Source: an archaeon (GTDB taxonomy: Archaea > Nanobdellota > Nanobdellia > Woesearchaeales > ARS49). Taken from it: 33,493 nucleotides of DNA. The position numbers were made by a program, and so were the translations under genes. The notes below the pieces were generated by a model, which saw nothing but the letters and a program-made list of their open reading frames with translations, searched no databases and was not told the origin of the DNA. The DNA lies in assembly GCA_020051845.1 (NCBI GenBank), contig JAGVQG010000068.1, positions 1-33,493 of the forward strand, read 5' to 3'. This document shows positions 1-33,493 of the stretch, piece by piece (position 1 is the first letter of the stretch; each line of letters begins with the position of its first letter).

Positions 1-2
1 AC

Positions 3-2384
3 AACTTCACAATCGACGCCACAGACGCCCTCAACGCAGTGAACACGGTCTTCTTCACCATAAACAACACGATCTATCCCACAACGAAATACGGCAACAA
101 ATACACCGTCATCACACCATCACTCGCGGCAGGCACATACTCCTACAACTGGACCTCCAACGACACACTCGGCAACACCAACACCACAACAACCTTCACC
201 TATGTCATCCAACAGGCGACTCCTTCAATAAGCCTGACAATAAGTCCAAGCACGACAATAACCTACGGAACGCCAGCGACGATCAACTGCACGCAGATAA
301 CGGGCGATTCTGACGCGACATTGAGGATATTCAAGAACGGCACACAAATCAACAGCGGCTCGGGCTCAATAGCCAACGTGACCCAAGACGCCGTAGGCAG
401 CTACAACTACACCTGCGCCTATGTCACAAGCCAGAACTTCACCGCACTCACACAGGAAGTCGATCTCACTATCAACAAAGCCACAGGACTCATCAACCTC
501 ACGCTGAACAGCCAAGAGAACGACATCACTGTACTACCAAACAGCATTGTGAACCTAACGACCCTCCTGACGCAAGGACAAGGCACCATCTTCCTATACA
601 GGAACGGCGTCCAGATCAACACAGGCAACAGTCCATTGAGCAACCTATCACAATTCACAGGAATCGACGTATTCAACATAACAGCAATCTACCACGGCAA
701 CCAGAACTACACGCCAAGCAGCGCGACGCACTTCGTCACCACACAAGACACGACGCCACCATCGATAATACTCATATTCCCTGCCGACCAGACTAACGCG
801 ACGACGAACGCCTACAACTTCACCTGGAGAGTCACAGACAATGCCGCGCTCAACACAAGCTGCATCTTGAGACTCGACACCACAACATACCCTGCAGTAC
901 AAGCACTCAACAACACACCAGCGAACGGATCAATCACGGCAATCGCTGACGGCAACCATGCATGGAACGTCACCTGTAACGACGACATGCCCAACTCTGC
1001 ATCCAGCACTACCTGGACATTCAAGGTCGACACCACAGCACCAGTGGTGTCCGGCGCAACGAACACACCAGCAAGCCCGACATCATACATGCCGTCGATC
1101 ACCTTCGCGATCGATGCCGTGGATGCTCTCAATAGCGTCGCTTCAGTGACATTTGTCATAAACGGAACCACTGTCGTTGCCACGAAGTCAGGCAACACAT
1201 TCTCTGTCTCAAGGACTCTGACACCTGGTGTCTACAGCTACAACTGGACAGCGGTAGATAGCCTAGGCAACAGCGGAACCACGGCGACCTCGACGTACAC
1301 TGTCCTTGCCGCGACTCCATCACTCACCATAACAATTACTCCATCAAGCACGGTGCAATACAACACAGCGACGACGAAAACCTGCACTGCTACTGGTGAT
1401 GCTGGAGTCTTGCTGCAATTACTGAAGAACGGGACGCTGGTCAACTCTGGCACGAGTCCGCTGGCATACTCAACCACCGAAGCCGTCGGAAGCTACAATT
1501 TCACATGCGTCTATCCAGGATCGCAGAACTATACAGCCCGAACCACTGACACGGTATTGACCGTCAACAAGGCGACTGGAACGATCCGCCTTACGCTCAA
1601 CAACATCGATGGCAGCATATCCGTCACTCCGGGAACCACTGTCACCAGCACAGCTAACTTGACGGTCGGCGTTGGCAATGTCGAGCTCTACATCGATGGA
1701 GTGCTTGTGGCCAACGGAACCTCGCCCGTCTCCAATATCTCCATGCCCGTCGAAGGCGCACACACCGTGAATGCTTACTACGCAGGCAATGAGAACTACA
1801 CGAGCAGCAATGTGAGTCACATCATAGGCGTCGCGACAGCCGTCCTGCCCGCAACAATCATACCCGCCATAGGCACACCGCGTTATGACGAACCTTTGAA
1901 ATCGGCACCGATCATACCTGCCAGAAGTGATGAGAACTTGACTCCTGTCAGAGCACCCATCACACCACCCACTCCAGCACCGCAACAACCCACTCCTGAA
2001 GCGCCTGCCGCAGAGCAGCCAAAAGTTGTGACCATCGAAAAACCGGCAATCTGCCCTGTCTTCGATCCTGGACAGAAGATATTGCTGATAATGACTGCGT
2101 TGATGTTCATAGGTCCGCTTGTCAGGATCAGACGCGGATTCGACCCAGGCAGCAAATTCACGAAGACAATACTCGCACTTGTTGGCGCCAACACCGCCTT
2201 CGTTCTCAGCGGCTGCGTCGTGTGCGGCGGAAGCCCGTGGATAGCATTACTGGCCGTTGCAGTGTCTGGAATGGTGCTGATAATGCTCTGGATCAAGCCA
2301 AGACATCCAAGAAAACCCCGGACAGAACCGATTCCTCACATACACGTGCCGAAACACCCGGTTCATCATCACAAAAAGTCTTAG
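3..2384 (+). CDS. Ig-like-repeat surface protein, C-terminal membrane anchor (5' partial)
   Basis: The frame is open to the window edge and the first residues (FTIDATDALNAV) match an internal repeat (FAIDAVDALNSV, near base 1107), so the gene begins upstream; the GTG at 39 is not the start. The protein is a chain of beta-rich Ig-like domains with recurring motifs such as SYNWT, GSYNYTC and NQNYT, and very many N-x-T/S sequons that suggest N-glycosylation. A block starting near base 132 recurs near base 1227, a period of about 365 codons, so it grew by internal duplication. After the repeats come a Pro/Ala-rich stalk (about bases 1930-2020), two or three hydrophobic segments (about 2070-2300) and a basic His-rich tail ending HHHKKS. 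This fits a cell-surface protein anchored at its C-terminus. Function is not identifiable; adhesion or envelope structure is inference. Confidence 0.8.
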   Translation, partial: NFTIDATDALNAVNTVFFTINNTIYPTTKYGNKYTVITPSLAAGTYSYNWTSNDTLGNTNTTTTFTYVIQQATPSISLTISPSTTITYGTPATINCTQITGDSDATLRIFKNGTQINSGSGSIANVTQDAVGSYNYTCAYVTSQNFTALTQEVDLTINKATGLINLTLNSQENDITVLPNSIVNLTTLLTQGQGTIFLYRNGVQINTGNSPLSNLSQFTGIDVFNITAIYHGNQNYTPSSATHFVTTQDTTPPSIILIFPADQTNATTNAYNFTWRVTDNAALNTSCILRLDTTTYPAVQALNNTPANGSITAIADGNHAWNVTCNDDMPNSASSTTWTFKVDTTAPVVSGATNTPASPTSYMPSITFAIDAVDALNSVASVTFVINGTTVVATKSGNTFSVSRTLTPGVYSYNWTAVDSLGNSGTTATSTYTVLAATPSLTITITPSSTVQYNTATTKTCTATGDAGVLLQLLKNGTLVNSGTSPLAYSTTEAVGSYNFTCVYPGSQNYTARTTDTVLTVNKATGTIRLTLNNIDGSISVTPGTTVTSTANLTVGVGNVELYIDGVLVANGTSPVSNISMPVEGAHTVNAYYAGNENYTSSNVSHIIGVATAVLPATIIPAIGTPRYDEPLKSAPIIPARSDENLTPVRAPITPPTPAPQQPTPEAPAAEQPKVVTIEKPAICPVFDPGQKILLIMTALMFIGPLVRIRRGFDPGSKFTKTILALVGANTAFVLSGCVVCGGSPWIALLAVAVSGMVLIMLWIKPRHPRKPRTEPIPHIHVPKHPVHHHKKS

Positions 2385-2391
2385 AAGAACA

Positions 2392-4149
2392 TCAAGAATA
2401 ATACAATTTCCCTTCGTCTTTCTGTTCTCTGTCAGCGACGCTGCCTGGCTTGTTGACGCGTGGCCTGTGCGATTCTGGGTCGCGTCTGAATGTCACGTCT
2501 ATGCCTGTGAGGAAATGATTCATGCCGTCGGCGAGTATGAAAGGCCCTGTGGCAGTGCCTTTCCGTCCTGGTTCGCCCTCGAACACGAGCAGTCTGTCCG
2601 ACAGGTAGTCGAGGAACATCAAATCATGGTCCACCACAAGCACTGTCTTGTTGGTCTGATCGCAGAATTCGCGTATCGCCTTGCTCGCTACGAGGCGCTG
2701 CTCGACGTCAAGGAATGCGCTCGGTTCGTCGAGCAAGAATAGTTCGGCGTCTTCTGCCAACGCCTTGACTATCGCGACGCGCTGCAATTCCCCTCCAGAT
2801 AGGGTGTTGAGCGGTTTGAGCAGCAATGGATGGATGTCAAGCGGTTTCATGAGGCTTGTCTCGTGCTTCTTCGCATTCGGACCCAATACCGCCATGACAA
2901 GCTCGTCGCTTTCGCCGTCCAGATATTGTGGTTTGTACGACACCTTGAGTTTTTCGTCGCGCTCACCAGCGTCAGGTTTCAACACGTGGGCAAGGATCTT
3001 CGCGAAAGTCGTCTTTCCTATTCCGTTTTCTCCGAGTATTCCGACTACTTCTCCATAATTGAACGCCCCGCCTTCAGCGTTGAGCGTGAAATGACCCAAC
3101 GTGGTCTTGATCCCTTTCCACGAAGTCAATTGTACGATGCGCGCTTTCTTCTGCGGTGGCCTGACCATGAATTCTATCGCATGATCGCGGAAGCGCATGT
3201 TCTCGTCGCGCAACCACCCTTCGAGGTATGCGTTCATGCCTGTACGCGCTGCTTTGGGCTGGGAAACTATGCCATAGCAACCTTCTTTTCCGAACACTAT
3301 GTGTATGAGGTCGCACATCGCGTCGAGCACTATAAGATCGTGCTCGATGACCATCACCGCCCTTTTCTCGTTCGGGAATTCGCGGATGTATCGCGCCACT
3401 CGTAGACGTTGTTTGATATCAAGGAATGACGTCGGCTCGTCAATCAAGTACAAGTTGGCGTCCTTTAGTAGAGTGCCTGCGATCGTGACGCGCTGCAGCT
3501 CTCCTCCTGACAGGGTGCTGATGTCAGCGTCGAGTATGTTCTTCAGATCAAGGGCGACGACTATTTCATCAAACGCCTTGCGCTCGTCCGCTTTCTGCAA
3601 TAGCTCCCTTACCTTGCCTTTGGCCACTTTGGCAAGCTGGTCGACTTGCTGTGGTTTGTAGCTGACTTTTATCCTGCCGTCGCGTATGTCTTCAAAGAAT
3701 CGCTGTGACGCACTGCCTTTGAAGTACTGGAGCAGTTCATCATAGCTTTTCTCGGTGTCAGTGCCCAGGTTCGGCTTGAGCACGCCTGCGAAGATCTTGA
3801 TGGCTGTTGACTTTCCTATTCCGTTCCTTCCAATGATACCGACGACCTTGCCGAATACCGGCTGTGGCAAATTATACAAATGGAAACCATTGTGGCCATA
3901 CTGATGAATTGGCTTGGTCGTCAACTCATTTGGCAGGTTTGCGATGTATATCGCGTCGAACGGGCATTTATTGGGGCATATGCCGCAGCCCACGCAAAGC
4001 CCCTCATCTATGTCGGCCTTCTTCGTGATAGGATCCGGCTTGATGCAATCCCTGCCTTCCTTGTTTACAGGGCATAGCCTGGCGCAGAGATAATGGCCAC
4101 AGGCCATTGGATTGCAGCGTTCCTTCCTGACTATTGCTATGCGTGGCAT
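2392..4149 (-). CDS. abce1: ABCE1/Rli1 ribosome-recycling ATPase
   Basis: ABCE1 splits post-termination ribosomes into subunits together with aRF1 or Pelota and is universal in archaea and eukaryotes. At 585 residues it has the family's usual length. The N-terminus carries two 4Fe-4S cysteine sets (C12, C17, C22, C26 and C52, C55, C58, C62). Two ABC domains follow, each with a Walker A (GRNGIGKST at 107-115; GENGIGKTT in the second half) and an LSGGELQRV signature, and with DEPTSFLD and DEPSAFLD Walker B regions. The start is supported by a TATA box about 26 bases upstream, which implies a leaderless mRNA. It is convergent with the surface protein gene, with a 7-base gap. Nothing in the motifs looks degraded. 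Confidence 0.97.
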   Translation of the reverse strand: MPRIAIVRKERCNPMACGHYLCARLCPVNKEGRDCIKPDPITKKADIDEGLCVGCGICPNKCPFDAIYIANLPNELTTKPIHQYGHNGFHLYNLPQPVFGKVVGIIGRNGIGKSTAIKIFAGVLKPNLGTDTEKSYDELLQYFKGSASQRFFEDIRDGRIKVSYKPQQVDQLAKVAKGKVRELLQKADERKAFDEIVVALDLKNILDADISTLSGGELQRVTIAGTLLKDANLYLIDEPTSFLDIKQRLRVARYIREFPNEKRAVMVIEHDLIVLDAMCDLIHIVFGKEGCYGIVSQPKAARTGMNAYLEGWLRDENMRFRDHAIEFMVRPPQKKARIVQLTSWKGIKTTLGHFTLNAEGGAFNYGEVVGILGENGIGKTTFAKILAHVLKPDAGERDEKLKVSYKPQYLDGESDELVMAVLGPNAKKHETSLMKPLDIHPLLLKPLNTLSGGELQRVAIVKALAEDAELFLLDEPSAFLDVEQRLVASKAIREFCDQTNKTVLVVDHDLMFLDYLSDRLLVFEGEPGRKGTATGPFILADGMNHFLTGIDVTFRRDPESHRPRVNKPGSVADREQKDEGKLYYS

Positions 4150-4171
4150 ACTCTCAATCCCTCTCGGGCGG

Positions 4172-4179
4172 TATAAAAA
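4172..4179 (-). promoter_or_regulatory. TATA box for ABCE1
   Basis: On the minus strand this reads TTTTTATA. Its centre lies about 26 bases upstream of the ATG at 4149, so the predicted transcription start falls on the start codon. Confidence 0.65.
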
Positions 4180-4186
4180 CGTTTGG

Positions 4187-4795
4187 TCAACGGACTAGCT
4201 TGGTTTCATCATCCCACAAGAACAATGCCTGGCCATCTGACAGCTCCACGATAGGATACAATACCTTCTTGCGGAAACAGTCGACTTCTTCACGAAGATC
4301 TGGCCGATAATGCGGGAACACCGCGATGTCACAGAAACCAATGCCTTTCATATTTTTCAGGTGTACGTCGTTCGGATCGCCTTCAGAACCCCAGCCAGCG
4401 ATGGTGATATCCGGCCCTGCGATGATGCTGCCTGCGCTCACACCGACGTAGATTCCGTTGCGTTCGACGAATCTCCTGATCGCTTTATCGAATCCTGTCT
4501 TGCGCATGCAATCGCGTATCAAGAACGTGTTTCCACCGCAGGAATAGACCACGTCATGCTTGTCGAACGCAGACGATTTAAATCGTTTCTCAAGCGTGAA
4601 AACCTCGATGTTGCCTCGCTTGAACCCAAGCCCGACAAGCTCTTTCTCCACTTCGCCCACGAACAACCATGCGCTGCTACCTGGTGTCGCACTCGTTACG
4701 ATGGCTGCTTTCTTGTTCTTCAAAGAACCGACCATCTTCTTGAGATTGGAGGTGACCTTTCCCTGGATTCCGCTTGAAGTAAGCACGAGTCGCAT
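4187..4795 (-). CDS. Peptidase S51 family protein (PepE/cyanophycinase-like)
   Basis: Family S51 comprises serine peptidases of the class-I glutamine amidotransferase fold, including aspartyl dipeptidase PepE. The 202-residue protein has the nucleophile elbow GVSAGS with Ser120, a downstream FPHYR with candidate catalytic His162, and the family's SCGGNT strand near residues 85-90. It has no signal peptide and should be cytoplasmic; the substrate (Asp-X dipeptides or another small peptide) cannot be read from the sequence. The ATG at 4795 lies about 25 bases from the centre of a TATA box that also serves the divergent zinc-ribbon gene, implying a leaderless mRNA. Confidence 0.85.
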   Translation of the reverse strand: MRLVLTSSGIQGKVTSNLKKMVGSLKNKKAAIVTSATPGSSAWLFVGEVEKELVGLGFKRGNIEVFTLEKRFKSSAFDKHDVVYSCGGNTFLIRDCMRKTGFDKAIRRFVERNGIYVGVSAGSIIAGPDITIAGWGSEGDPNDVHLKNMKGIGFCDIAVFPHYRPDLREEVDCFRKKVLYPIVELSDGQALFLWDDETKLVR

Positions 4796-4815
4796 GACCT
4801 TTCATTAGCGAGAAT

Positions 4816-4824
4816 CTTTAAATA
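4816..4824. promoter_or_regulatory. Shared bidirectional TATA box
   Basis: CTTTAAATA contains the palindrome TTTAAA and reads as a TATA box on both strands. Its centre is about 27 bases from the ATG at 4847 (+) and about 25 bases from the ATG at 4795 (-), so one element can set leaderless starts of two divergent genes. Confidence 0.6.
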
Positions 4825-4846
4825 CCCTTCCCTGTGCCAAAGCAAC

Positions 4847-4999
4847 ATGAACTGCGAGCTTTGCAAGCAACCCGTCCAGGAGACCTTCCTGAAGAAGGTG
4901 ATCGGGACGTATGTCAAAGACGGCAAGGGAAAGATGCATCTTGTCTGCCATGCTTGCCAGAAGCGCCTTGGCGACAAGCTCAAGGACGAGTTCAAGTGA
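4847..4999 (+). CDS. Small zinc-ribbon protein (50 aa)
   Basis: This short frame encodes 50 residues with two CxxC knuckles: CELC at residues 3-6 and CHAC at 34-37. The spacing of about 30 residues is that of a single treble-clef or zinc-ribbon fold, followed by a Lys-rich helix. The ATG sits about 27 bases downstream of a TATA box, which supports transcription with a leaderless start. tRNA-Thr begins 32 bases after the stop codon without an obvious promoter of its own, so the two may be co-transcribed. I do not recognise a family; nucleic-acid or protein binding is inference from the fold. Confidence 0.75.
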   Translation: MNCELCKQPVQETFLKKVIGTYVKDGKGKMHLVCHACQKRLGDKLKDEFK

Positions 5000-5031
5000 A
5001 AGTGAATTTCGATCAAGATAATGATCATACC

Positions 5032-5103
5032 GCCCTCGTAGCTCAGCGGTAGAGCGTCTGCTTCGTAAGCAGAAGGTCAAGGGTTCAAATCCCTTCGAGG
5101 GCT
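5032..5103 (+). tRNA. tRNA-Thr (anticodon CGU)
   Basis: A complete cloverleaf: acceptor GCCCTCG pairs with CGAGGGC, the D arm is GCTC/GAGC, the anticodon stem TCTGC/GCAGA encloses loop TTCGTAA (anticodon CGU, reading ACG), and the T arm is AAGGG-TTCAAAT-CCCTT. The discriminator is U, as expected for archaeal tRNA-Thr. No CCA is encoded and no intron is seen. Copies of its 3' end follow downstream. Confidence 0.95.
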
Positions 5104-5294
5104 GAGCGTAGCGAAGACCTTGAAGGGAACCGAACCACGTTCGGGCTTCCCTTCGAGGGCTGCTAGCGACCAGCTAGAAGACCTCGAACGGGAACTTAAT
5201 CGTAGTTAAGGCTTCCCATCGAGGGCTTGCCGAGGGCAAGACCTCGATGGTCCACGAAGCGAACGTAGTGAGCTTCGTCGTACCTTCGAGGGCT
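5104..5294 (+). repeat. Array of three tRNA-3'-end-like hairpin units
   Basis: Three units (5104-5161, 5162-5227, 5228-5294; 58, 66 and 67 bases) each end in TCGAGGGCT, the last bases of the preceding tRNA-Thr, and each contains AAGACCTYGA before a long inverted repeat. The arms differ between units but stay complementary: CCGAAC/GTTCGG in unit 1, CTTAA/TTAAG in unit 2, ACGAAGC/GCTTCGT in unit 3. Units 2 and 3 begin with a small hairpin (CTAGC/GCTAG and CTTGCC/GGCAAG) where the tRNA has its anticodon arm. The array fills the gap between tRNA-Thr and the HNH gene. It could be a processed RNA, a terminator-like structure or decayed partial tRNA duplications. Confidence 0.7.
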
Positions 5295-5298
5295 TCTT

Positions 5299-5649
5299 CT
5301 ACTCTATCTGTTTTATCGCCTTGTTCTCGAGTTTCGTTTTCGACTTGTGACATTCCTTGCAGAGTGTGCGCAGGTTGTTCTTGTCGAATGGGTCTGCTCC
5401 CATCTGCAGAGGTATCATATGATCCACCTGCAGTGCCCTTCGACCTCGACATATTGAACATCGATACCCATCGCGCCGTAGCACATCTTCACGGACAATA
5501 GACCATACATGATTCCTCATGAACTCTTGTCTACAGCGTGTTGAACAATAATGACGATATCTAGGAGGTATCAGTGCCTGGCAGTTGCGGCAATGTTTCC
5601 CTTCTGCGGTCTTTTCTGTTGGATATGAACTCAAAGGCGGATATCGCAT
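5299..5649 (-). CDS. HNH endonuclease with N-terminal zinc finger
   Basis: The protein has 116 residues. The N-terminal part has Cys20-x2-Cys23 and Cys35-x3-Cys39, a likely zinc finger. The C-terminal part is an HNH nuclease: CSIC at 64-67, the metal-ligand VDH at 75-77, a central Asn near 92, and CKECH at 97-101. HNH domains cut DNA using a beta-beta-alpha metal site; free-standing small ones occur in homing elements, defence and phage-derived loci. It is convergent with tRNA-Thr and the hairpin array, its stop codon lying 5 bases from the last unit. No strong TATA box is seen 26 bases upstream of the start. The target is unknown. Confidence 0.85.
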   Translation of the reverse strand: MRYPPLSSYPTEKTAEGKHCRNCQALIPPRYRHYCSTRCRQEFMRNHVWSIVREDVLRRDGYRCSICRGRRALQVDHMIPLQMGADPFDKNNLRTLCKECHKSKTKLENKAIKQIE

Positions 5650-5751
5650 CGCATAATCACAGCAAGGCGACTATTTGTGCTTTTGCATAACAGTAATCAC
5701 ACTCTTTTCTTGACTAATCTGATCTTTCCTCACACGCAACGTTCTAAACCA

Positions 5752-5758
5752 TTATATA
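5752..5758 (+). promoter_or_regulatory. TATA box for ABC module A
   Basis: TTATATA lies about 28 bases upstream of the ATG at 5783, giving a leaderless or near-leaderless first gene of the module A operon. Confidence 0.65.
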
Positions 5759-5782
5759 CCCAATTTGGCAGTATTTGGATAA

Positions 5783-6529
5783 ATGGCTTCCACAACAAAA
5801 GAGGAGGAAGTCCTGATTGAATTGCAGGACGTCTGGAAAATATACCAATTGGGAGAAGTCGAAGTCCCTGCCTTGCGCGGTGTGAGCTTGCAGATAAAGA
5901 AGGGTGAATTCCTTGCTGTTGTCGGCGCTTCAGGCAGCGGCAAGTCCACGATGGTGAACCTCATTGGTTGTCTTGACACTCCGACAAAGGGCACATTATA
6001 CCTGAAATCGCAGGACGTTACCCACATGTCAGAGTCTGACCTGTCTTCCCTTAGGGGCAAGACCGTCGGCTTTGTCTTCCAGCAATACAATCTCATTCCT
6101 ACTCTCACAGCATACCAGAACATATTGCTTCCTTTGGAATTGCAAGAATTCGATGATGAAGAAGCCCATAAACGAGCGGAAGAACTGCTTAAACTGGTGG
6201 GTCTTGGAGACAAGATGGGAAACCTTCCCACCCAGCTATCAGGGGGGCAGCAGCAGCGTGTCTCCATAGCGCGCGCTCTGGCCGCGAATCCTGAGATCAT
6301 ACTCGCTGACGAACCGACAGGCGCTCTCGACAGCGTGACTGGAAAGGAAGTCATAGATATGCTTCACCGTCTTTGGAAAAACGAGGGAAAGACGATTATT
6401 ATGATCACCCACGACCATCATCTTGCTCAATACGCGCACACTCGTGTCGAGCTTAAGGATGGGCAGATAATGACTGTCCAGAAGACAGTGCACGAGAAGG
6501 AAATGAAGTTATATCATAGAGGTGACTGA
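5783..6529 (+). CDS. ABC transporter ATPase, MacB/LolD-like (module A)
   Basis: Nucleotide-binding subunit of a type VII (MacB/LolCDE-like) ABC system. Its 248 residues contain Walker [10 protein letters not shown] at 48-56, the Q-loop FVFQQYNL, the signature [14 protein letters not shown], Walker [12 protein letters not shown] and the switch-His motif MITHDHH. The family powers mechanotransmission or export by FtsX-like permeases rather than import. The next gene starts 2 bases after the stop codon, so it is co-translated with the exported CARDB-like protein and the permease. It is a paralogue of the ATPase at 15718-16416. The substrate cannot be inferred. Confidence 0.93.
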
Positions 6530-6531
6530 GA

Positions 6532-7884
6532 ATGACATTCAACCGGATGATGATCCTGCTTATCATGATATCACTGATAGGCACTGTCGTGCAGGCAGGA
6601 GAACAGACAACCATCAACAATCTGCCTATGATCATACTTGGTCTTCATAACCTCTACCCTAATCCAGCCATAGCTGGCGAGACCGTCGAATTGAGGTTGA
6701 ACATCGAGAACCTGGGCGATGTCGCCCAGGATGTGGTATTACGGGTCCAGCCACAATATCCTTTCCAGTCATTGTCCGGTTACGACCTCGTGAGCGATGT
6801 CGGGACCATGGATGCGCACCAGGGTGGAGACATCGCGAAGATAGCCAAATTCAACCTGAAAATCGACAAGGACGCGTCTGCAGGCACTTACTTATTGAAG
6901 GTTTTGGAGTACCAGAAGGGTTACGAGGACCAGGGCATCACATATACTATCCCCGTCGATATCAAAGCAAGGGAAAGCGCCGAGATCATCTCGATCGACA
7001 AGACTGAGTTGATCCCTGGCCAGGAAAGCGACATGAAGTTCACGATAAACAATGTCGGCAACGCGCCTCTGAGGGATCTTACCTTCAGCTGGTCGAACTC
7101 CGATAAAGTCGTTCTTCCGGTTGGCGGAGACAACACCAAATACATTCGCTATCTCGACCAGGGCAAGAGCGTTGACCTGCAATACAAGGTCATCGCTGAC
7201 CCTAGCGCAAACCCCGGTCTTTATTCTTTGAGTCTCAACCTCAAGTATCTTGACACCATCAATGGCACTGAGAAGACCGTTACCACCACAGCAGGCGTCT
7301 ATGTGGGTGGTGGGACTGATTTCGACGTGGCGTTCGCACAGTCATCGAACAGCCAGACCTCATTCACTGTGGCCAATATCGGCAGCAACACTGCATACTC
7401 CGTGTCCGTCGTCGTCCCCCAGCAACCAGGCTGGCAACTGACAGGACCTGATACTGTGATCCTAGGCAATCTTAACAAAGGAGACTACACCGTGGCAAGC
7501 TATGCCTTGCAGGCTCCTGGTTCATCGAGCAATGCCTCGACCGCACGCACAGGCAGACGTACGACCCCAGGGACCGCGACCGACACAGCCGCAACAGCGC
7601 CTTCCCCGCGGATGTTCAACAATACCGCCGCTAACACCATCAAGATCCAAGTGGCGTACACTGACACAAAGGGCTCACGGCAGATAGTTGAGAAGACCGT
7701 CAAACTTTCATCACAGGATGTGGCTTCAGGGCAGACATCAAAGCTGACTACTGCCACCCAGACGAGTTTCTTCGGGACGTATCAATGGTACATCGTCGCG
7801 GCTGTGGTGCTTGTCCTGGCGTACATGGGCTTCAAGCGCTGGAAGAAAGCGAAGGCGGCTGCCACGGACAGGAAGAAGAAGTAG
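6532..7884 (+). CDS. Exported CARDB/COG1361-like protein, C-terminal anchor (module A)
   Basis: The 450-residue protein starts with a signal-like segment (ILLIMISLIGTVVQA) and continues with repeated beta domains of the CARDB/COG1361 S-layer-like type (for example AGETVELRLNIENLGD and NVGNAPLRDLTFSWS). A Thr/Ala-rich linker and one C-terminal transmembrane helix (about residues 416-433) followed by a Lys/Arg-rich tail complete it. It would sit outside the membrane with a short cytoplasmic tail. GAGGTGA at 6519-6525 is a good Shine-Dalgarno for the ATG at 6532. Its place between ATPase and permease suggests an extracytoplasmic partner of the transporter, perhaps in place of a MacA-like adaptor; that role is inference. 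Confidence 0.82.
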   Translation: MTFNRMMILLIMISLIGTVVQAGEQTTINNLPMIILGLHNLYPNPAIAGETVELRLNIENLGDVAQDVVLRVQPQYPFQSLSGYDLVSDVGTMDAHQGGDIAKIAKFNLKIDKDASAGTYLLKVLEYQKGYEDQGITYTIPVDIKARESAEIISIDKTELIPGQESDMKFTINNVGNAPLRDLTFSWSNSDKVVLPVGGDNTKYIRYLDQGKSVDLQYKVIADPSANPGLYSLSLNLKYLDTINGTEKTVTTTAGVYVGGGTDFDVAFAQSSNSQTSFTVANIGSNTAYSVSVVVPQQPGWQLTGPDTVILGNLNKGDYTVASYALQAPGSSSNASTARTGRRTTPGTATDTAATAPSPRMFNNTAANTIKIQVAYTDTKGSRQIVEKTVKLSSQDVASGQTSKLTTATQTSFFGTYQWYIVAAVVLVLAYMGFKRWKKAKAAATDRKKK

Positions 7885-7892
7885 TCTGAACG

Positions 7893-9134
7893 ATGAAACT
7901 AGGCAAGACATTCAAGCATGCCTTGAATATGGTGCTTCATAGCCGGCTGCGTAGCTGGCTGACTATTCTAGGCATCGTGATCGGCGTCGCTTCTGTGATC
8001 GCCATCGTATCTTTGGGCCAAAGCTTGCAGTCGTCGATCACTTCAAGCCTTAGCGGTCTTGGTGGGGATATAGTGACCGTTTCTCCTGGCGCGGCGCGAG
8101 GCGGGGACTTCGGACCAGGAAGAGTCGATAGGGAGATATCCACAACAAAAGCCACCTCGAAAGCCGTCATTCTGGACACCACAGATTACCAGGTCCTCAA
8201 AGGCATTCCTGAGATATTGTACGTGCAACCACAAATTCGGGGCAATGTGAATGTCTCTTATCTTGGAAAAGCAGGCTCGGTTTCAGTCACAGGTGTCGAC
8301 CAGAAAGTCTGGGCGCTTGTCACAACCAGCACCATGGCACAGGGTCGCTTCCTGGATTCTGCGGACCAGAATGTGGTGGTCATCGGCGGCCGACTCGCAT
8401 CTTCGTATTTCAGCCAGCCCGTTGGCATCAACAAAATGCTTACCGTTGAAGGTGGCGCGTTCAGGGTCGTTGGGATCCTTAACGACCAAAGCACTAGCAT
8501 ATACATGCCTATACAGATGGCGTTCACGGTCATTCCGAATAAGGTCAACAACCAATACGATTCTATTGTCCTCAAGATAAAGGACCAGGACTTCCTTGAC
8601 GATGATCTTGCGATCATCACACAGAAACTCACTGTTTCGCGCCACGTTACGAACAGGACCATGGATTTCTCCGTGACGTCACAGAAAGAGCAGCAAGCGA
8701 CAAGAGCCGCTGCCCTAAGCACCATGACCACTTTCCTCGTCGCCATAGCCGCTGTTTCGTTGCTTGTCGGCGCGGTCGGCATAGCCAACACCATGTTCAC
8801 ATCTGTCCTTGAGAAGACGAAGGAGATAGGCATAATGAAAGCGATAGGCGCAAGAAACCAAGACATTCTCTTGATCTTCATCTTCAATTCCGCGATCATA
8901 GGCCTTATCGGCGGGCTTATCGGTGTGATCCTTGGAGGGATCATGTCCTATTTCCTGCCGAGTCTCCTTAGCTCCGGGATTCCGTTCGTCAGAGGCAACC
9001 TGCTGACTGTCGTGTCATTGAATTCCGTGTTTATGGCCCTTGGCGTGTCGGTCGGCGTAGGCATCATCGCAGGCATAGTGCCTGCCTACCAGGCATCGAA
9101 GCTCAAGCCTGTCGACGCCTTGCGCTTCGAGTAG
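7893..9134 (+). CDS. MacB/FtsX-like ABC permease (module A)
   Basis: Membrane subunit of the module A transporter, 413 residues. Topology is typical: one N-terminal transmembrane helix (LTILGIVIGVASVIAIVSLG), a large extracytoplasmic MacB_PCD-like domain (about 45-270), then three helices within the FtsX domain. The family motif AVGIANTMFTSVLEKTKEIGIMK is present (split here only by context) and the C-terminus ends LKPVDALRFE, as in other MacB-type permeases. It starts 8 bases after the CARDB-like gene and its stop codon overlaps the GTG proposed for the radical SAM gene by one base. The transported or extracted molecule is unknown. Confidence 0.92.
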   Translation: MKLGKTFKHALNMVLHSRLRSWLTILGIVIGVASVIAIVSLGQSLQSSITSSLSGLGGDIVTVSPGAARGGDFGPGRVDREISTTKATSKAVILDTTDYQVLKGIPEILYVQPQIRGNVNVSYLGKAGSVSVTGVDQKVWALVTTSTMAQGRFLDSADQNVVVIGGRLASSYFSQPVGINKMLTVEGGAFRVVGILNDQSTSIYMPIQMAFTVIPNKVNNQYDSIVLKIKDQDFLDDDLAIITQKLTVSRHVTNRTMDFSVTSQKEQQATRAAALSTMTTFLVAIAAVSLLVGAVGIANTMFTSVLEKTKEIGIMKAIGARNQDILLIFIFNSAIIGLIGGLIGVILGGIMSYFLPSLLSSGIPFVRGNLLTVVSLNSVFMALGVSVGVGIIAGIVPAYQASKLKPVDALRFE

Positions 9135-10162
9135 TGGTTTTCACCAAAAACCTTTTCAACGTGGTCGCCACTCATCCTTCCATGAAACCTGTAAGTTGCG
9201 GTGTCTGTCGTCACGACTGCCTGCTTTCAGAAGGCCAGATCGGCATTTGCGGCGTCAGGAAGAACGAAAAAGGAAAGATCAAGCTGTTGGTCTACGGCAA
9301 GGTATCCTCCATATGCGTCGATCCTATCGAGAAGAAACCTCTTTATCATTTCATGCCCGGCTCTGCGATCCTCTCAGTGGGATCGATAGGATGTAATTTC
9401 CGCTGTTGCTTCTGCCAGAACTGGGAGATCTCGCAGGCCACGCACGAACCTGATCTGAAGGGCAAAATCCGTCTCAATGATGCCGATCCCGAGACATTGG
9501 TCAAGCACTGCTTGGACAACAGCATTCCAGCCATAGCGTTCACCTACAACGAACCGACGATCCTGCTGGAATACGCGATCGACACGTTCAAGCTCGCGAA
9601 AAAGCATGGCATTAAGACCGTTTTCGTGAGCAACGGCTACGCGTCTGACGCCTCCCTCAAGAGACTGAAGGGGCTTCTTGACGCGATAAACATAGACCTG
9701 AAGGGTTTCACCGAGGAGTTCTACGCGAAGCAGTGCAAGGCCCGCTTGGAACATGTCAAGGCCACGATAAAATCCGCGCACAAGACGGGATTCTGGCTTG
9801 AGCTTACCACCCTTCTGATCCCTGATCTCAATGACAGCGACAAGGAGCTCAAAGCGATGGCAGAATGGATAGCGTCATTGAACAAAGATATCCCTTGGCA
9901 CATCACCGCTTTCCATCCTGACTACAAGTTGACTGACAAGAAAGCCACTCCTGCCGAGACATTGGACCGTGCTTACAAGATCGCGAAGAAAGCAGGGCTG
10001 CGCTTTGTCTACGTCGGCAACATGCGTAACGCGCACGAGAACACCGTTTGCCCGGATTGCGGCGCAACGCTTATCAAACGCCAAGGGTTCATGGTCTTGG
10101 AGAACAAAATACAAGGAGGTAAGTGTCCGCAATGCAAGACGACTATTCCAGGCATCTTCTGA
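9134..10162 (+). CDS. amrS: AmmeMemoRadiSam system radical SAM enzyme
   Basis: Radical SAM protein of the AmmeMemoRadiSam trio, whose reaction is not established. The 4Fe-4S site is CNFRCCFC (Cx3Cx2C) around residues 91-98. An N-terminal Cys-rich segment (CGVCRHDC...CGVR) and a C-terminal zinc-ribbon-like pair (CPDC, CPQC) are both typical of the family; the length of 342 residues is normal. The GTG start at 9134 overlaps the permease stop (TAGTG); an ATG at 9182 is a possible alternative that would drop 16 residues, and neither has a clear Shine-Dalgarno. Overlap with both neighbours implies translation coupling with the ABC module and with amrB. Confidence 0.92.
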   Translation: MVFTKNLFNVVATHPSMKPVSCGVCRHDCLLSEGQIGICGVRKNEKGKIKLLVYGKVSSICVDPIEKKPLYHFMPGSAILSVGSIGCNFRCCFCQNWEISQATHEPDLKGKIRLNDADPETLVKHCLDNSIPAIAFTYNEPTILLEYAIDTFKLAKKHGIKTVFVSNGYASDASLKRLKGLLDAINIDLKGFTEEFYAKQCKARLEHVKATIKSAHKTGFWLELTTLLIPDLNDSDKELKAMAEWIASLNKDIPWHITAFHPDYKLTDKKATPAETLDRAYKIAKKAGLRFVYVGNMRNAHENTVCPDCGATLIKRQGFMVLENKIQGGKCPQCKTTIPGIF

Positions 10163-10890
10163 GGCAGCCTGCTGTCGCAGGCATGTTCTATCCCATGGAC
10201 AGGGAAGAATTGCTACGTGATATCAAGAAGCTCGTCGATTCTCACTCTCCTGTCAAGGATGCGCCTAAGGCGATGATCGTTCCTCATGCAGGTTATGCCT
10301 ACAGCGCGATGGTCGCCGCTGCGGCCTATGCCAAACTCAAAGGCCCGAAGATCAAGCGCATCATTCTCATAGGACCTGCTCATCACGCGTTCATTGAAGG
10401 CAGCGTCACGAGCGCGATGGGATGGCTAACCCCATTGGGAGTTGTTAAGATGCGGCATTTCAAGGGAATTCCTATCGACGAGGATGCTTTCGAGGAGGAG
10501 CACAGTCTTGAGGTGCAGCTTCCTTTCCTTCAATACCTTCAGCCAGATGCCGCGATCGAGCCGATCCTTGTGGGCGACCAAAATCCGGAAGAACTGGCGA
10601 AGATCATCGGAAAATCCGCATCCGACGCCGTGATTATCGTCAGCTCCGACCTTTCTCATTACATGTCCTACGACCAGGCAGAATCGACCGATGAAAGAAG
10701 CATACGGTCGATACTGGACATGAAACCCGATGGATTCATCGACGCCTGTGGAGAGATAGGTATACGCGCCCTGATCATTATCGCGAAGAAGAACAAATGG
10801 AAGCCGACGTTGCTCATGGCCAAGAACTCGGGCGACACATCAGGCGACAAGGGCAGGGTGGTGGGCTATGCCAGCATTGAATTCAGATGA
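10132..10890 (+). CDS. amrB: Memo-like protein (AmmeMemoRadiSam protein B)
   Basis: Homologue of human MEMO1 and the bacterial/archaeal AmrB family, related in fold to class III extradiol dioxygenases. Conserved His-bearing motifs are visible: VPHAGYAYSA, GPAHHAF and SSDLSHYMSYD, plus EEHSLEVQLPFLQ. The length of about 252 residues is usual. GGAGGT at 10115-10120 lies 11 bases before the ATG at 10132; an in-frame GTG at 10123 is only 2 bases away and is less likely. The gene overlaps the 3' end of amrS by 31 bases and its own end overlaps the AMMECR1 gene. The biochemical role is unresolved; the His cluster suggests metal binding. Confidence 0.92.
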   Translation: MQDDYSRHLLRQPAVAGMFYPMDREELLRDIKKLVDSHSPVKDAPKAMIVPHAGYAYSAMVAAAAYAKLKGPKIKRIILIGPAHHAFIEGSVTSAMGWLTPLGVVKMRHFKGIPIDEDAFEEEHSLEVQLPFLQYLQPDAAIEPILVGDQNPEELAKIIGKSASDAVIIVSSDLSHYMSYDQAESTDERSIRSILDMKPDGFIDACGEIGIRALIIIAKKNKWKPTLLMAKNSGDTSGDKGRVVGYASIEFR

Positions 10891-11419
10891 TAAGAGATAT
10901 CTGTTGGATGTTGCGCGTCACGCCATAGCTGAGAAGCTACAGGTCATATATCCGACTCCAAAAGACGTCGATTCCAAATCCTTGCGTCAGAAGAACGGGG
11001 TCTTCGTGACCTTGCACGAGAATGGCGATCTTAGGGGTTGCATAGGCTGTTTCGAGTCGGAAGATTGCCTTCCGAAGACTGTCGCCACCTATGCATTGGC
11101 CGCCGCGTTCGACGACACGCGCTTCCCTCCGATCTCGAAGTCCGAATTCAAAGATATCACGATAGAGATAAGCGTGCTTGGCGCGCCGAAAAAGACAGAT
11201 GATATCACCCGGCATTTCAAGGAAAAGCCAGGGGTAATAATCCGTAAAGGATACCGCCAGGCGACTTTCCTTCCGCAGGTCTGGGATGATCTTCAGGAAC
11301 CGGATGAGTTCATGGAACATCTGTGCGTGAAAGCTGGCCTACAGGCAGATGAATGGACGCGTGAGGGCATGAATTTCTCGGTTTACACGGTCGATTCTTT
11401 CGAAGAGAACAAAGACTGA
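10868..11419 (+). CDS. amrA: AMMECR1 domain protein (AmmeMemoRadiSam protein A)
   Basis: AMMECR1 family, 183 residues, with the invariant LRGCIGCFES motif (LRGCIG) near residues 55-64 and the C-terminal LPQVWDDL-type motif. The family is widespread in archaea and eukaryotes; its activity is unproven. The ATG lies inside the last 23 bases of amrB, so the three genes form one translationally coupled unit downstream of the module A permease. The 3' end overlaps the convergent membrane protein gene at 11383-12012 by 37 bases. Confidence 0.92.
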   Translation: MPALNSDDKRYLLDVARHAIAEKLQVIYPTPKDVDSKSLRQKNGVFVTLHENGDLRGCIGCFESEDCLPKTVATYALAAAFDDTRFPPISKSEFKDITIEISVLGAPKKTDDITRHFKEKPGVIIRKGYRQATFLPQVWDDLQEPDEFMEHLCVKAGLQADEWTREGMNFSVYTVDSFEENKD

Positions 11420-12012
11420 TCCTTCAGCTTATGCGGATGATGTAATGGTGTTTGCGGCGCGGGACAATTGCGCAATACTAATGCTCCGACTACCGCGACT
11501 ATCAGTCCGGCCGCGCTGTCGTTGATTAGGTCGACCATAGTGTCCGTGTTTCCGAACTGGTTGTGCGTGTGCAATAGCGTGTCGCTCGTGAACTCGCCTA
11601 TCTCCCACACGGCACCTATCGCTATTGCGAAGAAGAACGAGAACATCGCTATCATCCTAATGCTGATGTGTATCGTTCCTGACTGCTGCAGCGCATACAC
11701 CACCATGAAGCCTAGCGCGGCGACTATGGCAGAACCCATGAGGTGCGCCATATTATCCCACCACCAGAATGTGTTGTAGAACCCTAACTGCAGTCCTGCG
11801 AGATGCACCAACAGCATCACGACGATGAAAAAGTCGAAGATCCACGGCATCGTTATCTTGTAGTTGCGTCGGACGATCGCAGGTATGAACGACACTACGA
11901 ACGCGGCTAATGCAGCCAATGCCCTGACATGATGCTCGCTTACGGCGAATATTGGGATGAGCAATAGCAGGATCACCTGCAAGAACCGCGTTATGAAAGT
12001 GTTGATCCTCAT
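11383..12012 (-). CDS. Small polytopic membrane protein, DUF2238/YjdF-like (module B)
   Basis: The 209-residue protein has five or six predicted transmembrane helices. Conserved-looking polar motifs include WWWDNMAHLMGS, GAVWEIGEF and NTDTMVDLINDSAAG. These resemble the pattern of YjdF-type (DUF2238) membrane proteins, one of which lies at the right edge of this window (GHFMQG, FWEILE). The ATG overlaps the TGA of the preceding permease in ATGA, so it is the last gene of the module B operon. Membership of the transporter complex is suggested only by this coupling. The family assignment is moderate. Confidence 0.7.
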   Translation of the reverse strand: MRINTFITRFLQVILLLLIPIFAVSEHHVRALAALAAFVVSFIPAIVRRNYKITMPWIFDFFIVVMLLVHLAGLQLGFYNTFWWWDNMAHLMGSAIVAALGFMVVYALQQSGTIHISIRMIAMFSFFFAIAIGAVWEIGEFTSDTLLHTHNQFGNTDTMVDLINDSAAGLIVAVVGALVLRNCPAPQTPLHHPHKLKDQSLFSSKESTV

Positions 12013-13235
12013 TTACGCAGCGCCTCGACAGGGCTGATTTTTGCTGCTTGCATCGCAGGCAACGTTCCCGATATCGATCCGATGATGAATGAAAAGAAGA
12101 GCGCGCCCAATATCAACCACAGCGGGAAGCTTGCTTTCAGTAATGACGACCCCAATACTTGGGCTCCCACTATCTCGACCATCTTGGCCATGCCCATCCC
12201 GATCAGCAGACCGATAAGTCCACCGACCATTCCCAGCATGCCTGACTCGAAGAAGAAAAGCATGAATATATCGCTGTTCCTCCCGCCAATCGCTTTTATC
12301 ACGCCGATTTCGCGCGTTCTCTCAAGCACTGCAGTGTACATCGTGTTCATGACCCCTATGCCACCCACCATCAATGATATCGCTGCTATGCCCACAAGGA
12401 CTGCCTGCACGATATTGATTATCGTGTTGAACGCCGATAAAACCTGTCCTGGCGTCTGGACAGTGAAATCCTCTTTGCCATCTTTGACGCCCCTTTGTTT
12501 GCCCAGTGTACGGGTGATATCGTCGGCGACCTTGTTGGGATCAGTTCCTTTGCGGACCTTTGCTATGATGATTCCAATGGTATCCCCTGGGTTGAACATA
12601 TCGTCGAAAGCCTTCTCTGTGAAGAGTACCGCGTTGTCCTGATTCGGATTCCCTGACTTTTTCAGTATGGACGCAACGCCGAATCTCTTGCCATTGATGT
12701 TCACTGAATCTCCCGCGGATATGGTCCTCTTGAAAGGTCCTGTCGATTCCGAGAGGCCGTATCCTAGCATGACCCTTCCAGAATCTCCGCTATCAAGCAT
12801 CCTTCCTGTGCCGACATTCACCTTACCCACTGCTATGACGAGATCGCGAGCAGCTCTGTCGTCGGGCAGGAATGTCGTGTAGAGTATGTTTGATCTTTTC
12901 TTGAATTCCACTGTCGCGAGCCGCAAAGTCCTCTTAGCAACCACCTCAACGCCAGGCACTCCTCTTATCACGTTGAAATCTTTGTCCGTCAATTGTGCAC
13001 CCGCTAATGATCCCGGCGGCCCGAATCCTGCGGTCTTTGCCTGTATAAGCAGTAGATCCGGTCCGAATGAGGAGAACGAGTCGAGGATCGCCGCCTGCAA
13101 CCCCTGGCCGAGGCTGATGAGGGCGACTATCGATGCTATTCCGATGAAGATCCCGATTATCGTCAGGTATGCCCTAAGCTTGCGTCGTAATAGGTTGTTG
13201 ATAGCGAGCTTGTTGAGTTCAAGGACACTACTCAT
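12009..13235 (-). CDS. MacB/FtsX-like ABC permease 2 (module B)
   Basis: Second permease of module B, 408 residues. It has the N-terminal helix (LTIIGIFIGIASIVALISLG), a large extracytoplasmic domain, and three C-terminal helices with GGIGVMNTMYTAVLERTREIG and the terminal KISPVEALRK. I chose the ATG at 13235 because it begins MSSVLELNKLAINN, a family-like N-terminus, and overlaps the upstream permease stop codon by 8 bases; a longer open frame to 13376 would add a low-complexity, non-family leader. It is clearly a paralogue of the gene at 13228-14454 and of the module A permease. Two permease genes suggest a heterodimeric channel, as in LolC/LolE. Confidence 0.92.
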   Translation of the reverse strand: MSSVLELNKLAINNLLRRKLRAYLTIIGIFIGIASIVALISLGQGLQAAILDSFSSFGPDLLLIQAKTAGFGPPGSLAGAQLTDKDFNVIRGVPGVEVVAKRTLRLATVEFKKRSNILYTTFLPDDRAARDLVIAVGKVNVGTGRMLDSGDSGRVMLGYGLSESTGPFKRTISAGDSVNINGKRFGVASILKKSGNPNQDNAVLFTEKAFDDMFNPGDTIGIIIAKVRKGTDPNKVADDITRTLGKQRGVKDGKEDFTVQTPGQVLSAFNTIINIVQAVLVGIAAISLMVGGIGVMNTMYTAVLERTREIGVIKAIGGRNSDIFMLFFFESGMLGMVGGLIGLLIGMGMAKMVEIVGAQVLGSSLLKASFPLWLILGALFFSFIIGSISGTLPAMQAAKISPVEALRK

Positions 13236-14454
13236 AACGTAGCGCCTCCACTGGTGGGAGTTTTGACGCCTGCCATGCAGGTAGCGCTCCGGATAGCGAA
13301 CCAACGACAAACGCGAATGTGAGAGCCCCGACGATAAGATACCACGGGAAATACACATGCAACAGGTTCGAGCCAAGATAGAATGACGCGATTATCTGCA
13401 CAAGATATGCTATTCCTGCACCGAGCGCCACACCAATTATTCCCCCCGCCATTCCCAGGAATCCCGCCTCTACAAGGAACTGCACCATTATGTCGCTGTT
13501 GCGCGCACCTATCGCCTTCATCACACCGATCTCGGTCGTTCTTTCAAGCGTTGCGGTGTACATCGTGTTCATGATGCCGATTCCGCCAACCACCAAGGAT
13601 ATCACTGCCACTCCGACAAGCACGACTTGTATTATGTCGAGCACCGTGTTAAGGCTGCGGAGTATGTCATCAGGCGTCTGGACCTCGAAGTCCTCATCAC
13701 CCTCTTTGACATTCCTGAAGCTTCGGAGGTTTTTCTTGACTGTTTCGGCCACTGTCAACGGGTTTGCGCCCTTGGCTGATTGTGCCACTATCACGGTGAC
13801 GAGTTTGGGTTCGTTGATCAGTTCTCGTAATGTCTTTTGTGACATGAAGACGCTGCTGTCTGTCCCAGGGTCACCTACTTTCTTCCATATTCCCGCTACC
13901 TGGAATTGCCTGCCATTCACCAGTATCTTGGTTCCTACACCAAGGGTCTTTGAGTACAGTCCTGGCTTCGCGAGTTCTGCGCCGATCACCACTTGATCGG
14001 GATCGTTCTTGCGCATCATTTTCCCTGTTGTGACCTCGAGGCTGTTGAGCGCTATCGCGAGTTCACGCTCATCTGCAGTGTCTGGAATGTCGATCAAATA
14101 ATGGACCCCGTTCTCGAATCCGACAGTCACTGTCGCCGCTTTGATGTTATATGCTATGGCTGTCTTCACATTCTGAGATTTCTTCACCCTGTCAAGGTCT
14201 TCTGTCGTGAGTTTGACCGAGCTTATATCGGATCCTACCCCGAAGTTGGTGTTCTTCACCGATATGTAGAGTTTGTCCGCTCCTATCTTGTCGAACTGCG
14301 CCTGTATGGAATCTTTCAATCCTTGGCTTATCGCGACCAGACTGACGACCGCAGCTATGCCTATGAATATGCCTAGCATAGTCAAGAAAGTCCTGACATG
14401 GCTTCGGCTTAGGTTGCGGAAGGCAATCCAGACGAAGTCTACGACATTCGTCAT
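13228..14454 (-). CDS. MacB/FtsX-like ABC permease 1 (module B)
   Basis: First permease of module B, 408 residues, the same length as its neighbour. It has the N-terminal helix (LTMLGIFIGIAAVVSLVAIS), an extracytoplasmic MacB_PCD-like domain, and a C-terminal FtsX domain with GGIGIMNTMYTATLERTTEIG and the closing LPPVEALRYE. The ATG is 4 bases after the stop of the CARDB-like gene. It most likely pairs with permease 2 and the ATPase at 15718-16416. The transported molecule is unknown. Confidence 0.93.
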   Translation of the reverse strand: MTNVVDFVWIAFRNLSRSHVRTFLTMLGIFIGIAAVVSLVAISQGLKDSIQAQFDKIGADKLYISVKNTNFGVGSDISSVKLTTEDLDRVKKSQNVKTAIAYNIKAATVTVGFENGVHYLIDIPDTADERELAIALNSLEVTTGKMMRKNDPDQVVIGAELAKPGLYSKTLGVGTKILVNGRQFQVAGIWKKVGDPGTDSSVFMSQKTLRELINEPKLVTVIVAQSAKGANPLTVAETVKKNLRSFRNVKEGDEDFEVQTPDDILRSLNTVLDIIQVVLVGVAVISLVVGGIGIMNTMYTATLERTTEIGVMKAIGARNSDIMVQFLVEAGFLGMAGGIIGVALGAGIAYLVQIIASFYLGSNLLHVYFPWYLIVGALTFAFVVGSLSGALPAWQASKLPPVEALRYE

Positions 14455-14458
14455 GCCA

Positions 14459-15721
14459 TCACTCTGTTCGCTTCTTTCGGGATTTCCTGCTTCTGAAGAT
14501 CAAGATCGCGACCACTACCACTATGACGATTCCGACCAGATACTGCATTCCGTTGTTGGTGGATTGGCCAAGTTCTGCCGGTGTGCGTATCGCGAGCGGA
14601 ACAGTCAGTCCTGTGCTGTATTTCTTCCCGTTCGCATCCTCATAACTGACGACAAGAGGCAGGTCCAATGAACTCTGCGCAGATTTGAGCTTGAGTTTCC
14701 AGGATGCGGTCTCATAGTCGTCTGAGTTGATTCCGCCAACGTACTGCGTCGGTGATGTTATGACCATATACTTGTCAGTCTCTTGCATCGTGGCTGTGAA
14801 GAATTTGATGTCGCTGCGCCCTTTGTTCACGAAACGGATGACGACCTCGCCCGGCGTCTTTTCATCGACGATATCGTTCTTGTCGATGTAAGTGATGATT
14901 TCCGGTTCTGCGTTGACTGTTATTCCTACTATCTCGACGCGGCTTACGTTCCTGCCGCCACTGTCGATGTAGTTGATGACCACGGGCAATTTGTAGGCCA
15001 TGCTCTTGGCGTCGGCGTTGGCCGACAATGGGAAACTGACCGTCCCTTTCTTGCCTGGTTCTATGTTCATTATCGTCTGTGTGACGCCCTGACCTATGGG
15101 TGTGAAAGGCAGTTCGACCACGCCCGCAGAAGTCTGCTGCACGACCTGCAGGCTTGCCGTGGCATATCTTATGAACGCGTCTCCGACATTCGCGAGTTCG
15201 ATCTCGATATTGGTCTGCCCACCAGGACTCACTTTTTCAGGCGTGGCTTTTGCGTTCGAGACGACGAGCATCGCATTGGCCGATCGGACTGATATCTCAG
15301 ATGAGGTTACGGCGATGTTGGTCGCGCCATCTGCCGACCACGTGTATTTGAGCGGTTGATCGCCCTGCAGTGCGCTTTCGCTTACGCGTACCTTGAATTT
15401 CACCAGGGCGGATGAATGCGGACCAATGACACCAACCTGTTTGAAGGAAGTCCCACTTCCATCGACGCTGAATGGGAACTCGGGCAATATTGTGAACACG
15501 GTGTTCTTCAGTTCCGTGTCGCCCGTGTTGTCTATCTTATACCATACATCGACGTACTGACCAGGTGATACCGGAAATGGATCGTAGCGCAACTGGCTCA
15601 CATATATGTCGCCATAGCTTGTCCGGTATCCGGATGTCCCTGTGTTGGACGAATCATAGATAGAGTTGGCCACCGGGACCGATAGGAGTGCGATTATCAA
15701 GAGCAATAGACTGATTCTCAT
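14459..15721 (-). CDS. Exported CARDB/COG1361-like protein, C-terminal anchor (module B)
   Basis: The 420-residue protein has an N-terminal signal segment (ISLLLLIIALLSVPVANS), several CARDB-like beta domains (for example PGQYVDVWYKIDNTGD and GQTNIEIELANVGD), a C-terminal transmembrane helix (YLVGIVIVVVVAILIF) and a short basic tail (RSRKSRKKRTE). It matches the domain plan of the module A protein at 6532-7884, so the whole ATPase-CARDB-permease cassette is duplicated. The ATG overlaps the TGA of the ATPase gene in ATGA. It is probably an extracytoplasmic partner of the transporter; this is inference from synteny. Confidence 0.82.
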   Translation of the reverse strand: MRISLLLLIIALLSVPVANSIYDSSNTGTSGYRTSYGDIYVSQLRYDPFPVSPGQYVDVWYKIDNTGDTELKNTVFTILPEFPFSVDGSGTSFKQVGVIGPHSSALVKFKVRVSESALQGDQPLKYTWSADGATNIAVTSSEISVRSANAMLVVSNAKATPEKVSPGGQTNIEIELANVGDAFIRYATASLQVVQQTSAGVVELPFTPIGQGVTQTIMNIEPGKKGTVSFPLSANADAKSMAYKLPVVINYIDSGGRNVSRVEIVGITVNAEPEIITYIDKNDIVDEKTPGEVVIRFVNKGRSDIKFFTATMQETDKYMVITSPTQYVGGINSDDYETASWKLKLKSAQSSLDLPLVVSYEDANGKKYSTGLTVPLAIRTPAELGQSTNNGMQYLVGIVIVVVVAILIFRSRKSRKKRTE

Positions 15722-16416
15722 CTAACATATCCTCCTTTTTGGGTTTTGACTATGGTACCGTCTTTGAGAATATAAATCCTATCGGCGCATTTGGCCACTT
15801 CTTCATCGTGCGTGACCACTATTATCGTCCTGCCTTCCTTGTGCAGTTTCTTCAGGAAGGTCATTATGATGTCCCCTGACTTGCTGTCAAGGTTGCCTGT
15901 CGGCTCGTCCGCTAGCACCACTTGTGGCTTGTTTGCCAATGCCCTTGCGATGGCGACTCGCTGTTGCTGACCACCCGAAAGCTCGTTCGGCTTGTGGTTC
16001 GTTCGATCGTCAAGCTCGACCATTTTCAATAGTTCCGTGGCATGGCGTTGTCGTTCAGCGAGTGGCGTGTCCTGGAACATCATCGGCAGTAGAATGTTCT
16101 CTTTCGCGGTCAGCGTGTTTATCAGGTTGAAACGTTGGAAGATGAATCCTATCTTGCGCCCACGTATCTGCGCCAGGTCGGATTCTGTGAGGTGGGCGAT
16201 GTTCTTGCCATCCAGGAATATGGATCCCTTCGAGGGTATGTCCAGGCCGCCTATCATGTTCATGGCAGTGCTTTTGCCGCTTCCTGACGGGCCCATGATT
16301 GACACGAACTCACCTTCCTTCACGATCAGGTTGAGGCCTTGCAGGGCATTGACTTTGACATCTCCCATAGAATAGGTCTTCCAGACGTCCCTGCATTCTA
16401 TTATCGGCTTTGCCAT
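15718..16416 (-). CDS. ABC transporter ATPase, MacB/LolD-like (module B)
   Basis: First gene of module B, 232 residues. Visible motifs are Walker A GPSGSGKST, FIFQRFNL (Q-loop), [25 protein letters not shown] and the VVTHDEE switch region. It is closer to textbook MacB/LolD than the module A ATPase (GNLD rather than GALD in the D-loop). The upstream 120 bases contain no clear TATA box at -26; TTTAAA at 16419-16425 is too near the ATG to set this start. The next gene overlaps it by 4 bases. Substrate unknown. Confidence 0.93.
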   Translation of the reverse strand: MAKPIIECRDVWKTYSMGDVKVNALQGLNLIVKEGEFVSIMGPSGSGKSTAMNMIGGLDIPSKGSIFLDGKNIAHLTESDLAQIRGRKIGFIFQRFNLINTLTAKENILLPMMFQDTPLAERQRHATELLKMVELDDRTNHKPNELSGGQQQRVAIARALANKPQVVLADEPTGNLDSKSGDIIMTFLKKLHKEGRTIIVVTHDEEVAKCADRIYILKDGTIVKTQKGGYVR

Positions 16417-16508
16417 GTGTTTAAATCGTGTTGATATGTGAATTACGCTCTTTTTACTATCCTACGTTGGAAACCACTATTAAAAGGCTTCCGCGGAGTG
16501 TGCATTAA

Positions 16509-16516
16509 TTATATAT
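16509..16516 (+). promoter_or_regulatory. TATA box for the membrane-protein pair
   Basis: TTATATAT is centred about 27 bases upstream of the ATG at 16540. It overlaps the space before an in-frame ATG at 16522, which would lie only 5 bases after it; this is why 16540 is preferred as the start. Confidence 0.65.
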
Positions 16517-16539
16517 AGAACATGGGATGCGAAGCGGCT

Positions 16540-17139
16540 ATGAGAGACAGTGATGAACGTAGGGAGAAGCGCAAGCGCACCATCATCGGAGTCATCATTG
16601 CCGCCGTCATGATCCTGAGCACTTTTGGCTTTGTCCTCAACTATGCAGGAGACAATGCAGGCCATAGCGAGGAATACAAAGGCATAAAGTTCGAGCAGAG
16701 CGGCAACACTGTCGTTGCCAAGATCAATGGCAAGCTCATGAGTTTCAACTATTTCCCTTCACAACTCGAGTACATCAATGTGAGTTCGAAGACCGCGTCT
16801 TTGCTTAGCTCGACGCCCACTTTCTTCGTCACGAGCGATCCGCAGGACGTGTTCGCGGAGAGCATCGACATGGTCTCGCTTTACCTGACGACGGCGTTGC
16901 CCGAGGTGAAGGATGTATATCCTGTCGCCGCTTTCACGAACTCGACGGGCTTCGTACGCCCCGAGATCAGCTGCCTTAACGCGACGGACAACGTTCCGGT
17001 CGTCCACATATTCAGGTCGAACACTACGAGCATAAGCGGAGAGGGCGGTTGCATCAGCGTGGCTGCCCAAAGCGCCCAGGATGTGCTGCGTATCGGCGAG
17101 AAGTTGACGCTCGTCATTCTCGGTGTCACCGATGGTTGA
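16540..17139 (+). CDS. Membrane-anchored protein, paralogue 1
   Basis: About 199 residues: a charged N-terminus (MRDSDERREKRKR), one transmembrane helix (about 14-37) and an extracytoplasmic domain starting YKGIKFEQ. Two cysteines, in ISCLNA and GGCISV, bracket a short segment and probably form a disulfide. The start at 16540 is set by the TATA box; an ATG at 16522 would precede the predicted transcription start. The next gene encodes the same plan (YNGFEFVQ, VSCEK, GSCIIV), so the two are tandem paralogues, overlapping by 17 bases. I do not recognise the family; it looks like an orphan membrane protein of DPANN type. Confidence 0.78.
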   Translation: MRDSDERREKRKRTIIGVIIAAVMILSTFGFVLNYAGDNAGHSEEYKGIKFEQSGNTVVAKINGKLMSFNYFPSQLEYINVSSKTASLLSSTPTFFVTSDPQDVFAESIDMVSLYLTTALPEVKDVYPVAAFTNSTGFVRPEISCLNATDNVPVVHIFRSNTTSISGEGGCISVAAQSAQDVLRIGEKLTLVILGVTDG

Positions 17140-17815
17140 ACAGATCGACCCGACTATCGCTTCGAAGATCGAACATCATGAGCATCCGGTCAAACGCTAC
17201 GAGCCCGATCCTGATCACGAGCCGAAGACACGGATGTTGATCTGGTTCGTCCTTGCCGTGGCATTGCTGTTCGTCATCGTGATGATGCTCCGCACGGTCT
17301 ACAATCCCGCGCCTCCCGAGAAGAAAGTCATGTACAATGGTTTCGAGTTCGTGCAACTTGTCGACGGGTTCTGGCAGTTCCGCTGGCAGAAGGGCAACGA
17401 GGTCTATAATGTCCCATTGCGTTACAATCCCGCCCAGCTCGACAACGTGACCGTCGTCGGCTCGCTCGACCCGAGATTCGCGACAAGACCTGAAGTCTAC
17501 GTTGCCGTCGATCCTTCCAACGCGAGCGACCAGCAGTATGTCGGTCTTGGAGTGGGCGAGACCGGTCTGAACCTGCTCAAGGCCTTCAACGTGAATCTTG
17601 TCGCTGCCTGCACCCGCAATGAGACCGATGCGTGCACCGTCCGCCCGATAGTCTCTTGTGAAAAAGACAGTGATAAGTCGATAATCGTGATCCGCGAGGG
17701 CGATGGTCCGACGGTGATCCATGAAGGCAGCTGCATCATAGTCCGTGGCGATAAGATGGATCTTCTGCAATCCGTTGACAGGTTGCTTTACAGGTTCTAC
17801 GGCGTGATGGATTAG
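17123..17815 (+). CDS. Membrane-anchored protein, paralogue 2
   Basis: The 230-residue protein has a hydrophilic N-terminus of about 38 residues, one transmembrane helix (MLIWFVLAVALLFVIVMMLR) and an extracytoplasmic domain beginning VMYNGFEFVQL. It shares with paralogue 1 the YxGxxF start of the domain, a middle segment ending in a proposed helix, and a cysteine pair (VSCEK, GSCIIV) near the C-terminus; an additional pair (CTRNETDAC) is unique to this copy. It overlaps paralogue 1 by 17 bases, suggesting coupled translation and perhaps a heterodimer. Function unknown. Confidence 0.8.
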   Translation: MSPMVEQIDPTIASKIEHHEHPVKRYEPDPDHEPKTRMLIWFVLAVALLFVIVMMLRTVYNPAPPEKKVMYNGFEFVQLVDGFWQFRWQKGNEVYNVPLRYNPAQLDNVTVVGSLDPRFATRPEVYVAVDPSNASDQQYVGLGVGETGLNLLKAFNVNLVAACTRNETDACTVRPIVSCEKDSDKSIIVIREGDGPTVIHEGSCIIVRGDKMDLLQSVDRLLYRFYGVMD

Positions 17816-17839
17816 TTTCGGGCGATGTCGCGCAAAGGA

Positions 17840-17846
17840 TTTTATA
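17840..17846 (+). promoter_or_regulatory. TATA box for the DHH-like gene
   Basis: TTTTATA is centred about 26 bases upstream of the ATG at 17870, so the transcript is probably leaderless. Confidence 0.6.
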
Positions 17847-17869
17847 CGTCGAAGACATAGTGCCTATTG

Positions 17870-18805
17870 ATGATGCACGTTATAGTCTGTTCGGACCAGT
17901 TGGACGGCATCGCTGCGGCCGCTATCGTGGCGCGATACCTGCGGCTGCACGGCAAGGATTGGCGCCTTGGAGCGGCCATCGGACGCGCTGACACCGACAT
18001 ACCCGTTAGATTGTCGACCATAAAAAACTCTCTCATCCACATACTTGACATCCAGGCCAACCAGATATCCCATTTCGACGCCACCATGAAGATCCTGCTG
18101 GAGCACAATCGCATAGCGTACTGGTCAAGCGACATGCCTTGCGATGAACAGACGGCGGAGAAGATACGCGGCTCGAGCATGCAGACCGACATCGTGACCA
18201 AGCGCTCGCAGATGTGCACTGCCGAGATGACGCGCCAACGCTTCCTTCCACAGGACCAGACCGCGCAGATCCTCGCCGATGTGGCGCGTGACATCAAGCT
18301 GTGGCAACGTAGCGACGAGAACGCCGTGAAGCTGGCTGATGTCGTCGCCTCCGGCTATGACCGGAAGAACCTGATAGAGATGCTCTCGAAAGGCGTGACC
18401 TGGTCCGACACGCTCGAGACCGTTAGGATGGAATACATGCTCAAGAAAGAGAACGCTCTCTCCGAACTCCTGAAGAATTTCGTGATCAAGGATTATGTCG
18501 GAGTCAAGTTCGGTTTCGCGCTCGCCGCGAATCTGCTTCCTAGCGCGGACGCGTGCCAATTCTTGCTGGACAAGAATGTCGCGGTCGGCGTCGCCGTTGC
18601 CGTATACCGCGACGGCCGCATCGTTTTCCGTCGGAGAAACGGCGTCGACGTGGATCTTGAGATGGTCGCGAAGTTGTTCGAGGGCGGTGGTCGCGAGTAC
18701 GCGAGCGGTGGTCGGCTGCGCGGATTCAACAGCGTCAGCGGTGAATCATTCGAGAAAGTGATGTTCGCAATCGACAGGACGCTCAAGGATTTCTTCCTCG
18801 GATGA
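17870..18805 (+). CDS. DHH/DHHA1-type phosphoesterase-like protein, catalytic motif degenerate
   Basis: About 311 residues with the layout of the DHH superfamily (RecJ, NrnA, GdpP-like): N-terminal SDQLDGIAAAAI (motif I, usually HxDxDG), ILDI near residue 60 (motif II), and a C-terminal DHHA1-like end, GGGREYASGGRL (usually GGGHxxAxG). The defining DHH motif should follow the strand RIAYW near residues 81-85, but the sequence reads SSDMPCDE. The motif I His is Cys and the GGGH His is Arg. Loss of several metal ligands suggests a pseudo-enzyme or a binding protein, or a changed metal site. The start is chosen from the TATA box; a TTG at 17867 is also in frame. Confidence 0.75.
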   Translation: MMHVIVCSDQLDGIAAAAIVARYLRLHGKDWRLGAAIGRADTDIPVRLSTIKNSLIHILDIQANQISHFDATMKILLEHNRIAYWSSDMPCDEQTAEKIRGSSMQTDIVTKRSQMCTAEMTRQRFLPQDQTAQILADVARDIKLWQRSDENAVKLADVVASGYDRKNLIEMLSKGVTWSDTLETVRMEYMLKKENALSELLKNFVIKDYVGVKFGFALAANLLPSADACQFLLDKNVAVGVAVAVYRDGRIVFRRRNGVDVDLEMVAKLFEGGGREYASGGRLRGFNSVSGESFEKVMFAIDRTLKDFFLG

Positions 18806-18819
18806 AAGTATTGCATCAG

Positions 18820-18829
18820 TATTAAATAC
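18820..18829 (+). promoter_or_regulatory. TATA box for the 25-residue basic peptide
   Basis: TATTAAATAC predicts a start near 18851, just upstream of the Shine-Dalgarno sequence GAGGTGAT at 18853-18860. This gives a short leader, unlike the leaderless genes around it. Confidence 0.6.
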
Positions 18830-18865
18830 AACGGACACATATGGACCTCATTGAGGTGATGTTCA

Positions 18866-18943
18866 ATGGCAAAGAAAAGCAAAGTCGTGCGACGCAAGGC
18901 AAAGAAGGCCTCTCGCAGATCTGGCAAGAAGAAGAAGCGATAG
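18866..18943 (+). CDS. 25-residue Lys/Arg-rich peptide
   Basis: This tiny frame encodes 25 residues, 15 of them Lys or Arg, starting MAKKSKVVRRKAKK and ending KKKKR. It has its own TATA box (18820-18829), a strong Shine-Dalgarno sequence (GAGGTGAT, 5 bases before the ATG) and a T-run right after the stop codon, so it looks like an independent highly expressed gene. An alternative frame from ATG 18841 would begin upstream of the predicted transcription start. In size and composition it recalls ribosomal protein eL41 (about 25 residues), but the sequence does not show a clear match. Binding to RNA or DNA is inference from charge. Confidence 0.6.
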   Translation: MAKKSKVVRRKAKKASRRSGKKKKR

Positions 18944-18952
18944 ATTATTATA
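18944..18952 (+). promoter_or_regulatory. TATA box for the site-2 protease
   Basis: ATTATTATA is centred about 26 bases before the ATG at 18975. The T-run terminator of the preceding peptide gene lies between this box and the start. Confidence 0.5.
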
Positions 18953-18955
18953 GTG

Positions 18956-18969
18956 TTTTTTTTATTTTT
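18956..18969 (+). terminator. T-run terminator after the basic peptide gene
   Basis: Eight T residues, an A and five more T residues follow the peptide stop codon by 12 bases. Archaeal RNA polymerase stops at such T-tracts without needing a hairpin. Confidence 0.6.
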
Positions 18970-18974
18970 GATTC

Positions 18975-19520
18975 ATGTTAATAACCGGTTCCGAGATTCT
19001 CAACATATTCATCATGACCGTCGCCGTGGCGTTCATCTTCCGTCGGAGCCTGCGTCTCGACCAGCATTTCAGTATTGCGAAGAGCATGGTCTACGCCGGC
19101 GTCCTCACCGCGCCCGCGATAATACTTCACGAGTTCGGCCACAAATTCGTCGCCATGGGTTTCGGCATGGGAGCCACTTTCGAGATCCCGATTTTCTGGC
19201 TCGGTCTCGGAGTCGTGCTCGCCCTGGTCAACGCCCCATTCATGTTCTTCATCCCCGCGTACATCAACGTCGTGGGACAGGGCACGCCGATTCAATCCGC
19301 GCTCATTTCGATCGCTGGTCCTGCGGTGAATCTGTTGCTCTATCTTGTCGCGCTGCTCATCATCAAATCATCTGGTTCCAAGCTCTCCCACAACACATAT
19401 ATGTTCTGGACTTTCACGAAGAAGATCAACGGATTCCTCTTCCTGTTCAACATGATCCCGATCCCGCCATTCGACGGATTCGGTTTCTTCTCGAACGTGT
19501 TGAAGGTCTTCGGATTCTGA
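18975..19520 (+). CDS. Site-2 protease family metalloprotease (M50-like)
   Basis: An intramembrane zinc metalloprotease of 181 residues and about five hydrophobic segments. The zinc-ligand motif HEFGH is at 52-56 and lies in a membrane helix; the family's third ligand is in FNMIPIPPFDGF, with Asp167. The AGPAVNL motif at 114-120 is also typical. This is the minimal S2P core without PDZ domain. Such enzymes cleave transmembrane anchors to release regulators. No candidate substrate is adjacent, although the two single-pass proteins at 16540-17815 lie nearby. The ATG fits a leaderless start from the TATA box at 18944-18952. Confidence 0.9.
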   Translation: MLITGSEILNIFIMTVAVAFIFRRSLRLDQHFSIAKSMVYAGVLTAPAIILHEFGHKFVAMGFGMGATFEIPIFWLGLGVVLALVNAPFMFFIPAYINVVGQGTPIQSALISIAGPAVNLLLYLVALLIIKSSGSKLSHNTYMFWTFTKKINGFLFLFNMIPIPPFDGFGFFSNVLKVFGF

Positions 19521-19522
19521 CT

Positions 19523-19531
19523 CTTTTTATA
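19523..19531 (+). promoter_or_regulatory. TATA box for the cyclase-like gene
   Basis: CTTTTTATA is centred about 27 bases before the ATG at 19554, implying a leaderless mRNA. Confidence 0.6.
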
Positions 19532-19553
19532 GGAGTGGATACTACGCCATGCA

Positions 19554-20177
19554 ATGGCATACGTTTTCACGATAGGATCGCGGGCGAGCGAGGACAGGCT
19601 TGAGAAACTTATCGAGGAGCGCATCAAGCCCAACGCCGACAAGAAAGCTGTCGACGAGCGCATCTGGGATTTGTTCGGGGAGGAATGGGCCATAATGTTC
19701 ACCGACCTGTCCGGTTTCTCACGACAAGTGGCCGAGTTCGGCATCATCCACTTCCTGCAGACGATACAGGAATCGAAGAAGATGCTGGTTCCTTGCATCG
19801 ACGACCACGACGGCATCCTCCTGAAGATGGAGGGCGACAGCATGCTGGTGATATTCAAGAATCCCCACAAGGCGCTCGATTGCGCCATTGCCATGCAACG
19901 CGCGACAGTGGATTACAACAAGATGCGTCCTGACACCGAGAAAGTCCTTTTGTGCATCGGGCTTGGCAAGGGCAGGATTCTGCGAATCGGCGACAGTGAT
20001 GTCTACGGCGCAGAGGTCAACGCAGCGAGCAAACTCGGCGAGGACACGGCGAAATCAGGGGACATTCTTGTGACGGGTTCTATAATGAAGAGCATCGGAT
20101 CCGCTTTCAAGTTCATGCCTATTGACGCGATCCCTCCGGGAGCGGACAGCGCTTTCAAACTCATCTACAAGGCATAG
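19554..20177 (+). CDS. Class III nucleotidyl cyclase-like protein
   Basis: The 207-residue protein consists of about 45 N-terminal residues and one class III cyclase catalytic domain. Metal-binding aspartates are visible in FTDLSGFS (Asp51) and GDSMLVIF (Asp95). Lys91 and Asp149 occupy the positions that select adenine in adenylyl cyclases, and Asn156 in VNAASK is the transition-state Asn; the usual Arg four residues later is Lys160. There is no transmembrane or sensor domain. Class III cyclases act as dimers that make cAMP or cGMP; they are sparse in archaea, so transfer from bacteria is plausible. Activity is uncertain given the Arg-to-Lys change. Confidence 0.85.
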   Translation: MAYVFTIGSRASEDRLEKLIEERIKPNADKKAVDERIWDLFGEEWAIMFTDLSGFSRQVAEFGIIHFLQTIQESKKMLVPCIDDHDGILLKMEGDSMLVIFKNPHKALDCAIAMQRATVDYNKMRPDTEKVLLCIGLGKGRILRIGDSDVYGAEVNAASKLGEDTAKSGDILVTGSIMKSIGSAFKFMPIDAIPPGADSAFKLIYKA

Positions 20178-20186
20178 TTTTTTAAG
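20178..20186 (+). promoter_or_regulatory. TATA box for SRP RNA
   Basis: TTTTTTAAG is centred about 26 bases upstream of the predicted 5' end of the SRP RNA (GGGCAAG at 20209). It directly abuts the cyclase-like stop codon. Confidence 0.6.
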
Positions 20187-20208
20187 CCTCTTCCCTGTCT
20201 TTATTATT

Positions 20209-20458
20209 GGGCAAGCTAGACCGGCAGGTTAGCCCTCTGCTGTCACCGTGAACGGGCTTTACACGGGGTTGAAGCTGCAGAAAAAGCGCAGGACCCGCCC
20301 ATTGGTCCTTTCGTGTGACTGTGAAGTTCTGTCCTACAGGACTGCTGTGTCAAGAACCGTGTCAGGGCCGGAAGGCAGCAGCACTAATTGTCATTTGTGG
20401 TGCTTGCAGGAGTGCGGAATGGAGGAGCTCGTAAGGAGTCACTAATGTGCATCTTGCC
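20209..20458 (+). ncRNA. ffs: Signal recognition particle 7S RNA
   Basis: The universally conserved helix-8 core is present at 20361-20387, containing GTCAGGGCCGGAAGG and then CAGCAGCAC, the SRP54-binding site. The 5' part has the Alu-domain pattern of archaeal 7S RNA. The ends pair (GGCAAG at 20210-20215 with CTTGCC at 20453-20458), forming helix 1 as in archaeal SRP RNAs. At about 250 bases it is shorter than the roughly 300 of many archaea. Exact ends are inferred from this pairing and from the TATA spacing. Confidence 0.93.
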
Positions 20459-20508
20459 GCTGATTTTGTGGCGCGCTTGCCCACTTCTTGTCATTATCAT
20501 CGATAATC

Positions 20509-20518
20509 TTTATATACC
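20509..20518 (+). promoter_or_regulatory. TATA box for the helical protein gene
   Basis: TTTATATACC predicts a start near 20539, giving a leader of about 12 bases that includes the Shine-Dalgarno-like GGTGA at 20540-20544. Confidence 0.6.
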
Positions 20519-20550
20519 CTCCATCTCGCCTTGCCGTCGGGTGAAGACAT

Positions 20551-21006
20551 ATGATTGAAGAATGTGTAATGGACATTAACGCTCAGGCAACATTCGCGAG
20601 GATGCGGCCTGATGAACGACTGGCTTTGGCAAAGATGACGGCCGATGTTCTTGTTTGCGAGGCAGAAGTGCCTATCAACATTAACAGCATGTCAAAACAA
20701 CTTGGCCGCCATTATCTCTTGAACAACAGGTTGATTGGTGACTTGACCAGTTACCTCGCAGGTGTGGATGCTGACGAGATCCGGGCCGCGATGAAAGTCG
20801 ACGAAGATGCGAAGAAAAGACTCACCACCGCATGTAATGTGATGTATTTGATCGGTGCTGCTCCTGAATACGACCGCCTCGAGAAGAAACTCCTCATCGA
20901 TGCCGTGGCTGAACACTATCATGTGGACAGCACAATCAATGAAGCGTCGATGCTCAAGGCGCTTGAACGAGGCAAGAACGACAAGTATTCATCGGTTCGG
21001 ACCTGA
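20551..21006 (+). CDS. Uncharacterised helical protein (151 aa)
   Basis: A soluble, mostly helical protein with no signal peptide or membrane segment. The C-terminal half (NVMYLIGAAPEYDRLEKKLLIDAVAEHYHV) resembles the helical repeat of TerB-like proteins in pattern, but key acidic residues are not clear, so I leave it unnamed. The ATG is supported by a TATA box with a short leader and GGTGA six bases upstream. The stop is 1 base away from that of the convergent yjbQ gene. Confidence 0.72.
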   Translation: MIEECVMDINAQATFARMRPDERLALAKMTADVLVCEAEVPININSMSKQLGRHYLLNNRLIGDLTSYLAGVDADEIRAAMKVDEDAKKRLTTACNVMYLIGAAPEYDRLEKKLLIDAVAEHYHVDSTINEASMLKALERGKNDKYSSVRT

Positions 21007-21007
21007 A

Positions 21008-21424
21008 TTATTTGTCGCCTACGACCTTCACAAGGACTCTTTTTTGTCTTTGTCCGTCGAATTCGGCGTAGAAGATCTGCTCCCACGGACCTAGGTCAAG
21101 ATCGCCATCTGTCACTGCCATCGTGACCTGGTGTCCCATTAGCGTCCTCCAGAGATGGGCGTATGCGTTGTCTTCTCCTGTCTTGTTGTGCTCGTAATCC
21201 GCTTCTGGCGGCACGAGGTTGCGCAGCATAGCCTCGAAGTCCTCGATGAGCCCGTTCTCATTGTCGTTGACATAGACAGCTGCTGTTATGTGCATCGGGT
21301 TGACGAGAACAAGCCCTTCTTTGACGCCGGATTTGGCCACGATATCGCGCACCCTTTCGGTGATATTGATGAATTCGTGACGGTCTTTGGTGTTGAAGAC
21401 TAGGTATTCTGTGTGTGCTGCCAT
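21008..21424 (-). CDS. yjbQ: YjbQ family protein (UPF0047)
   Basis: The 138-residue protein matches the YjbQ/UPF0047 family, trimeric proteins some of which complement thiamine-phosphate synthase mutants in bacteria. Typical motifs are LVNPMHITAAVYVNDNE, YEHN, and the closing HLWRTLMGHQVTMAV followed by GPWEQIFYAEFDG, with the conserved His residues. I chose the ATG at 21424 because it gives the family length; a longer frame to 21517 lies in leuS. It starts 2 bases downstream of the leuS stop codon and is presumably co-transcribed with it. The physiological role is unproven. Confidence 0.9.
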   Translation of the reverse strand: MAAHTEYLVFNTKDRHEFINITERVRDIVAKSGVKEGLVLVNPMHITAAVYVNDNENGLIEDFEAMLRNLVPPEADYEHNKTGEDNAYAHLWRTLMGHQVTMAVTDGDLDLGPWEQIFYAEFDGQRQKRVLVKVVGDK

Positions 21425-21426
21425 GC

Positions 21427-24105
21427 TCAATTGACCAGTATCGCGCATTTGCCTGGCATCGCGACCTTCGCCTTGGCGTCTGTGCTCTCGCTCGCCTTGA
21501 CGACCTTCACAGCACAATCGAACTCCTTGCCAAGGTCAGAAGCCGCCGCTTCAAGCGCCTTCAGCTCGATCTTCTCGTCAAGCACAACGATCGGTGATTT
21601 CTCGACGAGCTTCGGCACCATCTTGACTATGTCCTGGCCATATCTCTTGAGATCCGTCTTCATGACTTCCTTGATTATGGCGCCGGAGTCGCGTGTCTCT
21701 TTCGCTTTCTCCTTCACAAGCTTGACAAGATCGTACTTCCATTGTGGTGCGACAAAAAGGGTGATTCCCTTTGGAACGGATATTTTCGCGAGTTCCAGGA
21801 CCTTCAAGATGTCAGAACGTGTGCTGTCAGCCAATTCATCGGCGGCTTCCGCGGCGATGTCGATCTTCTTCTCGTCATACTTGGGCCATTCCTGCAACGA
21901 CACGAATGGCTTCTCTCCGAGTATTTCCCAGTTCTCTTCGCAGAAGTGGGGGATTATCGGTGAGAATAGCACACAGGACGCCTTGAGCGCTTCCTTGAAG
22001 ACCTTTGGACTTGTGTGGTCTTTTGATTTCTGCAGGAAGTTGACGTAGTCCATCATGGATATTATGGCGTTGTTGAGCTGGAAGTCCTCGATCTCTTCGC
22101 CGACGGTCTTTATGATGCGGTGCATCTTGCTGACGACAAGCTTGTCCTTGACGCCGTCGACGGATTCATGCTTATCGAACAGCCTTCCGAACTTCAATAT
22201 GAACCTGAATGTGCTCTCCGCACCGGTGTCGCTCCAGTCCAAAGGCGCTTCTGGCGATGCCGCGAAAAGTATGAACATGCGCGCGGTGTCAGGGCCGTAT
22301 TTGTCGTTGATGACACCCGGATCGACGACATTGCCTTTGCTCTTCGACATCGTCTCACCGTTGAGCGTGACCATTCCCTGGCATAGTAATCGTGTGAATG
22401 GCTCGTCGACTTTTGTCAATCCCAGGTCCCGCAACACTTTCGTGAAGAACCTGGCGTAGAGCAGATGCAGGATCGCGTGTTCGATTCCGCCGATGTATTG
22501 GTCGACCGGCATCCAGTATGCCGCCGCTTTCGGGTCGAATGGCGCCTTGTCATATTTCGGGCTGCAATAACGCAGGAAGTACCAAGAGGAATCAAGGAAT
22601 GTGGCCATCGTGTCTGTCTCGCGTCGGGCATTGCCTTTGCATTTTGGGCATTTGGCGTTCAAGAATGCCTTGCTGCGCTCAAGCGGGTTTCCTGTCTGGT
22701 CGAATTTCACATCCTTGGGCAATTTGATCGGCAATTGCTCCTCTGGCACGGGTTGCATGCCGCACTTCTCACAGTACACTATTGGGATCGGAGTTCCCCA
22801 ATATCGTTGGCGTGAGATGAGCCAGTCCCTGAGCCTGTAGTTGACCGTCGTCTTGCCGATCTTCTGTTTCTTCAGGTATTCGTTGATGAGCGGTATTGCT
22901 TCCCTGTTGTTCTTGCCATTGAAAGGCCCGCTCTCGACAAGGACACCATCATCGACATAGGCCTCTTTCATCGTCGCCGCGTCGAGCTTCTTGTCTTTCG
23001 GAGTTATGACCACTTTTAGCGGGATGTCGTATTTCTTCGCGAACTCGTAGTCGCGCTGGTCGTGCGTGGGCACTGCCATTATGGCGCCTGTGCCGTATTC
23101 CATGAGCACAAAGTTCGCGATGTATATCGGCACTTTGTCGCCCGTGAGGGGGTTCACGGCATATCTGCCGGTGGACATGCCTTTCTTCTCTGTCGCTTCT
23201 TCGGAACGCGTGAATTTCTCGTCGACCGTCGTTGTCTTGATGAACTCGAGGACTTTTCTCTCGTCTTTCGTCCCCTTGACGAGTTCCATCACTTTGGGAT
23301 GTTCTGGCGCGAAGACGACGAATGTGACTCCCCATAAAGTATCTGGCCGTGTCGTGAATATCGTGAATTTTTCCTTGCCTTGCTTGCCGTCCTTATCGAC
23401 TATCGGGAAGTCGACGAGTGTTCCTTCGCTGCGGCCGATCCAATTGCGCTGCATCGTGCGCACGCGTTCTGGCCAGTGCTCGAGCTTGTCGATGTCCTTG
23501 AGAAGCTCTTCAGTGTATGCTGTGATCTTGAGGAACCACTGTTCCTTTTCCTTCAACTCGATTGTCGTCTTGCAGCGCCAGCATTTGCCGTCGATGACCT
23601 CTTCGCTGGCAGTGACGGTCATGCATGACGGGCACCAGTTTATCGTGCTTTGGCGCTTGTATGCCAGGCCTTTCTTGAGCATCTGCAGGAATATCCATTG
23701 GTTCCAGTGATAATACTCGGGTTTGTGCGTGCCGACCTGCCTGCTCCAATCATAGCTGAAACCCATCTCGAGCTGCTGCTCATGCATCATTCCGATGCAT
23801 TTGTCGGTCCAGGCTTCGGGATGGCTGTTGTTCTTGATGGCGGCGTTCTCCGCAGGTAGTCCGAATGCGTCGTATCCCATCGGATAGAGGACATTGAATC
23901 CCTTGAGCCGCTTGTACCTGACAAATGCATCGCCGATTGAATAGTTGCGCACATGCCCCATGTGCAGTTTCCCGGAAGGATAGGGGAACATCTCAAGGCA
24001 GTAGTATTTGGGTTTCTTGGGGTCTTCCTTGACCTCGAACGCTTTCTTGTCAGCCCATTTCTTCTGCCATTTGGAGGCTACTTTCTTGAGATCGACTGTT
24101 TCCAT
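21427..24105 (-). CDS. leuS: Leucyl-tRNA synthetase, bacterial type
   Basis: Class Ia synthetase charging tRNA-Leu, 892 residues. The HIGH-type motif is [16 protein letters not shown] near the N-terminus and the KMSKS motif is [13 protein letters not shown]. Between them lie a zinc module (CPSC...CWRC), the CP1 editing domain ([30 protein letters not shown]) and a second Cys set (CEKC, CPKC). The [20 protein letters not shown] block and the overall length fit bacterial LeuRS, not the longer archaeal/eukaryotic form, so the gene was probably acquired from a bacterium. The ATG lies 27 bases after a TATA box inside the 3' end of sfm1, giving an independent leaderless transcript that runs on into yjbQ. 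Confidence 0.96.
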
Positions 24106-24126
24106 AATGACAGCTGAGAATGGCCT

Positions 24127-24136
24127 GTTTTAAAAA
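24127..24136 (-). promoter_or_regulatory. TATA box for leuS
   Basis: On the minus strand this reads TTTTTAAAAC, centred about 27 bases upstream of the leuS ATG. It contains the TAA stop codon of the upstream methyltransferase gene. Confidence 0.6.
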
Positions 24137-24690
24137 TCTTCGTCGTTCTTGAGCTTATCGACCAATCCTTCAGGTAGGATCGGCTCGCCGTTCTCGAAGA
24201 CGTAACGATAGGGCAATTCGACCTCTTCGCCTTCATCCATGGGCAATATCAACGTGTCGACGAAGTCTATCCTTTCGAATTGGGTGCCGTCCATTATCTT
24301 CTTCACGACATAGACCGCGGTGTTCGTGCTCATCTGCTCCTCTCCGAGATTGCGCAATTGCACGTCAGGTATTGTCCGCAAGGCCTTTGTCCTTCCACGG
24401 GGCGGATTGTCGCCGAGTATTCCACCGAACACCACATAATCGAACTCCTTCTTGTCAGACGGCTTGAGCCGGTCAGGCACACTTGGATCAAGCAAACATA
24501 TCCTGGTCAGTCCCATCGAGACGACGCTTTCTGAGAAGACTTTTCCCAGGTCCTGAAGTTTCCCGAAATCGGCTTTCTTGACATTGGTGAACCAAAGATT
24601 CTCCTTGCCGACCGTCTTTGAGATGTGCTTGTATTCAAGCAATGACCACTCATAGACTTCATCGTCGAGATGTTCGATGATGTAAATCAT
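24130..24690 (-). CDS. SPOUT methyltransferase, Sfm1-like (DUF431)
   Basis: The 186-residue protein matches the yeast Sfm1 plan: MIYIIEHLDDEVYEWSLLEY at the start, CLLDP, then the knot region VVFGGILGDNPPRGRTKALR and LRNLGEEQMSTNTAVYVVKKI, and LPYRYVFENGEPILPEG near the end. Yeast Sfm1 is a SPOUT-fold enzyme that methylates an arginine of ribosomal protein uS3 using S-adenosylmethionine. The gene lies 6 bases after rpoN at the end of the ribosomal protein operon, which fits a ribosome-directed role. The archaeal substrate is not known to me; uS3 is a guess from the yeast enzyme. Confidence 0.9.
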   Translation of the reverse strand: MIYIIEHLDDEVYEWSLLEYKHISKTVGKENLWFTNVKKADFGKLQDLGKVFSESVVSMGLTRICLLDPSVPDRLKPSDKKEFDYVVFGGILGDNPPRGRTKALRTIPDVQLRNLGEEQMSTNTAVYVVKKIMDGTQFERIDFVDTLILPMDEGEEVELPYRYVFENGEPILPEGLVDKLKNDEDF

Positions 24691-24696
24691 AGAAAA

Positions 24697-24894
24697 TCAA
24701 TACTTCTTGAACTGTCCTGCTATGTCGCCCAGGTCGACTTGGCCGAGGAACATCGCCCTGCAGCAGTAGCGTTCGACTTCGAGGTCGTCAAGGGCTGCCT
24801 TTGTGTCATCGCCCTTTTCAGCCCGCTGCTTGTACTTCTCCCACAAATGGGCGATTGGTTTTCCGCAGCTCCAGCATCGTATTGGTATGATCAT
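24697..24894 (-). CDS. rpoN: RNA polymerase subunit N (Rpb10 homologue)
   Basis: The 65-residue zinc-bundle subunit of archaeal RNA polymerase, which helps assemble the D-L platform. The N-terminal CWSCGK and the RYCCRAMF motif supply the four zinc-ligand cysteines typical of the family. It lies 12 bases after uS9, the usual archaeal order. In many archaea rpoK and uS2 follow; here the Sfm1-like gene takes that place. Confidence 0.96.
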   Translation of the reverse strand: MIIPIRCWSCGKPIAHLWEKYKQRAEKGDDTKAALDDLEVERYCCRAMFLGQVDLGDIAGQFKKY

Positions 24895-24906
24895 TGTTTC
24901 ACCTGA

Positions 24907-25302
24907 CTAACGATACGATTTCTGTCGTTTTGATCTTGCTTTGCCGTGCGTGTTCGGCTTGCGCGATTCGCGCTGCCTTACGTCGGCGACCAGCAGTTGT
25001 CTGTCGTATTCTAGGAATGTCTTTTCGAGTTTCTTGTCGAATTCGACAAGTGCCCTTGCGAGGGCGAGTCTGCATGCTTCTGCCTGGGACGAGACGCCGC
25101 CGCCGTGCACGCTTATGCGCACGTCGACCTTGAGTCCCTCGCCCGCCAGGAGGATCGGTTCACGGACCTTTAGTTGGTTCATTCCCGGGTTCCAGTGGTC
25201 GAGGACAAGGCTATTGATGCGGATTATGCCGGTACCGGCAGGATAGAGTGTTGCGCGGGCGACGCTGCTCTTGCGTTTTCCGCTCGTGTGGATGACTTTC
25301 AT
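24907..25302 (-). CDS. rps9: Ribosomal protein uS9
   Basis: Small-subunit protein uS9, 131 residues, whose C-terminal tail reaches the P-site tRNA. Recognisable are the N-terminal TSGKRKSSVARATLYPAGTG, GGGVSSQAEACRLALARALV and the basic end (KPNTHGKARSKRQKSYR). The ATG overlaps the uL13 stop codon in ATGA; a much longer open frame upstream lies over uL13 and is rejected. Confidence 0.97.
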   Translation of the reverse strand: MKVIHTSGKRKSSVARATLYPAGTGIIRINSLVLDHWNPGMNQLKVREPILLAGEGLKVDVRISVHGGGVSSQAEACRLALARALVEFDKKLEKTFLEYDRQLLVADVRQRESRKPNTHGKARSKRQKSYR

Positions 25303-25724
25303 CGTTTGGCTCCGAGGTGTTTGCAGATCTCGTCTACTGTGATGTATTTGTAATTGGGAAGTTTGGAGTATTCCGAACCAGGCACTTTCTCGAGTTTCTT
25401 GTCCTTGAATTCCTCGGGCAACCCAGTGTAGCAGAGTATCCTGCCTAGCGCATCCCTGCCGCGCACGTTCTCGCGGGGTAACATCCTGCTGATGATGCGC
25501 CTGAAGTATTTGTCGGTCGTGCGGTGTATGAACGGTCCCTTTGTGGGCCGTCCAGGTCTTGCACGTTGTACATCGGCATTCGCGAGCACGGCGACCCTGT
25601 CTCCTGAGATTATGCCTTTCTCGCAATTGATGACGTGGACTTTGTGACCAAGCAAAGCGGCTTTGGCTGCTGCCGCTGCGACACGTCCGACGATTGATTC
25701 CGCTGCGTCGAAGTACTTGTCCAT
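25299..25724 (-). CDS. rpl13: Ribosomal protein uL13
   Basis: Large-subunit protein uL13, 141 residues. Motifs include ESIVGRVAAAAAKAALLGHKVHV at the start and the central GPFIHRTTDKYFRRIISRMLP, followed by RGRDALGRILCYTG. The ATG at 25724 overlaps the TAA stop of eL18 by one base (TAATG), implying coupled translation. Confidence 0.97.
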   Translation of the reverse strand: MDKYFDAAESIVGRVAAAAAKAALLGHKVHVINCEKGIISGDRVAVLANADVQRARPGRPTKGPFIHRTTDKYFRRIISRMLPRENVRGRDALGRILCYTGLPEEFKDKKLEKVPGSEYSKLPNYKYITVDEICKHLGAKR

Positions 25725-26083
25725 TATCCTATGATCCTCACGTTTTTGGCGTCTGGTTTCTCTTTCAATAATTGAGCGATAGTGAGGCATTTGCCCTTTG
25801 ATTCTGTGATGCGCTTGCGTGCTCCTTCCGAGAAGTCCCATGCAGCGACCGTTATTCCGTGGTTCAGGAGTCCGCTGCCGAGCACTTTACCAGGCACGAT
25901 GACCGTCTCTCCTGCCGCCGTGTTGCGGGCTAGGCGTGAGACGTTGACGCTCCTGCGATGGCGAGTGGGCTTGCCAAGGTCCTCGGCGATTCTCGCCCAT
26001 AGGTCTACCTTGCTCACGCTGGCCTGTTTGCGCAGATCCAAAATCAGCGCCTGCAAAAGTGGATTTGTTGGTCCTGTTCCCAT
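25724..26083 (-). CDS. rpl18e: Ribosomal protein eL18
   Basis: Archaeal/eukaryotic large-subunit protein eL18, 119 residues: TNPLLQALILDLRKQA, RHRRSVNVSRLARN, VIVPGKVLGSG and WDFSEGARKRI. The ATG at 26083 gives the family N-terminus (MGTGPTNP); the open frame extends to 26131 only because it runs into tRNA-Leu, 15 bases upstream. Confidence 0.96.
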   Translation of the reverse strand: MGTGPTNPLLQALILDLRKQASVSKVDLWARIAEDLGKPTRHRRSVNVSRLARNTAAGETVIVPGKVLGSGLLNHGITVAAWDFSEGARKRITESKGKCLTIAQLLKEKPDAKNVRIIG

Positions 26084-26098
26084 GGTGATCGTTATTGC

Positions 26099-26182
26099 TG
26101 CGGCGGACAGGATTCGAACCTGCGAAGGCACTAAGCCACTAGGCCCTCAACCTAGCCCATTAGACCGCTTTGGTACCGCCGC
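26099..26182 (-). tRNA. tRNA-Leu (anticodon GAG)
   Basis: Minus-strand cloverleaf with acceptor GCGGCGG/CCGCCGC, anticodon stem CTAGG/CCTAG enclosing TTGAGGG (anticodon GAG), a long variable arm as required for tRNA-Leu, T arm GCAGG-TTCGAAT-CCTGT and discriminator A. No CCA is encoded and no intron is seen. It lies between rpoD and eL18 on their strand, a position known for tRNA-Leu in other archaea, and must be cut from the operon transcript unless it has an internal promoter. Confidence 0.95.
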
Positions 26183-26196
26183 GTTTCAGCTTGTTT

Positions 26197-27021
26197 TTAA
26201 CTTCCCTCCAGTTTGTCAGCGACATCGCTGAATTTCTTGGAAAGGATCTCGAAGGCGGTGGAGACTATCTCCTTGGCGCTCAACTGACCCCAGGGTTCTA
26301 TGGTGAATATGATTGTTGATTGGTCATAGTCCACCTTGACTATGTCCTCGTTCACGCCGTCGACCGCGTCGAACAGCTCGTTCTTCTCGATCGCCGCCTT
26401 GTCGATCTTGCCGTCCTTGACGACCTGTGGCGGGAACTTGTGGATGAATGCGGCAAGCTCCTTACTTGCGTTGTTGACTGTTATCTTCGCCTTGTAGCGG
26501 TACCATCCGAGTCCTGGTGTCCACTTGACGTGCTGCTTGCCTGTTCCGAGCACTGCGACCGCCTGCAACTCGAGTTCCTGTCCCTTGAGCAGATTGACTA
26601 TGGGCATCTCACCGAAGACCGGCTTGATCTTCGGATCCTTGCTCTTGAGTTCGCTGGCGTACACCATTCCAGGGCCCTTGGCCTTGAGCGTCAGGTGGAC
26701 CATCGACTTCGCGATGAATTCTCCTTCAGGGGCAACGGAAGCGGCGCTTCCGTGCGCACCGACCTCGGTCGGTTGCGAGTCTGCCGGTGGCAGTTCGTAT
26801 CCCTTCAAATCTGTGGTGAGCGGTATCAGGCCGAGCCTGTGCGCGATTATCTCGTCGTAAAGGACCGAGTTGTTCTTGAGCAACTCGACATCGTGGATTG
26901 CCATAGTCGGCACATCCTCTGCGACAACCCTGCGCAACGCGTTGGCGAACGCAGGCGTGATGCCTGTGAGTTCGAACGTGCAGCGTCCGTTCTTGTCTTT
27001 CTTTAGGAGTTTGATGCTCAT
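26197..27021 (-). CDS. rpoD: RNA polymerase subunit D (Rpb3 homologue)
   Basis: Archaeal RNA polymerase subunit D, 274 residues, the partner of subunit L in the assembly platform. The alpha-motif [27 protein letters not shown] is near the N-terminus and [15 protein letters not shown] follows. The middle insertion has no 4Fe-4S cysteine set. The ATG at 27021 overlaps the uS11 stop codon by 4 bases; a longer frame to 27057 would add a leader shared with the uS11 tail. Confidence 0.96.
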
Positions 27022-27413
27022 ACTCGTCTTCCCCTCTTTCCGCCCTTCTTCTTGCAACCGCCATGCGGCAAGGGTGTGACGTCTTCTATGATCCCGATAC
27101 GTAAGCCCATGCGCGAGAGTGCCCTGATGGCTGCCTGCGCTCCTGGACCGGGGTTGTTGGGGCCGTTGTGCCCGCCTGGTGCGCGCACCCTGACATGGAT
27201 GCCCTGCACCCCTTTCTCGAGGAGCTGCTCACCGACGCGCTTCGCGGCCATGATGGCTGCTGTCGGACTGCTCTCGAGTCGGTCGCTCTTGACGACCTGT
27301 CCGCCTGAACTGATGGCGAGCGTCTCGCTGCCGGTCATGTCAGTGACATGTATGATCGTGTCATTGTAGCTTGCGAAGATGTGAGCCATTGCCCAGCGGG
27401 TGTTGTCGCTCAT
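27018..27413 (-). CDS. rps11: Ribosomal protein uS11
   Basis: Small-subunit protein uS11, 131 residues, in the platform near the E site. It has [18 protein letters not shown], the [21 protein letters not shown] block and the C-terminal [24 protein letters not shown] characteristic of the archaeal/eukaryotic form. It overlaps uS4 by 4 bases and rpoD by 4 bases. Confidence 0.97.
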
Positions 27414-27988
27414 CGTCTTCCCCTCTCGCGTCTGCCATCGCGCGGCTTGGGTCGCGGTTTGTGTACCTTCTTCTGTATGGCGACGCGCTCAGGATGATCT
27501 GCGCTCGCGAGCGTGCTCGAAGGCACTACTGCGATTCCTGATTCATCGACTACGCTGACAAGGTAGCCCGGCGACGTGATTTTCTTGTTGTTGATCATTA
27601 TGTGCTCGTGTGAGATGAACTGGCGCGCCTGCTTGACGCTGCGCGCGATGCCCTTGCGGAATATGACCGTCTGGAGTCTTCGCTCGAGCAGGTCTTTTGG
27701 CTGCAGGCTCAGCACGTCGTCGAGGTTCGTGGAATTGCCGATGAGTCCTAGCTTGTGCAGCATCGCGAAAAGCTGTTGCTTCTCGAGGTCCGCCTGCTTT
27801 CCTTCGCTCGCGATGAGTTTCTTGGCTATGAAAGTGAAATTCTTGACCTTGCTGTTGGCCTTGTAAAGCTCGCGCTTGTTCTTCAGGCCATACTCGCGCA
27901 CGAGGATCTTCTCTGCCTCGATGCGCTCAAGCTGCCACGGGTGGCTCGGGCCTGCGTATACCGCTCGTAATTTTCTTGGATCTCCCAT
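27410..27988 (-). CDS. rps4: Ribosomal protein uS4
   Basis: Small-subunit assembly protein uS4, 192 residues, with the S4 RNA-binding domain near residues 103-145 ([21 protein letters not shown], then [21 protein letters not shown], quoted in parts). The N-terminus is the archaeal type ([10 protein letters not shown]) without the bacterial zinc knuckle. The tail is Arg-rich. It follows uS13 by 6 bases. Confidence 0.97.
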
Positions 27989-27994
27989 GTATCA

Positions 27995-28477
27995 TCACTG
28001 CTTCTTGCCGGTCTTGGCGCGCTTGACACCCATGACCTTGCCCTTGTTCCTTCTGAAATTACTGCGAGTGCGCTGGCCACGGACTGGCAATCCGAGCATG
28101 TGTCGGATACCACGGTAGCTGCGCATCTTCTTCATCATCTTGACGTCCATTTCCTGGTTGAATTGCAAGTCGTTGACCACTAGATGCCTGTCGAGTCCGC
28201 TTTCCATGTCCTTGCGTCTGTTGAGCATCCAGACCGGCAGGCCGAACTTCGATGGGTTGACGATGACCTCTTCGATGCGTTTGGTCTCCTCTTCGCTGAG
28301 GTCGCCAAGTCTTCGGTTCTGGTCAAGGTGAAGAACTACGCAGATCGCACAACCGAAGTTGGTGCCGATGCCCTTGATCTTGCGCATACCGTAGACTACT
28401 TTCTTCTGGCCGTTGAGGTCCGTGTTTGCGATACGGACTATGTGCCTGAAATTTTCGTTTTCGACGGTTTCTGCCAT
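27995..28477 (-). CDS. rps13: Ribosomal protein uS13
   Basis: Small-subunit head protein uS13, 160 residues, contacting tRNA and uL5. It has the FRHIVRIANTDLNGQKKV start, the helix-two-turn-helix region (MRKIKGIGTNFGCAICVVL) and the C-terminal SYRGIRHMLGLPVRGQRTRS. I chose the ATG at 28477; the frame extends to 28522 but that lies in the structured leader. It is the first gene of the ribosomal protein/RNA polymerase operon, with a leader of about 100 bases and a TATA box at 28596-28607. Confidence 0.96.
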   Translation of the reverse strand: MAETVENENFRHIVRIANTDLNGQKKVVYGMRKIKGIGTNFGCAICVVLHLDQNRRLGDLSEEETKRIEEVIVNPSKFGLPVWMLNRRKDMESGLDRHLVVNDLQFNQEMDVKMMKKMRSYRGIRHMLGLPVRGQRTRSNFRRNKGKVMGVKRAKTGKKQ

Positions 28478-28578
28478 TTTGGATTTGATGTTGTGTTGAA
28501 GACCCGTGGACGATAGAAGCAACCCTTTCGAGTCACCCTAGTGTGCGCCCATCTTTCGACGGACTCGGGCAATCTATC
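28478..28578 (-). promoter_or_regulatory. Structured 5' leader of the uS13 operon
   Basis: With the TATA box at 28596-28607 the transcript should start near 28576, about 100 bases before the uS13 ATG. Its first 67 bases can fold: GATAGA (28578-28573) pairs with TCTATC (28517-28512), and CGAGTC with GACTCG inside. Most first genes in this window are leaderless, so a long folded leader stands out. Control by a ribosomal protein of the operon is inference. Confidence 0.5.
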
Positions 28579-28595
28579 TGCTGGGACCAGGGGGT

Positions 28596-28607
28596 CCTTT
28601 ATAAAGG
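28596..28607. promoter_or_regulatory. Palindromic TATA box between uS13 and the membrane protein
   Basis: CCTTTATAAAGG is a perfect 12-base palindrome and reads as a TATA box on both strands. On the minus strand it gives the uS13 leader; on the plus strand it would start a transcript near 28628, ahead of the gene at 28686. Confidence 0.55.
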
Positions 28608-28685
28608 TTGTGGAAACCGGCGCCTTTCTATACAACCCCGACCACACCAGCAACATTCAATAACAACCACAGACAACGAACCACC

Positions 28686-29315
28686 ATGGCATCCATGAAC
28701 GACATTTCAACGTGGCTCAAGGAAGACGCGCTCAGCATCCTTTTCGTCCTTCTGCCTAGCCTCATCCTTTTATCGGCTGTCTTGTTCCAGGGGCTTGATG
28801 CGACCTATGTCCTGCTTATATACTGGGCAGAGTCCGCAATCATCGGCATTTACACCGTGCTGAAGATGCTCACGGCAAGACCCGCTGATCCAGTCAAGCG
28901 GGTTATGAGTGGCTTCATGAAATTCTTCCTGACGCCGTTTTTCATCGTGCATTTCGGCATTTTCATGACGGTTCATTTGATTTTCATCGTCGCCTACATG
29001 ACGTCTTTGTTGAACATCCAATTCGTCTGGAACACGTCACTCATGATCGCACCTATTCTATGCATAGTGGCGATGTTCTTCTCGCATGGTTTCGAGTTCG
29101 CAGGTTTCCTCAGGAAAGAGCGTGACACTGATCCGAGTAAGATCATGTTCACACCCTACCCGAGGATAATAATAATGCAGTTCATCATCATCTTCGGGTT
29201 CTTCCTGCTGAGGTTCATAGGGCTCACGATGGTCCTGGTCTCTGGTCTTGTCGTTATCAAAGCAGTTGTCGACATGGCGCTGGCTTGGCGCAGAAGGGCG
29301 GCCACCGGGAGTTGA
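28686..29315 (+). CDS. Multi-pass membrane protein, DUF6498-like
   Basis: About 209 residues and five or six hydrophobic helices (starting with ALSILFVLLPSLILLSAVLF). The polar motif IYWAESAIIGIYTVLKM and the FFIVHFGIFMTVHLIFI segment resemble the DUF6498 group of archaeal and bacterial membrane proteins of unknown function. I chose ATG 28686 (MASMNDIS); an open frame to 28608 upstream includes promoter sequence. The last 19 bases overlap the 3' end of the convergent tRNA-His gene. Confidence 0.78.
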   Translation: MASMNDISTWLKEDALSILFVLLPSLILLSAVLFQGLDATYVLLIYWAESAIIGIYTVLKMLTARPADPVKRVMSGFMKFFLTPFFIVHFGIFMTVHLIFIVAYMTSLLNIQFVWNTSLMIAPILCIVAMFFSHGFEFAGFLRKERDTDPSKIMFTPYPRIIIMQFIIIFGFFLLRFIGLTMVLVSGLVVIKAVVDMALAWRRRAATGS

Positions 29316-29389
29316 ACCCGGCCCAAAAGCTCGCTGCGTAGGAATCCTACTCCACAGGCTTCTATGCTAACCGATACACCATGGCCGCC
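29297..29389 (-). tRNA. tRNA-His (anticodon GUG), intron-containing
   Basis: Minus-strand cloverleaf with acceptor GCGGCCA/TGGCCGC, T arm CCGGG-TTCAACT-CCCGG, anticodon stem GAAGC/GCTTT and, after removal of a 20-base intron, loop CTGTGGA with anticodon GUG. The histidine identity elements G-1 and C73 are both encoded. The D stem is weak (two G-U pairs). The 3' end overlaps the convergent membrane protein gene by 19 bases. No CCA is encoded. Confidence 0.9.
29332..29351 (-). other. tRNA-His intron (position 37/38)
   Basis: The 20-base intron forms a canonical bulge-helix-bulge: outer anticodon stem, 4-bp helix CTGT/GCAG, 3-base bulges GGA and CGA, and inner hairpin GTAGG-ATT-CCTAC. Cutting each bulge after its second base restores a 7-base loop, as expected for the archaeal splicing endonuclease. 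Confidence 0.85.
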
Positions 29390-29416
29390 ATGATGTGGAT
29401 TGGTGGCGTTTTGGGG

Positions 29417-29427
29417 TATTTAATAAG
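29417..29427 (-). promoter_or_regulatory. TATA box for tRNA-His
   Basis: On the minus strand this reads CTTATTAAATA, predicting a start near 29396, a few bases before G-1 of tRNA-His. Confidence 0.55.
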
Positions 29428-29462
29428 CTTGCCGAACTATGATGGGATTTCTGGTTGGCAAA

Positions 29463-29471
29463 GTTTATCTA
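29463..29471 (+). promoter_or_regulatory. TATA box for the orphan at 29494
   Basis: GTTTATCTA is centred about 27 bases before the ATG at 29494, giving a leaderless transcript and arguing against the in-frame upstream start at 29455. Confidence 0.5.
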
Positions 29472-29493
29472 TGGCTCACAAGGAGTCGCCATC

Positions 29494-29922
29494 ATGCCTT
29501 CAACGACAACGCACTTTTTATGGGACACGCCCACGTTACGTCTTATTGTGGACTACAGGAATGTGCGTGACAACGACGCACTTAGGGAAAAGGCCACCCT
29601 CATTCCGGTTGTTTTCGACATACAAGCGCCGGGCTTGTGCACTTTGGTTGTTGGGTTGAGCAATGACCGTTCTTTGTTTGGCCGCTTCTTCGCTCCGTTT
29701 GGTGATGAATACAAACAAAAGTTGATTGTCACCCCGTCATGTGGCATTGACAGGGTCGCTGCACGGCCTTATGTTCCTGGATCGGATTATGCGACTCGAG
29801 TGTTGGATGACAGCCCAAAACGGTTGCTTGCTGAAGTCACTGCTGATATCAAGGTGACTTGCGGCTTTGGACAGGACAGATCATACCAATATCTCGTCGA
29901 CTTCAGGAAAACCCCTCAATAG
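29494..29922 (+). CDS. Uncharacterised protein (142 aa)
   Basis: No family recognised. The sequence (MPSTTTHFLWDTPTLRLIVD...) alternates hydrophobic and polar residues in a way that suggests mostly beta strands; it has no signal peptide or transmembrane helix. Two cysteines (GLCTL, PSCGI) and a third near the end (VTCGF) have no zinc-ligand spacing. The ATG at 29494 is set by a TATA box about 27 bases upstream. The 3' end overlaps the convergent membrane protein gene by 7 bases. Confidence 0.65.
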   Translation: MPSTTTHFLWDTPTLRLIVDYRNVRDNDALREKATLIPVVFDIQAPGLCTLVVGLSNDRSLFGRFFAPFGDEYKQKLIVTPSCGIDRVAARPYVPGSDYATRVLDDSPKRLLAEVTADIKVTCGFGQDRSYQYLVDFRKTPQ

Positions 29923-30449
29923 ACCGAGGCAGCCGCGTGAGCGGATGGTTTCTTCAAGACTTTGTACGCTACATGCGGCAATGAGAAAGCGACCACATAG
30001 GTCACGGCCACGATCCAGGGCTGCTGGTGTATCTGCAACTGCAACACCACCGCTAGCTTGTTGCTTAGGTTGGTTATCATGTAGACGTTGATCAGTGCGA
30101 TTGCGGGTATCAGCAGTTCGGCGACGACGAAATGTTTCTTCTGCAGGTACTCTGTCTCACGCACTATGACATCGAGCATGGTTCCGAAAACGACGCCGAG
30201 GAAGAACAATGCGCCGTATAGTATAGGACCCGTCAGCACAAGCAAGAACGGCACCAGCACTATGCTGATTATGAAATTGGCAAGTATTCCGACGAGAAGC
30301 AATATCCAGTACATGGCCTGGTCGAGGAATTTGATGACGTCGCTTTTCTTCTCTGGCGCGTGCCGGAGTATCGAAACTGCCTTGTCTATCTCTGGCTTTG
30401 TCCAGCCTTTCTGTGGCAATGTCGATGCTATGTGCTCAATCCTGTCCAC
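29916..30449 (-). CDS. Membrane protein downstream of the MinD-like ATPase
   Basis: The 177-residue protein has an N-terminal cytoplasmic helical segment of about 45 residues (KGWTKPEIDKAVSILRHAPEKK) and four hydrophobic stretches. The N-terminal pattern, a short helical module with W-x-x-x-E-I, occurs in other small DPANN membrane proteins as I recall it; I know no function. The ATG lies inside the last 14 bases of the MinD-like gene, so it is the fourth gene of that operon and could be a membrane receptor for the ATPase. That is inference from coupling only. Confidence 0.75.
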   Translation of the reverse strand: MDRIEHIASTLPQKGWTKPEIDKAVSILRHAPEKKSDVIKFLDQAMYWILLLVGILANFIISIVLVPFLLVLTGPILYGALFFLGVVFGTMLDVIVRETEYLQKKHFVVAELLIPAIALINVYMITNLSNKLAVVLQLQIHQQPWIVAVTYVVAFSLPHVAYKVLKKPSAHAAASVY

Positions 30450-31152
30450 GGTACCTCACGAGCGTCTCTGCGCATCTCTTGAGTGCCATCGCTGCCGCGG
30501 AATCAGGATGGCTGTAGACCACAGGGTGTTTCATTCGCAATGATTCACGCACGGAGATGTCCTCTGGAACGACGCCGATTATCGGTACGCCGAGCAACTT
30601 CGACACGTTCGCTGCCTCGAGTTCGTGCTCATCGCCGTGGCTTTTGTTTATTATGGCTCCACGAACGGATACTCCGAGTTCTTTGGCTGCGTTTATTGTC
30701 TTGAGCGTATCCACGACCGATGGCATGTCCGGTGTCGTGATCACGATGACTTCGCTCGCGCTTTTGAGGACGGCCACTGCTTCATCTGTGAGTCCTGGCG
30801 CACTGTCTATCAGCGCCACATGCGCGAGACCCTCGATATTACGTGCTAGGCCGAGAAGATGATTGCCTGTTATGGTCTTGTTCATCGCTATGTCTCCTGG
30901 GACAAGACGCGTGCCGCTGGGAGTGTGGAGATAGAGCGCTTCCGAGGGCTTGCTCTTGCCGGAGAGCACGCTGTGCAGGGTGGCTTTGAGCTTGGGCGAT
31001 CCGAGATGCAGGCTGACGTTGGCGCCGTTTACATCGCCGTCGACGACGACGGCGTCGAGTCCTATCTGTGAGAGGGCACACGCGAGGTTTATGGCTACCG
31101 TTGTCTTGCCAACTCCTCCCTTGCCGGATGCTATCGCGACGAGTCTAGTCAT
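30436..31152 (-). CDS. MinD/ParA family ATPase
   Basis: The 238-residue protein has the deviant Walker A GKGGVGKTT near residues 10-18, switch I VVDGDVNGANVSLHL, and switch II LIDSAPGLTDEA, all typical of MinD-type dimerising ATPases. The C-terminus (ALKRCAETLVRYRGQD) could be a weak amphipathic membrane-targeting helix, but this is not clear. Such ATPases position division, surface or DNA structures. It overlaps the gene upstream by 8 bases and the membrane protein downstream by 14, so it works in a four-gene operon of otherwise unknown proteins. Confidence 0.9.
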   Translation of the reverse strand: MTRLVAIASGKGGVGKTTVAINLACALSQIGLDAVVVDGDVNGANVSLHLGSPKLKATLHSVLSGKSKPSEALYLHTPSGTRLVPGDIAMNKTITGNHLLGLARNIEGLAHVALIDSAPGLTDEAVAVLKSASEVIVITTPDMPSVVDTLKTINAAKELGVSVRGAIINKSHGDEHELEAANVSKLLGVPIIGVVPEDISVRESLRMKHPVVYSHPDSAAAMALKRCAETLVRYRGQD

Positions 31153-31609
31153 TCTTTACTCCGATGACCATCGTGCGCACGTGGGTTATGAACTCCTTTG
31201 TGCGTTCGAAGTAGTCGTTGATTATGTCTATTGTTATCTCGACAGGGCCGTCATCCAGGTATGCCGTCATTGTGACGTGCCTGCGGTATTCTTGCGAGCG
31301 GTCGAAGCGTGCCTTGTCTATCTTCTTTAGTTTCTGGTAGAAGTCGACGAATCCCATGACCGTCGGGTCTGTGGCGTATAACGTCTTGATCGCGTCCACC
31401 CGTAACCGGGGTATTGTCGGGACTTCCGCGATCATCTTGGTCTTCTTGGCATGCATCAACAGAACTTCGAATCCGAACTCTATCGTGCTGATGAGGCGTT
31501 CGATTATGTTCTTGATCACGTCGACGGTTCTGGTGTATTTGAGGCTGACGAATATGCTGTGGTCCGCCCGTTTGAGTTCGCTTAGCGCGCTGTGGAGTGT
31601 CTCTTCCAT
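31145..31609 (-). CDS. Helical orphan in the MinD operon (154 aa)
   Basis: No family recognised. The protein is almost wholly helical and charged (EETLHSALSELKRADHSI, IIERLISTIEFGFEVLLMHAKK, YFERTKEFITHVRTM) with no membrane segment; the general look is HEPN-like, but an RxxxxH motif is not evident. I chose the ATG at 31609, one base after the stop of the preceding gene, because the longer frame runs into that gene. It overlaps the MinD-like gene by 8 bases. A partner or regulator of the ATPase is a reasonable inference. Confidence 0.75.
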   Translation of the reverse strand: MEETLHSALSELKRADHSIFVSLKYTRTVDVIKNIIERLISTIEFGFEVLLMHAKKTKMIAEVPTIPRLRVDAIKTLYATDPTVMGFVDFYQKLKKIDKARFDRSQEYRRHVTMTAYLDDGPVEITIDIINDYFERTKEFITHVRTMVIGVKND

Positions 31610-31610
31610 T

Positions 31611-31952
31611 TTACACCGCGGTCCGCAGGACACGCAGGTGTCGTGCGACCGTTTCCTTGTTGATGACGCTGAATTTGTAATCGTCCTCGCAAATCACGAA
31701 GTTCTGCTTGCGTTTGAACTCTATCGGAGCGTCCTTGTGCTTCTGGACTATATTGCGCAGGGTATCGACGCTCTCGCGCTGTTCTGGCGTGAGTTTCTTC
31801 ACGGCCACCAATGCCTGGCCTGCGTCGTCGAGATATTGGCACACTGAGATTAGGAGTTTCGGTTCCTGGGTGAGCGGATATGTCTGGGTGAGTATGTGGT
31901 CCGCGAGCGCGATCTTCTTGGCCGCAGCAGATAGGTCTACTACGTTTGACAT
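31611..31952 (-). CDS. Helical orphan, first gene of the MinD operon (113 aa)
   Basis: No family recognised. The N-terminal two thirds are helical (AAAKKIALADHILTQTYPL, LLISVCQYLDDAGQALVAVKK), again HEPN-like in general look; the last 25 residues (NFVICEDDYKFSVINKETVARH) contain two short strands and a helix. The ATG at 31952 is set by a TATA box 26 bases upstream, giving a leaderless operon start and ruling out longer frames up to 32051. The next gene begins 1 base after its stop codon. Confidence 0.75.
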   Translation of the reverse strand: MSNVVDLSAAAKKIALADHILTQTYPLTQEPKLLISVCQYLDDAGQALVAVKKLTPEQRESVDTLRNIVQKHKDAPIEFKRKQNFVICEDDYKFSVINKETVARHLRVLRTAV

Positions 31953-31973
31953 GCAGAGTTGTGTGCGTTGCAT

Positions 31974-31983
31974 TATATTTAAA
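31974..31983 (-). promoter_or_regulatory. TATA box for the MinD operon
   Basis: On the minus strand this reads TTTAAATATA, centred about 26 bases upstream of the ATG at 31952. It lies just before the stop codon of NAC. Confidence 0.65.
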
Positions 31984-31986
31984 CAC

Positions 31987-32322
31987 TCACTGTTGCTGGA
32001 GCTCCAGTATCGCCTTGGCGATGTCGCCTTCGTGCCGCTCGAGCGCCTCACGCGCCACTTCGGTAGATGCGCCTGTTTGGCTGACCACTGTGTTGACGTC
32101 GTCCTCGCTGAGTTCGGGCGTGGCGTTGATCGGCCGCACTTCCACTGTTCCTGATATCTGGAATGATTCCTGCCCCATCATCTTCACGATGGCCACAGAA
32201 GGATTCTGGATGACGAGTTCTTTGTCTTCGAGACGTATGATGACTTCTTTGGCGGCTATGTCCTCTTGCTGGACGCCCATCTGCCGCATTGCCTGCTGGA
32301 TCTGTTTCTGGTTTATCTTCAT
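31987..32322 (-). CDS. nac: Archaeal nascent polypeptide-associated complex protein (NAC)
   Basis: Ribosome-associated chaperone, 111 residues, homodimeric in archaea. After an N-terminal helix (INQKQIQQAMRQMG) comes the NAC domain (about 28-68, with EVIIRLEDKELVIQNPSVAIV) and a C-terminal UBA domain (about 74-110, with LSEDDVNTVVSQTG and ALERHEGDIAKAILEL). The ATG overlaps the Sec61-beta stop codon in ATGA, so the chaperone at the tunnel exit is translationally coupled to a translocon subunit. Confidence 0.94.
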   Translation of the reverse strand: MKINQKQIQQAMRQMGVQQEDIAAKEVIIRLEDKELVIQNPSVAIVKMMGQESFQISGTVEVRPINATPELSEDDVNTVVSQTGASTEVAREALERHEGDIAKAILELQQQ

Positions 32323-32495
32323 GCGCCGATCCACCCTGCACCGAAGCGATGCAGCAAAAGCACTATCAGGCCGATTATGATCGCGAGGATTATGACGTGT
32401 CCTGGTGCGATCTCAAGCTTGCTTTTGTAGTCGCTGAAGTAGCGGGTGAGTCCAGCGCCCGATGAGGGCATTGAAATTTTGTCGTCACGTGCCAT
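32319..32495 (-). CDS. secG: Preprotein translocase Sec61-beta subunit
   Basis: The 58-residue protein has the archaeal Sec61-beta hallmark ISMPSSGAGLTRYFSDYKS before a single tail transmembrane helix (HVIILAIIIGLIVLLLHRF). It is the small stabilising subunit of the SecYE-beta channel. I chose the ATG at 32495 (MARDDKIS), 28 bases after a TATA box at 32519-32527; the open frame upstream to 32552 runs into the RNase P RNA. Confidence 0.95.
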   Translation of the reverse strand: MARDDKISMPSSGAGLTRYFSDYKSKLEIAPGHVIILAIIIGLIVLLLHRFGAGWIGA

Positions 32496-32518
32496 GGTCT
32501 TCAGCTCAATTGATGGTG

Positions 32519-32527
32519 TTAATAAAG
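32519..32527 (-). promoter_or_regulatory. TATA box for Sec61-beta/NAC
   Basis: On the minus strand this reads CTTTATTAA, centred about 28 bases upstream of the ATG at 32495. It lies immediately after the 3' end of the RNase P RNA. Confidence 0.6.
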
Positions 32528-32528
32528 G

Positions 32529-32922
32529 TTGGGTTGGGTGAGCATACGCCACCTTTTGTCAGACCCCAATTCCTGGTTTGCAGGACAACGGCTTTGAAGC
32601 CGTTTGGACGGTCTGTGTCAGCATTCTACTACGCGGCCGCGAAGGCCTTGCACCCGCCAGTCCTAGCCGTTTCATCGTTCCCTTGAGGCATGCTCGGTCT
32701 TTTTCTTCGGCCGTTGCCGGCGTTGTTTAGCAGCAGGAACCTGGTTCCTGCGCGCAAGTGAGCTTTGCTCACTTTGCGACCTCATCGCGCACTCAAGGAC
32801 GTGTCGTTTGTGTACTGTTGCCCCCGGTTGCCCGGGCCGGCCTGCGCCGGTGGCGTGTTTGTGGTGGGCAGACGTTCCTCAGCGCCCTAGGGCACCGTTA
32901 GCAGACTACCCACCCAACCCAA
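32529..32922 (-). ncRNA. rnpB: RNase P RNA
   Basis: Catalytic RNA that trims 5' ends of pre-tRNAs. Conserved blocks on the minus strand: GAGGAACGTCTGCCCACC at 32880-32863 (CR-I), GATGAAACGG with GGGTGCAAGG at 32676-32646 (CR-II/III region), and AGAATGCTGACACAGACC within 32628-32606 (CR-V region). GTCTG of CR-I pairs with CAGAC of CR-V (P4). The ends pair over at least 10 bp (GGGTTGGGTG with CACCCAACCC), forming P1, and a TATA box lies 26 bases upstream of the 5' end. Length is about 394 bases. Exact ends are inferred from P1. Confidence 0.88.
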
Positions 32923-32943
32923 TTTATAATAGGCACTATGGAC

Positions 32944-32951
32944 TATATAAA
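32944..32951 (-). promoter_or_regulatory. TATA box for RNase P RNA
   Basis: On the minus strand this reads TTTATATA, centred about 26 bases upstream of the P1 5' strand. Confidence 0.65.
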
Positions 32952-32979
32952 TGTTGCGTGGAGACCGTAGTGACATCAC

Positions 32980-32987
32980 CTTATAAA
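32980..32987 (+). promoter_or_regulatory. TATA box for the YjdF-like gene
   Basis: CTTATAAA is centred about 26 bases upstream of the ATG at 33010, giving a leaderless mRNA divergent from the RNase P RNA. Confidence 0.6.
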
Positions 32988-33009
32988 GGGACGATGGCTT
33001 CTGGATCAC

Positions 33010-33493
33010 ATGGCCAAAGAAAGTTTCATTTCCAAACTCGAGCCGATCCACTGGCTCGCCATCTACTGCCTTGCCATATGCGTCTGGTCCGTGATCGGTG
33101 TCGCTGACTTCTGGATCTGGTTTTTCGAGCTTTGGGTGGGCTTCATCGGCCTTGCGATCCTGTTGTTCACTGCGAAACGTTTCCAGTTCAGCAACATGAT
33201 GTACGTTATTTTCGGTATCCATTTCACCGTACTCGCTATCGGCGCGCACTACACCTATGCAGGGATGCCTTTGTTCAATTGGTTGCGCGACACGTTCGAC
33301 TTGAGCAGGAATCATTTCGATCGTGTCGGCCATTTCATGCAGGGATTCACTCCTGCGCTCGTGGCAAGGGAGATCATCATGCGCAAGACCAGGCTTCAAT
33401 CAGGGGGTTTGCTCAGCTACCTGTGCGTGAGCGTGGCCGGCGGCATCACCGCATTCTGGGAGATCTTGGAAGCGTGGATTGTCATATTCTTCT
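33010..33493 (+). CDS. YjdF-like (DUF2238) membrane protein (3' partial)
   Basis: The first 161 codons are in the window and the frame runs off the edge; the family is usually about 200 residues. Several transmembrane helices are visible (WLAIYCLAICVWSVIGVADF, then FWIWFFELWVGFIGLAILLF). The family signature RNHFDRVGHFMQGFTPALVA followed by REIIMRK, and GGITAFWEILEAW, identify YjdF/DUF2238, whose function is unknown. The ATG lies 26 bases from a TATA box. A more diverged relative is the last gene of ABC module B. Confidence 0.85.
   Translation, partial: MAKESFISKLEPIHWLAIYCLAICVWSVIGVADFWIWFFELWVGFIGLAILLFTAKRFQFSNMMYVIFGIHFTVLAIGAHYTYAGMPLFNWLRDTFDLSRNHFDRVGHFMQGFTPALVAREIIMRKTRLQSGGLLSYLCVSVAGGITAFWEILEAWIVIFF

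Follow-up and report, generated by a model that had tools for sequence, protein, structure and literature searches.

What are the hairpin units that follow the tRNA-Thr(CGU) gene of an uncultured archaeon, each ending in a copy of the last bases of the tRNA? The window, the whole stretch of 33,493 nucleotides that was analysed, belongs to a 1.33-Mb archaeal assembly of 68 contigs (G000) and contains both the archaeal SRP RNA and the RNase P RNA. The preliminary description counted three units of 58–67 bases directly downstream of the tRNA gene, and these were recovered with lengths of 58, 66, and 67 bp, all ending in TCGAGGGCT. Within each unit, a small hairpin comes first, followed by the antisense arm X', the variable terminal hairpin, and X, which copies the 3' end of the tRNA. 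The motif first reported as AAGACCTYGA is present as AGACCTYGA and opens the antisense arm of the units. The features of the locus, in window positions, are the following:

5032–5103, + strand: tRNA-Thr(CGU) gene, the host target; its final ~14 bases (5090–5103) are X0
5104–5161, + strand: unit 1, 58 bp
5104–5114, + strand: small hairpin of unit 1, GA-GC-GTA-GC-GA, with a GNA triloop and tandem G-A
5115–5127, + strand: antisense arm X'1, AGACCTTGAAGGG, complementary to the tRNA 3' end apart from an A-G mismatch at 2:71
5130–5144, + strand: variable terminal hairpin 1, CCGAAC/GTTCGG
5148–5161, + strand: X1, identical to the tRNA 3' end (14/14)
5162–5227, + strand: unit 2, 66 bp
5163–5177, + strand: small hairpin of unit 2, CTAGC/GCTAG
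5179–5191, + strand: antisense arm X'2, AGACCTCGAACGG
5195–5210, + strand: variable terminal hairpin 2, CTTAA..TTAAG
5214–5227, + strand: X2, TCCCATCGAGGGCT, one change relative to the tRNA
5228–5294, + strand: unit 3, 67 bp
5227–5239, + strand: small hairpin of unit 3, TTGCC/GGCAA
5239–5251, + strand: antisense arm X'3, AGACCTCGATGGT, whose best pairing partner is X2
5254–5278, + strand: variable terminal hairpin 3, ACGAAGC-GAAC-GTA-GTGA-GCTTCGT
5283–5294, + strand: X3, CCTTCGAGGGCT, 12/12 copy

Folding of the 195-nt array is much more stable than that of its dinucleotide shuffles, with z-scores of -6.4 as RNA and -8.6 as DNA. The stem of the units mimics the T-arm/acceptor portion of the tRNA, and an A-G mismatch at 2:71 is conserved in it. 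The arm sequences differ between the three units while their complementarity is kept, as originally noticed, and the suggestion that structure is retained while sequence varies was borne out. The antisense arm also pairs with the preceding X. X'3 (CCTCGATGG) matches X2 (CCATCGAGG) better than X3, and therefore the pairing is not confined within one unit. The interpretation of the units as tRNA-like halves with an expanded anticodon arm was not supported. The small hairpin, taken for a copy of the anticodon arm, follows the pattern YGA-RY-GNA-RY-GAR in unit 1 and in other units of the family, and in sister elements it is an independent hairpin with a GNA loop. Some antisense arms extend into the complement of the T-loop (e.g. 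GGGATTTGAAC), which is unexpected for a tRNA mimic. The only Rfam match at the locus is the tRNA itself, and the units match no Rfam family. Neither the SRP RNA nor the RNase P RNA of the window has copies of its 3' end. A gene for an HNH endonuclease (5299–5649, - strand) lies convergent to the array, and the final X stops five bases before the end of the gene; no HNH gene was recognised among the adjoining open reading frames that were read beside other arrays.

The units are not restricted to tRNA-Thr(CGU). They were found at many other tRNA genes and in relatives, contrary to the outcome that the preliminary description had named as refuting. A copy was scored when at least 11 of the last 12 bases of a tRNA recurred within 300 nt downstream. 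All 39 tRNA genes recovered from G000 were checked, and ten of them carry such copies, with none upstream and none for reversed words. The background is low, as 0.2% of window positions have an 11/12 copy within 300 nt (binomial p 6e-19). Five other members of the family have copies at 7 of 41 (G010), 4 of 23 (G021), 4 of 27 (G022), 2 of 24 (G014), and 0 of 31 (G011) tRNA genes, with controls likewise at zero. The affected tRNAs include those for Thr, Gln, Ser, Glu, Gly, Val, Pro, Ile, Arg, Ala, Lys, and Leu, and the length of the units ranges widely, from 25 to 165 bp. The neighbours of the arrays in G000 are ordinary genes. A tandem pattern built for tRNA-Gln matches nine of the order's 353 genomes, spread over seven families, and its reversed control matches none. 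The pattern also matches further families of the class, where the match in L310 is a second tRNA gene. A strict tandem pattern for tRNA-Thr, used in a scan of named genomes, returned only two records, both from Candidatus Woesearchaeota. All the genomes are assemblies from uncultured organisms, and the pattern recurs in independent genomes.

Filled and empty sites in related genomes define the event that produced the units. At tRNA-Gly(TCC), the site is empty in G010, where the TATG of the next gene directly follows the tRNA, whereas G021 from the same genus has a 67-bp unit that closes with the tRNA end, after which TATG is retained. Similarly, at tRNA-Ala(CGC) of G011 the tRNA is followed by TTAC, and in G022, which shares its genus with G011, a 60-bp unit is interposed and TTAC is retained behind it. 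The insertion point is exactly after the last base of the tRNA, the discriminator, and the copied stretch often begins in the T-loop (AATCC) and finishes at the discriminator. Presence and absence were also seen at the genes for tRNA-Val, tRNA-Gln, tRNA-Thr, and two tRNA-Arg, with less conserved flanks. That the units are insertions placed precisely after the tRNA, with duplication of the tRNA end, is thus well supported. Such precise single-point insertion with duplication requires a nuclease or a recombinase.

Related units also occur at more than one locus. In G344, a 65-nt unit is present with one difference at two tRNA-Gln loci, the flanks of which are unalignable on both sides, and identical units are present in G515. 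The tRNA-Ala(TGC) and tRNA-Arg(CCT) genes of G000 are followed by a homologous unit of ~78 nt, each with its own X and a poorer X', which is likely to represent transfer between unlike tRNAs. The tRNA-Lys arrays of G010 and G021 differ by a swapped terminal hairpin, next to an identical small hairpin. In L308, two tRNA-Gln genes separated by 937 bp are accompanied by identical units of 81 nt; units in the order to which L308 belongs contain two hairpins and GGATTCGAA, an inverted T-arm, and possibly form a second subclass.

The antisense arms track the tRNA beside which they lie. The complementarity of X' to the X of its own tRNA exceeds that to the X of other tRNAs (p 2e-4). In 12 stems, the pairing of which is overestimated because they were picked for an alignable X', 81% of cells are paired, compared with 62% after shuffling and at most 45% after sliding. 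The covariation score of these stems, inflated by the same choice, is 0.51, against 0.17 shuffled and at most 0.13 slid. The covariation on which the preliminary description made its reading depend is strong. Departures of X' from the full complement are mostly changes of C to A (23 of 42; C to T accounts for 3 of 42), which place G·A mismatches in the stem. A-G pairs make up 24 of the 58 mismatches between X' and X, compared with 16% in non-cognate matches. The mismatches concentrate at stem positions 4–6 and 10, and they fall on X' while X stays exact. Two units of G248 (C46 and C57) have T4, A6, and A10 in common, and position 9 tracks each tRNA. Several units at tRNA-Val, tRNA-Pro, tRNA-Ile, and tRNA-Leu are without a clear X'.

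The core beside the terminal hairpin is common to units at different tRNAs within a genome, the X and X' of which differ. Examples are GGCCAG-hairpin-CGCTGCC in G022 and CC(C)A-hairpin-TCGTG in G000. Limited whole-genome scans for hairpin cores found little or no excess away from tRNAs. The GNA mini-hairpin was rejected as a genome-wide repeat, since it occurs only about twice as often as its reversed control (29 versus 15). GGCCAG-hairpin-CGCTGCC was likewise rejected as a general repeat; three of its four matches in G022 are tRNA units, and matches elsewhere are mostly not hairpins. Seven of the 16 triloops are of the c(GNA)g type, and GNRA or UNCG tetraloops are few. Triloops of the c(GNA)g type are unusually stable in DNA. 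It is suggestive, though not more than that, that the loop types fit DNA better than RNA.

Other elements were observed near tRNA ends. At two further tRNA genes of G000, those for tRNA-Val(CAC) and tRNA-Gly(GCC), the tRNA-end copy is split by another hairpin repeat. A second repeat, located in L046 and L054 on the 3' side of tRNA-Gly(GCC) and tRNA-Glu(TTC), lies inside tRNA-end copies and splits them. It is BIME-like and consists of CA(A)-stem-TG hairpins joined by CG, in which a bulged A and a bulged T alternate. Immediately behind several tRNAs (L056, L063, L043, L040) lies a third element, ACCTTTTT-hairpin-AAAAAGCTYYACCAAAA, which is reversed ahead of the copy at tRNA-Pro(CGG). In L039, L052, and at tRNA-Gly(TCC) of G010, the ATG of several genes lies one base past the last base of the tRNA, a spacing which suggests that their mRNAs are leaderless and are freed by tRNA 3' processing.

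Candidate enzymes were found next to tRNA genes. Four genes for tyrosine recombinases of 414–444 residues lie 22–282 nt downstream of two tRNA-Tyr genes, a tRNA-Glu gene, and a tRNA-Leu gene (in G000, G010, G011, and G029), and two genes for IS200-type Y1 transposases lie within 75–190 nt of tRNA 3' ends:

L283, 1636–2928: tRNA-adjacent tyrosine recombinase gene
L287, 4321–5634: tRNA-adjacent tyrosine recombinase gene
L289, 97–1431: tRNA-adjacent tyrosine recombinase gene
L291, 2575–3819: tRNA-adjacent tyrosine recombinase gene
L286, 873–1304: IS200-type Y1 gene
L298, 1337–1810: IS200-type Y1 gene

The recombinases resemble XerA or phage integrases, not IntI; in the subset of integrases that was scanned, two tyrosine recombinases touch the profile TIGR02249 weakly, with 23–37 bits against a cut-off of 265. 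The C-terminal stretch of the L291 recombinase resembles an L40e zinc ribbon. The Y1 gene is the sole copy in G000, between tRNA-Val(TAC) and tRNA-Gly(GCC), and also the sole copy in G030, 190 nt after tRNA-Cys. The Y1 transposase is present in G000, G010, G030, and G344; it was not found in G014, G021, G022, and G248, which are incomplete, nor in G029, which is 99% complete and contains arrays. Genes for integrases and IS200 elements are present in only a part of the genomes with arrays, and G011 contains an integrase and no arrays. Reverse transcription was rejected as a route, since no reverse transcriptase gene was found in six genomes of the same family. Viral carriage was also rejected: IMG/VR contains no Gln arrays, and the tRNA-adjacent integrase has no viral relatives.

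Larger elements integrating at tRNA genes could leave ordinary attachment-site scars, and the position of the recombinases directly downstream of four tRNA genes speaks for this origin, as does the duplicated stretch, which matches the usual tRNA attachment regions and yields a direct repeat of the tRNA 3' end. Nevertheless, we consider it improbable. No integrase or cargo gene is present within or flanking any array, and such scars would explain neither X', nor the hairpin core, nor the sets at ten tRNAs of one genome. It is somewhat easier to envisage, though still unlikely, that the units are scars of template switching, in which a nascent strand at the 3' end of the tRNA folds back, uses X as the template for X', and then re-anneals, with no mobile element involved. 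Direct and inverted copies alternate with hairpins at the turn points, X' is derived from the local X at each tRNA, and the unit lengths are spread widely, all in keeping with such a process. However, template switching leaves unexplained why units are restricted to the 3' side and start exactly after the discriminator, why hairpin cores are common to different tRNAs, why a near-identical unit is present at two loci, and why mismatches are retained at the same positions in the two G248 units.

The array could instead function as RNA, co-transcribed with the tRNA, with the units serving as tRNA minihelix mimics for enzymes that act on tRNA, such as RNase Z, or as a trailer that controls tRNA folding. 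The stem consists of acceptor and T-stem, every 3' end carries a discriminator, the strand is always the same, and the structure is maintained by covariation; furthermore, folding models would allow the 5' strand of the tRNA to pair with later copies of X and not with X0. We doubt this explanation to about the same degree as template switching. Sister species are without units at the same tRNA, the X' of several units includes the T-loop complement, and the triloops are mostly GNA, with GNRA or UNCG tetraloops rare. The modelled co-folding would also disturb the tRNA in most cases. Protection of tRNA folding by the mismatches, evaluated at the RNA level, gave a mixed result and was set aside, as the effect is visible in just three of nine cases.

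Repeated events at a tRNA had been one of the options listed when the array was first described, and this option is now the best supported of them. Our tentative preference, with somewhat less than even confidence, is that the units are short non-coding palindromic insertions at tRNA 3' ends, the movement of which, in the form of a folded strand, is probably driven in trans. A unit would insert after the last base of the tRNA with duplication of X, from the T-loop to the discriminator (~14–20 bp), so that the tRNA would stay intact and the new downstream X would be open to further insertion. In the palindromic body, X' and X would form a stem under the variable hairpin. The sense strand may fold so that the X'/X stem rebuilds a double-stranded tRNA-end site, which a recombinase or transposase acting in trans could join to a tRNA 3' end, by analogy with IntI on attC. 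The G-A mismatches on X' might mark strand and direction. Of the models considered, that of a folded strand best accounts for the tracking of X by X', for the exact X opposite a mismatched X', and for the strand-specific mismatches. Folding as a single strand in the cell, the involvement of an enzyme, and the matching of X' to a new tRNA are what we infer. Several points speak against this explanation. No enzyme could be linked to the arrays, several units are without a clear X', and a unit jumping to an unlike X should start with a non-cognate X', and most X' are cognate. Either X' is remade, or movement takes place mainly between tRNAs of equal X.

In Woesearchaeota and related archaea, the inserts are present in one species and missing in its relatives, which is indicative of a very small mobile element of a kind not described in the literature searched. 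A broader reading, which we hold only as a possibility, is a class of gene-free mobile elements, tandem palindromes on tRNA 3' ends with folded-strand movement and host-matched arms, that use the tRNA set as a multi-site landing platform. If so, a class-wide family of minimal mobile DNA would be added to the DPANN archaea, about whose mobile elements little is known. Stems that are marked by G-A pairs and match each tRNA provide a testable handle on the mechanism, and since the arrays are polymorphic within genera, they can be tracked in natural populations.

The plan of the units was initially thought to be without a described counterpart, and none was found in the literature searched, which comprised one collection. 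Within this scope the units are a new kind of element, as none of the known families tested was shown to agree with them in all of its defining features. The action of the folded strand as a recombination site is a separate claim, in which we have less confidence than in the newness. The cassette arrays of integrons, including archaeal ones (PMC9668308), have attC sites that similarly form tandem imperfect hairpins of ~60 bp with one-armed mismatches or bulges, variable terminal structures, and one-sided insertion at a fixed site. In contrast to attC, the units are accompanied by neither cassette genes nor, among the recombinases tested, an IntI-level match, and the R'/R'' boxes RYYYAAC...GTTRRRY are absent from their ends, which instead copy the acceptor sequence of the host tRNA (e.g. 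GGGCT, GGCTA, GGCGT) and differ from tRNA to tRNA. REP/BIME and PATE palindromes, associated with Y1 transposases of the IS200/REP type, are likewise short, non-coding, strand-specific imperfect tandem hairpins, and one IS200-type gene is present in G000. The units differ from them in being located at tRNA 3' ends, in being flanked by target copies, and in having arms that track the host tRNA. In REP/BIME, hairpins with a conserved foot tetranucleotide of the GTAG type are expected to be scattered through intergenic DNA. Casposons, the Cas1 transposons, also insert at tRNA 3' ends with a target duplication of similar length, but no Cas1 was detected in the ten genomes searched, in which positive controls were detected, and the units are palindromic and just ~60 bp long. 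In M. kandleri, the palindrome CGTTA(N)9TAACG is located ~10 bp downstream of about half of the tRNA genes (PMC5217627). This hairpin resembles the units in its position close behind many tRNA genes of an archaeon, but it is a single fixed motif, for which no tRNA-end copies or arrays are described. If the folded-strand model is true, palindromic repeats, recombination of folded strands, and attachment sites in tRNA genes are brought together by the units in a single system.
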